A stretch of 56,733 nucleotides of DNA, from positions 1 through 56,733 of the forward strand of contig NZ_AAYC01000021.1 of NCBI RefSeq assembly GCF_000169455.1, read 5' to 3'. The notes beneath the pieces were generated by a model. The model ran no database searches. It was not told the DNA's origin and saw nothing but the letters and a program-made list of their open reading frames with translations. Shown here in pieces: positions 1 to 56,733 of the stretch; the stretch's first letter is position 1, and every line of letters begins with the position of its first letter. The translations under genes and the position numbers were made by a program. The DNA is from Roseobacter sp. SK209-2-6. Its GTDB lineage: Bacteria > Pseudomonadota > Alphaproteobacteria > Rhodobacterales > Rhodobacteraceae.

Positions 1-17
1 CGGGCCCAACGGGAAGA

Positions 18-37
18 GATCTCTTACTCAAGAGATC
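18..37. repeat. Small hairpin with AAGAGATC half-sites, downstream of selD
   Basis: GATCTCTT and AAGAGATC form a perfect 8-bp stem with loop ACTC. The left arm is also part of a perfect 12-bp palindrome AAGAGATCTCTT at 14-25, so the half-site occurs three times in 24 bp. It lies past the 3' end of the leftward selD gene. There is no T-run on either side, so it is not a standard terminator. Confidence 0.35.
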
Positions 38-71
38 GATGACAGGCGGGAGCGCATCGGAGTATGAAGGC

Positions 72-2231
72 CTAAAGCAGAGAGATGGAGGGAGGGCCGG
101 AGGCAAGTTGGCCGATGCAAGCGGCCTGGTATCCATTGTCGCGCAGTTCCTGAATAAGCAATTCAACTTGATCCGGGGAGACGGCTGCTAACAGCCCCCC
201 AGCGGTCTGTGGGTCAAACAGCAGAGATACCGCTGGCATACCCGCCAACTCCGGTGCAAGCGCCAGGTTGTCTTTAAACAAGGAAGAGCGGGTCCCGGCA
301 TCCGAGAGCGCAGCAGCACCTGGCATCTGCGGTATCGCAGACATGTCGAGCTGCGCCCCGAGGTCAGAAGCCTCGCAAATACCCAGAAGGTGACCGGTCA
401 AGCCAAAGCCCGTTACATCGGTCATAGCATTGGCCCCCCTCAGGATCGTAGCGGCTTTCCCTTGCGCCTGGCACATCAAGGTCAAGGCTGCGGCAACATC
501 TGCCCCCTGGGCCTCGCCGGCCATCTCCGCGGCCATCAAAACACCGGAGCCGATAGGTTTGGTCAAGATCAGATGATCCCCCGCCTGTGCCCCTGCCAGT
601 GTTATGGGCCTATCACTACACAGGCCCGTAACAGTGAAGCCAATCGACAGCTCATCCCCTAGGGACGTATGACCGCCGACGATCTCGGCTCCGGCTTCCT
701 GGAAAACCTGGCTGGCACCCTGCATGATTTCCCGCAGCGTGCGTTCCTGCACTTTGGGCGAAAGACGTGGGAGGATCAGATTTGCGGTGGCGGCCTGTGG
801 CGTCGCACCCATCGCCCAAATGTCCCCTAGCGCATGGACCGCAGCGATACGCGCCATCAGATAGGGGTCTTGGGTAAAGGCGCGCAGATGATCGGTGCTG
901 ATCACCTGCCGGGCCTCACCGATGCGTAAAACAGCTGCATCATCGCCGGGCAGGCTTTCGATATCCGCGCGTTGCGAGGGGGGCAGATCAGCCAGGGCTG
1001 CGCGCAAGGCTAGGCGCCCTGCCTTGGCCCCGCAACCGCCACACATGGGCTTTTCACCCAGCGCATCCGGCAGGTCATCGGTATGTTCTGGCGGCAGTTC
1101 AGCAGGCTCCATTTTGGGGAGTTCGCGGAATTTTTCCATGAAGTTCCGATCGATCCGGTCCTTCCAGCGCCAGACTAGAGGCCCTGCGAACTGTTGTCCA
1201 AAACGATCCCCCAAAGCCTCTTGGCTGCCCAGAGAAATGAGCTTTAGATAGTCTTGTTGGGGCTGGTAGCGTCGCAGTGGATCCCCTGTCAGCAGGGCAC
1301 GCATATTGTGAAACAGCACCGGTGCCTGACGCACTGCATAGACCCCGGCCTTGGGGCGCGGCGCATGAGAGAGATGGGCACAGTCCCCGGTGGCAAAGAT
1401 GGCGGGATCCGAACTTTGCAGGGTCTCGCCAACCTGAATAAATCCGTCTTGCAGTGCCAGCCCTGACTGGGAGAGCCAATCATGTGGCCGCGCGCCTGCG
1501 GCACCGGTGGTGAAATCCGCAAGCACAGAGCGCCCATCGGTGAGAAGGATGCGATCCGCCTCGACCCGGGCAATCTCTGCATTCTCAACAAGGGAGACGC
1601 GGTGTTCGCTGAAGGCACGCAACATCTGTTTGCGCAGTCTGGGTGTTGCTTGCCCCAGAACAGGGCCGCTGTCGATCAATGTGGCAATGCCCAGGCGTCC
1701 TCGCAGTTTCAGGGCATAGGCCATGGCAAGGACCAACTCGGCCCCGGCCACCCCACCGCCGATGACGGCGATATTGACCGGGCCTGTCCCCTCGCGGAAT
1801 TCCTGCCAGGATTGGGCAAAGGGGCCAAGGGGTTTGGCTGGTATGCCATGTTCTGCAAAACCGGGCATCCCGGGCATCTGCGAGGTTATCCCTACATCGA
1901 CCGAGGCCAGATCAAAGACGATCGGGGGGCGCCCGGTCACATGAACTTCGCGGGCCTCAGGATCCAAGTGTTCCGCTGCGCCTAGGATGACTCGCGCCCC
2001 GGCAAAACGCGCCAGCCTCACCAGATCGATATCCAGCTCCTCACGCGTGTAGTGGCCCGCCACAAAGCCCGGCAACATGCCTGAGTAGGGCGCGGTAGGG
2101 CCGGGATTGATCACCGTGAGTCGCGCACCGGGCAGGGGTTTCATCCCCCATTTCAGCAAAAAAAGCGCATGGGTATGTCCGCCTCCGATCAAAACCACAT
2201 CCTGGGTTGCGGGCAGAGGGGGGCTATGCAT
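72..2231 (-). CDS. selD: Selenide, water dikinase fused to an NADH-dehydrogenase-like flavoprotein
   Basis: SelD makes selenophosphate from selenide and ATP, the selenium donor for selenocysteine and for tRNA 2-selenouridine. The protein has 719 residues, about twice a plain SelD. Residues 1-370 are a pyridine-nucleotide-disulfide oxidoreductase with two dinucleotide folds (GGGHTH near 16, IAVIGGGVAGAE near 154) and an ATGDCAHL motif near 280. Residues from about 390 are SelD, starting with CGGCGAK at 397-403, where a Cys and the Lys correspond to the catalytic pair of the family; the reactive position holds Cys, not selenocysteine. Such NDH-SelD fusions are known in bacteria. The flavin domain may feed reduced selenium to the kinase, but that is inference. 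It lies 111 bp downstream of mrpG in the same direction. No other selenium gene is in the window. Confidence 0.93.
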   Translation of the reverse strand: MHSPPLPATQDVVLIGGGHTHALFLLKWGMKPLPGARLTVINPGPTAPYSGMLPGFVAGHYTREELDIDLVRLARFAGARVILGAAEHLDPEAREVHVTGRPPIVFDLASVDVGITSQMPGMPGFAEHGIPAKPLGPFAQSWQEFREGTGPVNIAVIGGGVAGAELVLAMAYALKLRGRLGIATLIDSGPVLGQATPRLRKQMLRAFSEHRVSLVENAEIARVEADRILLTDGRSVLADFTTGAAGARPHDWLSQSGLALQDGFIQVGETLQSSDPAIFATGDCAHLSHAPRPKAGVYAVRQAPVLFHNMRALLTGDPLRRYQPQQDYLKLISLGSQEALGDRFGQQFAGPLVWRWKDRIDRNFMEKFRELPKMEPAELPPEHTDDLPDALGEKPMCGGCGAKAGRLALRAALADLPPSQRADIESLPGDDAAVLRIGEARQVISTDHLRAFTQDPYLMARIAAVHALGDIWAMGATPQAATANLILPRLSPKVQERTLREIMQGASQVFQEAGAEIVGGHTSLGDELSIGFTVTGLCSDRPITLAGAQAGDHLILTKPIGSGVLMAAEMAGEAQGADVAAALTLMCQAQGKAATILRGANAMTDVTGFGLTGHLLGICEASDLGAQLDMSAIPQMPGAAALSDAGTRSSLFKDNLALAPELAGMPAVSLLFDPQTAGGLLAAVSPDQVELLIQELRDNGYQAACIGQLASGPPSISLL

Positions 2232-2262
2232 GGGCTCTTATGCCTTTTGATAAAACTCACAT

Positions 2263-2286
2263 TGCAGCCCTTTTGGCAGGGCTGCA
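2263..2286 (-). terminator. Weak hairpin between mrpG and selD
   Basis: TGCAGCCC and GGGCTGCA form a perfect 8-bp stem with loop TTTTGGCA. On the minus strand it is followed only by a mixed AATGTGAGTTTT tail. It could end or attenuate the mrp transcript before selD, but the T-run is late. Confidence 0.35.
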
Positions 2287-2342
2287 TTCGGATCTCTTTG
2301 AGATAGGGCAAGAAAGAGGGGAAAACGCATCCTTTGCTGGGA

Positions 2343-2741
2343 CTAGGCAGAGGATTGCTTCTCTTCTTCGCCCTCAGGCTCAACGTCATGGGTCGCCCAG
2401 ATCCCGTCTTCACCGGCGGGGGGCAGGCTTTTGAGTGTTTCATGCCGGTGCAGATGCACCTTGGCAATGAACAAGGCTGTGACCGGAGCTGTCAGAAACA
2501 GGAAGAGGGTGATCATCACCTCATGCAGCGACAGGTGGCCTTCGACTGCGATGCCATGCACCATCGAGGCCAGAAGCACGCCACCAACCCCAAGGGTTGT
2601 TGCCTTGGTAGGGGCGTGCAGGCGTGACATGGGGTCATTGAGTTTGATCAGGCCAAAGGAGCCGACAAAGCCAAAGATCCCTGCCATGATCAGGAAACCC
2701 GCGATCAGATATTCGGTTATCATGCCCAGCCCCTCCATCAT
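2343..2741 (-). CDS. mrpG: Na+/H+ antiporter subunit G (MrpG/MnhG)
   Basis: Last subunit of the multisubunit cation/proton antiporter in the inner membrane. It has 132 residues, usual for the family. Three hydrophobic helices lie in the first 100 residues, with the family-typical LKLNDPMSRLH-like stretch (LIKLNDPMSRLHAPTKA) near residue 33. The C-terminus is charged and cytoplasmic (EGEEEK). Its start overlaps the mrpF stop in an ATGA, so the two are translationally coupled. Confidence 0.95.
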   Translation of the reverse strand: MMEGLGMITEYLIAGFLIMAGIFGFVGSFGLIKLNDPMSRLHAPTKATTLGVGGVLLASMVHGIAVEGHLSLHEVMITLFLFLTAPVTALFIAKVHLHRHETLKSLPPAGEDGIWATHDVEPEGEEEKQSSA

Positions 2742-3007
2742 TCGATAATATTGCCGCGCAGGATAAAGCGGGCATAGGCAACGGTTGAGACAAAGCCGAG
2801 CATGGCGATGATGAGTGCGGCCTCAAAGAAAATCTCGGTGCCGAGCGCCAGGCCATAAAGCACCATGAGGGCCAGGGCATTGATGAACATGGAATCCAGC
2901 GCCAGGATCCGGTCGGCGATTTCCTCGGCTGATAGGATCTTCCAGAGGTTCATCAGAACCGCCAAGGCAAAGCAGACAAAGGCAAAGAGGGCAGCATAGG
3001 TAATCAT
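2738..3007 (-). CDS. mrpF: Na+/H+ antiporter subunit F (MrpF/MnhF)
   Basis: Small subunit of the Mrp antiporter, 89 residues with three predicted transmembrane helices. The central segment ADRILALDSMFINAL at about 31-45 is the hallmark of MrpF. It overlaps mrpE upstream and mrpG downstream by ATGA junctions, so it sits inside a coupled operon. Confidence 0.95.
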   Translation of the reverse strand: MITYAALFAFVCFALAVLMNLWKILSAEEIADRILALDSMFINALALMVLYGLALGTEIFFEAALIIAMLGFVSTVAYARFILRGNIIE

Positions 3008-3501
3008 TCAAAGATCTCCATCAGGCGGCGCTCATAGCGCTGTTTGATCTCATCTCGCACCGCCTCGGGGTCCTCGGCATCCAGGCAATGCACCAAAAGG
3101 GCGTGACCCTCGGCGGAGAGGTCCGCAGAAACCGTGCCAGGGGTCATGGTGATGGTGCCCGCCAGGGCGGTGATGGCCTCGGGTGTTTTGAGGTCCAGTG
3201 GGACAGTGACCCAGCGCGGCTGGCGTCGGCTGTTGGGTTTGAACAGCACGATGCGTGCGACGGTGATATTGGCCATGACAATATCCCAGAGCACAATCAG
3301 AATATAGGCCGCGATCTTATGCGGTTTTTTCATCCGGGCTTGCTCTGGCCAATAGGGCTGGGTCAGGAAGGGGATCACCAGCCCCAAAAGAAAGCCGAAG
3401 ACCAGCGAATTCAGGGTCCAGCTGCTGGCCAGCAAGACCCAGGTGAGGGTCAAAAGCAACGTAAGGATGGGGTGCGGGATGACCCTGCGGAATAGTCTCA
3501 T
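3004..3501 (-). CDS. mrpE: Na+/H+ antiporter subunit E (MrpE/MnhE)
   Basis: Mrp antiporter subunit E, 165 residues. Two hydrophobic helices at the N-terminus (LTLLLTLTWVLLASSW) are followed by a soluble domain holding the family motif TITMTPGTVSADL. The frame is open further upstream to 3612, but that would run into mrpD. The ATG at 3501 is preceded by AGGAAAGGATC and begins the family-typical MRLFRRV, so it is chosen. It lies 13 bp after the mrpD stop and overlaps mrpF by ATGA. Confidence 0.93.
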   Translation of the reverse strand: MRLFRRVIPHPILTLLLTLTWVLLASSWTLNSLVFGFLLGLVIPFLTQPYWPEQARMKKPHKIAAYILIVLWDIVMANITVARIVLFKPNSRRQPRWVTVPLDLKTPEAITALAGTITMTPGTVSADLSAEGHALLVHCLDAEDPEAVRDEIKQRYERRLMEIFE

Positions 3502-3514
3502 GGCCGATCCTTTC

Positions 3515-5077
3515 CTATTTGCTTGCGCCGCCAAGAACGGCGTCGATATAGATCTGCGGATCATAGAGCTGTTCAGCCGTGGCCGCGGCATATTTGGTGG
3601 CGGGTCCCGCAAAGGCTGTCAGCAGGACCAAACCAGCCAGCAGGGCAAAGCAGGCAACAAAGGGCAGGGCAGCCCGGTTTCGCGCCGCGTCTTCCGCTAG
3701 ATCCTCTTGGCTTCGCTGTTCTCCTCCCTGTGAGGCATCATCGCTACCTTCAGCAGCCATAGCGTGGCTTTTCCAGAACAACAGGCTGCCCGCCCGTGCC
3801 AGGCCAAGAATGGACACCAGCGAGCCTAGCAGAACCACGGTCCAGATCCACCAGGCGTGGCTGCTCTCGCGCGCGGCATCCAGTACCAGAAGCTTGCCCA
3901 GAAAGCCCGAAAGCGGCGGCATACCCGCCATGGCGATGGCACCGGCAAAGAAGAGCGATGCAATCAGACCGCTTTGCGGCATTGGCTTCTTGGCGACAAT
4001 CTCAATCCCTTGCCGTTCCGAAACCAGATCCACCACCAGAAACAGAAAGGCCGTCGCCAGGGTGGAATGCAACAGATAGTAGAGCGCCGCAGAGGTGCCT
4101 TCAGGAGTGAACAGCGCAATCGCAGTCAGCAGAGTGCCCATGGATGTGATCGCACCAAAGGCCACCAGACGCCCGATACGATAAGAGCCCAGGATGCCGA
4201 TGGCCCCGATACCCAGGGTGACCAGGGCTGCGGGCAGTAGCCAAGCGCCCGAGAGGCCCGCAGTGATGGCCAGATCAGGGCCAAAGACCAGTGTGTACAT
4301 GCGCAGGATGGCATAGGCGCCAACCTTGGTCATGATGGCAAAGAGCGCTGCAATCGGCAGCGGCGCATTGGCGTAGGAGGCTGGCAGCCAGAAATGCAGC
4401 GGAATGACCGCCGCCTTGATGGCGAAGACCAGGAGCAGCATCACAGCACCCACCCGCAAGAGGGCGGTATCCTCAGCTGGCAGCTCTGCCACTCTCACAG
4501 CTAGGTCCGCCATATTGAGCGTGCCGGTCACCGAATAGAGCGTTCCCAGCGCGAACAGAAAGAGGGTCGAACCCAGGAGATTATAGACCACATATTGCAC
4601 ACCGGCCTGAAAACGCCGGGTGCCGCCCGCGTGGATCATCAACCCATAAGAGGCAATCAGAAGCACTTCGAAGAAGACAAAGAGGTTGAAGGCATCGCCG
4701 GTCAGAAAGGCGCCCTGGATACCCATCAGCTGAAACTGGAACAGGGCATGGAAATTGGCGCCGCGCTTATCCCAGCCAGAGCCAACCACATAGAGGTTTA
4801 CCACCAGCGCCAGCACTGAGGTAAGCAGCACCATCAGGGCCGACAGCCGGTCGAGCACCAGAACGATGCCAAAGGGGGCGGGCCAGGCGCCGAGCTCATA
4901 GACCTGTACAGAGCCATCTGCCGCCTGTGCGGCCTGCACCAGAGAGACCGCGACCAGTACCACCGAGCAGGCCAGTGAAAAGATCCGCGTGAGATCCAGA
5001 TGATGGCGCACCACCATGATGATAAAGGGCGCGACCAGGGCGGGCAGGACGACCGGCGCAATCAGGAAATGGTTCAT
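3515..5077 (-). CDS. mrpD: Na+/H+ antiporter subunit D (MrpD/MnhD)
   Basis: Proton/cation-translocating subunit related to complex I subunits NuoM/NuoN. It has 520 residues and about 14 transmembrane helices. The proton_antipo_M core (about 120-420) includes FFEVLLIASYGLMIHAGG with the conserved membrane Glu, and the Lys-bearing IKAAVIPLHFWLPASYANAP. A soluble insert rich in Glu/Asp/Gln (MAAEGSDDASQGGEQRSQED) lies near residue 437, before the last helix. The start overlaps the mrpC stop as ATGA. Confidence 0.96.
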   Translation of the reverse strand: MNHFLIAPVVLPALVAPFIIMVVRHHLDLTRIFSLACSVVLVAVSLVQAAQAADGSVQVYELGAWPAPFGIVLVLDRLSALMVLLTSVLALVVNLYVVGSGWDKRGANFHALFQFQLMGIQGAFLTGDAFNLFVFFEVLLIASYGLMIHAGGTRRFQAGVQYVVYNLLGSTLFLFALGTLYSVTGTLNMADLAVRVAELPAEDTALLRVGAVMLLLVFAIKAAVIPLHFWLPASYANAPLPIAALFAIMTKVGAYAILRMYTLVFGPDLAITAGLSGAWLLPAALVTLGIGAIGILGSYRIGRLVAFGAITSMGTLLTAIALFTPEGTSAALYYLLHSTLATAFLFLVVDLVSERQGIEIVAKKPMPQSGLIASLFFAGAIAMAGMPPLSGFLGKLLVLDAARESSHAWWIWTVVLLGSLVSILGLARAGSLLFWKSHAMAAEGSDDASQGGEQRSQEDLAEDAARNRAALPFVACFALLAGLVLLTAFAGPATKYAAATAEQLYDPQIYIDAVLGGASK

Positions 5078-5427
5078 GCGTTCTCTCCCTCGTCTTCCGG
5101 GTGGTCGGGCATGTCGATGCGGTCATCGCGGGAAGAGAGATAGGCGGCCAGCGCAATCATCACCACCACGGCCGTCATGCCAAAGGAGATCACGATCGCC
5201 GTCAGCACCAGCGCCTGGGGCAGCGGGTCGGTATAGGCGATCTCCTCATATTTGTTGAGGATCGGGGGCGCATTCACCGCCAGCCGACCAGTGGCAAAGA
5301 GGAAGATATTGACCCCATAGGTCAAAAGCGAAAGGCCCAGGATCACCGGAAAGGTCTGGCGGCGCAGGATCAGATAGATCCCGGCAGCGGTAAGGACCCC
5401 TACGGCGGAGGCAACCAGGAGTTCCAT
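5074..5427 (-). CDS. mrpC: Na+/H+ antiporter subunit C (MrpC/MnhC, NuoK-like)
   Basis: Subunit C, 117 residues with three transmembrane helices, homologous to NuoK of complex I. The stretch GLSLLTYGVNIFLFATG near 32-48 and DPLPQALVLTAIVISFGMTA near 87 are family signatures. It starts 2 bp after the mrpA stop and overlaps mrpD by ATGA. The charged tail (DDRIDMPDHPEDEGE) faces the cytoplasm by inference. Confidence 0.95.
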   Translation of the reverse strand: MELLVASAVGVLTAAGIYLILRRQTFPVILGLSLLTYGVNIFLFATGRLAVNAPPILNKYEEIAYTDPLPQALVLTAIVISFGMTAVVVMIALAAYLSSRDDRIDMPDHPEDEGENA

Positions 5428-5429
5428 GC

Positions 5430-8294
5430 TCAGACCTCGTCACTGTTTTGTTGCGGCGCGTCATCGCGGGCCGGGTTGATATCCATGGCGTGTTCGGTGC
5501 TCATACCCGGTTGCCAGGCAAAGCGGGCAAGGCTCTCCAGTGCCAAAAGGACCGCGCCCACCACGGCGAGGAAGACCCCAAGGTCAAAGAGCGCGGCGGT
5601 GGCCCATTCAAACTTCTCCAGCGGTGGCCAGTAGAGATAGCCGTAATCGCTGGTGAGGAAGGGCATGTCGTTGAACCAGGCGCCGAGGCCTGTGGCTGCT
5701 GCGATCAGGACGCCAGAGCCGATGATGCCATGATAAAACACCCGCTGCCGCTCGGAGGCCCAGGTAAAGCCGGAGGCCATATATTGCATCAAAAGCGCAA
5801 TCGCGGCGATCAGACCGGCGATAAAACCGCCACCGGGCAGGTTATGGCCACGGAAGAAGATATAGGCAGCAACCATCAGCGCCAGCGGCATCATCACGCG
5901 AGTGGCGACAACCATCATCATCGGATGGGCATCCCCAGCCTGCGGCATGTCAGGCTTGCGGTTGAGCAGATAGGCCCGCACGCGGGTGCCCAGTACCGCT
6001 TCGGTCAAGGCAAAGATCACCAGGGCCGCAATGCCCAGAACGATGATTTCACCAAAGGTGTCATAGCCCCGGAAGTCCACCAGGATGACGTTCACCACAT
6101 TGGTGCCGCCGCCGCCTTTGTAGGAATTGGCCAGGTGATATTCCGAGATCGAGGGCATGGCGAAATCGCGCAGCATCAGCGCATAGATCAGCGCGCTTGC
6201 GCCCAAGCCGCCGATGACAGCAATGGCGCCGTCACGAGCCCGCACCCAATTGGGCGCTTTGATAGGGCTTTCCTTGGGCATGAAGTTCAGCGCCAGAAGC
6301 AGCAGAACCATGGTCACAACCTCGACGGACAGCTGGGTCAGTGCCAGATCGGGCGCCGAAAGATAGTTGAAGCCCATGGAGACCACCAGGCCAACCACGC
6401 CGATCAGCACCAGCGACAGTTGGCGCTGGCGGTGCTTGGCGACGACAGCGCCGGTGGCGATGACTAGGCAGAACCAGGCGATCAGCGGGATAGGTCCGAC
6501 ATTCTGCACCTCACGGGTAGCCGCTGCCAAGGTGCCTCCCTGATAGGCGTAGTAGCTGATGCCGATGATAAAGAGCATCATCACAAAGGCATAGCGGGTG
6601 ATGGCCCCATTATGCAGCCCGTCGGTGATCAGCTGCGCCAGCTTGGTCAGCCCATGCATCAGGCGGTCAAAGATGGCTTTTGCTTCGGGACGAGGAGCGG
6701 CCTCCCAGGCTGCCTGAAGGGGGCGGTGTAGTTTCAGCAAAAGCGCGCCACCCAGAACCGCAGCAATCGACATGTAGAGCGCCGGCGTCAGCCCATGCCA
6801 GAGCTTGAGCGAGTAATAGGGCAGATCATTGCCGCCAGTGACCGCGCCTGCGGCAACGGCAACCATGGGGCCGGCGAGTTTTGCCGAGAATAAGCCAATC
6901 AGGATCACCAAGGTGATCAGGAAGGCCGGGCCAAGCCACATGCCGGGACCCGGATCATGGGGCTGTGCGGGATAGTCGCTGCGCTTGGGGCCCAGGAAAA
7001 CATGCACGATGAAGCGGAATGAGTAAGCGGCAGAGAACAGTGCTGCAATCAGGGCCAGGCCCGGCACCAGATAGTGTGATCCGCCCCAGAGGGTATGCAC
7101 GGTCTCTTCCAGCATCATTTCCTTGGAGAGGAAGCCGTTGAAGGGTGGAATGCCTGCCATCGACAAAGATGCGACCAAGACAATGGTAAAGGTCACCGGC
7201 ATCAAATGGCGCAGCCCGCCCAGGCGTTTGATGTCGCGGGTATGGGCCTCATGATCCACAATACCAGCAGACATGAAGAGCGCGGCCTTGAAGGTCGCAT
7301 GGTTGATGATGTGGAAGACAGCGGCCACCGCTGCGATCTTGGTGCCAAAACCCAGCAGCATGGTGATGAGGCCCAGGTGGCTGACGGTGGAGAAGGCCAG
7401 AAGCGCCTTCAGGTCATCCTTGAACAGGGCAATCACCGCCCCCAGCAGCATGGTAATCAGCCCGGTTGTGGCGACGATATAGAACCACTCCGGCGTGCCT
7501 GCCAGAACCGGCCAGAGCCGCGCCATCAGGAAGAGCCCGGCTTTCACCATGGTGGCGGAATGCAGATAGGCGGAGACCGGCGTCGGTGCGGCCATGGCGT
7601 GCGGCAGCCAGAAATGGAATGGGAACTGCGCCGATTTGGTGAAACAGCCCAAGAGGATCAGGATCAGCGCAGGCAGATAGAGCGGGGAGGCCTGGATCAG
7701 GTCTTTGTTTTGCAGAATGACGCTCAGATCATAGGAGCCGACGATATGGCCGAGGATCAGCATCCCTGCAATCATCGCCAGCCCGCCAGACCCAGTGACA
7801 GCCAGCGCCATGCGCGCGCCCTGGCGCCCTTCGGGCAGGTGCTTCCAATAGCCGATCAGCAGGAAGGAGGAGAGCGAAGTGAGCTCCCAGAATACCAGCA
7901 ACAATAGAATGTTATCGGACAGAACAATACCAACCATCGCGCCTTGGAAGAGCAGGAGGTAAGTATAGAACTGCCCCATCGGATCTTCGCGTGAGAGGTA
8001 AAACCGCGCGTAAAGAATGATCAGCAACCCAATGCCTAAGATGAGCGTGGCAAAGAGAAAACCCAGACCATCGAGGAAGAAGTTCGCGTTCAGCCCCAGG
8101 CCGGGCAGCCAGTCAAAGCGCGCCTGCACCACCTCACCGTTGAAAACGGCCGGGATGTGCAGCATCAGGCCGGTGAAGGCCAGAAAAGTCGTCAGCCCCG
8201 CCGCCGAGGCCGAGGCATTGCGCCCGGCGCGGATCAGCAGCGCGGGGAATACGGCGCCGAGAAAGGGCAGGGCCGCAATCAAAAACAGGGACAC
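5430..8294 (-). CDS. mrpA: Na+/H+ antiporter fused subunits A and B (MrpAB)
   Basis: First gene of the mrp operon; the complex exchanges cytoplasmic Na+ for external H+ and supports pH and salt tolerance. The 954 residues hold a NuoL-like N-terminal part (about 1-500) with FWELTSLSSFLLIGYW and QFPFHFWLPHAMAAPTPVSA, a DUF4040-like section, then a MrpB-like C-terminal part from about residue 790 (GHNLPGGGFIAGLIAA). No separate mrpB exists between here and mrpC, so A and B are fused, as is usual in Alphaproteobacteria. The start codon is GTG, preceded by AGGAGA eight bases upstream. Operon order is mrpAB-C-D-E-F-G. Confidence 0.95.
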   Translation of the reverse strand: MSLFLIAALPFLGAVFPALLIRAGRNASASAAGLTTFLAFTGLMLHIPAVFNGEVVQARFDWLPGLGLNANFFLDGLGFLFATLILGIGLLIILYARFYLSREDPMGQFYTYLLLFQGAMVGIVLSDNILLLLVFWELTSLSSFLLIGYWKHLPEGRQGARMALAVTGSGGLAMIAGMLILGHIVGSYDLSVILQNKDLIQASPLYLPALILILLGCFTKSAQFPFHFWLPHAMAAPTPVSAYLHSATMVKAGLFLMARLWPVLAGTPEWFYIVATTGLITMLLGAVIALFKDDLKALLAFSTVSHLGLITMLLGFGTKIAAVAAVFHIINHATFKAALFMSAGIVDHEAHTRDIKRLGGLRHLMPVTFTIVLVASLSMAGIPPFNGFLSKEMMLEETVHTLWGGSHYLVPGLALIAALFSAAYSFRFIVHVFLGPKRSDYPAQPHDPGPGMWLGPAFLITLVILIGLFSAKLAGPMVAVAAGAVTGGNDLPYYSLKLWHGLTPALYMSIAAVLGGALLLKLHRPLQAAWEAAPRPEAKAIFDRLMHGLTKLAQLITDGLHNGAITRYAFVMMLFIIGISYYAYQGGTLAAATREVQNVGPIPLIAWFCLVIATGAVVAKHRQRQLSLVLIGVVGLVVSMGFNYLSAPDLALTQLSVEVVTMVLLLLALNFMPKESPIKAPNWVRARDGAIAVIGGLGASALIYALMLRDFAMPSISEYHLANSYKGGGGTNVVNVILVDFRGYDTFGEIIVLGIAALVIFALTEAVLGTRVRAYLLNRKPDMPQAGDAHPMMMVVATRVMMPLALMVAAYIFFRGHNLPGGGFIAGLIAAIALLMQYMASGFTWASERQRVFYHGIIGSGVLIAAATGLGAWFNDMPFLTSDYGYLYWPPLEKFEWATAALFDLGVFLAVVGAVLLALESLARFAWQPGMSTEHAMDINPARDDAPQQNSDEV

Positions 8295-8596
8295 GTGCAG
8301 TTCTCCTGGAAGGTCTTAGGCATTAGGCCAAGGCTTAGGCAATTTTTCGCAACTGTTCCAGTCCCGTGGGCGCTTTCCCAGCCAAGCGTGGTGCTTTGAC
8401 GCCATCTAGTCCTTTTCCCATGCTATTTTGAGGGCTGATTGAAGGTTTTCGTCTTGAAGTAGCCGCAGCACGGGAGAGGTTGACGAGAAATTGATCTTTG
8501 GACGCACAGCCATAGGCTGCAGCCCGGAGTGGAAGCTGATAAATCTCACTGTTAGATCTATTGATTAGTCTCGTAACGAAGAGGGCATCAGAAACA
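8295..8596. other. Divergent intergenic region: mrp leader and rhodanese promoter
   Basis: About 300 bp without a gene separates the leftward mrp operon from the rightward rhodanese gene. On the mrp side there are three TTAGGC repeats at 8316, 8323 and 8335, just upstream of the mrpA ribosome-binding site. A palindrome GGCTGCAGCC lies at 8515-8524. No convincing operator or promoter could be assigned by eye. Confidence 0.6.
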
Positions 8597-9097
8597 ATGT
8601 CTAAAAACAAGCCTGACCCTGCACCGGACGAAACAGCGCCGGTGGGCAAAACCCGCAGGCAATTCCTTCTTGGTGGCGGTGCCGTGATCGCCTTGGCCGC
8701 GGGCGGGGTCTGGTGGCAACGCCGTCAACCAGCGGCCCATGACAACCCGCGTCTTACTCCGGCAGAGGCCTATCGCAAAGCGCTTTCGGGAGACCTGACC
8801 CTGGTTGATATCCGCACCCCACAGGAGTGGCGCAGCAGTGGGGTGCCGGTTGGCGCGGTGCAGATCGATATGCGGCGCGAGGATTTCTTTGTAGCCCTGG
8901 AGGAGGCTCTTGGTGGGCGCCGTGATGCACCGGTTGCGGTGATCTGCGCCCGGGGGGGGCGTTCAGCCCGAATGAGTCTGGCGATGAAAGACGCAGGTTT
9001 CAGCAAGGTGATGGATGTGCCGGAGGGGATGTTGGGCAGCAGAGCAGGTCCGGGCTGGATCGCCGGAAACCTGCCAGTGGCGCGATGGGAGGGATGA
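8597..9097 (+). CDS. Tat-signal rhodanese-like sulfurtransferase
   Basis: Single-domain rhodanese of 166 residues, probably exported. The N-terminus has a twin-arginine signal (KTRRQFLLGGG) followed by a hydrophobic stretch to about residue 45. The rhodanese domain follows: TLVDIRTPQEW near 75 and the active-site loop CARGGRSAR near 120 with the nucleophilic Cys. The family moves sulfane sulfur between donors and thiols; the substrate is unknown. The frame is open upstream to 8561, but the ATG at 8597 gives a proper Tat signal. Its TGA overlaps the next gene's ATG (ATGA), so the two are coupled. Confidence 0.85.
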   Translation: MSKNKPDPAPDETAPVGKTRRQFLLGGGAVIALAAGGVWWQRRQPAAHDNPRLTPAEAYRKALSGDLTLVDIRTPQEWRSSGVPVGAVQIDMRREDFFVALEEALGGRRDAPVAVICARGGRSARMSLAMKDAGFSKVMDVPEGMLGSRAGPGWIAGNLPVARWEG

Positions 9098-9951
9098 GTA
9101 TGGGGGGGTGGAACCATTGGAAGGCGGGTCTGTTGCTGGCTCTGCCGATGAGCATTGCCAATGCGGCCTGGGCCGAATGCGACTCCCACTCCGGGACATG
9201 CGAGATCGCAACCGGCAGCTATCACATTGTTTTGCCACAAGGGGACGAGCATTCGACAGAGGCTGAACTTCCAGCGGTGGTCTTTCTACATGGGCACGGG
9301 GGATCAGGCGCTGGATCGCTGCTCAACCAAAGCCTGGTCGAAGGGTTGACCGCGTGGGGCTATGCGGTGATTGCCCCAGATGCCCTACCACGCCGGGGCA
9401 CCCGCAGCTGGACCTTTTTTCCCGGCTGGGAAGGGCGCGATGAAATCACTTTTTTGCAGGATGTGGCGGCGGATGCTGCGGAACGTTTTGGTCTGAAACG
9501 TGAAGAAATGGTCCTAGCGGGGTTTTCTGCCGGGGCCTTTATGGTGAATTACCTGGCCTGCGCGGAACCTGACAGCTTTGCTGCCTATGCGCCGATTGCC
9601 GGTGGGTTCTGGCGTCCACAACCGGAGCACTGCGCGGGACCAGTGCGCCTGTTCCAGAGCCATGGTTGGCAGGATGGGGTTGTGCCCTTGGAGGGGCGCT
9701 ATCTGGGTGGCGGACGGTTTCAGCAGGGGGATATCTTTGCAGGGCTGGAGCTGTGGCGAGAGGCCAATGGCTGCATCGAACAAGCGCCCGAGAAACGTGA
9801 GATCAAGGGAGAGACCCTGCGCAGAAGCTGGAACTGCACTGAGGGAGGCGATATCGCGTTTGTGCTTTATCCCGGTGGCCATCAAATTCCGGCAGAGTGG
9901 TCCGATTGGATGGTGGATTGGTTCGAAGCGGCGGATCCTGGCGCAGGCTAG
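9094..9951 (+). CDS. Secreted alpha/beta-hydrolase, LpqC / PHB-depolymerase-like esterase
   Basis: Esterase of the polyhydroxybutyrate-depolymerase-like family, 285 residues. A Sec signal peptide (LLLALPMSIANAAWA) ends near residue 27. The fold shows VVFLHGHGGSG (oxyanion loop, near 60), the nucleophile elbow GFSAG near 148, and a C-terminal His in YPGGHQIPAEW. Export suggests an extracytoplasmic ester substrate, which cannot be named. The start at 9094 overlaps the rhodanese stop as ATGA and follows GGGAGGG. An upstream ATG at 9085 is possible but less well placed. Confidence 0.85.
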   Translation: MSMGGWNHWKAGLLLALPMSIANAAWAECDSHSGTCEIATGSYHIVLPQGDEHSTEAELPAVVFLHGHGGSGAGSLLNQSLVEGLTAWGYAVIAPDALPRRGTRSWTFFPGWEGRDEITFLQDVAADAAERFGLKREEMVLAGFSAGAFMVNYLACAEPDSFAAYAPIAGGFWRPQPEHCAGPVRLFQSHGWQDGVVPLEGRYLGGGRFQQGDIFAGLELWREANGCIEQAPEKREIKGETLRRSWNCTEGGDIAFVLYPGGHQIPAEWSDWMVDWFEAADPGAG

Positions 9952-10150
9952 CGCGGGCTGCCCAATATGTTGATTCTAGCCTGTTGATGCGCTTGGCAAG
10001 GGCGACGAGGGCGATCAGCAATGCGACGATAGCTTGTTGCGGGAAGCTTGTTTCGTGGCGTCTTGCTCTGGATTTCCCAGGCTCCCTGTACTGGGTGTGC
10101 TCCCGCGCCTGTTTCATGCTTCAAAGAAGCCCGAAAATCAGCCTTGGGCC

Positions 10151-10178
10151 CTGCAGCGCCCCTGACGGGGCGCTGCAG
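10151..10178. terminator. Perfect 12-bp hairpin between convergent genes
   Basis: CTGCAGCGCCCC, loop TGAC, GGGGCGCTGCAG. It sits between the rightward esterase and the leftward opgH, where a shared terminator is expected. Neither strand has a T-run right next to the stem, so factor-independent termination is unproven. It could also protect the 3' end of either mRNA. Confidence 0.55.
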
Positions 10179-10218
10179 TCGTTCTGCTATTGCGTTGACG
10201 GCGAGCGAGGTGAGCGCG

Positions 10219-12132
10219 TCACTCTGCGGCGGAGCCTGCCTGACTATCCAGAAAATGACGCAGATGCTGCCGGTATTGGCGTGCCATACGGGTGATCCGG
10301 GGCTCGCGGTAAAGCACAGGCGTTCCCATCCAACCCCGAGAAACCTGGCTGGCCTGCAGACCAGAGAGAGCGGAAAGCGGCACCGCCAGGATCAGCGACA
10401 GGGCAATGGGCACCAGCCAAAGCGAGACCAGACCGGCAATGATACCGCCCCAAAGCGCAAGACCACTTAGGGTCTCCAGCGCGTGGCAGATGAGCAGAGT
10501 GCGTAGCCCGTAACTGCCGCCATCACGGGCCTGAGGCGACCAGCCGCGCTGCAATCCGAACAGGGTGCGGAACACCGCAATCATCTGCTGCACCATCAGG
10601 ATCGGCGCGTAGAGGATCGCCAGTGCAATTTCTGAAAGAACCGAGAGCACAAAACGCCCCAGGCCGCCATAATCCGCAAGCCTGCCACCGGTCAGAACAA
10701 CGGAAATCACCGCAAGCAGCTTTGGCGCCAAGAGCATGGCATAGATCAGGAGGATCACCAGAACGTGCCGTGGCTCTGACATGTCGGGCCAGGAGGGTCG
10801 CGAGGGGTTGCTCTCGCTGAAGTAGGAAATCACCGAGACCTCATCACCAAGACCGATGAGTGCCCAGATCACCAGCAGCGCAAACCAGATTGGCGCCATC
10901 AGATAGCCAATGGCCCCATGCAAGAGATGAAAGCGCGACATGGCAAAGAACCCCTTGGCCCCAAGCAGATTGAGATGCTGCAGATTACCCTGGCACCAAC
11001 GCCGATCCCGCAGGATATGGTCGATCAGGGTGGGCGGGGTCTCTTCATAGGAACCCCCAAGGCGTGGCAGGAAACGCACCCGCCAGCCAGCTCGGCGCAA
11101 AAGACCTGCTTCGACAAAATCATGGCTCATGATCAGCTTTTCACGGCCTGTCAGGCGAGAGCGCAAAAGAGGCAGACCTGCACAGGCGGCAAAGGCGCGG
11201 GTGCGGATGATGGCGTTATGGCCCCAGTAGTTGCCCTCATGCCCGCACCAGCGCGCCAGTCCTTCGGCCAGGGCGAGCCCGTAAACGCCATTGGCAAACT
11301 GCTGCATACGTCCAAAAATGGACTGCGCACCAATGAGCTGGGGGTAGCTCTGGATCAGCCCGGCACTTGGATCGCGCGAAAGGGCATCTGCTAGACGGGA
11401 GATGGCGCGACCGGTCATCAGGCTATCGGCATCCAGCACCAGCATGGCCTCATAGCCCGCCCCCCAGCGCTTTAACCAATCGCTGATATTGCCGACCTTG
11501 CGGCCAATGTTGTCGGCACGGCGACGGTAGTAGAGCTCCATCCCCTCGGGCAGGCTCGCGCGCAGTGCCTCGACACTCAGGCGTTCCTGCTCGGCAAGCG
11601 CATCATCGCGGGTGTCGGACAGGATGAACATGGCGTAGCTGTGGCCACAGCTGCGGGCCTGCAGCTCTTCCAGCATGGATTGCACATTGCCCAGCACATA
11701 CCAAGGGACTTCGTTATAGACGGGGACCAGCAGCGCCACCTTCATGGGCTTTACCGGAGCACTGGGGCGGCTGCGGTCGCGTTTGGAGAGCGAATAAAGC
11801 CCAAGAAGCACGGTAGAAACGGAAAAGCAGATCCAGAAGAAGTTAAAGGCGATCAGCGCCAGCAAAAGCACTTCGAGCCAGGTAAAGCCGCCATCTGCAA
11901 ACCAGCCCTGCATCACCCAGGTCAGGGCCGCTGTCGCCAACATGGCAGGGGAAAATGCCAGAATGCGCCACAGGGCGACCTGTCTGGGGGCCTCCGCCAT
12001 TGGTGCGCTCTGATCCCGGAAGGGGGCAGCAAAATCCTGCTCTGGCATCTCCATTGGCTGCAGTACCGGCATCAGTGGCTCTGGCCGTAACTCTCGCGAG
12101 GGGATTTCTCCGGGTTTTAAAGCCACTGTCAT
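10219..12132 (-). CDS. opgH: Glucans biosynthesis glucosyltransferase H
   Basis: Inner-membrane family 2 glycosyltransferase that polymerises UDP-glucose into the beta-glucan backbone of osmoregulated periplasmic glucans. It has 637 residues. Two helices (near 55-115) precede the catalytic domain with LLVPVYNE, LVLDADSLMTG (the DxD-type motif) and DRRWCQGNLQHL (Q/RxxRW type), followed by several C-terminal helices. The chosen ATG at 12132 overlaps the opgG stop as ATGA; an ATG three codons upstream is also in frame. It is the last gene of the opgC-opgG-opgH unit. Confidence 0.95.
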   Translation of the reverse strand: MTVALKPGEIPSRELRPEPLMPVLQPMEMPEQDFAAPFRDQSAPMAEAPRQVALWRILAFSPAMLATAALTWVMQGWFADGGFTWLEVLLLALIAFNFFWICFSVSTVLLGLYSLSKRDRSRPSAPVKPMKVALLVPVYNEVPWYVLGNVQSMLEELQARSCGHSYAMFILSDTRDDALAEQERLSVEALRASLPEGMELYYRRRADNIGRKVGNISDWLKRWGAGYEAMLVLDADSLMTGRAISRLADALSRDPSAGLIQSYPQLIGAQSIFGRMQQFANGVYGLALAEGLARWCGHEGNYWGHNAIIRTRAFAACAGLPLLRSRLTGREKLIMSHDFVEAGLLRRAGWRVRFLPRLGGSYEETPPTLIDHILRDRRWCQGNLQHLNLLGAKGFFAMSRFHLLHGAIGYLMAPIWFALLVIWALIGLGDEVSVISYFSESNPSRPSWPDMSEPRHVLVILLIYAMLLAPKLLAVISVVLTGGRLADYGGLGRFVLSVLSEIALAILYAPILMVQQMIAVFRTLFGLQRGWSPQARDGGSYGLRTLLICHALETLSGLALWGGIIAGLVSLWLVPIALSLILAVPLSALSGLQASQVSRGWMGTPVLYREPRITRMARQYRQHLRHFLDSQAGSAAE

Positions 12133-13646
12133 GCGGTCCACCGATAGAGCCAGACTTCGCTGGCAGCTTTGCCCTCACGGCGAAGCTGCAGGCGGAGTTC
12201 CACGTGGTTTTCTTCATTCGGGGCAAAGCTGAAGGCAAGACGCAGCCCGCCGGTGGCCGGGTTTCTTTGCAAGACTCCCTCACTCACCTCAACATGCGGA
12301 GAAGAGAGATGCACCTCGACCTCATCGGGGTTCCCTTCCAAGAGCGGATGGGCTTCGAAATCCACCGTCATCAAGCGGCCCGGGGTGCCAAAAATGCGCG
12401 CACCTGCGGCGGTATCGATCACTCGGGCCAGATCCAGGCCCGGCTCTTCGCCCCAGCTGAGACGATAAGACAGGGGGATCTCACTGCCTGGTGCATAGGG
12501 TTCACGCGGGCGCCAATAGGCAACGATATTGTCGTAGATCTCTTTGTCGGCCGGAATTTCCACCAGGGTCACAGCCCCCTTGCCCCAGTCGCCCTTTGGT
12601 TCCACCCAAAGGCTGGGGCGGCGGTGATAGAAGGCTTCCAGATCTTCGAAGTCCCCCAACTGACGAGAGCGTTGCATCAGGCCAAAGCCGCGCGGGTTTT
12701 CATCGACGAAGGAGGAAATCTGCAAACGTGTCGGATTTGCCAGCGGCCGCCACAGGGTTTCGCCATTGCCGTTTTGCACCAAGAGCCCGTCACTGTCATG
12801 CACATTGGGACGAAAATCGTCAAAGCGGTTGCGGTTGGTACGATCAAACAGAAACATCGAAGTCAGTGGCGCCAGTCCGGCGTGGCTGAGCTCTTCACGG
12901 GCGAAGAGGCGGGCTTCCACATCCATGATGGTATTGCTGCCCGGTGTCACGGTAAAGCGGTAGGCCCCCGAGACGGATGGAGAATCCATCAGCGCATGGA
13001 CCACCATATAGCGCTGATCCGGGGCGGGTTTTTCCAGCCAGAATTCGATGAAATCAGGGAATTCTTCGCCCATGGGGTCGCCGGTTTTCAGTGCCAGCCC
13101 GCGCGCTGAAAGGCCATAGGATTGACCGATGCCAATTGCGCGGAAATAGCTGGCGCCCTGGAAGACGCAGAATTCGGTCTTTTTGCCCGGCTGGTCCAAT
13201 TGGGTGCGCAGGCGAACGCCGCTGTAGCCCAGATCGGGCGGATTGCTGAGGGGCGGGGCAATCTCTCCGCGCTTGAACAGGGCCAGATCAAAGCCAAAGG
13301 GGCGGGTCATACCCTGATCGACTGTATTTACCTGCACCGTATGACGGAAGTAGAGCCCCGGCAGGAAGAGGTCGATGTTGTAGCTGCTGTCTCCATCAGC
13401 CCAGATCGCATCCTCAAGACGGAAGCGATGTGCTTTATACTGATCATAGGACAGATCCAGCCAATCCTGTGGCACCAGGGGCCGGGATTGATAGGGTCTC
13501 TCTGCTAGGGCACGGGCGCGGTCGATGACCACTTCATGGGAGAAGGCCGCTGCCCCGCTCGCCGCAGCCTGATGCAGGGGCAGGGCAGTGAGAATGGTCG
13601 AGGAAAGGAGGCTGGTCAGAAAGCCACGGCGGCTGAAGCTGCTCAT
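12129..13646 (-). CDS. opgG: Periplasmic glucan biosynthesis protein OpgG/OpgD, Tat-exported
   Basis: Periplasmic protein needed for glucan backbone synthesis or release; members have recently been assigned glucanase activity. It has 505 residues and begins with a twin-arginine signal (SFSRRGFLTSLL), cleaved near AAAS at 30. E. coli OpgD is Tat-exported while OpgG is Sec-exported, so the signal resembles OpgD; the symbol opgG follows its role as the only copy here. Typical motifs are YQSRPLVPQDWLDLSYDQY (about 52-70) and DENPRGFGLMQRSR. It overlaps opgC upstream and opgH downstream by ATGA. Confidence 0.93.
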   Translation of the reverse strand: MSSFSRRGFLTSLLSSTILTALPLHQAAASGAAAFSHEVVIDRARALAERPYQSRPLVPQDWLDLSYDQYKAHRFRLEDAIWADGDSSYNIDLFLPGLYFRHTVQVNTVDQGMTRPFGFDLALFKRGEIAPPLSNPPDLGYSGVRLRTQLDQPGKKTEFCVFQGASYFRAIGIGQSYGLSARGLALKTGDPMGEEFPDFIEFWLEKPAPDQRYMVVHALMDSPSVSGAYRFTVTPGSNTIMDVEARLFAREELSHAGLAPLTSMFLFDRTNRNRFDDFRPNVHDSDGLLVQNGNGETLWRPLANPTRLQISSFVDENPRGFGLMQRSRQLGDFEDLEAFYHRRPSLWVEPKGDWGKGAVTLVEIPADKEIYDNIVAYWRPREPYAPGSEIPLSYRLSWGEEPGLDLARVIDTAAGARIFGTPGRLMTVDFEAHPLLEGNPDEVEVHLSSPHVEVSEGVLQRNPATGGLRLAFSFAPNEENHVELRLQLRREGKAASEVWLYRWTA

Positions 13647-14929
13647 CGTTTGGCCCTCCAGGGCTGCGATTTGAACCAGCCCGCCGCATAGGCGCAGACA
13701 ATGATCAGGGCAAAGCCTGCCAGATTGGCCGCAGCGGTGATCAGGATGCCGCGGTCTGTCTGATCCAGCGCAAAGCCGATGAGACGGGCCAGAGCCATGG
13801 AGAAGACAAAGACCGCCAGGCTTTGCTGCCCCACCTTGGTGATGATCCCAAGGAGATAGGCCCAGACCCGCGCGCTCAGTGAATGCCCGGAGGCAATCAG
13901 ACGCTTGCCGCCTTCACCGGCGATCAGCCACCCCAGATAGGCCAGCGCCAGGAAATGAGCATAGCGCAGCAGGCCAAAGTCGGTTTTTTCACGCCACTGC
14001 GCCGTGGTTTTCCACCAGGGGCGGATCAGATCCCCCAGATCTCCGTTGGCGGCATCGACCCAGAGGAAAACCTTCCAAGACCCAAAGGGGGCTGACAGAA
14101 CCAGGAAAGCAGCCGCAACCACCCCCAAGAGGGCCGAGACCGGCGGTTTGGGCAGCCAACCCTTCATGAAGGCAAAGCCGGTAAAGAACAGCAATTGCCA
14201 GCCAAAGGGGTTAAAGAACCATTCGCGCGCGGACCAAGGCTCGGCCGGCAATGAGGCGCCATCAGGGCCGAGGCCGATCAGATAGGGGTTGGCGGCCAGC
14301 CAAATGAGAGCAGAGGCCAGCGCGATGGACCAGAGGCCAATGCGCTCCAGCCCCATCATCAGTGGCATCAGGGCCAGAACCACCAGATACATCGGCAAGA
14401 TGTCAAAGTAGTTGGGCACATAGGTGAGGGTGAACAGCCCCACCAGCTGCGGCGCCGGATCCTTAAAGAAATGCTGCAGGTTCAAGGAGTTGATATAGGT
14501 CTTGTCAAAGGCGCCATAGGTATCAAGCGCGGCCATGGTCATGGCAACAAAGAAGAAGAGGCCGATATGCGCCCAAAAGACCTGCCAGCAGCGAAACAGC
14601 ACCCGTGCGGTTCCCAGCCACCAGCCCCGGCGGGCAAAAGAGCCACCAAAGGCAATGGCCGAGGCCATGCCGGAGCAGAAGACAAAGATCTCGGTCGCAT
14701 CCGAAAAGCCAAAGCGCGCAGGAATCCAGCCGGTCCAGCGGTTGCCGGGGATATGGGCGACCAGAATGATGAACATGGCGATGCCACGATAAAAATCCAG
14801 TCGCGGGTCGCGCACCCGCGGCGCTGCAGCAGAGAGCGGCGCCGTTGGGGAGGCGGGCTTGTTTGCCGCTTTGGCACGGGATGCTGGAAAGGGAGAAACC
14901 TCCGCCATGCTTGGCTGATCCTTGTTCAT
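13643..14929 (-). CDS. opgC: OpgC membrane acyltransferase (glucan succinylation)
   Basis: OpgC-type integral membrane protein that adds succinyl or other acyl groups to periplasmic glucans. It has 428 residues with about ten helices. The N-terminal motif RDPRLDFYRGIAMFIILVAH near 40-59 (Arg and His of acyltransferase-3-like enzymes) identifies the family. An Ala/Pro-rich cytoplasmic tail of about 38 residues precedes it. The start codon lies 18 bp after the TPR gene and its stop overlaps opgG, so all four genes probably share a transcript. A start at residue 8 (ATG at 14908) is possible. Confidence 0.92.
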   Translation of the reverse strand: MNKDQPSMAEVSPFPASRAKAANKPASPTAPLSAAAPRVRDPRLDFYRGIAMFIILVAHIPGNRWTGWIPARFGFSDATEIFVFCSGMASAIAFGGSFARRGWWLGTARVLFRCWQVFWAHIGLFFFVAMTMAALDTYGAFDKTYINSLNLQHFFKDPAPQLVGLFTLTYVPNYFDILPMYLVVLALMPLMMGLERIGLWSIALASALIWLAANPYLIGLGPDGASLPAEPWSAREWFFNPFGWQLLFFTGFAFMKGWLPKPPVSALLGVVAAAFLVLSAPFGSWKVFLWVDAANGDLGDLIRPWWKTTAQWREKTDFGLLRYAHFLALAYLGWLIAGEGGKRLIASGHSLSARVWAYLLGIITKVGQQSLAVFVFSMALARLIGFALDQTDRGILITAAANLAGFALIIVCAYAAGWFKSQPWRAKR

Positions 14930-14947
14930 TTTTCTTGGTCTTTGTCG

Positions 14948-16312
14948 TTATTCTGCAGGCATGCTCTGGCTGTCTGTCCCGGAGCGCCCTGCTGCGATCA
15001 ACTCGCGGCGCGCCAGGGCATAATTGTCTTCCCCGCCGGCCCGTTTGGCGCGGCGATCATCCAGGATCGCCTCTGCTGCGTCGAATTCTCCGGCGCGCAG
15101 GCCGGCATCGATGGTCATGCGCTCAAAAACATCGCGCTGCGCATGGCTGCCGCCTGCCAGCTGCATGTCCTTGCGAGCGCGAGTCAAATGGGCAAAGGCC
15201 AGCGTATAATCCCCATCACCAAAGGCTTCCAGCCCGTTGGCAGCGTGGCAACCGGGGCTGGCCATGCGTTCTTGGGCTTCGTTGTTGCGGGTTTTGGCAT
15301 CTTCGTGGATCCGGGTGACCAAGCGACGGGCTTCAGCTTTGCGGTCGCGACCTGCGAGCGCCAGCAGATAGTGCAGATCGGCAAAGATCAGGCTGCCATC
15401 CTCTGTCCGATTGGCACAAAGTTCCGACAGCTCTTCCCAGCGGTTGCCAACCGCATGGCCGTTCAGCTCTAGCCGCATCAACAGGGAAGTTGCGTTGGAG
15501 ATGTCGCGGTAATCGTCGGTCTTATCCTTGCGAACCTCAGTATCATAGAGCACCAGCGCCTTATCCGCCTGGCCCAGATCCAGATGCATCAAGGCCTTGT
15601 GCCACCAGACGTGATAGCGGAAGTTGTTACAATGGTCCCAGGCTTCTTCACGGCCCTCGAGCCAATCGAGCCCCTGTTTGGCATTGCCGGTCATTTCATG
15701 GACATGGGCCACAGAATGCAACCCCCAGGCGTCATCCGGCGCCATCCACAGGGCCTGCCGCCCGGTCACCTCGGCCTTTTCATAAGAGCCGGTTTCTTCC
15801 AGGGCGAAGGAATAGCACCCCAGCAGGTAGCCGCGCCCGGCATGTTCCGGTGCATAGGCAGGCATCACTCGTTCGATCGATTCCCGCATCCCTTTGGGAT
15901 CCCCCATGATGAACCGGATCCCGTGGCTAAGCTTCATCGCCAGCGTATCCGTCGGGAAATCTGTCAGAACCCGTTCCATAATCTGGATGGAACGGCTGGG
16001 GCGTCCATGAAGCCAGGCTTCGAGCGCATCGACATATCTCTGTTCCCGAGGGAGGGCGGAGTCATAGTTGGCTTTTGCATCCTTCAAAGCCTCACGGGCC
16101 ATGGGCAGCAATTCGGAACGCCCGAGCATCAAGAGGGAAAGACCTTTGATGGCCTGTCCCAGGACAAAGCCGGGGGCCGCTGCGAGGACCGCGCCCAGAT
16201 GCTCGGCAGTGCTTGCGGAATGGGCGAGCACCCCGAGCTGCGCCGCGTCCCAGCTCTTGCGGGTCCCTGCGCTGCTGAGGCTGGTCTCTTGTCCGAAGAT
16301 GTCTTGCGTCAT
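14948..16312 (-). CDS. TPR protein of the TTC38 family
   Basis: A 454-residue helical-repeat protein resembling the tetratricopeptide-repeat-38 family found in animals and Proteobacteria; its biochemical role is not established. Recognisable segments are TLAMKLSHGIRFIMGD near 149, APDDAWGLHSVAHVHEMTG near 210-228 and NNFRYHVWWHKALMHLDLG near 250. There is no signal peptide or membrane segment, so it is cytoplasmic. The start is set at ATG 16312 (MTQDIFG); the frame stays open to 16384. Being 18 bp from opgC it looks like the first gene of the glucan unit, although a functional link is only inferred. Confidence 0.85.
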   Translation of the reverse strand: MTQDIFGQETSLSSAGTRKSWDAAQLGVLAHSASTAEHLGAVLAAAPGFVLGQAIKGLSLLMLGRSELLPMAREALKDAKANYDSALPREQRYVDALEAWLHGRPSRSIQIMERVLTDFPTDTLAMKLSHGIRFIMGDPKGMRESIERVMPAYAPEHAGRGYLLGCYSFALEETGSYEKAEVTGRQALWMAPDDAWGLHSVAHVHEMTGNAKQGLDWLEGREEAWDHCNNFRYHVWWHKALMHLDLGQADKALVLYDTEVRKDKTDDYRDISNATSLLMRLELNGHAVGNRWEELSELCANRTEDGSLIFADLHYLLALAGRDRKAEARRLVTRIHEDAKTRNNEAQERMASPGCHAANGLEAFGDGDYTLAFAHLTRARKDMQLAGGSHAQRDVFERMTIDAGLRAGEFDAAEAILDDRRAKRAGGEDNYALARRELIAAGRSGTDSQSMPAE

Positions 16313-16504
16313 TGGGGGTCCAATCTCTGCCTGGAATAATATGTTCTGTGCTGCTCCCAAGATTAGACCAGCCCTAAAGGCCATGCGACTATGCTCGCGC
16401 TTTGGTGAAGCCCTGTGTGTGCGGAGTGTGAATTCTTGCCAAAATAGTCCGTAAAATCAGGCGGTTTTCCGCGTCTTTGTAACCATCGGCGGTGCAATGC
16501 AAAC

Positions 16505-16531
16505 AATGACCCGCCAAATGGGCGGGTCATT
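16505..16531 (-). terminator. Hairpin terminator after the CoA-transferase operon
   Basis: AATGACCCGCC, loop AAATG, GGCGGGTCATT: a perfect 11-bp stem. It lies about 70 bp past the CoA-transferase stop. On the minus strand the tail is GTTTGC; on the plus strand it is GCCGTTTTTTG. It probably ends leftward transcription before the TPR-opg promoter. Confidence 0.65.
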
Positions 16532-16598
16532 GCCGTTTTTTGTAACATTCCATGTTTCAATGTGACCTGATCTGCTTTGGGTTCAGGCCCGGGGAGGG

Positions 16599-17828
16599 TC
16601 AGTCTTCGGCAAATGGATCGGGCGCGTTGAGAATCTCTTGGCTGGACGCCCCACATTGTGGAGGTGCGTGCCGGTAGGTGACCGGAGTGCGGGAGAAGTT
16701 CAAAGGATTGCCCAAGAGGCGCACGGGGCCAGCACTGCTTTGCATGTTGATGGACATGTTACGGGCCGCAACCTGATCCGTTGCAAAGACCCGCTCCAGA
16801 TCCTGGACTGGTCCGGCGGGAACCTTGCGGGCTTCCATTTCTGCGATGACCTCATCCATTGTGTGGCGCCGCACAGCCGGGATCAGAATATCGTTGAGCG
16901 CTGCACGGTTCTGCAAACGGGCGGGGTTGGTGGCAAAGCGCGGATCTTCTGCTAGCCCTTCGAGGCGCAGGAACTCCATCAGGCGGCGAAATTGACTGTC
17001 ATTGCCGACCGCCAGAATGACATGGGCGTCCGAGGTTTCATAAAGACCATAGGGCATGATCGAAGGGTGCTCATTGCCGCGCCGCTCGGGCACCTTGCCG
17101 GTGTTGAGGTAGGCGACGCCTTCGTTGATCAGCCAGGCGATCTGGGCATCGACCAGCGCCAGATCGATCTGCTGTCCCTCGCCGGTTTTCTCTCGATGGT
17201 GCAGGGCAGCGAGAATGCCGATGCAGGCATACATGCCGCACATGACATCAGCGATGCCGACCCCGGCCTTCACAGGTTGGCCCTGTGGTTCACCTGTCAG
17301 GGACATGATGCCGCCATAGCCCTGGGCCATCAGGTCATAGCCGGGTTTTGAACTGTTTGGACCTGTCTGGCCATAGCCGGAGATCGAGCAATAGATCAGA
17401 TTTGGGAACTCCTGCTTCAGGCTGGCATAGTCCAGCCCGTATTTGGCCAGGCCACCGGGTTTGAAATTCTCGATCAAGATGTCGGCCGTTGCCGCCAGAC
17501 GCCTAACGATCTGCTGGCCCTCTTGGCTGGCAATATCCAGCGCTAGCGAGCGTTTGTTGCGGTTGGCAGCCATAAAATAGGCAGAAAGATCGCTTTCTTG
17601 CCCCATGTCGTCGACCACATAGGGAGGGCCCCATTGGCGGGTGTCATCGCCGCCGGTTCTGGGGTTTTCAACCTTCAGAACCGAGGCGCCGAGATCCCCC
17701 AGAAGCTGGGTGCAGGTGGGACCTGCAAGGATGCGCGAGAGGTCCAGAACCTTGACCCCTTTGAGGGCGCCATGTCCCAGGAGGTCCGCGGCATTCCAGC
17801 CCGCAGGCATCTGTTCAGATCCGGCCAT
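16599..17828 (-). CDS. Class III (CaiB/BaiF) CoA-transferase
   Basis: Transfers CoA between carboxylic acids; substrate unknown. The 409 residues show the family layout: LDLSRILAGPTCTQLLGDLG near 27-46, GGDDTRQWGPP near 58, NRNKRSLALDI near 85, and LVDAQIAW near 172, where the Asp is the expected acyl-anhydride nucleophile. AGGAGG stands five bases before the ATG at 17828; two earlier in-frame ATGs at 17831 and 17858 are less well spaced. The gene overlaps the 3' end of the ThDP enzyme by 14 bp, so the two are probably co-translated and act in one pathway. Formyl-CoA:oxalate transferase paired with oxalyl-CoA decarboxylase would be an analogous arrangement, but the sequence does not prove it. 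Confidence 0.88.
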   Translation of the reverse strand: MAGSEQMPAGWNAADLLGHGALKGVKVLDLSRILAGPTCTQLLGDLGASVLKVENPRTGGDDTRQWGPPYVVDDMGQESDLSAYFMAANRNKRSLALDIASQEGQQIVRRLAATADILIENFKPGGLAKYGLDYASLKQEFPNLIYCSISGYGQTGPNSSKPGYDLMAQGYGGIMSLTGEPQGQPVKAGVGIADVMCGMYACIGILAALHHREKTGEGQQIDLALVDAQIAWLINEGVAYLNTGKVPERRGNEHPSIMPYGLYETSDAHVILAVGNDSQFRRLMEFLRLEGLAEDPRFATNPARLQNRAALNDILIPAVRRHTMDEVIAEMEARKVPAGPVQDLERVFATDQVAARNMSINMQSSAGPVRLLGNPLNFSRTPVTYRHAPPQCGASSQEILNAPDPFAED

Positions 17829-19428
17829 CATAACCTCCTGCTTCAATCTCTGCGGCAATCACCGTGAACCTGTCAGCTTTCACAGCCTCTTCCAGCGCGG
17901 CGCGCAGGTCGTTTCGATTGCGAACGGTGACGCCATTGCCGCCAAAAGCCCGCCCCATGGCGGCAAAGTCATGGCGTGCAAAATCGACACCGGCATTGGC
18001 CATCTGGCGCTGGCGTTGTTTCAATTCTATGAGCGCAAGGCTGGCATCGGCAAAGACCACAAAGATCGGTGCGATCCCCAGTTCAGCGGCGGTAGCCAGG
18101 TCACCGGCCACCATCAGAAAACCTGCATCCCCGGAGAAGCTGACAACCGGGCGTTCTGGCTGCGCCAGCTTGCGCCCAATTGCCAGGGGGACCGCGCATC
18201 CCATGGTGCAAAGGCCGGAGGATTGGATCAATCCCCGTGGCTCCTGACAGGCCCACATCTGGCTCAGCAGAATACGATGAGCGCCGCTATCTGCAGTGGC
18301 CAGGGTCTCTGGCGGCAGGGTGGCGCGGCATTCCGCTATCACACCGGCGGGTCCCCAGCTATCGTTGTGGGAAAAGGCCTCTGCCAGTTTTGCCTGCGCC
18401 GTTTGGGGCGCGCCATTGTCCCAAATGGCGCGCGCGGGCAAGCCATTAGAGAGCGCGTCCAGGGTGGGTGCGATGGAAGAGATGAGGTTGAGGCTGGCCT
18501 GATGCATGTAATGGGTATTGGGTTCCGGTGCGATGTCGATGACCTTTTGAGATTCAAGATCCCAAATGTCGCGCCAGCCCGGGCGCATCTCAATCGGGTC
18601 ATAGCCAATCAGCAGGACCAGATCGGCCTCTCGCTGCAGGGGCAGGAGATGTTTATCCGCCAATGGTGACAGACCCGCGCCGCCCAGGCAGAGGGCATGA
18701 TCTTCGGGCAGGATGCCCTTGGCCTTGTAGCTGGTGACAAAGGGGATTTGGCGGTCCTCGAGAAACCGCTTCAGGGCTGCCTCGCAGTTCTGTTCCAGCG
18801 CATCCAGACCAATCAGGGCGATCGGGCGCTGTGCTTCGGCCAGCCAAGATTGCGCCTGCGCCAGGTCATCCCCGCTGGGGACTGTTGCGCTGGCAGGCGC
18901 GCGGCGGACGCCGCGATCCCTGGCCGGTGCATCGGCGGTGGAGATCGGAACATCAATATGCACCGGGCCGCTACGTGCCTCGGTTGCGATAGAGACGGCT
19001 TTGTCGGCAATGATGTCTGCGGCCTCAGCGTTGAGGCGGAAGCTGGCTTTGGTGATCGGAGTGAAGACGGCCTGGTGGTCCAGCACCTGATGCGTATAAC
19101 TCTGGGCTTCGGCAGCATCGACACAACCGGTGAGCACCAGCATAGGCACTCGATCCTGATGGGCATTGGCGACAACATTGACCCCGTTGAGAGCACCCGG
19201 CCCGAGGGTCGCCACCAGAATTGCCGGGGCGCCATCCGCATGATGCACCCCTTCACCCATGAAACCTGCGGCGTTTTCATGTTTGGCCAGATGAAACGCG
19301 ATCCCGGCTTTCACGAGGGCATCTACCAAAGTCAGGACTTCGCCGCCGGGCATACCAAAAGCGTGGCGGCAGCCCGCCTCATAGAGGCGCCTGGCCAGAA
19401 CATCGGCGGCGCGCAAAGGGTCACTCAT
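17815..19428 (-). CDS. Thiamine-diphosphate-dependent enzyme, acetolactate-synthase-like
   Basis: Member of the ALS/pyruvate oxidase/decarboxylase superfamily, 537 residues with three ThDP-enzyme domains. Near the N-terminus HAFGMPGGEVL and the catalytic Glu in KHENAAGF (Glu51) are clear. The C-terminal ThDP/Mg site reads GDAG...FADASLALI instead of the usual GDG...NN, so the second metal-site Asn is replaced by Asp. True acetolactate synthase would need a regulatory subunit gene, which is absent. With the coupled CoA-transferase, a 2-oxo acid or acyl-CoA decarboxylase is plausible. Substrate unknown. Confidence 0.85.
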   Translation of the reverse strand: MSDPLRAADVLARRLYEAGCRHAFGMPGGEVLTLVDALVKAGIAFHLAKHENAAGFMGEGVHHADGAPAILVATLGPGALNGVNVVANAHQDRVPMLVLTGCVDAAEAQSYTHQVLDHQAVFTPITKASFRLNAEAADIIADKAVSIATEARSGPVHIDVPISTADAPARDRGVRRAPASATVPSGDDLAQAQSWLAEAQRPIALIGLDALEQNCEAALKRFLEDRQIPFVTSYKAKGILPEDHALCLGGAGLSPLADKHLLPLQREADLVLLIGYDPIEMRPGWRDIWDLESQKVIDIAPEPNTHYMHQASLNLISSIAPTLDALSNGLPARAIWDNGAPQTAQAKLAEAFSHNDSWGPAGVIAECRATLPPETLATADSGAHRILLSQMWACQEPRGLIQSSGLCTMGCAVPLAIGRKLAQPERPVVSFSGDAGFLMVAGDLATAAELGIAPIFVVFADASLALIELKQRQRQMANAGVDFARHDFAAMGRAFGGNGVTVRNRNDLRAALEEAVKADRFTVIAAEIEAGGYDGRI

Positions 19429-19739
19429 TTTCGAAGTCTTTCGTTATCTGCATTGTCGCAAGAGATTGCCGAGCCCGCGTCATTGCGCAAGCCGTATCAC
19501 AGCCCTGTGACCTGCTGTGTCACCTTCCCGTGTCACCCTATGCACTCTCGTTGGTGCAATAGGGCAGCTTTTCGCCGACCGCTGGTATGGCGGCGGGATG
19601 CTGCGCCGATAGCAAGGGGGCTATGTCGCTGGGTGCCGTATCTTGTGCGGGATGGTTCTCTTGGGGGGGTATCAGATCTGCGGTGCAGTTTTTTCTTTCT
19701 GCCACAACCCCTGATCTGGAGCACTGAGGTTTTTGGCGA
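19429..19739. other. Intergenic region upstream of the ThDP enzyme, with candidate operator
   Basis: About 310 bp without a supported gene. It holds TCACAG-CC-CTGTGA (a perfect 6-bp inverted repeat at 19497-19510), followed by two direct GTGTCACC copies at 19517 and 19530. This lies roughly 70-110 bp before the leftward ThDP enzyme gene and could be its control region. A 63-codon frame at 19533-19724 on the minus strand is Arg-rich and unconvincing. Confidence 0.4.
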
Positions 19740-20219
19740 CTAATCTGCTATAGCACCAGCAGCTATCCGTCCAAACCTCATATCCAGCTCTGCTGCAATT
19801 TCCATCAGTGCCGCGCCACCTTCATCCTGATAGGGCGCAAAGACATGGCTTGGTGTTTTGTAAGACAGGGTAGCAGTGCCATTTTGGTCCACTGTGATAT
19901 AGAACCGAATAGGCGCTTCGATCATCGCTGCGGTGGAGAGTGCCAAAACGCGGACCGCATAGTCATTGTTGAAGACCCCGATCACCCGATTGCCTGGAAT
20001 GATTATTCCTCGGGATGCGGCTGCTTTGGTTGGCCCTGCCTGGGTGACGGTTATCAGGCCCTCTGCTTTGATGGCGGCTTTAAGGTCATCAATTAAGGCT
20101 TTGTAAACTTTTGATGTTTTGTGGATCTTCCATCCCGTCCGATCTGAAAGTCCCTCTGCATGGGCTATGGCGCCGGAAAAAGCCATCAAAAAGACTGTGA
20201 TCAAGCCACGTAGAAACAT
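19740..20219 (-). CDS. Exported DUF302 domain protein
   Basis: A 159-residue protein with a Sec signal peptide (FLRGLITVFLMAFSGAIAHA, cleaved near residue 21). The rest matches the DUF302 pattern: an early SKVYKALIDDLKAAIKAEGL helix, then IPGNRVIGVFNNDYAVRVL, then a strand-rich end with YKTPSHVFAPY. DUF302 proteins bind as small alpha/beta folds of unknown function, often periplasmic. The ATG at 20219 gives a clean signal peptide; the open frame upstream to 20291 would hide it. It stands alone between two intergenic regions. Confidence 0.78.
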   Translation of the reverse strand: MFLRGLITVFLMAFSGAIAHAEGLSDRTGWKIHKTSKVYKALIDDLKAAIKAEGLITVTQAGPTKAAASRGIIIPGNRVIGVFNNDYAVRVLALSTAAMIEAPIRFYITVDQNGTATLSYKTPSHVFAPYQDEGGAALMEIAAELDMRFGRIAAGAIAD

Positions 20220-20400
20220 ATTGATTTGATCCCTTTTTGGCTCCCGCTGAACAGGCCTGGCTGCTTGGTGATTTGACCGTGCAACCAACACTTATCCGAA
20301 GTGAGAGGCTCCTAGGCTTCACGTTTTGGTGGGGCCGCAAAGGGATGGGCATTCAGCCCCCCAAGTCTTTGGGTTCTAGGGCGGATGGGCCAGGCGCGCG

Positions 20401-22452
20401 TCAGCCTGCGATCTTGCCCCCACCTTCGCGTGTGACAACCACGATGGAGGGACGCGGCGGCATCTTGGGGTCGAAATCTGGCCAGCGTGTCGCGGGATCC
20501 TCAAAGGTAGAGGCGCGCGCGAACCCCTTGAGCGATTTTGTGCCATCCGTGCCGGGGTGCTGCACCGCCAGAAAGAGCGTCTCTCCATCGGGTGTGAAGC
20601 AAGGACCACAGAGTTCACCTCCGACTGGGCAGCGAAAGAACAGCTTGGATAGACCGCGTTTCACCCCTTCGGTTTCGATCGCATAGAGGCCGTCTGATTT
20701 GCCGGTTTTGTTCCACCTGCTGCCCTGATCAGTTGCGACCCAAAGACGGCCCTCCGCATCAAATGCGCAATTGTCAGGGGAGCCGAACCAGCCATTTTCC
20801 GAGGTTTCTGGATGCCATTCTGCGCCGACTTCAGCGATGCTCGGGTCACCGCATTTGATCAGGATTTCCCAGCGTCCCTGTTGGGCGGCATGGTCCCCCT
20901 GATCTTCTTTTACTTCGATGATGTGGCCAAAACGCGATTTGGCACGGGGGTTTGCGGCATCTACCTGATGTGCCTTGCGCCGAGAATTGTTGGTCAGAAT
21001 GACATAGACTGTGCCATCACCGCGCGGCTGGACATCCTCTGGTCGATCCATAGGCGTGGCCCCCAGCGCATCCGCCGCCAACCGGGTATCGATCAGGACA
21101 TCTGCCTGGCTGGCAAAGCCATTCTCTGCTGTCAGTGGTCCCAGCCCATGGGTGAGCGGCAACCAGTTTAGATGTCCATCTTCCTCAAGGCGTGCAACAA
21201 AAAGCGTGCCGTCCTGCAGCAGGGCTGTACTGCCCTTGCTGCCGGGAGTGACCCGTGCAGCCGAGACATATTTGTAGAGATACTCAAACCGCGCATCATC
21301 CCCCATGTAGACGACCAGATGCCCCTCTTTGGAGAGGGTGCATTCCGCGCCTTCATGGCTGAACCGGCCGAGTGCTGTGTGCTTTACCGGTTCGGCATTC
21401 GGATCTTTGGGGTCAACCTCAACAACCCATCCAAAGCGATTAATTTCGTTAGGTTCTTTGTCAATGTTGAAGCGGTCGTGGAATTTGCCCCAACCGTACC
21501 AGCGACCAGGGGCGCGATAGCGCCGCAGCTGTTTGGCCTCGCTTTGGTGTGAGAGGTCGGGCTTGCCATCTGGGTGCAGACGGTCTGTCCAGAAGTAACC
21601 ATGGAAGTTCTCTTCTGCCATAAGCCAGGTGCCCCAGGGCGTCATGCCTCCGGCGCAATTGTTGAGGGTGCCGATCACGCTGCGACCGGATGGATCTGCG
21701 TGCGTTTGCAACCTTGGATGTCCGGCTGCGGGCCCGCTAATCGCGATAGGACTATGCAGAGGGGAGATCCGGCGGTTCATCCGCCCTTCGCGGTTCACGG
21801 CCCAATTGCCGGTTTGATCCCGCTCAACCTCAACAACCGATCCACCATGGGCCGCCATTTCGATCTCGATCAGAGTGGCGGTCATGCCAGCGAAATCCAC
21901 TTTATCCTGACGTCCAAGCCTTGGGAACATGACCTCTTCGTTGGTGTATTCATGGTTCACACAAAGAAGGCCACGCGTGGCCTCGGGATTCAGTGGCAAG
22001 AAACCGACAAAGTCATTGTTGTAGCCAAACTGCTGCAGTTGAGCATGGGCGCTCTGGTTCATGACATCAAACTCGGGGGCCTGATCTGTGATCGGATCTC
22101 CCCATCGAAGCAGGATCTCAGCGCGGTAGCCTGGGGCAACATGGTGGGTTTGATCGTTTCCCCATTCGAGCTCGGTGAACGCAAAGGGTTTGGTGCCAGG
22201 CTGGTGCGCGATATCGGGGGTTGCAGAAGCGCTGACCGGCTCTGGCGCGAGTGTTGCCGTGCTGCCAAAAAACGCCCCCATAGCTGAAACACCCAGCAAC
22301 CCCCGAAGCGTGTCACGCCGGGAATAGCGTGCCTCTATGAGGTCGCCAAGAGTGCGGGATTTCACGGAAGTCGCAGGGATATCATCATATAGTTCAAATG
22401 CTTCGGACCTGTTTCCAACGTTTCGATCATGGATGAGGTTATGGCGGTCCAT
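20401..22452 (-). CDS. phoX: PhoX-family alkaline phosphatase (DUF839), Tat-exported
   Basis: Calcium/iron-dependent periplasmic phosphomonoesterase family that is widespread in marine bacteria and frees phosphate from organic esters. The 683 residues start with a 45-residue cytoplasmic leader, then a twin-arginine motif (SRRDTLRGLLG). The beta-propeller shows typical stretches such as LLCVNHEYTNEEVMFPR near 164, NNCAGGMTPWGTWLMAEENF near 259-278 and FGSPDNCAFDAEGRLWVATD near 565. The ATG at 22452 follows AGGA by seven bases; a GTG seven codons upstream is also in frame. No Pho box could be confirmed upstream, so phosphate control is expected from the family only. Confidence 0.9.
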   Translation of the reverse strand: MDRHNLIHDRNVGNRSEAFELYDDIPATSVKSRTLGDLIEARYSRRDTLRGLLGVSAMGAFFGSTATLAPEPVSASATPDIAHQPGTKPFAFTELEWGNDQTHHVAPGYRAEILLRWGDPITDQAPEFDVMNQSAHAQLQQFGYNNDFVGFLPLNPEATRGLLCVNHEYTNEEVMFPRLGRQDKVDFAGMTATLIEIEMAAHGGSVVEVERDQTGNWAVNREGRMNRRISPLHSPIAISGPAAGHPRLQTHADPSGRSVIGTLNNCAGGMTPWGTWLMAEENFHGYFWTDRLHPDGKPDLSHQSEAKQLRRYRAPGRWYGWGKFHDRFNIDKEPNEINRFGWVVEVDPKDPNAEPVKHTALGRFSHEGAECTLSKEGHLVVYMGDDARFEYLYKYVSAARVTPGSKGSTALLQDGTLFVARLEEDGHLNWLPLTHGLGPLTAENGFASQADVLIDTRLAADALGATPMDRPEDVQPRGDGTVYVILTNNSRRKAHQVDAANPRAKSRFGHIIEVKEDQGDHAAQQGRWEILIKCGDPSIAEVGAEWHPETSENGWFGSPDNCAFDAEGRLWVATDQGSRWNKTGKSDGLYAIETEGVKRGLSKLFFRCPVGGELCGPCFTPDGETLFLAVQHPGTDGTKSLKGFARASTFEDPATRWPDFDPKMPPRPSIVVVTREGGGKIAG

Positions 22453-22653
22453 AGGGGGTTCCTGCGAAGTCACGGTCTATCTCTAAAGCTATCCAATACC
22501 TGATGCCCGATCTCGGCAGAAGTCGGAAACAATTTTGTGACGCGGCGGGTGAAATAGCTGGATGCCAATTAACCAGTTTCTCATGAATCTATCTGATTTT
22601 GCCTATAGACGGCACGTAAATCGCGCCAGAAAATAATGCTAGAAAGGCAAGGC

Positions 22654-24252
22654 ATGAGTGATTGGACTTCCGGCTATGTAGCCGAAATTGATTACAGCTA
22701 TAATTTCACCAAGCACATGGCCCCATCTCATCTGTTGATGGCTTCGATTTCTCAAAAACAAAAGAGCCGACTTGACGGTGAGAATCTGACTTATTGCGAG
22801 TTGGGTTGCGGCCAGGGATTTACTGCCAACCTCTTGGCTGCGGCCAATCCGCAGGTTGAATTTCACGCAATGGATTTTAATCCCGCTCAAATTGCTGGCG
22901 CGCAGGAGCTTGCTCGTGATGGAGAGATGGAGAACGTGCATTTCTATGAATGCAGTTTTGAGGATTTTGGTGAACAGGCAACTGTGCCAGACAGTTTTGA
23001 CGTGATTGCCATGCATGGCATCCTGAGCTGGGTTTCAGAAGAGAACCGCCGTCATATATTTGATTTTGTTGCCAAACGCCTGAAGCCAGGCGGGATCCTC
23101 TATGCAAGCTTCAATACATTGTCCGCTTGGGCTTCTGCAGTTCCGCTGCGTAGATTGATGCTGGATCACTCCAAAAACAGCGCCAAACCGATCACCGAAA
23201 GGCTCTATGATGCGATCAGCTTTGCGGAGCGAGTGGAGCAAAGCGGAGCTAAGTTTTTTTCGCATAATCAATCAGCTAGCGCGCGTCTTGGAAGTATGCC
23301 GGGTATGCCACCGCACTATCTGATCCATGAAATGTTCAATGATCATTGGACCCCCTTTCATTTTGCGGATCTGGCCGCTGAGATGGATCAAGCGAAGCTG
23401 AGCCTTGTGGGGTCGAGCATCCTGTTCGAGCATGTGGATGACATTTGCCTAAATCCGCGACAAATCGCTTTGCTGGAAGAGGAAAGCGACCGGATCCGTC
23501 GCGAGACGCTGCGCGACGTCTTGGTGAATGAGCAATTCCGCAGCGATCTTTTTGTCAAGGGTAAGCTGCCGATGACCGAACGTGGCAGTGTCGGTGCTTG
23601 GTTTGAAACAACCTTGGCCCTGACAGCCCCCTTCAACGGTGGTCCCCTAAAGCTTGCCTGGAGGCAGGGTGATATTCCTCTGAATGCTGAGGAGTATCTG
23701 CCGGTGTTGGAGGCATTGAAAGAAGGTCCGGCCACAGTTCGAGAATTGCTTGATCAAGGGGCCTTTGGAACCATGACCTGGGCGCAGATTTCGCGTTTGT
23801 TGCAGATCTTGATAGGTGCCGAAGTTATGGCCCCATGCCTGCCAATGGAAGGCCTGCAATCGCGTACTGAGAGCTGCCGCAAGTTCAATTTGGCGATCTG
23901 TAAACGTGCAGAAGATTCAGAAAACCTGCAGTTTTTGGCATCGCCGCTTACCGGCAACGGGGTGGAGGCCGATCGCTTGGAACAGCTCTTCCTACTGGCG
24001 CGCAGTGAAGGGCATGTGGGGCCGAATGATTGGGCTGATCTGGCTTGGCGCATTCTGGCGCCGCAGGGGCAAAGGTTGCAATCGCAGGGCCGTCTTCTGG
24101 AAACGGATGAGGAAAACCTGGCTTTCCTTCGTGCACGCGCGAACAGTTTTGCAGCGAGGCGTCTGCCGCTCTTTGCTGCGCTGGGTATTGACCTGGAACC
24201 AGAGGCAGAGGCCGACAAGCCAATTGGTGTGAGCCAGATGAGGGTCGTATAG
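22654..24252 (+). CDS. SAM-dependent methyltransferase with regulatory domain
   Basis: Class I methyltransferase of 532 residues. The SAM site is ELGCGQGFTANLLAAANP (about 47-64), followed by AMDFNPAQIAGA and the IAMHGILSWV post-motif. Residues from about 210 match the methyltransferase regulatory domain (MethyTransf_Reg) that accompanies such enzymes: MPPHYLIHEMFNDHWTPFHF near 217-236. A C-terminal winged region follows. Substrate unknown. The ATG at 22654 is preceded by AAGGCAAGGC; another ATG six codons upstream exists. It stands alone, divergent from phoX. Confidence 0.8.
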   Translation: MSDWTSGYVAEIDYSYNFTKHMAPSHLLMASISQKQKSRLDGENLTYCELGCGQGFTANLLAAANPQVEFHAMDFNPAQIAGAQELARDGEMENVHFYECSFEDFGEQATVPDSFDVIAMHGILSWVSEENRRHIFDFVAKRLKPGGILYASFNTLSAWASAVPLRRLMLDHSKNSAKPITERLYDAISFAERVEQSGAKFFSHNQSASARLGSMPGMPPHYLIHEMFNDHWTPFHFADLAAEMDQAKLSLVGSSILFEHVDDICLNPRQIALLEEESDRIRRETLRDVLVNEQFRSDLFVKGKLPMTERGSVGAWFETTLALTAPFNGGPLKLAWRQGDIPLNAEEYLPVLEALKEGPATVRELLDQGAFGTMTWAQISRLLQILIGAEVMAPCLPMEGLQSRTESCRKFNLAICKRAEDSENLQFLASPLTGNGVEADRLEQLFLLARSEGHVGPNDWADLAWRILAPQGQRLQSQGRLLETDEENLAFLRARANSFAARRLPLFAALGIDLEPEAEADKPIGVSQMRVV

Positions 24253-24335
24253 ACCCTGTGCTATCACGTGTAGTGCCAATCCGGGTGCTCATCAAAAGCT
24301 CTGCTTGAGCGACCCGGATCTAGCATTCACACAGA

Positions 24336-24388
24336 AAAGGCTTTGCCTCTGAGCAACTCTTTGGGTGAAGGTGAGAGGAAAAGCCTTT
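24336..24388. terminator. Long inverted repeat between convergent genes
   Basis: AAAGGCTTTGCCTCT and AGAGGAAAAGCCTTT pair over 15 bp with one mismatch around a 23-nt loop. It sits between the rightward methyltransferase and the leftward AraC-type regulator, 16 bp past the regulator's stop. On the minus strand the stem runs into TTTTC, so it probably ends the regulator transcript. Confidence 0.6.
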
Positions 24389-24403
24389 GAAATTACAGTG
24401 TAT

Positions 24404-25411
24404 TTAATTCCAGCCCTTGCGGAAGAAGTGAGGGCTGGCGCCAAACTTGCGCTTGAACTGACGTGAGAAATGCGTCGAGCTGTTAAAGCCAGAGGCCAAT
24501 GCGATTTCAGTGACGCTCATTGATGTCTCATTCATCAGCGCAAAGGCATGGCTGAGGCGCATGTCAAAATAGACGTGCATCGGGCTTTGGTTCAGATAGC
24601 GAGAAAACAGGCGTTCAAGCTGTCGACGCGAAATGTCCAGCCTTTCACAGAGCTGCCCGATAGAGAGGGGCTCCTCGATGGCGGATTGCATCAACTGCAG
24701 TGCATTCAACAGACGTTGATTTCGACTGCCAATCGCGACGGCGAAATTGGACTTTTGCGGTGCGGCCTGACCGCTGGAGCGCGCATGTAGGCACATATCG
24801 GCCACGATGATGGCCAATTGCTTGCCGTGACGTTGCTCAATGAGGTTCAGCATAAGATCGGTTGCCGCATTGCCGCCACCACAGGTCATCAGCGAGCCGC
24901 TGATCTCAAATGTATTGGCGGTGGGCTCAAGATCGGGAAAACTCTCTTGGAAGCCCGGTTGGTTTTCCCAATGCAGGGTAAAAGACTGATCGCGGATCAA
25001 ACCCGCTTGCGCCAGAGCAAAGGCACCGGTGCAGATACCGCCAACCGTGCGTCCAAAGCGGCTCTCACGGCGCAACCAGTTGAGCGTGGCCTCGCCGGCA
25101 GTGCTTTGGGGTTCCACGCCTGCGCAAACAAAACCCAGCGCATCGGAGGACAAAGGCTGCAGGGGCAGGTCAGGCGTAATCATCATACCGTTAGAGCAGC
25201 GCATGGGCTCTCCATCTTCGGTCATGATGAACCAGCGGTAGAGCTTGGAATTGGTCACTTGATTGGCGATGCGCAGGGGCTCGATGGCTGCGGCGACGGG
25301 CAACATGGTCGCTTTTGGCAAGAGCAAGAAATAGAAATCCTGCGGCGATCCGTCATAGGGAATGGCCAGCGTTGCTGATGCACCCTTTTGAACAAATGTA
25401 TCATCTGTCAT
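24404..25411 (-). CDS. GlxA-family AraC-type transcriptional regulator
   Basis: A 335-residue regulator with an N-terminal DJ-1/PfpI-like domain (about 20-190), including GGICTGAFALAQAGLI around the nucleophile-elbow Cys, and a C-terminal AraC double helix-turn-helix (about 235-335) with CERLDISRRQLERLFSRYL and ASGFNSSTHFSRQFKRKFG. Relatives sense glycine betaine, carnitine or arginine (GbdR, CdhR, ArgR). The typical target genes are not beside it, so the ligand is unknown. It is divergent from clpP. Confidence 0.88.
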   Translation of the reverse strand: MTDDTFVQKGASATLAIPYDGSPQDFYFLLLPKATMLPVAAAIEPLRIANQVTNSKLYRWFIMTEDGEPMRCSNGMMITPDLPLQPLSSDALGFVCAGVEPQSTAGEATLNWLRRESRFGRTVGGICTGAFALAQAGLIRDQSFTLHWENQPGFQESFPDLEPTANTFEISGSLMTCGGGNAATDLMLNLIEQRHGKQLAIIVADMCLHARSSGQAAPQKSNFAVAIGSRNQRLLNALQLMQSAIEEPLSIGQLCERLDISRRQLERLFSRYLNQSPMHVYFDMRLSHAFALMNETSMSVTEIALASGFNSSTHFSRQFKRKFGASPHFFRKGWN

Positions 25412-25716
25412 GTTGCAATCCTGATGCCAGAGGGTGTGACGCTGGGCAAATCAAATGCCGTGTGCTTTGCGACATTTTTGATTCAGGGCGTTTACGCCTT
25501 TGTTACAGCGCTTTTAGGGGGCGTTGTTCTGGTTTTGCGACGGCGTTCGGACTATTTGCGACGGCTGGGGCGCTAACGGTTGTGCAAGAAACAAGCGACA
25601 GCTGTGGCGTAAAAACAACCTGGGCCTCTTGCAGGCATTTAGGGGCGATACTAAGACTCAAGTAACACAATGTCTGGTATGGTGCCGGGCATTACACAAA
25701 ACGCAGGCAGGTTCAC
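25412..25716. other. Divergent intergenic region between the GlxA regulator and clpP
   Basis: About 305 bp without a gene; it must hold the promoters of both flanking genes. It is AT-richer than its surroundings near 25470-25560. No inverted repeat or heat-shock promoter could be assigned with confidence. Confidence 0.5.
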
Positions 25717-26349
25717 ATGACTGATCCAAGAGAAACCTATATGAATACCCTCGTCCCGATGGTGGTTGAGCAGACCAGCCGTGGCGAGCGGGCCTATGAT
25801 ATTTTTTCCCGCCTGCTGAAAGAGCGGATCATTTTCCTCAACGGTCCGGTGCATGATGGCATGTCTTCGCTGATCGTGGCGCAGCTCCTGCACCTTGAGG
25901 CGGAAAACCCCTCCAAAGAGATTTCGATGTATATCAACTCCCCCGGTGGCGTTGTGACATCCGGCCTGTCGATCTACGACACCATGCAATACATCAAGCC
26001 CAAGGTCTCGACCCTGGTCATCGGTCAGGCGGCTTCCATGGGGTCTTTGCTTCTGACCGCCGGTGAGGCAGGCATGCGCTTTTCGCTGCCCAACTCCCGC
26101 GTCATGGTGCACCAGCCCTCTGGCGGTTTCCAGGGACAGGCGACCGACATCATGATTCACGCAGAAGAGACGTTGAAGTTGAAGCGCCGCCTGAATGAGA
26201 TCTATGTCAAGCACACCGGACAGGAACTGGATAAGGTCGAGGCGGCGCTGGAGCGTGACAATTTCATGTCCCCAGAGGAAGCCAAAGAGTTCGGCCTGAT
26301 TGACGAAATCGTCGAAAACCGCGCCAAGGGCGAGGGTGAGGACAGCTAA
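25717..26349 (+). CDS. clpP: ATP-dependent Clp protease proteolytic subunit
   Basis: Serine peptidase forming the 14-mer chamber that degrades unfolded and tagged proteins delivered by ClpX or ClpA. Length is 210 residues, normal for the family. The catalytic triad is visible: Ser107 in GQAASMGS, His132 in MVHQPSGG and Asp181 in [11 protein letters not shown]. The N-terminal processing and gating region reads [20 protein letters not shown]. It is followed by a hairpin and then clpX, the standard order. Confidence 0.98.
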
Positions 26350-26373
26350 GCTGCCCTCTAAGTGATGAGTTGT

Positions 26374-26406
26374 GTGCCCGGCGCATTAACCGGGCACCCA
26401 TTTTGA
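26374..26406 (+). terminator. Hairpin after clpP
   Basis: GTGCCCGG, loop CGCATTAA, CCGGGCAC: a perfect 8-bp stem followed by CCATTTTGAC. It may partly terminate the clpP transcript so that clpX is also driven by its own promoter in the 90 bp that follow. Confidence 0.6.
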
Positions 26407-26495
26407 CATTGTGGCGGCAGAATGGCTGTCATAAGCTGGCCTAAAGGCGGATGGCGCGGACTGGCCGGCTGACCGAGCGGACTGAAAGGTAGACC

Positions 26496-27764
26496 ATGGC
26501 GACGAATTCGAGTGGCGACAGCAAGAACACGCTATATTGCAGCTTCTGCGGCAAAAGCCAGCATGAGGTGCGGAAGCTGATTGCCGGTCCCACTGTCTTC
26601 ATCTGCGACGAATGCGTTGAGCTCTGCATGGACATTATCCGTGAAGAGACCAAGGCATCGGGGCTGAAGGCCACCGACGGGGTGCCAAGCCCCAAAGACA
26701 TCTGCGAAGTTCTGGATGATTACGTGATCGGCCAGGCCATGGCCAAGCGGGTTCTTTCTGTGGCTGTTCACAACCACTACAAGCGTCTGAACCATGCCCA
26801 AAAGGCGGGCTCGGATATTGAACTGGCAAAATCCAACATCTTGCTGATCGGCCCCACCGGTTGCGGTAAGACGCTTCTGGCGCAGACCCTGGCGCGGATA
26901 CTGGATGTGCCCTTCACCATGGCGGATGCCACCACCCTGACCGAAGCCGGTTATGTGGGCGAGGATGTCGAGAATATCATCCTGAAGCTGTTGCAGGCCT
27001 CCGAATACAATGTTGAGCGCGCGCAGCGCGGCATCGTCTATATCGACGAGGTCGACAAGATCACCCGCAAGTCTGAAAACCCATCAATCACCCGCGATGT
27101 ATCGGGTGAGGGTGTGCAGCAGGCATTGCTGAAGCTGATGGAAGGCACCGTTGCGAGCGTGCCACCCCAGGGCGGGCGCAAACACCCACAGCAAGAATTC
27201 CTGCAGGTGGACACCACCAATATCCTGTTCATTTGCGGCGGCGCCTTTGCGGGCCTCGATCGGATCATCGCGCAGCGCGGCAAAGGCTCTGCCATGGGCT
27301 TTGGCGCGGATGTGCGCGACAATGATGACCGCGGTGTTGGAGAGATCTTCCAGGACCTGGAGCCGGAAGATCTGCTGAAATTCGGGTTGATTCCGGAATT
27401 CGTCGGCCGTCTGCCGGTTCTGGCGACGCTGGAAGATTTGGATGAGGACGCCCTCGTCACCATTCTGACCCTGCCGAAAAACGCACTGGTAAAACAGTAT
27501 CAGCGCCTGTTCGAGCTGGAAGAGACTGAGCTGGACTTTACCCCCGAAGCGCTGAAGGCCATCGCCAAGAAAGCCATCGAACGCAAAACTGGCGCGCGGG
27601 GCCTGCGCTCGATCATGGAAGACATCCTCTTGGATACCATGTTTGACCTGCCCGGCATGGACAGCGTTACCAAGGTGGTTGTGAACGAAGAGGCCGTGAC
27701 CTCCGACGCTCAGCCCTTGATGATCCACGCGGATGCAGAGAAAGAGCCTGCCTCCGCAGGCTAA
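26496..27764 (+). CDS. clpX: ATP-dependent Clp protease ATP-binding subunit ClpX
   Basis: Hexameric AAA+ unfoldase that feeds substrates to ClpP. The 422 residues include an N-terminal zinc-binding domain (Cys15, Cys18, Cys37, Cys40), Walker A GPTGCGKT at 119-126, pore loop GYVG at 152-155, Walker B VYIDEVDK near 181, and the C-terminal small domain with [19 protein letters not shown]. No deviation from the family is seen. Confidence 0.98.
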
Positions 27765-27786
27765 GGATCTAAAAGTTGAATTCACC

Positions 27787-27817
27787 AACGGCGCGGTTTT
27801 CCGCGCCGTTCTCTTTT
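27787..27817 (+). terminator. Intrinsic terminator after clpX
   Basis: AACGGCGCGG, loop TTTT, CCGCGCCGTT: a perfect 10-bp stem followed by CTCTTTT. It starts 22 bp after the clpX stop codon and ends before the next ribosome-binding site. Confidence 0.9.
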
Positions 27818-27848
27818 GTAAGCCACCAGAAGGTATGGGAGAAAACAG

Positions 27849-28226
27849 ATGATCAAACGGATTTCATCAGGCGGCATCTACGAGGGAAAAATCGGCTATT
27901 GCCGGGCTGTGGTTGCGGGCGGATTTGTGCATGTGGCCGGGACTACAGCGCAAGGGGCTGAGATCCCTGCCGATGTGGTTGGGCAGTGCCGGTCTGCGCT
28001 TGCTGCGATCGAGAAAGCTCTGACCGAGGCTGGCGCCAGTTTTGCCGATGCGGTCCGGGTGGTTTATTACTTGCCCGACGCGGCTGAATTCGAACCCTGC
28101 TGGCCTCTTCTGGCAGAAGCCTTTGGCGCCAATCCGCCTGCGGCGACGATGATCGAATGCAATCTCATCGATCCGAAATACCGTATCGAAATCGAAGTGA
28201 CAGCTGTTTTACCTGCTGCTCAATAG
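27849..28226 (+). CDS. RidA/YjgF/Rid family protein
   Basis: Small Rid-family protein of 125 residues; the archetype RidA hydrolyses reactive enamine/imine intermediates to 2-oxo acids. Family features are VAGGFVHVAGTTAQG near 21-35 and the C-terminal PPAATMIECNLIDPKYRIEIE. The position of the RidA-specific Arg (IKRVxx-R in E. coli) is occupied by Cys in MIECNL, so it belongs to another Rid subgroup and need not share RidA's activity. It follows the clpX terminator and its last 18 bp overlap the convergent membrane protein gene. Confidence 0.85.
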   Translation: MIKRISSGGIYEGKIGYCRAVVAGGFVHVAGTTAQGAEIPADVVGQCRSALAAIEKALTEAGASFADAVRVVYYLPDAAEFEPCWPLLAEAFGANPPAATMIECNLIDPKYRIEIEVTAVLPAAQ

Positions 28227-28937
28227 CTGCGCCAGTTCACGGGAAGAGGGAATGGGGCGTTCGGTTTCCGCTCCGGCATAGTTGGTTGTGGTCTCCTTAC
28301 GCCGCCATTCCTCATATAATGTTGCAAGGTGCTCCAGGCTGTGCGGATCATTTTCCCGCAGTTCGGAGATCATGATCCTGGCGTCATCCACGAGGTTGCA
28401 CATAATGCCCCGGATGGTTTTTTCGAGCAGCTCCTTGTCCAGATCCTCCTGGTAGATGCCCACGGCGAGGAATTCATAGTAATTGAGCACCTGCTGCAGG
28501 GCGTCCGCACCTTCGCGCTGGGTGACGTCAGCTGAGCTCCGTGCCTTTTTCCAGTCTTCGAGGTAGATGTCCCGATCGGTTGGAAAGACCTGCTTGCGCA
28601 ACTTGTTGGTGGTTTGAAAATAGTCGGACAGGCGTGTTTCAAACAGGATTGTAATTGTGTGCTGCTTGCGCTGCGCAATGCGGGCCGCTTCGCTGGTCTT
28701 CTTATAGGTCCAAAGGGCGACCACGACCCCTGCAGCCGCAGTTGCGGTGGCTGCGGTAATACCAAAAAGGTTGACAAGAATTTTGTAATCTTCGCTCGGA
28801 TCGTCGGGGATCTGATCCAGAAGCAGCCCGAATTCACCGGCCAGCAATGAAACAGACAGAGCTGCAAAAGAAAGAATCACGCTGACAGCGATCAGCGTGG
28901 CGGACACGGCAAAAATCCAAGAGAACCAAGTGTTCAA
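28209..28937 (-). CDS. Two-helix membrane protein, DUF4760-like
   Basis: Uncharacterised protein of 242 residues. Two N-terminal helices (about 8-32 and 57-80) anchor it; the remaining 160 residues are helical, charged and cytoplasmic, with EAARIAQRKQHTITILFETR following the second helix. This layout is that of DUF4760-type proteins; the assignment is tentative. The start is TTG because an in-frame stop lies six codons upstream and no internal ATG precedes the first helix. Its 3' end overlaps the convergent RidA gene by 18 bp. Confidence 0.65.
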   Translation of the reverse strand: MNTWFSWIFAVSATLIAVSVILSFAALSVSLLAGEFGLLLDQIPDDPSEDYKILVNLFGITAATATAAAGVVVALWTYKKTSEAARIAQRKQHTITILFETRLSDYFQTTNKLRKQVFPTDRDIYLEDWKKARSSADVTQREGADALQQVLNYYEFLAVGIYQEDLDKELLEKTIRGIMCNLVDDARIMISELRENDPHSLEHLATLYEEWRRKETTTNYAGAETERPIPSSRELAQLLSSR

Positions 28938-29235
28938 AAGGCTCTCTACAGCTTAAGTGTTTGAAACGGCTCAGAGGCCAATGTTTCTTCCGTTGCCGAA
29001 ACCTTCAAGCGTCATACTTTGTTTAGCTCCTTGCTTGTACCCAGAACTATATCCGTGCTTGGCGCGATAGTAAATGTGCAGCGCATCAGCCCGCATATTG
29101 GACTTGTTGGCTTTAACATGGTGTTAAACGGCCGATATGCAATAGTCGGCAAGAATGTACGCAACGGCAGTGCTGGATCTGGACCCCGGCGGGAAATTGG
29201 GTCATATCAGAGCTGGAAAAATCCGGAGGCACCCT

Positions 29236-29622
29236 ATGGGAATCTTGAAATCGCTCCTGCGCGCTGTGACCTGGTGGAACGGCCAGACCCTCAATACTCA
29301 GATCTTCACTGCGCGTAAGGGGATCAAGGTGGGCGAGGATGATCAGGGCAATATCTTCTACCGCAATGCCGATGACAGCAAGCGCTGGGTGATTTTCAAT
29401 GGCGAGGTTGAAGCCTCTCGAGTAAGCCCCGACTGGCATGGATGGCTGCACCGCACCTTTGACGAAGTGCCCAGCGAAAAGCCACTAAAGCATAAGTCCT
29501 GGGAAAAGCCACATCAGGAAAACCTGACAGGCACCATGATGGCCTATGCGCCTCAGGGCTCTATCCGCAAAGGCGCGGAACCCAAGGCGCGTAGCGATTA
29601 CGAAGCCTGGGCTCCGGAATAA
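29236..29622 (+). CDS. NADH:ubiquinone oxidoreductase subunit NDUFA12 family protein
   Basis: Homologue of the mitochondrial complex I accessory subunit NDUFA12 (17.2 kDa, B17.2), found in Alphaproteobacteria as a peripheral complex I subunit. The 128 residues show [19 protein letters not shown] near the start, a [10 protein letters not shown] segment, [20 protein letters not shown] and the end [11 protein letters not shown], all family hallmarks. GGAGG is placed eight bases before the ATG at 29236; the longer frame from 29155 adds an unrelated stretch. The main nuo operon is not in the window. Confidence 0.92.
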
Positions 29623-29650
29623 CCTTCGTAGAAGAACAGACTAAAGCAAA

Positions 29651-29692
29651 GCCCGGATTCTGCTGCGCAGTCCTGCCGGGATTCCCTTTTTT
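29651..29692 (+). terminator. Putative terminator after the NDUFA12 gene
   Basis: GCCCGG and CCGGG enclose a smaller CTGC/GCAG hairpin, followed by ATTCCCTTTTTT. The T-run of six fits a rho-independent terminator, but the outer stem is short. Confidence 0.5.
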
Positions 29693-29717
29693 GGTTACAG
29701 GACTGAGGCAGGTCGAA

Positions 29718-30170
29718 ATGTCCCACAATCCGACAGAAGTTTTGGCAGGCGGCGTGGTTTTGGCTGCGGCAATTGGTTTCGCGCTCTATGCCGGTCAGGT
29801 TGCCGGGTTGTCGCAGAGCACAGCCGGATATGAGCTGACGGCTTCCTTTCGCTCACTTGAAGGCGTGAATGTGGGCACGGATGTGCGTCTGGCGGGGGTC
29901 AAGGTTGGCACCGTCACCGGCGTTGCCCTCAACTCCGAGACCTTTCGGGCCGATACAAGCTTTTCCGTCATCGACGGTATCGAAATCCCGGATGACAGCG
30001 CAGCAGTGATCTCCTCCGAAGGCCTGCTGGGCGGGAACTTTGTAGAAATCATGCCTGGTGGCTCCCCGTTTAACCTAGCTGAGGGCGAGGAAATCCTGGA
30101 CACGCAGGGGGCAGTCAGTCTGATCTCCCTCCTGGTGAAATTCGTCGCGGGTGGCGGGGAAGATTCGTGA
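29718..30170 (+). CDS. mlaD: MlaD-family lipid-transport protein
   Basis: Inner-membrane-anchored MCE-domain protein of the Mla phospholipid transport system. The 150 residues comprise one N-terminal helix (LAGGVVLAAAIGFALYAGQV) and one MCE domain with FRSLEGVNVGTDVRLAGVKV and SEGLLGGNFVEIMPGG. MlaE, MlaF and MlaC are not nearby, which is the usual alphaproteobacterial arrangement. Start ATG at 29718 follows GAGGCAGG. Its stop overlaps the next gene in GTGA. Confidence 0.88.
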   Translation: MSHNPTEVLAGGVVLAAAIGFALYAGQVAGLSQSTAGYELTASFRSLEGVNVGTDVRLAGVKVGTVTGVALNSETFRADTSFSVIDGIEIPDDSAAVISSEGLLGGNFVEIMPGGSPFNLAEGEEILDTQGAVSLISLLVKFVAGGGEDS

Positions 30171-30547
30171 AGGCACTGTTCAATGGGGTCCTGACCACCG
30201 TATTTGCCCTTGGCTTGGGTAGCTTGGCACCAGCCGCAGCGCAGGAAGAGGCGGAGCAGGGTAGCATGGCGATCCTGCGGGGGCTTGATAAGGTCAATGG
30301 CCAGAGCACAGATGTCGAAGTGCAGGTCGGCCGCAGCGCCGAGGTTTTCGGGCTTCTGGTCACCCTGGCGCAGTGTCGCTACCCGGTCGATAACCCCACA
30401 GGCGATGCCTTTGCCTATTTGATCATTCGCGACCCAAACAACGGCGCCCAGTTCTTTGAAGGCTGGATGATTGCTTCCAGCCCGGCCCTGAATGCGCTGG
30501 ATCACAGCCGTTATGACGTTTGGGTCATCCGCTGCAGCAAAAGCTGA
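30167..30547 (+). CDS. Exported DUF2155 domain protein
   Basis: A 126-residue protein with a Sec signal peptide (FNGVLTTVFALGLGSLAPAAA, cleaved near 25). The mature part matches DUF2155: LRGLDKVNGQSTDVEVQVG, CRYPVDNPTGDAFAYLIIRD and FEGWMIASSPALNALDHSRYDVWVIRC in sequence. Two Cys could form a disulfide. Function unknown; it is conserved next to mlaD in Alphaproteobacteria, which suggests an envelope role. The start codon is GTG, coupled to mlaD by GTGA. Its 3' end overlaps the convergent aat by 37 bp. Confidence 0.85.
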   Translation: MKALFNGVLTTVFALGLGSLAPAAAQEEAEQGSMAILRGLDKVNGQSTDVEVQVGRSAEVFGLLVTLAQCRYPVDNPTGDAFAYLIIRDPNNGAQFFEGWMIASSPALNALDHSRYDVWVIRCSKS

Positions 30548-31149
30548 GGTGTCGGCAGGTTGGGGCGGGCGAAATCGGCATCTTGCCTCAGGGCGATATC
30601 CAACTTGGCCTTATAGGCCGCACGGCTGATCTCCACAGCGCCAAGGGAGGCAAGATGCGCGGTCAGAAACTGCGTATCACAGAGCGCGTAGCCGCCCTGG
30701 ATCAAGCGATCGATGAGATAGGCTAGCGCCACTTTGGAGGCGTCTGTACGACGTGAGAACATGCTTTCGCCAAAGAAAGCTCCACCCAGAGAAACACCAT
30801 AGACGCCGCCGCTCAGCACCCCCTGATGCCAGACCTCCAGCGAATGGGCATGGCCCATCGCATGCAGGTCCTGATAGCGGGCGTGGATTTCGGAATTGAT
30901 CCAGGTTTCCGCGCGATCCGCACAGGCACTGACCACCTGCGGAAAAGCGCGATTTACACTGACCTCATATTCGCCCCTGCGGATCCGTTTCGCCAGAGAG
31001 CGGGAGACATGAAAATCCTCTAGTGGAAAAATGCCACGGCGTTTCGGGTCGACCCAGAAGATCTCGTCATCTTCGCGGTGCTCCGCCATGGGGAAGACAC
31101 CAACCGAATAGGCGTGCAGCAATAGATCCGTCGTCAGGTTCATCATCAT
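30511..31149 (-). CDS. aat: Leucyl/phenylalanyl-tRNA--protein transferase
   Basis: Adds Leu or Phe from tRNA to proteins with N-terminal Lys/Arg, marking them for ClpAP degradation by the N-end rule. About 212 residues. Family motifs are LLHAYSVGVFPMAE near the start, FWVDPKRRGIFPLEDFHVSRS, GHAHSLEVWHQGVLSGGVYG and DTQFLTAHLASLGA. Three consecutive ATG codons (31149, 31146, 31143) follow CTCAGGC; any may serve. It is convergent with the DUF2155 gene. Confidence 0.93.
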   Translation of the reverse strand: MMMNLTTDLLLHAYSVGVFPMAEHREDDEIFWVDPKRRGIFPLEDFHVSRSLAKRIRRGEYEVSVNRAFPQVVSACADRAETWINSEIHARYQDLHAMGHAHSLEVWHQGVLSGGVYGVSLGGAFFGESMFSRRTDASKVALAYLIDRLIQGGYALCDTQFLTAHLASLGAVEISRAAYKAKLDIALRQDADFARPNLPTPQLLLQRMTQTS

Positions 31150-31185
31150 GCCTGAGTGTGTTGTCAGGGTCTTTGCAGCTTGCCA

Positions 31186-31227
31186 CAAAGAAAACCGGGG
31201 CGCGAGTGTATCTCTCGCGCCCCGGTT
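31186..31227 (-). terminator. Intrinsic terminator of the accB-accC operon
   Basis: AACCGGGGCGCGAG, 7-nt loop, CTCGCGCCCCGGTT: a perfect 14-bp stem. On the minus strand it is followed by TTTTCTTTG and lies 16 bp past the accC stop codon. The downstream aat then depends on its own promoter or on read-through. Confidence 0.9.
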
Positions 31228-31242
31228 CATTTCGTCAGGGGC

Positions 31243-32592
31243 TTAGCCCTGCAGGTTCTCTTCCAGCCAGCGTTCCAGCCAGTGGATGCCATAGTCACCG
31301 GACTGGACATCCGGTTCCTCTAGCAATGCGTGGAACAGCGGTACGGTGGTGTCGATACCATCCACGATCAATTCACCCAGTGCACGGCTGAGACGCGCCA
31401 GCGCCTCGGGGCGGTCACGTCCATGCACGATCAACTTGCCGATCAGGCTGTCGTAATAGGGCGGGATCGAATAGCCATCATAGAGGGCGGAATCCATCCG
31501 CACACCCAGACCACCCGGCGCATGATAGGCCGTGATCTTGCCGGGGCAGGGGGAGAAGTTCGGCAGTTTCTCCGCGTTGATCCGCACTTCGATGGCATGG
31601 CCATTGATCTGCAGATCCTCCTGGGTAAAGGAGAGCGGCTGACCAGCGGCCACGCGAATTTGCTCGCGCACCAGGTCAACGCCAAAAATCGCCTCGGTCA
31701 CCGGATGTTCCACCTGCAGGCGGGTGTTCATTTCGATGAAATAGAACTCCCCGTCTTCATAGAGGAATTCGACCGTACCGGCGCCGGAATAGCTCATCTC
31801 ACCCACTGCGTCGGCACAGATCTTGCCGATGCGGGCGCGCTCTTCGGGGCTAATGCAGGGGCCGGGGGCCTCTTCAAAAACCTTCTGGTGGCGGCGCTGC
31901 AGCGAGCAGTCTCGCTCTGCTAGGTGCACACCGTTGCCTTTGCCATCGCCAAAGACCTGCACTTCGATGTGACGCGGCTTCTGGAGGTATTTCTCCATAT
32001 AGACTTCGTCATTGCCAAAGGCGGCTTTTGCCTCCGAGCGGGCGGTGGAGAAAGCCATCTCCAGATCGGCTTCCGTCTCGGCCACTTTCATGCCGCGACC
32101 ACCCCCACCGGCGGTGGCTTTGATGATCACCGGATAGCCCATGTCGGCGGCAACCACCTTGGCGGTTGCGATATCGGGCACACCGCCGTCGGAACCGGGA
32201 ACAACCGGAATGCCCAGACGCTTTGCGGTATCCTTGGCGGTGATCTTGTCACCCATGGTGCGGATATCTTCTGCCGAGGGACCAATGAAGGTGATGCCGT
32301 GATCTTCGATGATCTGCACGAAGTTGGCATTTTCCGACAGGAAACCATAGCCGGGGTGAACCGCCTGGGCGCCAGTGATCTCGCAGGCAGAGATGATCGC
32401 AGGGATCGAAAGATAGCTCTGTGCACCGGCAGGGGGGCCGATGCAGACCGACTCGTCGGCCATACGCACATGCATTGCATCGGCGTCAGCGGTGGAATGC
32501 ACCGCAACCGAGGTGATGCCCATTTCGCGGCAGGCACGGATCACGCGCAGCGCGATCTCCCCGCGGTTGGCAATCAGGATCTTGTCAAACAT
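31243..32592 (-). CDS. accC: Acetyl-CoA carboxylase, biotin carboxylase subunit
   Basis: ATP-grasp enzyme that carboxylates the biotin on AccB in the first step of fatty acid synthesis. It has 449 residues, the standard length. It shows [20 protein letters not shown] at 7-26, the ATP-binding glycine loop [13 protein letters not shown] near 159, [20 protein letters not shown] near 225-244 and [16 protein letters not shown] near 285. It follows accB by 9 bp. Confidence 0.97.
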
Positions 32593-32601
32593 GGGCTGCC
32601 C

Positions 32602-33102
32602 TTACTCGATGATGGCCAGCGGAGATCCGAATTCGACGGCGGCGCCATCTTCCACCAGAATGCGCTTCACGGTGCCGGATTTGGGCGCCGGGATGTGGTT
32701 CATGGTCTTCATCGCTTCGACGATCAACAGGGTATCGCCTTCGCTGACCTGTTGGCCAACCGAGATAAAGGAGGCCGCACCGGGTTCGGGGGCCAGGTAA
32801 ACCGTGCCTACCATGGGGGAGGTCACAGCGCCCGGGTGGCTGGCCGGGTCTGCTGCGGCTTCTGCCGCTGGGGCGGCGGCCGCGACGGGGGCTGCTGCGG
32901 CGGCAACGGGAGCAGCAGCGGCGGGAACGGCAACCTGAACCGGGGCGGCAGCGGCCATCATCTGGCGCGACACTCGAACATTGAGGCTGTCGTCTTCGCT
33001 ATAGTCGCGCTTGACCTCCAGCTCTGTCAGGTCGTTCTCCCGCAGCAATTCAGCCAGTGCTTTGATGAAAGCCACATCCGCTTCATGGGTTTTATCTGTC
33101 AT
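32602..33102 (-). CDS. accB: Acetyl-CoA carboxylase, biotin carboxyl carrier protein
   Basis: Biotin carrier of acetyl-CoA carboxylase, 166 residues. The N-terminal helical part ([20 protein letters not shown]) is joined by a long Ala/Pro-rich linker to the biotinyl domain with the EAMKTMN biotinylation motif near 127. GAGGA six bases before the ATG at 33102 supports this start; an open frame to 33225 lacks family similarity. First gene of the accB-accC operon. Confidence 0.96.
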
Positions 33103-33313
33103 TTCTGTCCTCAGCGTGTCCTCAGCCGGCTCCGGGTTCGCCCTAACATAGTGCCGTTTTGGCAGCATAGGCGGTCCGGAAATTAAAGCGCTTATAGGGG
33201 AAGCTTGACCACAAGGAAAGCGCAACCGGTCCGGCGCATAAAATGGGCACTCAGACAGGGATTCGCAATTGCTGCTGATGTAAATTCGGCGGGGAACTGC
33301 CGGGAAAAAAGCT

Positions 33314-33853
33314 CTAAAGCGGCATGCCGGTCAGTTTTGCCACCAGTTCCGGTAGTTTTCGGGCCCCGAATTTCTGCAAAAGATGGGCACGATGGGTTTC
33401 GATGGTGCGATAGGAGAGATCCAGTTTCAGCCCGATTTCCTTGGCCGACAGCCCCTTGCAGGTGAGGATCGCAACCTCGCGCTCGCGCGGTGTCAGACTG
33501 ACAACTGGCCTGTCTTCGGAGATATCGGCAAAGGACCAGACACCGGTGCGAAACGGCTCTTCCGGGCTGACCGAACGTCCGCGTACGCGACACCAGAACA
33601 GCTCACCAGATCGGCGCCGCATGATACGTTCATCATGATAGAGGCCACTCTTGGCGCCCTCATCCTGCTGCAAAAGTTCACCGATGCGGTGATAATCTTC
33701 ACGGCTTGGGTAAAGCTCCACAATGGGCATATCGATAAAATCGGCAGGCTCCCCACCAAAGGTGGCGCAGAATTGCAAGTTGCAACGCTGGATTACCCGG
33801 CTTTCCAGGATGGCGAGGCCAACAGGGGCGTGGTCGAAGGCAAAATCGGTCAT
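33314..33853 (-). CDS. PAS domain LuxR-type transcriptional regulator
   Basis: A 179-residue one-component regulator. Residues about 5-112 are a PAS domain ([18 protein letters not shown], then [16 protein letters not shown]). Residues about 118-179 are a LuxR/GerE helix-turn-helix: [20 protein letters not shown] and [16 protein letters not shown]. The PAS ligand is unknown. AGGGGT lies before the ATG at 33853. It is divergent from the acyl-CoA ligase gene, 117 bp away, which is its most likely target. Confidence 0.87.
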
Positions 33854-33970
33854 ACCCCTATTAACCGGGTATTTTTGCGGAATTGAAGAGGAAGCTGGTG
33901 AGTGAGAGGCTCTTTGCCGCAAGGAACCTTTGGCAAGGCTCCTTTGAATTGTGTTTCGGGGAGGTTCGCA

Positions 33971-35485
33971 ATGAATATCAGCCAGTGGCTTTGCCGTCAG
34001 GCGCAGGTGGGCGGAGAGCGCCCGGCTCTTTACTTTGGGACGGAGCTAGTCGCAAACTATCAGGAGTTTCACCGCCGGGCCGCTGCTCTGGCCAACTGGC
34101 TGATCGCTGAGGGGACCGCGCCCGGGGATCGTGTAGCGATCTTCATGAAGAACTGCCCGGATTACCTGATCGCGCTCTATGGGGTTTGGTATGCAGGGGC
34201 TGCAGCGGTGCCTATCAATGCCAAACTGCACGGGGCAGAGGCGGCATATATTCTGGAAAACAGCGGTGCGGGTCTGGTTTTCACCTCTGCGGGTCTGAAA
34301 GAGGCCCTGCAGGTAGAAGGGGTAGAGCGTGCTGGATGCAGGGTGCTCGATATCGCCGATCCCGACTATGAGGCTGCGCTGCAGCAGGAACCTTTGCCTG
34401 TGCCAGTGGCATGTGCGCCTGAAGATCTGGCCTGGCTGTTCTATACATCCGGCACCACCGGTAAGCCCAAGGGGGTGATGATCACCCACCGGATGCTAAC
34501 GACGGTCTCTCTGGGGTATTTTGCGGATGTGGATCAGGCCACGGGTGCTGATCAGATCCTATACGCTGCCCCGATGAGCCATGGTGCAGGGCTATACAAT
34601 ATGGTGCATGTACTTGTGGGTGCAGCCCATGTCTGTCCGCCTTCTGCGGGGTTCGATGTGAGGGAAATCCTGGATCTGGCCGCCCATTTTGGAAGGGTTC
34701 AGATGTTTGCAGCCCCCACCATGGTGACCCGGATGACGGCACAAGCCAAGGCGATGGGGCGCAGCGGAGATGGGCTGCGCAGTGTGATCTACGCCGGTGG
34801 CCCGATGTATCTGGCCGACATCCTGGAGGCAGAGGCCCATTTCGGAGAGATTTTCATTCAGGTCTATGGTCAGGGCGAATGCCCGATGGGGATCACGGTG
34901 CTGAAGCGCGAGGAGGTTGCTGACCGCAGTCATCCACGCTGGGAGGCACGCCTGGCAGGGGTCGGACGGGCCCAGAGCTTTGTTGAGGTGCAAATCGGCA
35001 CTGCAGAGGGTGAGCCGCTAGCGACCGGTGAGATGGGGGAGATCATGGTGCGTGGTGATGCGGTGATGCCCGGCTACTGGATGAACCCAAAGGCCAATGC
35101 CGAGACCCTAAGAGATGGGTGGTTGATGACAGGGGATATGGGAACCCTGGATCAGGACGGCTATCTGACCATGACTGATAGGTCTAAGGACCTGATTATC
35201 TCAGGTGGCTCCAATGTCTACCCCCGCGAGGTCGAAGAGGTGATCCTGACTCACCCATTGGTGCAGGAGGCCTCGGTCGTTGGCCGACCTCATTCGGATT
35301 GGGGAGAAGAGGTGGTGGCCTTTGTGGTTGGCAGCGCCACGCCAGAGCAGCTGGAAGAGCATTGCAGGGCGCATATCGCCCGCTTCAAATGCCCCAAGGC
35401 CTATTTCCAGGTGCCGGATCTGCCCAAGAACAACTATGGCAAAGTCCTGAAAACAGAGCTGCGTGCGCGGTTGTTGAATGCATAG
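33971..35485 (+). CDS. AMP-dependent acyl-CoA synthetase/ligase
   Basis: ANL-superfamily adenylating enzyme that activates a carboxylic acid with ATP and joins it to CoA. The 504 residues contain the P-loop FYTSGTTGKPKGVM near 156-169, the A5-type QVYGQGECPMG, the YWMNPKANAETLRDGWLMTGD region near 375, and the C-terminal catalytic Lys in NNYGKVLKTELRARL. QVYGQGE and the length suit medium/short or aromatic acids, but no substrate can be named. GGGGAGG six bases upstream fixes the ATG at 33971. Probably controlled by the divergent PAS-LuxR protein. Confidence 0.88.
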   Translation: MNISQWLCRQAQVGGERPALYFGTELVANYQEFHRRAAALANWLIAEGTAPGDRVAIFMKNCPDYLIALYGVWYAGAAAVPINAKLHGAEAAYILENSGAGLVFTSAGLKEALQVEGVERAGCRVLDIADPDYEAALQQEPLPVPVACAPEDLAWLFYTSGTTGKPKGVMITHRMLTTVSLGYFADVDQATGADQILYAAPMSHGAGLYNMVHVLVGAAHVCPPSAGFDVREILDLAAHFGRVQMFAAPTMVTRMTAQAKAMGRSGDGLRSVIYAGGPMYLADILEAEAHFGEIFIQVYGQGECPMGITVLKREEVADRSHPRWEARLAGVGRAQSFVEVQIGTAEGEPLATGEMGEIMVRGDAVMPGYWMNPKANAETLRDGWLMTGDMGTLDQDGYLTMTDRSKDLIISGGSNVYPREVEEVILTHPLVQEASVVGRPHSDWGEEVVAFVVGSATPEQLEEHCRAHIARFKCPKAYFQVPDLPKNNYGKVLKTELRARLLNA

Positions 35486-35566
35486 GTAGGGCCGATCTTT
35501 AGAGGGGCCAGCCCTTGATCTGTTTCTGGGGCAGCCAAAACTCCCGCTTAGGGTTTCCGCCTTTTG

Positions 35567-36076
35567 CTAGCTCTGGTCAGATGGCCTGGCGCGGTGCCCC
35601 ATAAGGGTGTCGATCAAGCCGCTCATCAGGTCAGAGCGGCTGCCAAAGCCGGATTTTCGGTAGATCGCATTCAGCTGCGCCTTGACCGTTCCCTCTGCAC
35701 TGCCACGCATCTCTGCAATCTCACCGGTAGAGAGGCCTTTGATCAGGAAATTGGCAACATCGCGTTCTGCGGGCGTTAGCTTCCAGCCCTCCAACTCACT
35801 GTCGATCACTTCCTGCACCGCATTCTGCGCTGTGCTGAGCGCCTGTTCCAAGTGGGCCTTGCGCCGCAACAGCCATTGGAGAATACGCAGTTCCACGATG
35901 ATGGCGGCGATTAGGGCAAAGGTTGCCAGGGCCTCGACATAGGCATGTTTGCCTTCGGGGCCTTCTTCCCCACGGCCAAATAGATCGCCGACAATATCCC
36001 CCAGAAAGACCACCGCGCAGAGAGCCTGCGCGGCGATTACCAGAATAAGAACAAGAGGTCGTGCAGGATCTGTCAT
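35567..36076 (-). CDS. Membrane-tethered LuxR-type regulator
   Basis: A 169-residue protein with two N-terminal transmembrane helices (about 8-30 and 47-68), a short coiled segment (RRKAHLEQALSTAQNAVQEV) and a LuxR/GerE helix-turn-helix (about 98-160: LTPAERDVANFLIKGLSTGE, GTVKAQLNAIYRKSGF). No receiver or ligand-binding domain is visible. Such an arrangement suggests a regulator bound to the inner membrane that reacts to membrane state or to a partner. It lies 36 bp upstream of no co-directional gene; upstream in the same direction is the cytochrome b561 gene, so the two may share a transcript. Confidence 0.82.
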   Translation of the reverse strand: MTDPARPLVLILVIAAQALCAVVFLGDIVGDLFGRGEEGPEGKHAYVEALATFALIAAIIVELRILQWLLRRKAHLEQALSTAQNAVQEVIDSELEGWKLTPAERDVANFLIKGLSTGEIAEMRGSAEGTVKAQLNAIYRKSGFGSRSDLMSGLIDTLMGHRARPSDQS

Positions 36077-36112
36077 AGAGGTTTTCCTTTGCCGGGCACT
36101 TTAGTTCAGAGG

Positions 36113-36661
36113 TTATTCGCGGACCCTATGCCGTGGTATCTGCTTTACCCCTGTTATCATCGCATGGATCAACCTGACCCCCAGGCGACGGCTTTCAAAA
36201 ACCACAGCAGCTATATGCAGGACAATGGAAAACTGCGCCCAGGCAACAAATGCTTCATGCAGATCCTCGGTCCAGGTCAGCGGAATTGCGGCGGATAGGC
36301 CCGCAGACAGGGTTGTCAGATAGCCTGTAACGCCAATGGCGAGAATGGTGAAAAGCAGATTGAACACCATCAAGGAGCCCAGTGGGCTATGCCCTTGATG
36401 GGCAAAGCGGCGGCGCGTTGCGATATCGCTCAGCTGGTCGATAATACCACTAAGGCTGGGCCGAAAACTGGCAAACCGCGCATGACGCGGGCCGACAAAG
36501 CCCCAGGCTAGACGGGAGACAATCAACGCGGTCAGGACATAGCCGATCTGCGCATGCAAGTTCCCGTCTGGGTCGGTGAAAAAGGAGTTGGCAGCAAAGA
36601 GCAGCACCATGCTCCAGTGAAAGAGGCGGATGAAGGGGTCCCAGACCTTGTAGCGGGCCAT
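36113..36661 (-). CDS. Cytochrome b561-type membrane protein
   Basis: Di-haem membrane cytochrome of the bacterial b561 family, 182 residues with four helices. Candidate haem ligands are His in RLFHWSMVLLF (helix 1), GNLHAQIGYVL (helix 2) and VLHIAAVVFES (last helix). Relatives pass electrons from quinol to periplasmic partners. AAGGAG lies seven bases before the ATG at 36661. It follows the PepSY protein gene by 73 bp, a pairing seen in many Proteobacteria, and precedes the membrane-tethered LuxR gene. Confidence 0.87.
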   Translation of the reverse strand: MARYKVWDPFIRLFHWSMVLLFAANSFFTDPDGNLHAQIGYVLTALIVSRLAWGFVGPRHARFASFRPSLSGIIDQLSDIATRRRFAHQGHSPLGSLMVFNLLFTILAIGVTGYLTTLSAGLSAAIPLTWTEDLHEAFVAWAQFSIVLHIAAVVFESRRLGVRLIHAMITGVKQIPRHRVRE

Positions 36662-36734
36662 TTTGGTCTCCTTTGCAATGACAGAAGAGGCCGCCACTGG
36701 AAAGCCAAGGGCGGCAGGTTGCGCGCAGATGGCG

Positions 36735-37007
36735 TTAGTCGTCACCCGGTTCCGCGTCGCTCTCTTCTTCCATTTCCAGGATGTTGAACTGCGCATCCAT
36801 GTAGACCTCAAACTGCAGGCCGTCCTTGGAGGCCTCTACCTCATAGAGCCCATCTTCCAGTTCCACCTCGTACACCTCAAAGCCTTGCCCCGAGAGGATC
36901 TCATGGATCTTCGCTTGATCCTCAGCCTTGGGTGACAGACCAGAGGCAAAAGCCGCAGCGGGCAGGGCGATTGCGAGGGCAAGCAGTGAGAAGTTGCGTT
37001 TCATCAT
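36735..37007 (-). CDS. Exported PepSY domain protein
   Basis: A 90-residue protein with a signal peptide (FSLLALAIALPAAAFA, cleaved near residue 19) and one PepSY domain: ILSGQGFEVYEVELEDGLYE then a second strand unit LQFEVYMDAQFNILEMEEE. The tail is acidic (EEESDAEPGDD). PepSY proteins in cytochrome b561 operons are thought to assist or modulate the cytochrome. GGAGA seven bases before the ATG at 37007 sets the start. Confidence 0.85.
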   Translation of the reverse strand: MMKRNFSLLALAIALPAAAFASGLSPKAEDQAKIHEILSGQGFEVYEVELEDGLYEVEASKDGLQFEVYMDAQFNILEMEEESDAEPGDD

Positions 37008-37206
37008 GGGATCTCTCCATTTCTTTGGCTGATAGTTTGGGAATGGCGGGATGCGCTTCCTTGCGATCAACCTCGGAAAGGAGGGGGGAATCTGAAATAG
37101 GCCAAAGGGCTGAAATCGGCCCAAAATCAGAGCTCTATACCTTTGGTTTATGGGGAAAACTGCGCTGAAAACCCTGTGCAGAACCTTGCACATGGCGCTG
37201 AAGCGC

Positions 37207-37238
37207 AAAAAAGGCCGACCCTCGTGTCAAGGGTCGGC
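37207..37238 (-). terminator. Intrinsic terminator of the liv operon
   Basis: On the minus strand GCCGACCCT, loop TGACACG, AGGGTCGGC is a perfect 9-bp stem followed by a run of six T. It starts about 50 bp past the livF stop codon. Confidence 0.9.
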
Positions 37239-37289
37239 TCAAGAGATGTTGCTTTGGCCTGGGCCTGCGCAACGGGGAGTAAGGGTTGA

Positions 37290-38045
37290 TTAGATCGCCA
37301 GGTATTCGGCGCGTAGCTCGGCGTTTTCCAGAACTTCCGACGCTGTGCCGTCGAAGACGATGCCGCCGGTGTCCAAGATTACCGCCCTGTCTGCGAGTTC
37401 CAGCGCGCGCACCGCGTTCTGTTCCACGATGATGGTGGTCATGCCCTGTTCTTTGATGTGGATGAGGGTCTTTTCAATCTCATCCACAATCACCGGGGCC
37501 AGACCTTCATAGGGTTCGTCCAGCAGCAGGACCTTGATGTCACGGGCCAGCGCGCGGGCAATGGCCAGCATTTGCTGCTCACCGCCCGAGAGTGTCACGC
37601 CCTCTTGCTTGCGGCGCTCACCGAGGCGCGGGAACAGGTCATAAAGACGGTCAATGGACCAGCCGATCGGCGGGGCGATCTGCGCCAGCTGCAGGTTTTC
37701 CTCAACCGTGAGGCCCGGAATGATGCGGCGATCTTCGGGGACCAACCCCAGACCGGCCGCTGCGGCCTCATGGCTTTCCATCAGGTGCAGGGGCTTGTGG
37801 TCCAGCCAGATCTCACCCTGGGTGACCTGCGGGTCACCAATGCGGGCGATGGAACGCAGGGTCGAAGTCTTGCCCGCGCCGTTGCGTCCCAAGAGGGCCA
37901 GGATCTCGCCCTCGTGGACGTTGAAGTTGATGCCCTGGACGATATAGCTCTCACCGTAATAGGCATGCATATCCCAGACCGAGAGGAAGGCCGGGGCCGT
38001 TTGCGCGGCATTGGCGTTCTTGGAGAAATCAGGTTTGACGTTCAT
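37290..38045 (-). CDS. livF: Liv-type ABC transporter ATP-binding protein LivF
   Basis: Second ATPase of a branched-chain-amino-acid-type importer, 251 residues. Walker A GRNGAGKTS near 53, signature LSGGEQQMLAIARAL near 152, Walker B VLLLDEPYEGLAP near 173. The LivF-type features LGLVPEDRRIIPGLTVEENL and PYEGLAP are present. It is the last gene of the unit and is followed by a strong terminator. Confidence 0.9.
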   Translation of the reverse strand: MNVKPDFSKNANAAQTAPAFLSVWDMHAYYGESYIVQGINFNVHEGEILALLGRNGAGKTSTLRSIARIGDPQVTQGEIWLDHKPLHLMESHEAAAAGLGLVPEDRRIIPGLTVEENLQLAQIAPPIGWSIDRLYDLFPRLGERRKQEGVTLSGGEQQMLAIARALARDIKVLLLDEPYEGLAPVIVDEIEKTLIHIKEQGMTTIIVEQNAVRALELADRAVILDTGGIVFDGTASEVLENAELRAEYLAI

Positions 38046-38057
38046 TGTATCTTTCCC

Positions 38058-38813
38058 CTACGCGCTTTCGCCAAGATAGGCTTCGCGCACTTTTGGATTG
38101 CCGCGGATGTTTTCCGGATCGTCTTCGACCAGTGGAGTGCCCTGGGCCAGAACCGTGATCCGGTTGGCCAGAGAGAACACCACATGCATGTCGTGCTCGA
38201 TGATGGCGATGGTGATGTCGCGTTCATCCGAGATCTGCTTCAGAAGGTCGATGGTATTGTTGGTATCGGCCCGTGCCATACCAGCGGTTGGTTCATCCAG
38301 TAGCAAGAGCCGTGGTTCCTGGCTGAGGCACATGCCGATCTCCAAGCGACGTTTGTCACCGCGGGACATGGCGGCGGCATGCATATGCCGCTTATCCGCC
38401 ATGTTCATCTCTTCGAGCATGTTCTCCGCCTTTTCCAGAATGTCCTTTTGTGAGAACACCGAAGGAATGGCATTGAGCTCAAAGGCGCCGTCCCGCTTCG
38501 CAAAGCAGGGGATCATCATGTTTTCCAAGACAGTGAGATCTCCAAAGATCTCTGGGGTCTGGAACACGCGGCTGATGCCCATCTGGTTGATTTCATAGGG
38601 CGCGCGGCCCAGCACCGACTGGCCGTCAAACATGACAGAGCCGGTGTCGGGGATCAGCTTACCCACCAGGCAGTTCAGCAGGGTGGATTTGCCGGCCCCA
38701 TTGGGGCCGATGATTGCGTGGACGGAGTTTTCCTTCACGCTTAGATTCACTTCTGACAAGGCTTGCAGCCCGCCGAACCGTTTGCCTACGTTTTTGACTT
38801 CAAGGATACCCAT
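38058..38813 (-). CDS. livG: Liv-type ABC transporter ATP-binding protein LivG
   Basis: First ATPase of the importer, 251 residues. Walker A GPNGAGKSTLL near 37, the LivG-type GISRVFQTPEIFGDLTVLEN near 78-97, the signature region is AAAMSRGDKRRLEIGMCL (LSxGD/E variant with SRGDKR), Walker B LLLLDEPTAGMA near 177. Having Asp in place of Gln after the signature Gly is common in this subgroup. AAGGAG stands before the ATG. Confidence 0.9.
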   Translation of the reverse strand: MGILEVKNVGKRFGGLQALSEVNLSVKENSVHAIIGPNGAGKSTLLNCLVGKLIPDTGSVMFDGQSVLGRAPYEINQMGISRVFQTPEIFGDLTVLENMMIPCFAKRDGAFELNAIPSVFSQKDILEKAENMLEEMNMADKRHMHAAAMSRGDKRRLEIGMCLSQEPRLLLLDEPTAGMARADTNNTIDLLKQISDERDITIAIIEHDMHVVFSLANRITVLAQGTPLVEDDPENIRGNPKVREAYLGESA

Positions 38814-38825
38814 AGATCTGTCTCC

Positions 38826-40028
38826 TTATTCCGCAGGGTTGGTTTTGCCAGAGGCGGATTTCTCAGAGGACTTGCGCCCTTTGAACCAGCCCGCGATGCG
38901 CTGTCCGCCTTCGACCAGCCCGCCAGGCAGGAAGATCACAACCAGCATGAAGAGAATGCCAAGGGTCAGGTGCCAGCCTTTGCCGATGAAGGGGTGAATG
39001 ACGAAGACCACAAAGTCTTCCATCCCGTCGGGCATAAAGCTGAACCAGCTGTGTAGCACGTTGTCATTGATCTTGGAGAAGATGTTCTCGAAGTATTTGA
39101 TGAAGCCCGCGCCCAGTACTGGACCGATCAGGGTACCCGCACCGCCAAGGATGGTCATCAGAACAACTTCACCTGACGCGGTCCATTGCATTCGCTCGGC
39201 ACCGGCCAGCGGATCCATCGAGGCCATCAGACCACCGGCCAGACCAGCATACATGCCAGAGATCACAAAGGCAGCCAGAGTATAGGGGCGAGAGTTGAGG
39301 CCGGTATAGTTCATCCGCTGCTGGTTCGATTTCACCGCGCGCAGCATCATGCCAAAGGGCGAGCGGAAAATGCGGATCGACAGATAGAAGGAGGCCAGCA
39401 GGATCAGCGCGCAGAGATAGTAGCCCGCGTTGAACTGGAAGGCCCAGGGGCCAACAGCCATCTCAAAGGTGGAGCGCATCTCCAGCCCAAAAAGATTGGT
39501 TACCGGGATCGATCCATCTGCGGTGGCAGAAACACCCAGAACTCGGGGGTCTTCCAGGGTCAGCTGCAGACCTGTCTCACCATTGGTGATCGGGGTCAGA
39601 ACCGAATAGGCGAGGTTAAAGGACATCTGCGCGAAGGCCAGCGTCAGGATCGAGAAGTAGATGCCCGAGCGGCGCAAGGATACATAGCCGATCAGTAGGG
39701 CAAAGATCCCTGCAATCACGACCGAGAGCATAATGGCCGGGACCACGTTCATGCTCAGCAGTTTGAACATCCAGACCGCCGAATAGGACCCCACACCCAG
39801 GAAGGCCGCATGACCAAAGGAGAGGTAACCGGTGAGGCCAAAGAGGATGTTGAAGCCGATGGCAAAGATCCCGAAGATCACGAAGCGCTGCATCAGATCA
39901 GGATAGCCCGCGTTGAACTGCGCCAGGGCGCTGTCGGTGGGGAAGGGGTTCAGGATGAAGGGGGCGCAGAGCGTCAGAATGGCGACGATCATCAGCATGC
40001 GCATGTCTTTTTTCTCTAGTCCGAACAT
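38826..40028 (-). CDS. livM: Liv-type ABC transporter permease LivM
   Basis: Inner-membrane permease, 400 residues with about ten helices, longer than most LivM because of a periplasmic loop near 160-200 and a hydrophilic C-terminal tail. Hallmarks are [20 protein letters not shown] near 63-82 and [19 protein letters not shown] near 290. It lies 4 bp after livH and 12 bp before livG. Confidence 0.9.
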
Positions 40029-40032
40029 GTGC

Positions 40033-41055
40033 TTATTCCTCCATCACGCCTTTGCGGCCCATCAAGCCCCGTGGACGGGTGAGCAGAATGATAATTGCGA
40101 CCACATAGATGATGATCTGGTCGATGCCGGGGATGATCGATTTGATTTCGTTCATCGAGGCAAAGCTCTCGAGAATGCCCAGCATGAAGCCGGCCAGAAC
40201 CGCGCCGGGCAGCGAGCCCATGCCGCCGACAACCACCACCACAAAGCTGAGAACCAGGAAGTCCATACCCATGTGGTAATTGGGGGAGTTGATCGGGGTG
40301 TACATCACACCGGCCAGACCGGCGACAGCGGCAGCGATGCCGAACATGATGGTAAAGCGGCGGTCGATATTGATGCCCAGGAGCCCGACAGTCTCTCGGT
40401 CTGCCATGCCGGCACGGACAACCATGCCAAAGGTGGTGAACTGCAGGAAAGAGAAGATCGCGCCGATGATCAGGACTGAGAAGCAGAAGTAGACGATGCG
40501 CCAGACTGGATAAACGATATCCATGCCAAAGACGGCTCCGACATTTGCAACACCGCTCAGCGCCTCGGGGGAGGGGGTCTGGATCGGGTTGGCGCCGTAG
40601 AAATACTTGATCACTTCCTGCAGGACGATAGCGAGGCCAAAGGTCACCAGGATCTGGTCGGCATGGGCGCGCTTGTAGAAATGCTTGATCAACCCGCGTT
40701 CCATGATGAAACCGATGGCGATCATGATCGGAATGGCAAAGAGAATGGCCAGCGGAACGGCCCAATCTATGATGGCTCCGCCCATTTCCGGCCCGAACCA
40801 GCTTTCCACATAGGGGGTTTTCACTTTCAGAGGATTGCCGAGGAAATCCTTCTGTGTTTCGTCGATGACCTCATAGCTGAGGTTCAGAATGCGCTGCAAT
40901 GTGACCGCGCAGAAGGCGCCGATCATAAAGAGCGCGCCATGGGCGAAGTTCACAACGCCAAGCGTGCCGAAAATCAGCGTCAGCCCCAGCGCGATCAGCG
41001 CATAGGCAGAGCCTTTGTCCAGCCCGTTAAAGATTTGCAATAGGATTGCGTCCAT
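40033..41055 (-). CDS. livH: Liv-type ABC transporter permease LivH
   Basis: Inner-membrane permease, 340 residues. Signatures are [20 protein letters not shown] near 25-44 and [20 protein letters not shown] near 275. A periplasmic insert of about 35 residues after helix 2 ([20 protein letters not shown]) is longer than in LivH of E. coli. The ATG at 41055 follows AAGGGTGGGG; a GTG three codons upstream is also in frame. A perfect hairpin separates it from the binding-protein gene. Confidence 0.9.
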
Positions 41056-41165
41056 TGTCCCCACCCTTGGGTTCTTCGATGTGGAAGTGGTGGATTCCGG
41101 CTGTCAGGAGCCATCTCGCGCCTTTGCCAGCCCCGTTTGGGCGGCCTGCCGGAAAGTCTATTCAG

Positions 41166-41190
41166 TACCGGGCGCGTGATGCGCCCGGTA
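41166..41190 (-). other. Intercistronic hairpin between binding protein and livH
   Basis: TACCGGGCGC, loop GTGAT, GCGCCCGGTA: a perfect 10-bp stem, 20 bp past the stop codon of the binding-protein gene. There is no T-run after it on the minus strand. This is the place and form of elements that stabilise the upstream mRNA or partly terminate it, giving more binding protein than permease. Confidence 0.65.
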
Positions 41191-41210
41191 TGGGTCATTG
41201 ACCCTAGCGA

Positions 41211-42557
41211 TTAGGCGCCTGGGTTGCAGCTGCCCAGGTTGCCGCCGGCAAACATTGGGTGGTCAGGTGCATAGGTGACCTGTGCTGCTGGGGTAACCTC
41301 GACAACTTCCAGAAGGTCGAACTCGGAGGTCGGGTTCTCTTTCCCGCGTACAACCAGAACGTCCTTGAAGCACTGGTGGTCTTCGGCACGGTAAAGTGTC
41401 TTGCCGTTGCCCAGACCGTCGAACTCAAAGCCTTCCAGCGCTTCGGCCACACCACAGGGGTTGAAGGTGCCTGCGCGCTCAACCGCATCCGCATAAAGCA
41501 GGGTCTGGCAGTAAACCGTATGGGCCGCCTGGCTGGGCGGGAAGCCATATTTGGTGCCAAAGCTGCGCACGAAGGAGGTGGAGGCCTCATCCTGCAGCGA
41601 CCAGTGCCAGTTGGTGGAGCCGTGAATGCCCTTCACGTTGGCGCCCGCACCCTTGGCCATCAGGCGGGAGTACAGCGGTACGACGATTTCGAAGTTCTTG
41701 CCGTTCACAACCTTTTCACGCAGGCCAAACTGCACAGCGTTGGTCAGGGAGTTCACCATGTTGCCGCCGTAGTGGTTCAGAACCAGCACATCGGCGCCAG
41801 AGTTCAGAACGGGCGCAATATAGGACGAGAAATCCGTGGCGGCCAGCGGGGTGCGGACCTTGTTTACGGTGTTCCAGCCCAGAGATTCGGTTGCAGCAGC
41901 AATCGACTCTTCCTGCGTCCAGCCCCAGGTGTAGTCTGCGGTCAGGTGATAGGCGTTACGATCGGTGCCATAGAGGTTCTTCAGAACCGGCGCCAAAGCG
42001 GCCCCTGACATGTAGCCGTTAAAGAAGTGACGGAAGCCATTGGCTTTCTTGTCTTTACCGGTGGTGTCATTGGAATGGGTCAGGCCAGCCATAAAGATGA
42101 CGCCTGCCTCTTGGCAGAGACCCTGTACCGCGATGGCCACACCGGAAGAAGAACCGCCGGTGATCATCACCGCGCCGTCTTTTTCGATCATGGATTTCGC
42201 GGACGCGCGGGCTGCATCTGATTTGGTCTGGGTGTCGCCGGTAACAAACTCAACCTTCTTGCCCAGGATACCGTTGCCCTTGAGGGCTTTGGACGAGAAG
42301 GTGTTCATCATTCCGCCATCGCCGCCACCGTTCAGGTGTTCAACCGCCAGCTCATAAGCGCGCAGTTCGTCTGCACCCTCATCCGCATAGGGGCCGGTCT
42401 GGGGTACGTTGAAACCCAGGGTGACAGAAGAGCCGGTCGGCTCGTTGGTATAGGCGGCTGCCGAAGAGGCAGTGAAAATCGTCGGAAGCGCGACTCCTGC
42501 ACCTGCGAGAGCACCGGATTTTAGGACTCCGCGGCGCGAGACATCTGACTTGGACAT
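41211..42557 (-). CDS. Tat-exported periplasmic substrate-binding protein of the Liv-type transporter
   Basis: Periplasmic-binding-protein type 6 receptor, 448 residues. It begins with a twin-arginine signal (DVSRRGVLKSGALAGAG) and the expected Ala-rich cleavage site near 35. The mature part shows LGFNVPQTGPYADEGADELR near 48-67, TGDTQTKSDAARASAKSMIE and ITGGSSSGVAIAVQGLC. The closest named relatives carry amino acids, amides or urea; the divergent short-chain-fatty-acyl-type regulator hints at small carboxylates. No substrate can be fixed. GGGAGGA before the ATG at 42557 sets the start over a longer frame to 42683. First gene of the liv unit. Confidence 0.87.
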   Translation of the reverse strand: MSKSDVSRRGVLKSGALAGAGVALPTIFTASSAAAYTNEPTGSSVTLGFNVPQTGPYADEGADELRAYELAVEHLNGGGDGGMMNTFSSKALKGNGILGKKVEFVTGDTQTKSDAARASAKSMIEKDGAVMITGGSSSGVAIAVQGLCQEAGVIFMAGLTHSNDTTGKDKKANGFRHFFNGYMSGAALAPVLKNLYGTDRNAYHLTADYTWGWTQEESIAAATESLGWNTVNKVRTPLAATDFSSYIAPVLNSGADVLVLNHYGGNMVNSLTNAVQFGLREKVVNGKNFEIVVPLYSRLMAKGAGANVKGIHGSTNWHWSLQDEASTSFVRSFGTKYGFPPSQAAHTVYCQTLLYADAVERAGTFNPCGVAEALEGFEFDGLGNGKTLYRAEDHQCFKDVLVVRGKENPTSEFDLLEVVEVTPAAQVTYAPDHPMFAGGNLGSCNPGA

Positions 42558-42789
42558 GTAATCCTCCCTTGAATGTATAACGAGGCGCAGCTCCTCACTT
42601 CTGCGCGACGTCTGCACGATTTGTGCAAAATCAGTATGGGAGGCACTTGTAAAACCACGCAATAAAACCCTTGAATTCATCAACTATTCTGTAAATAAAT
42701 GAACAGATCGTTACAGGGTTTTGTAAATTAGCTTATATTGCGTTGCAGAAAGCCCTTGAAATCGAAAGGTTTTGACTAAGGGGTTTGGA
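42558..42789. promoter_or_regulatory. Divergent control region of the liv unit and the ScfR-like regulator
   Basis: AT-rich region of about 230 bp. It contains TGCAC-GATTT-GTGCA (42613-42627), AAAACCCT (42664-42671) matched by AGGGTTTT (42714-42721), and three direct TGTAAA copies at 42648, 42690 and 42721. The copies are 42 and 31 bp apart, close to four and three helical turns. These are candidate operators for the adjacent regulator; none is a proven consensus. Confidence 0.45.
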
Positions 42790-44085
42790 ATGGGGCGCGA
42801 CACATTAACAGGTAGCCGGATCAGGGAGCGCCGGATGATCCTTGGGTTGCGCCAGGCTGAACTGGCGCGAAAGACCGGGATTTCGGCCTCCTACCTCAAT
42901 CTGATCGAACACAACCGGCGCAGAATCGGTGGCAAACTTCTGGTTGATCTGGCGCAGGTTCTGGGTGTCGAACCCTCGATGTTGTCCGAAGGAGCCGAGG
43001 CCGCATTGGTTGCCTCTCTGCGCGAGGCTGCCGCCGAAAGTGGGACGCCGATGGCGGAACTCGATCGGGTAGAGGAATTCGCAGGCCGCTTTCCCGGCTG
43101 GGCCGAAGTGCTGGCTGGCGGGTATCAGAGGATTGCGCGACTTGAACGCACCGTAGAGGTGCTTTCAGACCGGCTAACCCATGACCCACATCTGGCGGCC
43201 TCGTTGCATGAGGTTCTGTCAACGGCGGCCGCGATCCGCTCCACCGCGTCAATTCTGGCCGAGCCAGGGGAGTTGGAACAGGAATGGCGGGATAGGTTTC
43301 ACAAGAACCTCAATGAAGATTCATTGCGTTTGGCAGAAGGAAGCCGGGCGCTGGTGAGCTTTCTCGATGAAAGCGGTGGAGTGGAAAACCGGCGCGGTGT
43401 GCCCCAGGAGGAGGCGGAAGAGTTCTTCCTTTCACATGGGTTCCACTTCGCAGAACTGGAAGATGGGGGTACGCCAGAGGCCTTGGTAAAGGGAGCTGCG
43501 CATCTGGTCAGTGATGCTTCTCGCCGTATCGCTCTGGCCGCTTTGCAGCAATACCAGCAGGATGCCCGCGCATTGCCATTGGAAGCGGTAGAAGCGGCGC
43601 TACAGGAGGGGGGGCTGGATCCAGCAGCTCTGGCGGCGCGGTTTGATTGCTCTTTGCCACAGGTGCTGCGTCGATTGGCGACACTGCCGCCCTCAATCTT
43701 GGGGCAGGAAAGCGGCCTGGTGGTCTGTGATGCCTCTGGTTCGATCCTGTTTCGCAAACCACTGGAAGGCCTGGCGCTGCCACGCTTTGGTGCCTCATGT
43801 CCGCTTTGGCCGCTCTATGGTGCCTTGCAGCAGCCGGGGGTTCCGATCCGGCGTGCTGTTCTGCAACAAGGGCGCAATCTTCAGGGGTTTGATTGCTACG
43901 CTGTGGCATGGAATCATGCGGCGCCATCCTTTGAGACCACGCCACTTTTCCACGCCGTCATGTTGGTGTTGCCACTGCGCGAGGTGCCGGAAGGAGCCTA
44001 TCCAGTTGGGGCGAGTTGCCGCATCTGCCCAGCCAGGGCTTGTTCCGCACGACGTGAGCCTTCGATATTGAAGGAAGAGTTTTGA
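42790..44085 (+). CDS. XRE-type regulator, ScfR-like, with a HisKA-like helical region
   Basis: A 431-residue DNA-binding protein. Residues 8-62 form an XRE helix-turn-helix (IRERRMILGLRQAELARKTG, SASYLNLIEHNRRRIG). The C-terminal half ends in CRICPARAC, like the Cys motif of short-chain fatty acyl regulators (DUF2083/ScfR, RamB-type). Residues about 130-195 look like a histidine-kinase dimerisation hairpin: LHEVLSTAAAIRSTASIL with His140, then EDSLRLAEGSRALVSFLDE. No ATPase domain follows and no HExxH metal site is seen. AAGGGG six bases before ATG 42790 sets the start. It is divergent from the transporter and precedes a two-component system. Confidence 0.82.
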   Translation: MGRDTLTGSRIRERRMILGLRQAELARKTGISASYLNLIEHNRRRIGGKLLVDLAQVLGVEPSMLSEGAEAALVASLREAAAESGTPMAELDRVEEFAGRFPGWAEVLAGGYQRIARLERTVEVLSDRLTHDPHLAASLHEVLSTAAAIRSTASILAEPGELEQEWRDRFHKNLNEDSLRLAEGSRALVSFLDESGGVENRRGVPQEEAEEFFLSHGFHFAELEDGGTPEALVKGAAHLVSDASRRIALAALQQYQQDARALPLEAVEAALQEGGLDPAALAARFDCSLPQVLRRLATLPPSILGQESGLVVCDASGSILFRKPLEGLALPRFGASCPLWPLYGALQQPGVPIRRAVLQQGRNLQGFDCYAVAWNHAAPSFETTPLFHAVMLVLPLREVPEGAYPVGASCRICPARACSARREPSILKEEF

Positions 44086-44181
44086 CACCGGCACCGTGCG
44101 GGGGCTAGTTTAGATCCATATTGAGAACGCGGGCACCGATACGAAACCCAGGGTGAACCGCGCTTGGAGGAAATTCTGCCG

Positions 44182-44610
44182 ATGAGCAGACATGTAGTTC
44201 TGATCGAGGATGAGCCCAATATCGCTGAAGCCATCCGGTTTCTGCTGATCCGCGATGGTTGGAGTGTCGATGCTCATGGAGATGGTAGTGATGCTGTCGA
44301 AGTCATTGCGGCGGCGCGTCCCGATTTGGTGATCCTGGACCTTATGTTGCCCGGTAAAAGCGGGCTGGAAGTCATACAGGAGCTGAGGGCCCTGGGAGAT
44401 ATGCAGGATTTGCCTGTGCTTATGCTGACCGCACGGGGACAGCTGAAAGACCGGGAAATGGCAGAACGTGCCGGTGTGACCCGCTTTATGACCAAACCCT
44501 TCTCCAATGCCGAGGTATTGACCGCCGTACGCGATTTGCATGCGCAGGCGCATCAGCAGGCTGTTGAGGCCGGTAAGCTGGAAAACGGCGTAGAATCAGC
44601 CAAGTCATGA
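44182..44610 (+). CDS. Single-domain response regulator (CheY-like)
   Basis: Receiver-domain protein of 142 residues. Acidic pocket ED at 9-10, phospho-acceptor Asp53 in LVILDLMLPGKSG, Thr in MLTARGQ and Lys105 in FMTKPFSNAE are all present. No output domain follows; the last 25 residues are a polar helical tail. It probably signals by protein contact. The kinase encoded 400 bp downstream is the obvious partner. The start ATG 44182 lies ten bases after GGAGGA; an upstream TTG at 44164 is less likely. Confidence 0.9.
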   Translation: MSRHVVLIEDEPNIAEAIRFLLIRDGWSVDAHGDGSDAVEVIAAARPDLVILDLMLPGKSGLEVIQELRALGDMQDLPVLMLTARGQLKDREMAERAGVTRFMTKPFSNAEVLTAVRDLHAQAHQQAVEAGKLENGVESAKS

Positions 44611-44667
44611 CAGGGCATATACCTGAATGCAGATGGTACCCAGCCGCACAGCCCGGCAGGTGGATCC

Positions 44668-45009
44668 ATGCGCAGTGATGGTGCAGGCCCCCCAGTGGAA
44701 CCTCGCCCGGACGAACCGCAGGGCGCATTTGTAGAGCGGCGGACCTACCGGCGTCGGCGCCTTATGGATGCTGCGCGCTTGCTGCCAATTCTGGGCGCAC
44801 TCTTGCTGGCGGTGCCTCTGTTGTGGCCCAATCCCGATCCTTACCCAGCACCAGATAGCCATGGCGGGATGCCGCTCTCATCGGCCATTGCCTATATCTT
44901 TGTGGTCTGGGGAGGGCTGATCTTTGCCAGTTTTCTGTTTGGCTTGGCGGTGCAGCGCTGGGCAGGGCACTGGACTAAGGGGGCCAGTGGCGAAGAGGGT
45001 AGGAAATGA
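44668..45009 (+). CDS. Small two-helix membrane protein next to the sensor kinase
   Basis: A 113-residue protein I do not recognise. An Arg/Glu/Pro-rich N-terminal tail of about 35 residues (ERRTYRRRRLMD) precedes two hydrophobic helices (about 36-54 and 72-93) joined by a Pro-rich loop (LWPNPDPYPAPDSHGG). It ends in a charged tail. Its stop overlaps the kinase start as ATGA, so the two are co-translated, and it may be an accessory of the symporter-like sensor. Small helper proteins of this type occur beside sodium:solute symporters. Confidence 0.75.
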   Translation: MRSDGAGPPVEPRPDEPQGAFVERRTYRRRRLMDAARLLPILGALLLAVPLLWPNPDPYPAPDSHGGMPLSSAIAYIFVVWGGLIFASFLFGLAVQRWAGHWTKGASGEEGRK

Positions 45010-47696
45010 GCTCCCTCAACCTTCTGGCACTGGTCTGCCTCGGCTATGTGGCCCTGTTGTTCTTTGTCGCCTTTCTGGCAGATCGATATGCGAGCCGTGG
45101 CAAGAGTGCGAAATGGATGCGCTCGCCTTTGATCTATACCCTGTCCCTTTCGATTTATTGTACCGCTTGGACCTTTTACGGCGCGGTTGGCTATGCTGCC
45201 CGCTCGGGGTTGGAGTTCCTGACGATCTACCTGGGGCCCTCCCTGGTCATGGTGGGCTGGTGGTGGGGGCTGCGCAAACTGGTGCGGGTCGGGCGCAGTC
45301 AACGCGTGACCTCTATCGCCGACCTCCTGTCTGCGCGGTATGGTAAATCCAATGCCTTGGCGATCGGGGTGACCCTACTCGCCGTGATCGGCATTACCCC
45401 CTATATCTCTCTGCAGCTGCAATCCATCACCCTGTCCTTTGCAGCCTTTGCAGAGGCGGATCTGCCAAGGGACTATCAGGATACCAAAACCGTCTTCTGG
45501 GTAGCGGCGGGCCTTGCGGTCTTTGCCATCCTCTTTGGGACACGCAACCTCAACGCCAATGAACGTCACCACGGTGTGGTCACCGCAGTTGCGCTAGAGG
45601 CGATTGTAAAGCTCCTTGCCCTGCTGGCTGTTGGTATATTTGTGGTCTGGGGAATTGCCGGTGGGGTGGGCGAAACCCTGATGCGGATCGATGCTTCGCG
45701 GATTGGAGATTGGCGAGTAGACGGGGGACGTTGGGCAACCATCACCTTTTTGGCGGCCGCCGCCTTTGTCTGTCTGCCTCGCATGTTTCAAGTCATGGTG
45801 GTCGAAAATGAGGATGAGCGGCACTTGCGCACCGCGGCCTGGGCTTTTCCGTTTTATCTGATGCTGATTTCGATCTTTGTGGTGCCGATCGCGGTGATCG
45901 GGTTGGAGCTGATGCCCCAAGGAGCCAATCCGGACCTCTTTGTCTTGACCGTGCCATTGTCGCAGGGGCAGCAGGGGCTTGCCATGCTCTCCTTTTTGGG
46001 CGGATTTTCTTCGGCAACCTCCATGGTGATCGTCGCAGCCATGGCCTTGTCGACAATGGTCTCAAACCATATCGTCATGCCCATATGGCTAAGCTTGCAA
46101 GGGGCAGGGGCCTCTGTGTCCGGTGATGTGAGGACTGTTATCCTCCTGTCGCGCCGCATTTCCATCGCAGCCATCATGGCGCTGGGCTATTTCTACTTTA
46201 CCATGTCCGGAGGCGGAGCAGCACTTGCGGCCATTGGTTTGATCTCATTTGCCGGTATTGCGCAGATGTTGCCTGCTCTTGTTGGCGGGCTATTCTGGCG
46301 CGGGGCGACCCGCAGTGGGGCCTTGGCAGGGCTGACCACGGGATTTGCGCTCTGGGTTTATACCATGCTGCTGCCGGCCCTGGGCGGCGGGGTGTTGCCG
46401 GATCAGATCCTGGCAGATGGGCTCTTTGGGCTGTCCTGGCTGCGCCCACATGCGCTTTTTGGCATCGAGGGGATGGATTCCACTGTCCATGCGGTTCTTT
46501 GGTCCATGAGCCTCAATGCCGGGGTGTTCTGCCTGGTTTCGCTGATCACTTTCCCAAGTCCGATCGAGCGCCTGCAGGGGGCGCAGTTCGTGCATGTCTT
46601 TGATCACTCCGCCGGGCCACGGGGCTGGACCGGGTCCATTGCCCAGAGCGAGGATCTGATGGTGATGACCCAGCGCATTCTCGGAGCCACCGAGGCGCAG
46701 GCCTTTTTCCAGCGCGAACAAGCGCGACAGGGCGGGCGGGGCACCCTGCCAGAACCAACGCCTGAATTCCTAGAACGGCTGGAGCGAGAGCTTGGGGCCT
46801 CCATCGGTGCTGCCGCTGCCCATGCGATGATTGGCCAGATCGTTGGGGGATCTTCGGTTTCGGTTCAGGATTTGATGGCCGTTGCGGATGAAACCGCTCA
46901 GATGCTGGAGCATTCCAGCCAGTTGGAAAAGCAATCGGCAGAACTTTCCAGAACAGCGCGGAAACTGCGGGAAACCAATGAGAAGCTGACACAAATCTCT
47001 GAGCAGAAGGATGCCTTCCTCAGTCAGGTCAGCCATGAGCTGCGCACGCCCATGACCTCTATCCGGGCTTTTTCGGAGATCTTGCGTGACGATGCGGAAC
47101 TGCCACCAGAGGACAAAAGCCGCTATGCCGGGATCATCCATGATGAAGCGCTGCGTCTGACACGTCTTTTGAATGATCTTCTGGATCTGAGTGTGCTGGA
47201 AAGTGGTCAGGTGCATCTCAACCTGGGATCTGGGAATCTTATGGATGTTCTCGACCATGCGGTCTCCACCGCTTTGGCGGGGAACGGGCGGACACTGAAG
47301 GTTCTGCGCGATGTTCAGAACGAAGATCTGATGATCTTCTCCGATCTCGATCGGCTGTCGCAGGTTTTCATCAATCTGATTGCCAATGCGCAGAAGTACT
47401 GCGATGCGGAAGTTCCTACATTGAGGATCTCGGTCAGCGAAGGTCAGAAGGAATTCTTCATCCAGTTCAGCGACAATGGCAGTGGTATTCCAGCAGAATT
47501 TCAGCAGTTGATTTTTGAGAAATTTTCCCGCGTTAGTCCGGAACGTGCCGGCGGAGCAGGGCTTGGCCTCGCCATCTGTCGCGAGATCATGCAGCGCCTT
47601 GACGGGGATGTTTTTTATCAACCTGGCGTCGAGGGGTGCTGCTTCTGTATTTCTTTGCCGAAACCTCGGAAAATTGCTGGTGTCGCGGCCATTTAA
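45006..47696 (+). CDS. Sensor histidine kinase with sodium:solute symporter sensor domain (CbrA/CrbS-like)
   Basis: Inner-membrane kinase of 896 residues. Residues 1-530 are an SLC5-like domain of about 13 helices, with IYCTAWTFYGAVGYAARSG near 50-68 and FLGGFSSATSMVIVAAMALS near 330-349, as in CbrA and CrbS. A linker and coiled coil (SSQLEKQSAELSRTARKLRE) lead to HisKA with His677 in SQVSHELRTPMTSIRAFSEI and a HATPase with NLIANAQKY (N box), FSDNGSGIP (G1) and GGAGLGLAICREI (G2). CrbS-type systems control acetate use; CbrA controls carbon/nitrogen balance. No PAS or receiver domain is present, so the upstream CheY-like protein is the likely phosphate acceptor. Confidence 0.92.
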   Translation: MSSLNLLALVCLGYVALLFFVAFLADRYASRGKSAKWMRSPLIYTLSLSIYCTAWTFYGAVGYAARSGLEFLTIYLGPSLVMVGWWWGLRKLVRVGRSQRVTSIADLLSARYGKSNALAIGVTLLAVIGITPYISLQLQSITLSFAAFAEADLPRDYQDTKTVFWVAAGLAVFAILFGTRNLNANERHHGVVTAVALEAIVKLLALLAVGIFVVWGIAGGVGETLMRIDASRIGDWRVDGGRWATITFLAAAAFVCLPRMFQVMVVENEDERHLRTAAWAFPFYLMLISIFVVPIAVIGLELMPQGANPDLFVLTVPLSQGQQGLAMLSFLGGFSSATSMVIVAAMALSTMVSNHIVMPIWLSLQGAGASVSGDVRTVILLSRRISIAAIMALGYFYFTMSGGGAALAAIGLISFAGIAQMLPALVGGLFWRGATRSGALAGLTTGFALWVYTMLLPALGGGVLPDQILADGLFGLSWLRPHALFGIEGMDSTVHAVLWSMSLNAGVFCLVSLITFPSPIERLQGAQFVHVFDHSAGPRGWTGSIAQSEDLMVMTQRILGATEAQAFFQREQARQGGRGTLPEPTPEFLERLERELGASIGAAAAHAMIGQIVGGSSVSVQDLMAVADETAQMLEHSSQLEKQSAELSRTARKLRETNEKLTQISEQKDAFLSQVSHELRTPMTSIRAFSEILRDDAELPPEDKSRYAGIIHDEALRLTRLLNDLLDLSVLESGQVHLNLGSGNLMDVLDHAVSTALAGNGRTLKVLRDVQNEDLMIFSDLDRLSQVFINLIANAQKYCDAEVPTLRISVSEGQKEFFIQFSDNGSGIPAEFQQLIFEKFSRVSPERAGGAGLGLAICREIMQRLDGDVFYQPGVEGCCFCISLPKPRKIAGVAAI

Positions 47697-47764
47697 AGAT
47701 CTTGGTAACCAACGGCCGGTAAGACATTGGAAAAGGGAGCGCGCAAAGTGCAGGTTGATGACTA

Positions 47765-49141
47765 ATGTCTGAAGCGGAAACAGATCAGGCCGGGGGCAGC
47801 AAGATTAGTGGGCTGGCCCGCAAACTGGCTGTGTCTAAAGAAGGGAAAGGGGCTTCGAATGGCTCGTTTACCCTCAAGGTTCTGCGCCGCTCTTTTGCGC
47901 GCGCGGCCTCAGAGCTTTGCGACCTGCCTCTTGCGGTTCTTGCGGGACGTCAATCAAACCGCGCGCCTGAAGAACTCTCTGATCTTCTTTCCGACCAGCA
48001 TCTGTTGATTGTCCTAGATGGCCCGGACGGGCGTGTTGGTGCAGCCACCATGGATGCGGCCCTGGTCACAGCCTTGATCCAGAAGCAGACCATTGGTCAG
48101 ATCATGGGGAAAGCGCCTTCAGAGCGGAATTACACCCCAACAGATGCGGCGATGACCGCAGGCTTTCTTGAATTGTCCTTTGAAAAAGTGCTGGGTCTTT
48201 TGGATGGTCAGGCCGACCAGACACTTTTTAAAGGCTATCGATTTGGGGCTCAGATCGACAGTGTGCGTAACCTCGTACTTGGGTTGGAGGCCGAAGATTA
48301 CAGGTTGATTTCTATGACCGTGGATATCGCTCTTGGCACGATGCAGGGCAGCATCAACCTTCTCCTGCCCGAACCAACGCCAGAGGAACTGGGCCTCGCT
48401 GGGGCGGCTGCAGGGCCTTCACTTGGGAGCAGCATGGGCAATCTTCGCGCGGAACTCTCCGCGGTTCTTTGCAAAATGCGCCTGCCTCTGAATGAATTGT
48501 CGAACTTGAAACCGGGGGATGTGATCCCCCTGGAGCAAGCCTTTCTCTATGAGACGGATCTGATCAGCATTGGTGGTCAATCGATTGCGCAGGGCAAACT
48601 GGGTCAAATGAACGGTTCGCGCGCGGTGCGTTTGAACGAAAGCCAGACCAAACTGGTGCAGGATGTCGGTGGCGGTGCCTTTGCTGATGGTGTGAACGGC
48701 GATGCACCCGCGCTCCCTGCGATGGATGATGGTCCAACCCTTGATCTAGGTATTGCGGCTCAGGGTCTGCAAGATCCGCTGGATGACGGCATGGGCATGC
48801 CCGCTATGGATATGGGCGGGCTAGGCGGCGATCTGGGAGGTGACCTAGGTGGTGATTTGGGCGGTGATCTAGGGGGCGACTTGGGTGGTGGCCTTGGTGG
48901 AGATCTCGGCGGCGATCTTGGCGCGGATCTCGGTGCCGACCTTGGCATGGGTCTTGGCGGTGACCTAGGTGGGGATCTGGGTGGCGGCTTGCCACTGGAT
49001 GGCGCTCCTATGGGAGAGCTTCCAGCGCTTGGCGACGGCTTGGGTGATCTTGGAGCAACTGCACTGGATGGCGGCGATGCGCTGGATCAGTTCAATCCAG
49101 ATGATGCCGCAGCGGAAATAAGTAAGCTTGCTGGTCTGTAA
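47765..49141 (+). CDS. Orphan FliM/FliN-like protein with a Gly-Gly-Asp-Leu repeat tail
   Basis: A 458-residue protein with a FliM-like middle region (about 35-215: FTLKVLRRSFARAASELCDL, NYTPTDAAMTAGFLELSFEK) and a SpoA/FliN-type domain (about 224-295: MRLPLNELSNLKPGDVIPLE). The CheY-binding EIDALL motif of true FliM is missing at the N-terminus. Residues 354-409 are 14 tetrapeptide units of consensus GGDL, then an Asp/Gly-rich end. No flagellar genes are nearby. Annotated relatives in roseobacters are called FliM/FliN family motor proteins. It may be a real C-ring component placed away from its operon or a paralogue with a new task. Confidence 0.85.
   Translation: MSEAETDQAGGSKISGLARKLAVSKEGKGASNGSFTLKVLRRSFARAASELCDLPLAVLAGRQSNRAPEELSDLLSDQHLLIVLDGPDGRVGAATMDAALVTALIQKQTIGQIMGKAPSERNYTPTDAAMTAGFLELSFEKVLGLLDGQADQTLFKGYRFGAQIDSVRNLVLGLEAEDYRLISMTVDIALGTMQGSINLLLPEPTPEELGLAGAAAGPSLGSSMGNLRAELSAVLCKMRLPLNELSNLKPGDVIPLEQAFLYETDLISIGGQSIAQGKLGQMNGSRAVRLNESQTKLVQDVGGGAFADGVNGDAPALPAMDDGPTLDLGIAAQGLQDPLDDGMGMPAMDMGGLGGDLGGDLGGDLGGDLGGDLGGGLGGDLGGDLGADLGADLGMGLGGDLGGDLGGGLPLDGAPMGELPALGDGLGDLGATALDGGDALDQFNPDDAAAEISKLAGL
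48824..48991 (+). repeat. 14 tandem 12-bp units coding for (Gly-Gly-Asp-Leu)n
   Basis: Fourteen consecutive 12-bp units in perfect register, ten of them coding a plain or near-plain GGDL and the rest GGGL, GADL or GMGL. Almost every unit differs from its neighbours at silent positions (Leu as ctg, cta, ttg, ctc, ctt; Asp as gat or gac), so the protein motif rather than the DNA is conserved. Confidence 0.95.
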
Positions 49142-49378
49142 CTGCGCCTGATCTGCAGGCCCTGTTACTCGCAAAATTGCTCCTTTTATAGAAGCAGTAT
49201 TCTTCGGCACAACCGGCGGCCTGCGAGTTGTGAAATCGGCAGGGTTGCCAATCAGATCCTGGGCAGATGGGGTTTGTCTGGCTTTCCCTAGCAGACGAAA
49301 AAACTGCCGAAATATCATAACCAGCGAAGCCCGAGAGGGAACGGGCCTCGCTCTTGGTCATGGGGCAATGGCCTGTTT

Positions 49379-49804
49379 TTACTGCGACGCGATGGCTTCC
49401 AGTGTCGGGCGCAGCCCATCAAGCTGATAGCCAGCTGCACTGGTTTTGGTGAGAATCTCATCAACAGACAGTTCACTGGCCATGCCTAGCGACCAAACCA
49501 CCGAGCAGCGTGTCCCAGATGCGCAATAGGCCAAAACTGGGCCCTCACATTCCTCATAAAACCGGCGCTGGAGCGCGACATTTTCTGGTGTCATTGTTTG
49601 ATGTGTCAGGGGCAACTCTTTGAAAGTAAGCCCGGATTCCTCGACAGCCACGCGAATGGCTGCAGCCTGGTGGCTAGGCGGCACTTCGGCATCAGGACGG
49701 TTGCAAATCACCGTCTTGAAGCCAGCTTCGACAATGGCAGGCAAGTCTTCAACCGAGATCTGCGGTGAGACGGCGTAGCGGGGGGTGATCTCTTTAGCAT
49801 CCAT
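49379..49804 (-). CDS. TIGR01244/DUF442 sulfur-transferase-like phosphatase domain protein
   Basis: A 141-residue protein of the beta-lactamase-hydrolase-like N-domain family, which has a protein-tyrosine-phosphatase-like fold. The P-loop is YCASGTRCS with Cys and Arg in C-x5-R near 94-99; other marks are VICNRPDAEVPPSHQA and LPLTHQTMTP. In Blh this domain is fused to a persulfide dioxygenase; here the dioxygenase is a separate gene of the same operon. Probably a sulfurtransferase acting on persulfides. Last gene of the unit, 10 bp after the second YeeE gene. Confidence 0.88.
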   Translation of the reverse strand: MDAKEITPRYAVSPQISVEDLPAIVEAGFKTVICNRPDAEVPPSHQAAAIRVAVEESGLTFKELPLTHQTMTPENVALQRRFYEECEGPVLAYCASGTRCSVVWSLGMASELSVDEILTKTSAAGYQLDGLRPTLEAIASQ

Positions 49805-49814
49805 GACAATCCCT

Positions 49815-50249
49815 TTAAACGCTTGTCGCGATCCGGTCTAGTTTCTCGCCAGCCTTGGGTGCAATTAGCATGCCAGCCAGCATTGCGGCCAGGAACACCA
49901 ACCCACCTGTCCCACCATAGCTGAGGGAGGCAATCGCCGGCCCCGGGCAAAGCCCGGCGAGCCCCCAGCCCATGCCAAAGAGAACCGAACCGGTGATCAG
50001 GCGATGATCCATTTCGGGGGCAGGTGGGGTGGGGAAATTTCCACCAACCAGCGGCCGCGTTTTGCGGCTTAGCTGCCAGGCCAGCGCCATCGGTATGATC
50101 GCTCCGCCCATGACAAAGGCCAGCGTTGGATCCCAGTTGCCAAAGACATCCAACCAGCCCTGCACCTTGGTCGTGTCGGTCATGCCTGAGAGGAAAAGCC
50201 CGCTCCCAAAGAGCGCACCTGAGAGCAAAGAGAGGAACAGGCGCATCAT
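49815..50249 (-). CDS. YeeE/YedE (DUF395) membrane protein, second copy
   Basis: Half-size YeeE/YedE protein of 144 residues with about four helices, of the family that imports thiosulfate or other sulfur compounds. Marks are FGSGLFLSGMTDTTKVQGWL near 14-33 and GMGWGLAGLCPGPAIASL near 97 with the conserved Cys. The start shares one base with the upstream stop (TGATG), so translation is coupled. It probably pairs with the upstream YeeE protein to make one full transporter. Confidence 0.87.
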   Translation of the reverse strand: MMRLFLSLLSGALFGSGLFLSGMTDTTKVQGWLDVFGNWDPTLAFVMGGAIIPMALAWQLSRKTRPLVGGNFPTPPAPEMDHRLITGSVLFGMGWGLAGLCPGPAIASLSYGGTGGLVFLAAMLAGMLIAPKAGEKLDRIATSV

Positions 50250-50677
50250 CAGATCAATCCTAGGCCATGGCGCAAAATGGCCAGGGTCAGGCCCCCGGCC
50301 AGTATGTAGAAAACGGTTGCGACGAGGCCGCGCAGAGACAGGCGTGAGATCCCGCAAACCCCATGACCAGAGGTGCAGCCATTGGCGATACGCGTCCCCA
50401 TCCCGACGAGGACACCGGCGCCAGCCACCAACCAGAGATTGGGGGTCAGATGCGTTTCCACAGGGGTTTGCGTGACCAGCAAAAACAGCAATGGGGCACC
50501 AAAAAGACCCAGCAGAAATACCAGGCGCTCGGCCAGGTTCCCTTTGCCACTGCCATCAACCAGGCCGCCAATGATCCCGCTGGCGCCCATGATCCGACCA
50601 TTGCCAAGCAAAAAGACCGCACCAGCCAAACCAATAAAGCCCCCTCCAACGAGGCCCCAGATCCAATCTGTTTCCAT
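50249..50677 (-). CDS. YeeE/YedE (DUF395) membrane protein, first copy
   Basis: Half-size YeeE/YedE protein of 142 residues, about four helices. The conserved Cys motif is GCTSGHGVCGISRLSLRG near 99-116, and NGRIMGASGIIGG near 26 is also typical. AAGGAAA eight bases before the ATG at 50677 sets the start. It lies 69 bp after the dioxygenase gene and is coupled to the second YeeE gene. Confidence 0.88.
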   Translation of the reverse strand: METDWIWGLVGGGFIGLAGAVFLLGNGRIMGASGIIGGLVDGSGKGNLAERLVFLLGLFGAPLLFLLVTQTPVETHLTPNLWLVAGAGVLVGMGTRIANGCTSGHGVCGISRLSLRGLVATVFYILAGGLTLAILRHGLGLI

Positions 50678-50746
50678 TGTTCGCGTTTCCTTAGGTTTGT
50701 TTTCGCCTCTGGGGACACGTGCCAGCACCCATGTCACAAGAGGCGC

Positions 50747-51610
50747 TTAGAGCTTGTTGACAGGAAGTTTGAGGAAGACATCCCCCTTGGCATCGGGCTC
50801 TGGCATCTGTCCTGCGCGCATATTGACCTGCAGCGAAGGCAGGATCAGGCGTGGCATGCCCAGTGTTGCATCGCGCGCATCCCGCATAGAGGTAAACTCC
50901 TCAATGCTCTTGCCCTGTCCGATGTGGACATTCAGCGCTTTTTGTTCCCCAACCGTGGTCTCCCAGGCATAGTCATTGCGTCCCGGTGCCTTGTAGTCAT
51001 GTCCGACATAGATGCGGGTTTCATTTGGCAGGGTCAGAATGCGCTGGATCGACTGATAAAGATCAGAAGAGGAGCCGCCGGGGAAGTCGCAGCGGGCGGT
51101 GCCAAAATCGGGCATGAACAGGGTGTCACCCACAAAGGCCGCATCACCAATAACATAGGTGAGACAGGCGGGTGTGTGGCCCGGTGTATGCAGGACCTTG
51201 CCCTGCATCTGTCCGATCATGAAACTGTCGCCATCCTTGAAAAGTGCATCAAACTGGCTGCCATCACGCTGAAAGGCCGTGCCTTCGTTGAAGACCTTGC
51301 CAAAGGTCTCTTGGATCACGGTGATCTGTTCGCCAATGCCGATTTTGCCGCCCAGCTGCTCTTGCAGGTAGGGCGCGGCAGAGAGGTGATCCGCATGGAC
51401 ATGGCTCTCCAGGATCCAGACGCATTGCAGGCCCTGTGCACGAACCCAATTGGCGATCTCATCCGCTGAACTGGTATCGGTTCGCCCAGAGGCGTGGTCA
51501 AAATCCAGCACGGAATCGATGATTGCACAGTTTCCCCCTTCAGGTTCACTGACAACATAAGAAACTGTGTTGGTGGCTTCATCAAAGAAGGCTTTGACCT
51601 TTGGCTGCAT
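50747..51610 (-). CDS. Metallo-beta-lactamase-fold persulfide dioxygenase-like protein
   Basis: MBL-fold protein of 287 residues resembling ETHE1 and the catalytic domain of Blh, which oxidise glutathione persulfide to sulfite. Metal ligands are in HVHADHLSA near 69, TPGHTPACLTYVIGD near 140 with the second His, VGDTLFMPDFGTARCDFPGG near 156-175 and YVGHDYKAPGR near 204. The C-terminal extension (GMPRLILPSLQVNMRAGQMP) is typical of Blh. Start ATG 51610 is chosen; the frame is open to 51667. First gene of the sulfur operon, with an inverted repeat about 30 bp upstream. Confidence 0.9.
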   Translation of the reverse strand: MQPKVKAFFDEATNTVSYVVSEPEGGNCAIIDSVLDFDHASGRTDTSSADEIANWVRAQGLQCVWILESHVHADHLSAAPYLQEQLGGKIGIGEQITVIQETFGKVFNEGTAFQRDGSQFDALFKDGDSFMIGQMQGKVLHTPGHTPACLTYVIGDAAFVGDTLFMPDFGTARCDFPGGSSSDLYQSIQRILTLPNETRIYVGHDYKAPGRNDYAWETTVGEQKALNVHIGQGKSIEEFTSMRDARDATLGMPRLILPSLQVNMRAGQMPEPDAKGDVFLKLPVNKL

Positions 51611-51925
51611 CTGTGGCGCTCCATTCCCTTTCCGAACAACATATACAAAGGAATGAATGTGTTTCAAGACCCGCGATACGGAGATCGTATCGGCGGCGGC
51701 TTGAACAGGGGAGGTCTTTCCTCTGGCAGTTGTAAATTGACCTGTCTCAAGGCGCTATGCAGTCAGATCGCTTAGCTTTTGTGCAGGCGTTGCATTTGGT
51801 CCAGAACTCATGAGATTTTTTGATAATTTACTGAGCTAGGCCTGCAAGGCGGCGCTAATTTGGGTCCAGTTTACAATGGTGTTGCAATGGTCTGGCAACA
51901 CAGTGCCGGAAAGGGAGGTGTCAGG
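51611..51925. promoter_or_regulatory. Divergent region with inverted repeat upstream of the sulfur operon
   Basis: About 315 bp without a gene. AACATATACA (51638-51647) and TGAATGTGTT (51654-51663) form an imperfect inverted repeat, 8 of 10 positions, around AAGGAA, 28 bp before the first start codon. Persulfide-sensing ArsR-type repressors (BigR, SqrR) bind such places in related operons. No regulator gene is next to it. Nothing else stands out. Confidence 0.35.
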
Positions 51926-52141
51926 ATGACACATCCAGAACTTATGCTGCAGGCAGAAACCATCGCGGATCAGATCCAGAAGGAACGGGGCGATGCGCGT
52001 CTCAACTTTTTGGGAGAGTTTTCGCGGGCGATCCAGGCGTTGAAATGCAACGGTGCCAAAGTGCCTGCACGGCTTAGGCAGCTGGAGGCCGAGCTCTGCG
52101 AAGAGATGGCAGAGGCGCAGTTTGACAATGTGCCTGTCTAA
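51926..52141 (+). CDS. Small helical hypothetical protein
   Basis: A 71-residue cytoplasmic protein I do not recognise. It is nearly all helix, with AETIADQIQKERGDARLNFL and LRQLEAELCEEMAEAQFD, and mildly acidic. GGGAGGTGTCAGG precedes the ATG at 51926; an open frame from 51860 is less likely. Codon use resembles its neighbours. No neighbour suggests a role. Confidence 0.6.
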   Translation: MTHPELMLQAETIADQIQKERGDARLNFLGEFSRAIQALKCNGAKVPARLRQLEAELCEEMAEAQFDNVPV

Positions 52142-52360
52142 GAGAATTCTACCAGGGCAATAGACGGCGCATTGGCGACCTTGGTGCTTAGAAAGCTTTT
52201 GGTTGGGGCGCCTGTGGGTGCCTCTGACAAAGGCCTTGCCGGTTGCTATGGCTCGATGCTAGCCGACTTCTCCAGATTTTTTGCCCACAAGCCTTGCTGT
52301 GGTGCATTCTAGGTCGGCGTCATGCCCGCTCGACGCTGCGGTGGGGGCATTCTCGCGGCT

Positions 52361-52579
52361 CTAGCCGAGGAAAATACCAACCATCACCAGCATCAGGCCC
52401 AGCACAGAAAGCAATAGCGCGCCAAGATTGTAGGGGAGAACAGCCTGCACAGCAGCGCGCAGCTCTTCATCTTGCAGATTTTGGCGCCGCGCTTTTGCGA
52501 CGCGAACAATACACCAGATCAGGCCCAAGAGCCCGGCAGTAGAAAGTGCAGCGCCAGCCCAGACAAGCATTTCGAACAT
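52361..52579 (-). CDS. Small two-helix membrane protein
   Basis: A 72-residue protein with two transmembrane helices (about 5-25 and 50-71) and a charged cytoplasmic loop between them (RVAKARRQNLQDEELRAAVQ). Family not recognised; the layout resembles small inner-membrane proteins conserved among Rhodobacteraceae. It lies alone, divergent from gapR with 256 bp between them. Confidence 0.65.
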   Translation of the reverse strand: MFEMLVWAGAALSTAGLLGLIWCIVRVAKARRQNLQDEELRAAVQAVLPYNLGALLLSVLGLMLVMVGIFLG

Positions 52580-52835
52580 TGGTCAGGATCCTTTTGATTG
52601 CCCGCTCTGCGACTAACGGAAGCGGGGAGCCGCGACAAGTGCTCCTGCGGAAATCGCCCTAGGCAGGTGCATTGAATATCCCCCCTGGCCAAAATCAGCT
52701 TCTTGGCTCCACCCAGCATGAGACATCTTGCGGCGGACCGGGGCAGCGGCTATCCCCTTGAGCCAAGTTTCAAGGCGAAAGCGTCGGGTCCGCTCCCGGC
52801 GGCAAAGAGCCAAATCAGAGCAGTAGGAGCCGGAC

Positions 52836-53099
52836 ATGGACATGACTGAAGACGAGAAAAGTGAAAACTACCGCGTAACAGCAGGCGAATTGCGCCAGTT
52901 CATTGAGCGGTTCGAGCGTTTGGACGCTGAAAAGAAAGATATTGCGGAGCAGCAAAAGGAAGTCATGGCCGAGGCCAAAGGGCGCGGATATGACACTAAG
53001 GTGATCCGAAAGCTGATTTCTCTTCGCAAACGGGACAAGGACGATATCGCCGAGGAAGAGGCGGTTCTGGAAATGTACAAGGAAGCGCTGGGTATGTGA
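52836..53099 (+). CDS. gapR: GapR-family nucleoid protein (DUF2312)
   Basis: Small DNA-binding protein of 87 residues; GapR of Caulobacter binds overtwisted DNA ahead of forks and polymerases. Family marks are the N-terminal coiled coil (AGELRQFIERFERLDAEKKD) and the basic stretch GYDTKVIRKLISLRKRDKDD near 50-69. A start at the second ATG (codon 3) is also possible. It is followed by its own terminator. Confidence 0.93.
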   Translation: MDMTEDEKSENYRVTAGELRQFIERFERLDAEKKDIAEQQKEVMAEAKGRGYDTKVIRKLISLRKRDKDDIAEEEAVLEMYKEALGM

Positions 53100-53120
53100 T
53101 TTGCCCCAATCTGCGATGCA

Positions 53121-53157
53121 AGCCGCGTAGCCCCAGTGGATACGCGGCTTTTCTTTT
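53121..53157 (+). terminator. Intrinsic terminator after gapR
   Basis: AGCCGCGTA, 11-nt loop, TACGCGGCT: a perfect 9-bp stem running into TTTTCTTTT, 21 bp after the gapR stop codon. Confidence 0.9.
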
Positions 53158-53264
53158 GCTGACAGGTGGATATTTTATGGCTTAAAATTTTAAGCTTGAA
53201 ATAAATTTCTCACTGACCGATATTGGCAAAAATCAAGCATCACAGTCTGAGCAAGGAGCACAAC

Positions 53265-53663
53265 ATGCCCGCAATTTCCGTGCATCCCGAAGGGTGGAAA
53301 CCTGCCAAGGGCTATGCCAATGGCATGATTGCCGAGGGCAGGCAGCTCTTTGTGGGGGGGCAGATCGGGTGGAACGCCGATCAGGTTTTTGAAGTGCATG
53401 ACTTTATCGGTCAGATGAGCCAAGCTCTGCGCAACATTCTGGATGTGGTCGAAACCGCCGGCGGCTCTGCCGCAGATATCACGCGGTTGACCTGGTTTGT
53501 CACCGACAAGGCCGAGTATCTGACCCACCAGGCGGAAGTCGGACGGGCCTATCGAGAGGTGATGGGCTATCACTTTCCGGCAATGACCATGGTTGTGGTG
53601 GCTGGATTGGTCGAGGATGAGGCCAAAGTCGAGATTGAGGCAACTGCCGTCTTGCCAAAATAG
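53265..53663 (+). CDS. RidA family protein, second copy
   Basis: Rid-family protein of 132 residues, distinct from the copy after clpX. Segments are YANGMIAEGRQLFVGGQIGW near 17-36, TRLTWFVTDKAEYL and the C-terminal HFPAMTMVVVAGLVEDEAKV. The catalytic Arg position of RidA is occupied by Val, so deaminase activity is uncertain. AAGGAG seven bases before the ATG sets the start. It is a single-gene unit with its own terminator. Confidence 0.87.
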   Translation: MPAISVHPEGWKPAKGYANGMIAEGRQLFVGGQIGWNADQVFEVHDFIGQMSQALRNILDVVETAGGSAADITRLTWFVTDKAEYLTHQAEVGRAYREVMGYHFPAMTMVVVAGLVEDEAKVEIEATAVLPK

Positions 53664-53705
53664 GCTGAGCCCCAGGGGCTCTTTGACTGAGACTTTTCTG
53701 CGAAC

Positions 53706-53733
53706 CGCCCACTGTCGAGTGGGCGTTTTTTTT
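53706..53733 (+). terminator. Intrinsic terminator after the second ridA
   Basis: CGCCCACT, loop GTCG, AGTGGGCG: a perfect 8-bp stem followed by eight T. Confidence 0.95.
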
Positions 53734-54058
53734 GCCTCTTGGTTTGGCTACCTTCCCTGAGCCTTCACAGCAGATACAAGAACGAGTTTTCGGCAATGGA
53801 TAGGTCTGTTGAAGGAGTGCGAATCTGTACCGGTCGCCGTGCTTTTTAGCTGGGAAACTGGTTGATTGCCTGGTGTCGTGTTGGAAAAATGGGCACGCCA
53901 GACCGGCTGAGTTCAGCATTTGTGCAGTCTCGAAAGACGGCCTATGTCCATGGTTCGCATTCGTCGTGATGAGGCTGTTCTGCTTTTTTGTGAGTTAAAT
54001 CAACATGTAGTGAGGTGATATTTCGGTGGGGTTTGATTTTTTTGCGGCCTTCAAAAAT

Positions 54059-54074
54059 TTTACCAGTTGATAAA
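54059..54074. promoter_or_regulatory. Candidate RutR operator upstream of pydA
   Basis: TTTACCA-GT-TGATAAA is an imperfect palindrome, 57 bp before the pydA start. It matches the RutR consensus TTGACCA-NN-TGGTCAA at 11 of 14 fixed positions. RutR is the uracil/thymine-responsive repressor of pyrimidine catabolism, so the function of the downstream genes agrees. No rutR gene is in the window. Confidence 0.55.
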
Positions 54075-54130
54075 AAAATAAACTGTGGCAGTCTGGGTGA
54101 GCAAAATAAACAAAGTCAGGGAGACACCCA

Positions 54131-55465
54131 ATGGCGAGTAGCCATCAGGCATCCGGTATCCAGGCAGGGCGTTTGGCCGCTCCTGAGATCGCCGAAAACT
54201 TCGGGGACCTGCATCCCGCCTATGACCCGCATGAGGCCGCTGTTGCGGCGGACCGTTGCTATTTCTGTTTCGATGCACCCTGCATGACAGCCTGTCCAAC
54301 CAGCATCGATATCCCGCAGTTCATTCGCGAGATTCAGGCAGGGCATCCGGCCTCTGCGGCCAAGACAATTCTGGAGCAGAATATTTTGGGCGGTATGTGC
54401 GCGCGGGTTTGCCCGACAGAGACGCTCTGTGAGGAGGCCTGTGTGCGCGAAGCTGCTGAGGGCAAGCCAGTGGAGATTGGCCGCCTGCAGCGCTACGCAA
54501 CCGATATTCTGATGGAACGCGGAGAGCATCCGTTCAGACGCGCTGAAAGCACCGGCAAACGGGTTGCTGTAGCCGGGGCGGGGCCCGCTGGCCTCTCTGC
54601 GGCGCATCGTCTGGCCATGCTGGGCCATGACGTGGTGGTCTATGATGCCAAATCCAAGGCAGGTGGCCTAAACGAGTTCGGCATTGCCGCCTATAAATCC
54701 ACCAATGATTTTGCCGCCCGCGAGGTGCAGTGGCTGCTGCAGATCGGCGGCATCACCATGGAGTATGGCAAAAAGCTGGGGGCCGAGCTTTCCCTGGAAG
54801 GGCTGGCAGCGGATTATGACGCGGTCTTCCTGTCAATCGGGCTGGCGGGCGTGAATGCGCTGCGGGCTTCGGGTGAGGATAAGGATGGTGTGCGTGACGC
54901 GGTCGATTTCATCGAAGAACTGCGTCAGGCTGGGGATCTGAGCGCACTTCCTGTGGGCCGCAATGTTGTGGTCATCGGTGGTGGCATGACCGCGGTGGAT
55001 GCCGCGGTGCAGTCGAAACTGCTGGGCGCAGAGAATGTCACTATTGCCTACCGCCGAGGGCGCGAAGACATGGGCGCCAGCCGGTTCGAACAAGATCTTG
55101 CGGCTTCAAAAGGCGTGAAGTTGATGTTCAACGTCATGCCCAAGGCCGTGCATGGCAATGGCGCCGCTGCCGAGATCGAGCTGGAATATACCGAAGTTTC
55201 CGAAGGCAAGGTTTCCGGCACCGGGGAAGTCACACGGGTTGCGGCGGATCAGGTCTTTAAGGCGATTGGTCAGGCGCTGGAGGGCCAGCCCGCTTGTCTG
55301 GAACTGGAAGGTCGCAAGATCAAGGTTTCTGAAAGCGGTCGCACCTCAATGGCTGGGGTCTGGGCCGGTGGCGATTGTGCCAGCGGTGGTGAGGACCTCA
55401 CGGTGACCGCTGTGGCTGAGGGTCGCGATGCGGCGATGGATATTCACTCCAGCCTGATGGGCTGA
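54131..55465 (+). CDS. preT: NAD-dependent dihydropyrimidine dehydrogenase subunit PydA/PreT
   Basis: Flavoprotein subunit that passes electrons between NAD(P)H and PreA for reduction of uracil and thymine. The 444 residues resemble the small subunit of glutamate synthase. Two Cys clusters lie at the N-terminus (Cys43, 46, 51, 55 and Cys90, 94, 100, 104), for 4Fe-4S centres. FAD binding is at VAVAGAGPAGLSAAHRLA near 144, and a second nucleotide fold at NVVVIGGGMTAVDAAV near 278. AGGGAGA precedes the ATG. It is 56 bp upstream of preA, and the two form the usual pydAB pair. Confidence 0.93.
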   Translation: MASSHQASGIQAGRLAAPEIAENFGDLHPAYDPHEAAVAADRCYFCFDAPCMTACPTSIDIPQFIREIQAGHPASAAKTILEQNILGGMCARVCPTETLCEEACVREAAEGKPVEIGRLQRYATDILMERGEHPFRRAESTGKRVAVAGAGPAGLSAAHRLAMLGHDVVVYDAKSKAGGLNEFGIAAYKSTNDFAAREVQWLLQIGGITMEYGKKLGAELSLEGLAADYDAVFLSIGLAGVNALRASGEDKDGVRDAVDFIEELRQAGDLSALPVGRNVVVIGGGMTAVDAAVQSKLLGAENVTIAYRRGREDMGASRFEQDLAASKGVKLMFNVMPKAVHGNGAAAEIELEYTEVSEGKVSGTGEVTRVAADQVFKAIGQALEGQPACLELEGRKIKVSESGRTSMAGVWAGGDCASGGEDLTVTAVAEGRDAAMDIHSSLMG

Positions 55466-55521
55466 GCCAGCTTTGGCGCCAGGGCAACTGGCGCCGAGCT
55501 AGCCTTAAGAGGAGAGATCAA

Positions 55522-56733
55522 ATGGCTGATCTAACAACAGAATTTCTGGGTATTAAATCCCCAAACCCATTTTGGCTGGCCTCCGCGCCTCCAACCGACA
55601 AAGAGTATAACGTGCGCCGCGCCTTTGAAGCGGGCTGGGGCGGTGTTGTCTGGAAAACACTCGGTTCCGAAGGTCCGCCGGTGGTCAATGTCAATGGCCC
55701 TCGCTATGGGGCGATTTTTGGGGCGGACCGTCGTTTGCTGGGGCTCAACAATATCGAGCTGATCACCGATCGCTCGCTTGAGACCAACCTGGAAGAGATT
55801 ACCCGCGTCAAAAAGGACTATCCGGATCGTGCGGTTATCGTTTCCATCATGGTTCCCTGCGAAGAGGAAGCCTGGAAAGCGATCCTGCCCAAGGTTGAAG
55901 CGACCGGCGCCGATGGGATTGAGCTGAACTTTGGTTGTCCGCACGGAATGGCGGAACGCGGTATGGGGTCGGCCGTGGGGCAGGTGCCAGAGTATATCCA
56001 GATGGTCACAGAGTGGTGCAAGAAATACTACTCCAAGCCGGTGATCGTGAAACTGACGCCCAATATCACCGATGTGCGCTTCCCTGCGCGAGCGGCTAAG
56101 GCTGGTGGTGGTGATGCGGTGAGCCTGATAAATACCATCAACTCCATCGTTTCGGTTGATCTGGACAGCATGGCACCTGAGCCTACTGTTGGTGGCAAGG
56201 GAACCCATGGTGGCTATTGTGGCCCGGCGGTAAAGCCGATCGCCCTCAATATGGTGGCAGAGATTGCCCGTTGCCCGCAGACCCATGGCCTGCCAATCTC
56301 GGCCATCGGTGGCGTGACCACCTGGAAGGATGCTGCAGAATTCATGGTCATGGGGGCTGGCAATGTGCAGGTCTGCACCGCCGCAATGACCTATGGTTTC
56401 AATGTTGTGAAAGAGATGATTTCGGGGCTCTCCAACTGGATGGATGAGAAGGGCTATACCTCTACGCAGGATTTCATTGGGCAGGCTGTGCCGAATGTGA
56501 CCGACTGGCAGTATCTGGATCTGAATTTTGTGGCCAAGGCCAAGATCAATCAGGATGACTGCATCAAATGCGGTCGTTGCTTTGCCGCCTGCGAAGATAC
56601 CTCTCACCAGGCGATCGAGATGAGTGAAGATCGTGTCTTTACTGTGAAAGACGACGAATGCGTGGCCTGTAATCTCTGCGTTAATGTTTGCCCGATTGAA
56701 GGTTGTATCACAATGGAAGAGGTGCCTGCGGGC
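55522..56733 (+). CDS. preA: NAD-dependent dihydropyrimidine dehydrogenase subunit PreA (cut by window end)
   Basis: Catalytic FMN subunit reducing uracil/thymine to the dihydro forms, the first step of reductive pyrimidine breakdown. The first 404 codons are present and the frame is open to the last base; about 30 residues are missing. The barrel starts with PNPFWLASAPPTDKEYNVRR and holds the active-site loop NFGCPHGMAERGMGSAVGQ near 136-154. The C-terminal ferredoxin domain has CIKCGRCFAAC and CVACNLCVNVCPIEGC. AAGAGGAGAG precedes the ATG. Hydropyrimidinase and beta-ureidopropionase genes would be expected further right. Confidence 0.95.
   Translation, partial: MADLTTEFLGIKSPNPFWLASAPPTDKEYNVRRAFEAGWGGVVWKTLGSEGPPVVNVNGPRYGAIFGADRRLLGLNNIELITDRSLETNLEEITRVKKDYPDRAVIVSIMVPCEEEAWKAILPKVEATGADGIELNFGCPHGMAERGMGSAVGQVPEYIQMVTEWCKKYYSKPVIVKLTPNITDVRFPARAAKAGGGDAVSLINTINSIVSVDLDSMAPEPTVGGKGTHGGYCGPAVKPIALNMVAEIARCPQTHGLPISAIGGVTTWKDAAEFMVMGAGNVQVCTAAMTYGFNVVKEMISGLSNWMDEKGYTSTQDFIGQAVPNVTDWQYLDLNFVAKAKINQDDCIKCGRCFAACEDTSHQAIEMSEDRVFTVKDDECVACNLCVNVCPIEGCITMEEVPAG

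Follow-up and report, generated by a model that had tools for sequence, protein, structure and literature searches.

FliM of the flagellar motor is encoded in the window, a stretch of 56,733 nucleotides from Roseobacter sp. SK209-2-6 (contig NZ_AAYC01000021.1), by a gene on the forward strand (47765..49141) that begins with ATG. The product is a divergent FliM of 458 residues with a C-terminal tail, assigned from a SpoA match and from the alignment of a family profile with E. coli FliM. Upstream on the same strand lie an ScfR/RamB-like HTH regulator (42772..44085; Pfam ScfRs above cut-off), a receiver-only response regulator with a PhoB-type receiver and no output domain (44164..44610; Pfam and profile comparison), a small protein of 113 residues with two membrane-spanning stretches by reading that is a conserved member of the block (44668..45009), and a membrane histidine kinase (45006..47696). 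The kinase contains HisKA and HATPase_c domains by Pfam, and its N-terminal part matches the solved histidine kinase chain 10ed_A. A promoter-like element, TAAAG-N6-GTAACC, is located between the kinase stop and the fliM start (47694..47710, forward strand) and overlaps the kinase stop codon here. After fliM come convergent genes on the reverse strand (49379-51667) that by reading look like a sulfur-handling group.

Relatives of the FliM core are present in 229 of 295 family genomes, with a single match in 221 of the 229. From these 229 genomes, 80 family loci were hand-picked among the better-scoring listed matches that had room for flanks, and near relatives are over-represented among them. 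Together with eight named loci and the window they make up 89 loci, nine of which (the window and L004-L011) are close kin. The split gene L106 is left out of the 88-row alignment, and the 81-row tree also omits the near-duplicates L005, L007, L008, L009, and L011 as well as L092 and L102; this tree of cores was made by a quick method, and its support values are SH-aLRT only. At L106 (G137:C4:193084-193942), fliM is apparently split into two overlapping frames, either by a frameshift or by an error. The family genome search misses some divergent FliMs, such as the one behind the kinase at L162 (7583-8534), which the first search overlooked, so counts of FliM-less genomes are upper bounds.

The body of the window protein retains the two central parts of FliM in divergent form. 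Pfam matches one domain only, SpoA/FliMN_C (PF01052), at residues 226-292 (48440..48640, forward strand) with 55.2 bits against a cut-off of 23.8, in agreement with the earlier note on this DNA, and the same domain is matched in 81 of 81 aligned relatives (E ≤ 0.1). The FliM-like middle proposed in that note is upheld by profile comparison but not by Pfam. Aligned to E. coli K-12 FliM by hhalign (probability 95.4, E 1.8e-8), a profile built from the 81 relatives covers the middle and SpoA parts (columns 53-278; 213 columns aligned) and places the middle-domain region at about residues 69-205 (47969..48379, forward strand), with the loop TIGQIMGKAPS aligned to GGXG. The Pfam model of the FliM middle, PF02154, has zero matches anywhere in the strain's own genome at E ≤ 1 and matches weakly in 2 of the 81 aligned relatives. 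The curated NCBIfam FliM model TIGR01397 scores the protein at 36.6 bits, far below its cut-off of 219.6. A PDB search with the 81-relative profile returned FliM chains, matched through the SpoA part, and a search with a nine-sequence profile returned a single match, an unrelated repetitive protein at E 0.14. An AlphaFold2 model from nine sequences has a mean pLDDT of 33, which makes it unusable, and supports neither disorder in the tail nor a helix at its end. Judged by its sequence, the window FliM is far diverged from canonical FliM.

The strain's assembly measures 4.55 Mb in 29 contigs, with a completeness estimate of 100, and contains two SpoA genes: the window FliM and a 118-residue FliN that sits in a cluster read as fliF-fliH-fliN-fliP. 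There is one FliG gene, on another contig. Searches with SpoA and PF02154 found no second FliM candidate in the assembly; this flagellated genome holds a single gene each of the FliM, FliG, and FliN types. Across a hand-picked set, all 36 genomes have a strong FliG match, and one of them (G092) also has a second, weak match. The window gene is most likely the only FliM of the motor, with an ordinary role and an unusual body, and that it is the sole working FliM can be held with near certainty.

RSP6099 (del Campo et al. 2007) is taken here to be the Fla2 FliM of Rhodobacter/Cereibacter sphaeroides and, presumably, the FliM of an ancestral flagellum within the same order. Separate placing of fliM and fliG recurs in relatives. 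In R. sphaeroides, the accessible text describes the Fla2 fliM and fliG as "located elsewhere in chromosome I", outside the cluster (PMC7277832), as are fliM and fliG of the present genome, and the portion of PMC6473078 consulted places the two genes separately in D. shibae. The accessible part of a 2025 study of the fla1-type flagellum of P. inhibens names fliG among the motility genes that lie outside the cluster (PMC12363192). Its table of non-motile mutants includes fliG and no fliM; fliN is also unhit, genes outside the cluster were counted only with at least two mutants, and fliM occurs once in the main text, in the reference list. As far as these parts of the paper go, the missing fliM is silence rather than contradiction. 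For Sulfitobacter D7, the sections available report high FliM expression under every treatment and no differential expression, whereas most flagellar genes are differential (PMC9873259).

The N-terminus of the window FliM lacks the EIDALL motif, as the earlier note observed, and none of the 88 aligned Rhodobacteraceae FliMs, the window protein included, has an EIDALL-like motif. By comparison, N-terminal EID(S/T)LLG occurs in 30 of 30 control FliMs from other alphaproteobacterial families (25 in one count, and the 5 longest ORFs in another). These controls are the 30 best-scoring FliMs of the 40 genomes over the model cut-off among 76 searched and, having been chosen with the FliM model, are canonical by choice. 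Where other alphaproteobacterial FliMs have EIDSLLG, the window protein has an L.RK-type motif (LARKL, residues 17-21; 47813..47827, forward strand). The crude L.RK-type pattern, applied without a chance control, occurs in 80 of 88 aligned relatives, and its lysine is nearly invariant across the 81 rows.

The GGXG loop of FliM and the EHPQ motif of FliG are presumed here to be the FliG-FliM contact motifs. GGXG is absent from the window FliM and found in 3 of 88 relatives, but the crude pattern finds just 12 of the 30 controls, so its absence carries little weight. EHPQ of E. coli FliG occurs in 0 of 28 aligned family FliGs (L124-L151, that is, 28 of 30 fetched loci with L152 and L153 left out); in its place, 25 of the 28 carry ES(T/I)E and the other three ESAE, EATE, and ESPE. 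The window FliM is like canonical FliM (E. coli b1945; TIGR01397, PF02154 plus PF01052) in its middle and SpoA parts and in being encoded once, as FliG and FliN also are, and unlike it in lacking N-terminal EIDALL and GGXG and in scoring below both curated cut-offs. According to the accessible text of PMC9126983, the FliM and FliY proteins of every motile bacterium carry EIDALL. The FliM of Caulobacter, which is alphaproteobacterial like the window FliM, uses a short N-terminal peptide (I57 D58) for CheY/Cle according to the available part of PMC7534056; the window FliM has no such N-terminal peptide and instead carries a different short conserved motif at its C-terminus.

The C-terminal tail of the window FliM is a 166-residue acidic extension with a net charge of -29 (48641..49138, forward strand), at a place where E. 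coli FliM has 16 residues after the aligned part. That C-ring proteins end at or near the SpoA domain, as previously supposed, is correct for canonical FliM, whose 28 measurable controls out of 30 run on for just 3-15 residues past the match, but not for the Rhodobacteraceae family. Tails beyond SpoA range from 9 to 166 residues in the 88 aligned relatives, with a median of 97.5, and their net charge is -5 or lower in 74 of the 88. A comparison of tails in homologues, as the earlier note had advised, shows that close relatives do have tails and that the window tail is no one-off. Tail length in the nearest nine sequences is 136-166 residues despite differing repeat units, and an alignment shows the block LDLGIAAQGLQDPLDDGMG (residues 326-344; 48740..48796, forward strand) to be kept in the nearest clade. 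GGDL/GADL repeats are present in that clade only; elsewhere the tail contains acidic arrays of another kind, LPDLPDLP or GLPPLGDGG, or there is hardly any tail. The acidic tail is a family trait, and the repeat type is lineage-specific.

The repeat array of the window protein (residues 354-409; 48824..48991, forward strand) contains exactly 14 tetrapeptides of the GGDL type, the number and position first read from the sequence. Unit comparison gives nine copies of GGDL, two each of GGGL and GADL, and one of GMGL, with Gly at position 1 and Leu at position 4 invariant in all 14, and Tandem Repeats Finder reports the array with scores of 60, 112, and 129. All 14 twelve-base units differ from one another in DNA, and comparison between units yields pS = 0.82 and pN = 0.13, a ratio of 0.16. 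The array units are under purifying selection, and these values together with 14 distinct DNA units mean that the array is no fresh slippage product, which bears out the earlier claim that differences at silent sites mark a selected peptide. RTX calcium-binding repeats are nonapeptides of the form GGxGxDxUx. The array, with its period of 4, is not of this form.

The end of the tail carries a conserved motif, DQFNPDDAAAEISKLAGL (residues 441-458; 49085..49138, forward strand), within which EISKLAGL occupies 49115-49138; its consensus in one clade is EI(S/T)xLAGL. The search pattern [EQA][IVL][STCG].LAG[LF], in which L, A, and G are fixed, matched 37 of 89 loci. Within the matched motifs Ile occurs in 37 of 37 and Glu in 35 of 37, although the pattern allowed alternatives, and the stretch is invariant in the nearest nine sequences in an alignment built without the pattern. 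The motif is present in 31 of 33 rows of one tree group (SH-aLRT 97), the two exceptions being L057 and L071, and in 0 of 48 other rows. Since 50 of the 81 tree rows have no end motif, their motors must work without it. The motif forms the chain terminus in the window protein and is followed by 4-42 residues elsewhere. A search for a second copy in the strain's own genome gave one further DNA match, near the start of an unrelated 110-residue frame, which was discarded. The arrays are read here as spacers and the end motif as the part that is kept.

The explanation favored overall, and held to be somewhat probable, is that the window gene encodes the sole FliM of an ancestral (fla1-type) motor whose acidic tail acts as a tether with a docking end. 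Comparison with other FliMs shows that the protein keeps the middle and SpoA body without the EIDALL peptide and the GGXG loop, and that its long acidic tail is of low complexity and rich in G, P, D, and L. The tail would be a disordered tether in which repeat type and length have drifted from one lineage to the next, with the GGDL array serving as a spacer, and a flexible tether is its probable nature. In the clade of the window, the tail may end in a conserved short helix, EIS.LAGL, on which a C-ring partner or a receiver-type regulator could dock; chances are even that the end motif serves as such a docking peptide.

The upstream genes suggest a different emphasis, in which the kinase phosphorylates the receiver-only regulator, which in turn docks on FliM through the tail or through L.RK and alters how the motor behaves, providing a CheA-independent input; this is a possible but somewhat unlikely account. 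At 83 of 89 loci the kinase, the receiver, and the small protein all precede fliM on its own strand, and the ScfR-like regulator is also upstream in 80 of the 89. Six loci have no kinase, one of which (L113) is cut by a contig end and was counted as lacking it. The kinase-receiver block is upstream in 37 of 37 motif-bearing loci. Among the 295 genomes, 219 have both FliM and kinase, 10 FliM only, 43 kinase only, and 23 neither (Fisher p 6e-10, kinship ignored), and the corresponding counts among CheW-less genomes are 99, 5, 29, and 16, kinship again ignored. The receiver retains Asp53 and Lys105 in 83 of 83 loci and Thr83 in 82 of 83; its stop-to-stop frame is long in 3 of the 83 (278, 329, and 634). 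The existence of 104 FliM-bearing genomes without CheW, among 229, also favors an input independent of CheA. The fixed linkage of fliM with a kinase and a receiver-only regulator is the strongest new lead of the analysis.

Several observations speak against this kinase-to-FliM input. Of the 66 genomes that lack a FliM match, 43 contain the kinase, and the whole block is kept in 12 of 12 examined loci from such genomes, one of which (L162) carries a divergent FliM; the block thus has a life of its own. The receiver is also conserved to much the same degree in loci that lack the tail motif. It is closest to PhoB/OmpR-type (PhoB/YycF) receivers rather than CheY and is separated from fliM by the kinase, so that the earlier description of fliM as following a kinase and a CheY-like regulator applies to the presence of the two genes but not to the type of the receiver or the immediate order. 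The hinted tie between nutrient sensing and the motor fares similarly: the gene linkage is stronger than the note could tell, but the block also occurs apart from a FliM match and fliM has its own promoter-like element, so a direct functional link is no more than possible.

The promoter-like element takes the 16-bp form TAAAG-N6-GTAAC in 38 of 88 loci, nine of which are the window and its close kin. Its spacing is always the same, though the pattern allowed 4-7, and the chance rate is 0.05% of shuffles that keep base composition only. A weaker gTTAnAC follows it. With the final C, the element occurs once in the strain's own genome, and a backward-read control pattern occurs twice. No sigma-70-type match was found, and the spacing of the element does not exactly fit the CtrA site TTAA-N7-TTAA, the TAA starts being 12 rather than 11 bases apart. 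The element looks like a promoter or a regulator site, and with such a conserved element of its own, fliM can probably be switched apart from the kinase.

As in CrbS/CbrA-type kinases, which have a fused solute-symporter domain, the window kinase is a membrane-domain kinase beside a short-chain acid type regulator, as far as the accessible descriptions of those systems go; here, however, the regulator paired with the kinase lacks a DNA-binding domain, and the next gene is fliM. A symporter-type fold for the membrane part of the window kinase is a reading to which Pfam gave no support. The literature outside subscription papers, as far as its accessible text extends, yielded nothing on a kinase-fliM link or on FliM tails. 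In the kinase search, rows G231, G142, G177, G129, G257, and G109 have one or two stop codons counted inside the kinase match; the kinase frames of G177 (L163) and G109 (L167) are open over 920 and 894 codons, which may place the stops at the border of the match. A relative of the ORF at 49379-49804 is found opposite the kinase strand in 6 of the 12 loci that lack a FliM match (L156, L157, L158, L160, L161, and L164).

The end motif could also be a relocated CheY dock, in which N-terminal EIDSLLG(F) was lost and its function re-created at EIS.LAGL for binding of CheY-P from the CheA pathway; this is doubtful. The motif EID(S/T)LLG is universal among the controls and missing throughout the family, and two CheW-domain genes are present in the strain's own genome, one of them of CheA size. 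EISELAGL and EIDSLLGF line up without gaps at a score of 18, which 179 of 20,000 shuffles of the 18-residue consensus reach; among the 6,844 8-mers from six-frame ORFs of the window, one reaches 18, and by our own scoring it is the motif itself. When gaps are allowed, however, 3,888 of 20,000 shuffles reach the score and the resemblance is not significant. The distribution of CheW also disagrees with that of the motif. Among 81 genomes scored, 29 carry the motif and 17 of these lack any CheW-domain protein, although such absence may be false in incomplete genomes, and 16 of these 17 have FlhA, the exception being an 83%-complete genome. Conversely, 33 of 45 CheW-bearing genomes scored have no end motif, and on the tree the motif changes 3 times against 19 changes for CheW. 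Because the motif is kept in CheW-less genomes, it does not fit a role limited to docking CheY phosphorylated by CheA, and the simple view that EIDALL was transferred to the C-terminus to serve the CheA pathway is weakened by this and by the non-significant gapped comparison. The 104 FliM-bearing genomes without a CheW-domain match appear to be flagellated but to lack the CheA/CheW pathway.

Neutral drift of low-complexity sequence would make the tail a tolerated expansion without function and the gene order inherited baggage. Some members of the family are nearly tailless, with a minimum of 9 residues and about a dozen below 35, and array types appear and vanish: the presence of at least three (D/E)LP units changes 13 times on the tree of 81 cores, whose branches are long throughout. 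The purifying selection between array units, the prevailing negative charge of the tails, their similar length in close relatives, and the near-constant end motif in one tree group all run counter to drift, which is likewise an unlikely explanation.

Alternatively, sticky arms rich in G, D, L, M, and P at the FliM C-terminus, the FliG N-terminus, and the FliF linker could touch each other and so hold a rewritten C-ring together, which is improbable. The FliG N-terminus of the strain's own genome and of near relatives is similar in make-up, with L127 (the FliG of G075) reading GGMDFGGDLGGGDLGMGG, and the cytoplasmic linker of the strain's own FliF (L001 2365-3096) reads GDLPGGLPELPAM...GGMGGLPALGGG. 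The presumed contact motifs have changed on both sides, although the crude GGXG pattern misses most canonical controls. The likeness is one of composition only, seen in the strain's own genome and near relatives and, for FliF, in the strain's own genome alone, and more distant FliG arms differ. The specialised paralogue of the earlier note, which might have been the switch protein of a secretion-type system or of a second motor, is very improbable despite the orphan location, the divergent sequence, and a weak match to an SctQ-type model (28.5 bits, cut-off 100.8), and is rejected here: the second, canonical fliM that the note itself proposed to look for was sought and not found, and nearly all family genomes with a match have just one.

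The tethered sole FliM remains the preferred reading, and the gene can join the list for the fla1-type motor. The lack of EIDALL in 88 of 88 family FliMs and of CheW in 104 of 229 FliM-bearing genomes raises the question of what steers these motors. The constant placing of fliM behind a kinase and a receiver-only regulator provides a direct, testable candidate for steering. A tentative and rather unlikely proposal is that the Rhodobacteraceae motor has a second, CheA-independent input, in which a nutrient-type membrane kinase and its receiver-only partner, sharing a gene block with fliM, act directly on a FliM that has exchanged the classical CheY dock for new docking elements, N-terminal L.RK and, in one clade, C-terminal EIS.LAGL on an acidic tether. 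If this is true, FliM-bearing genomes without CheW, nearly half of the total, would rely chiefly on the kinase-receiver input for steering.
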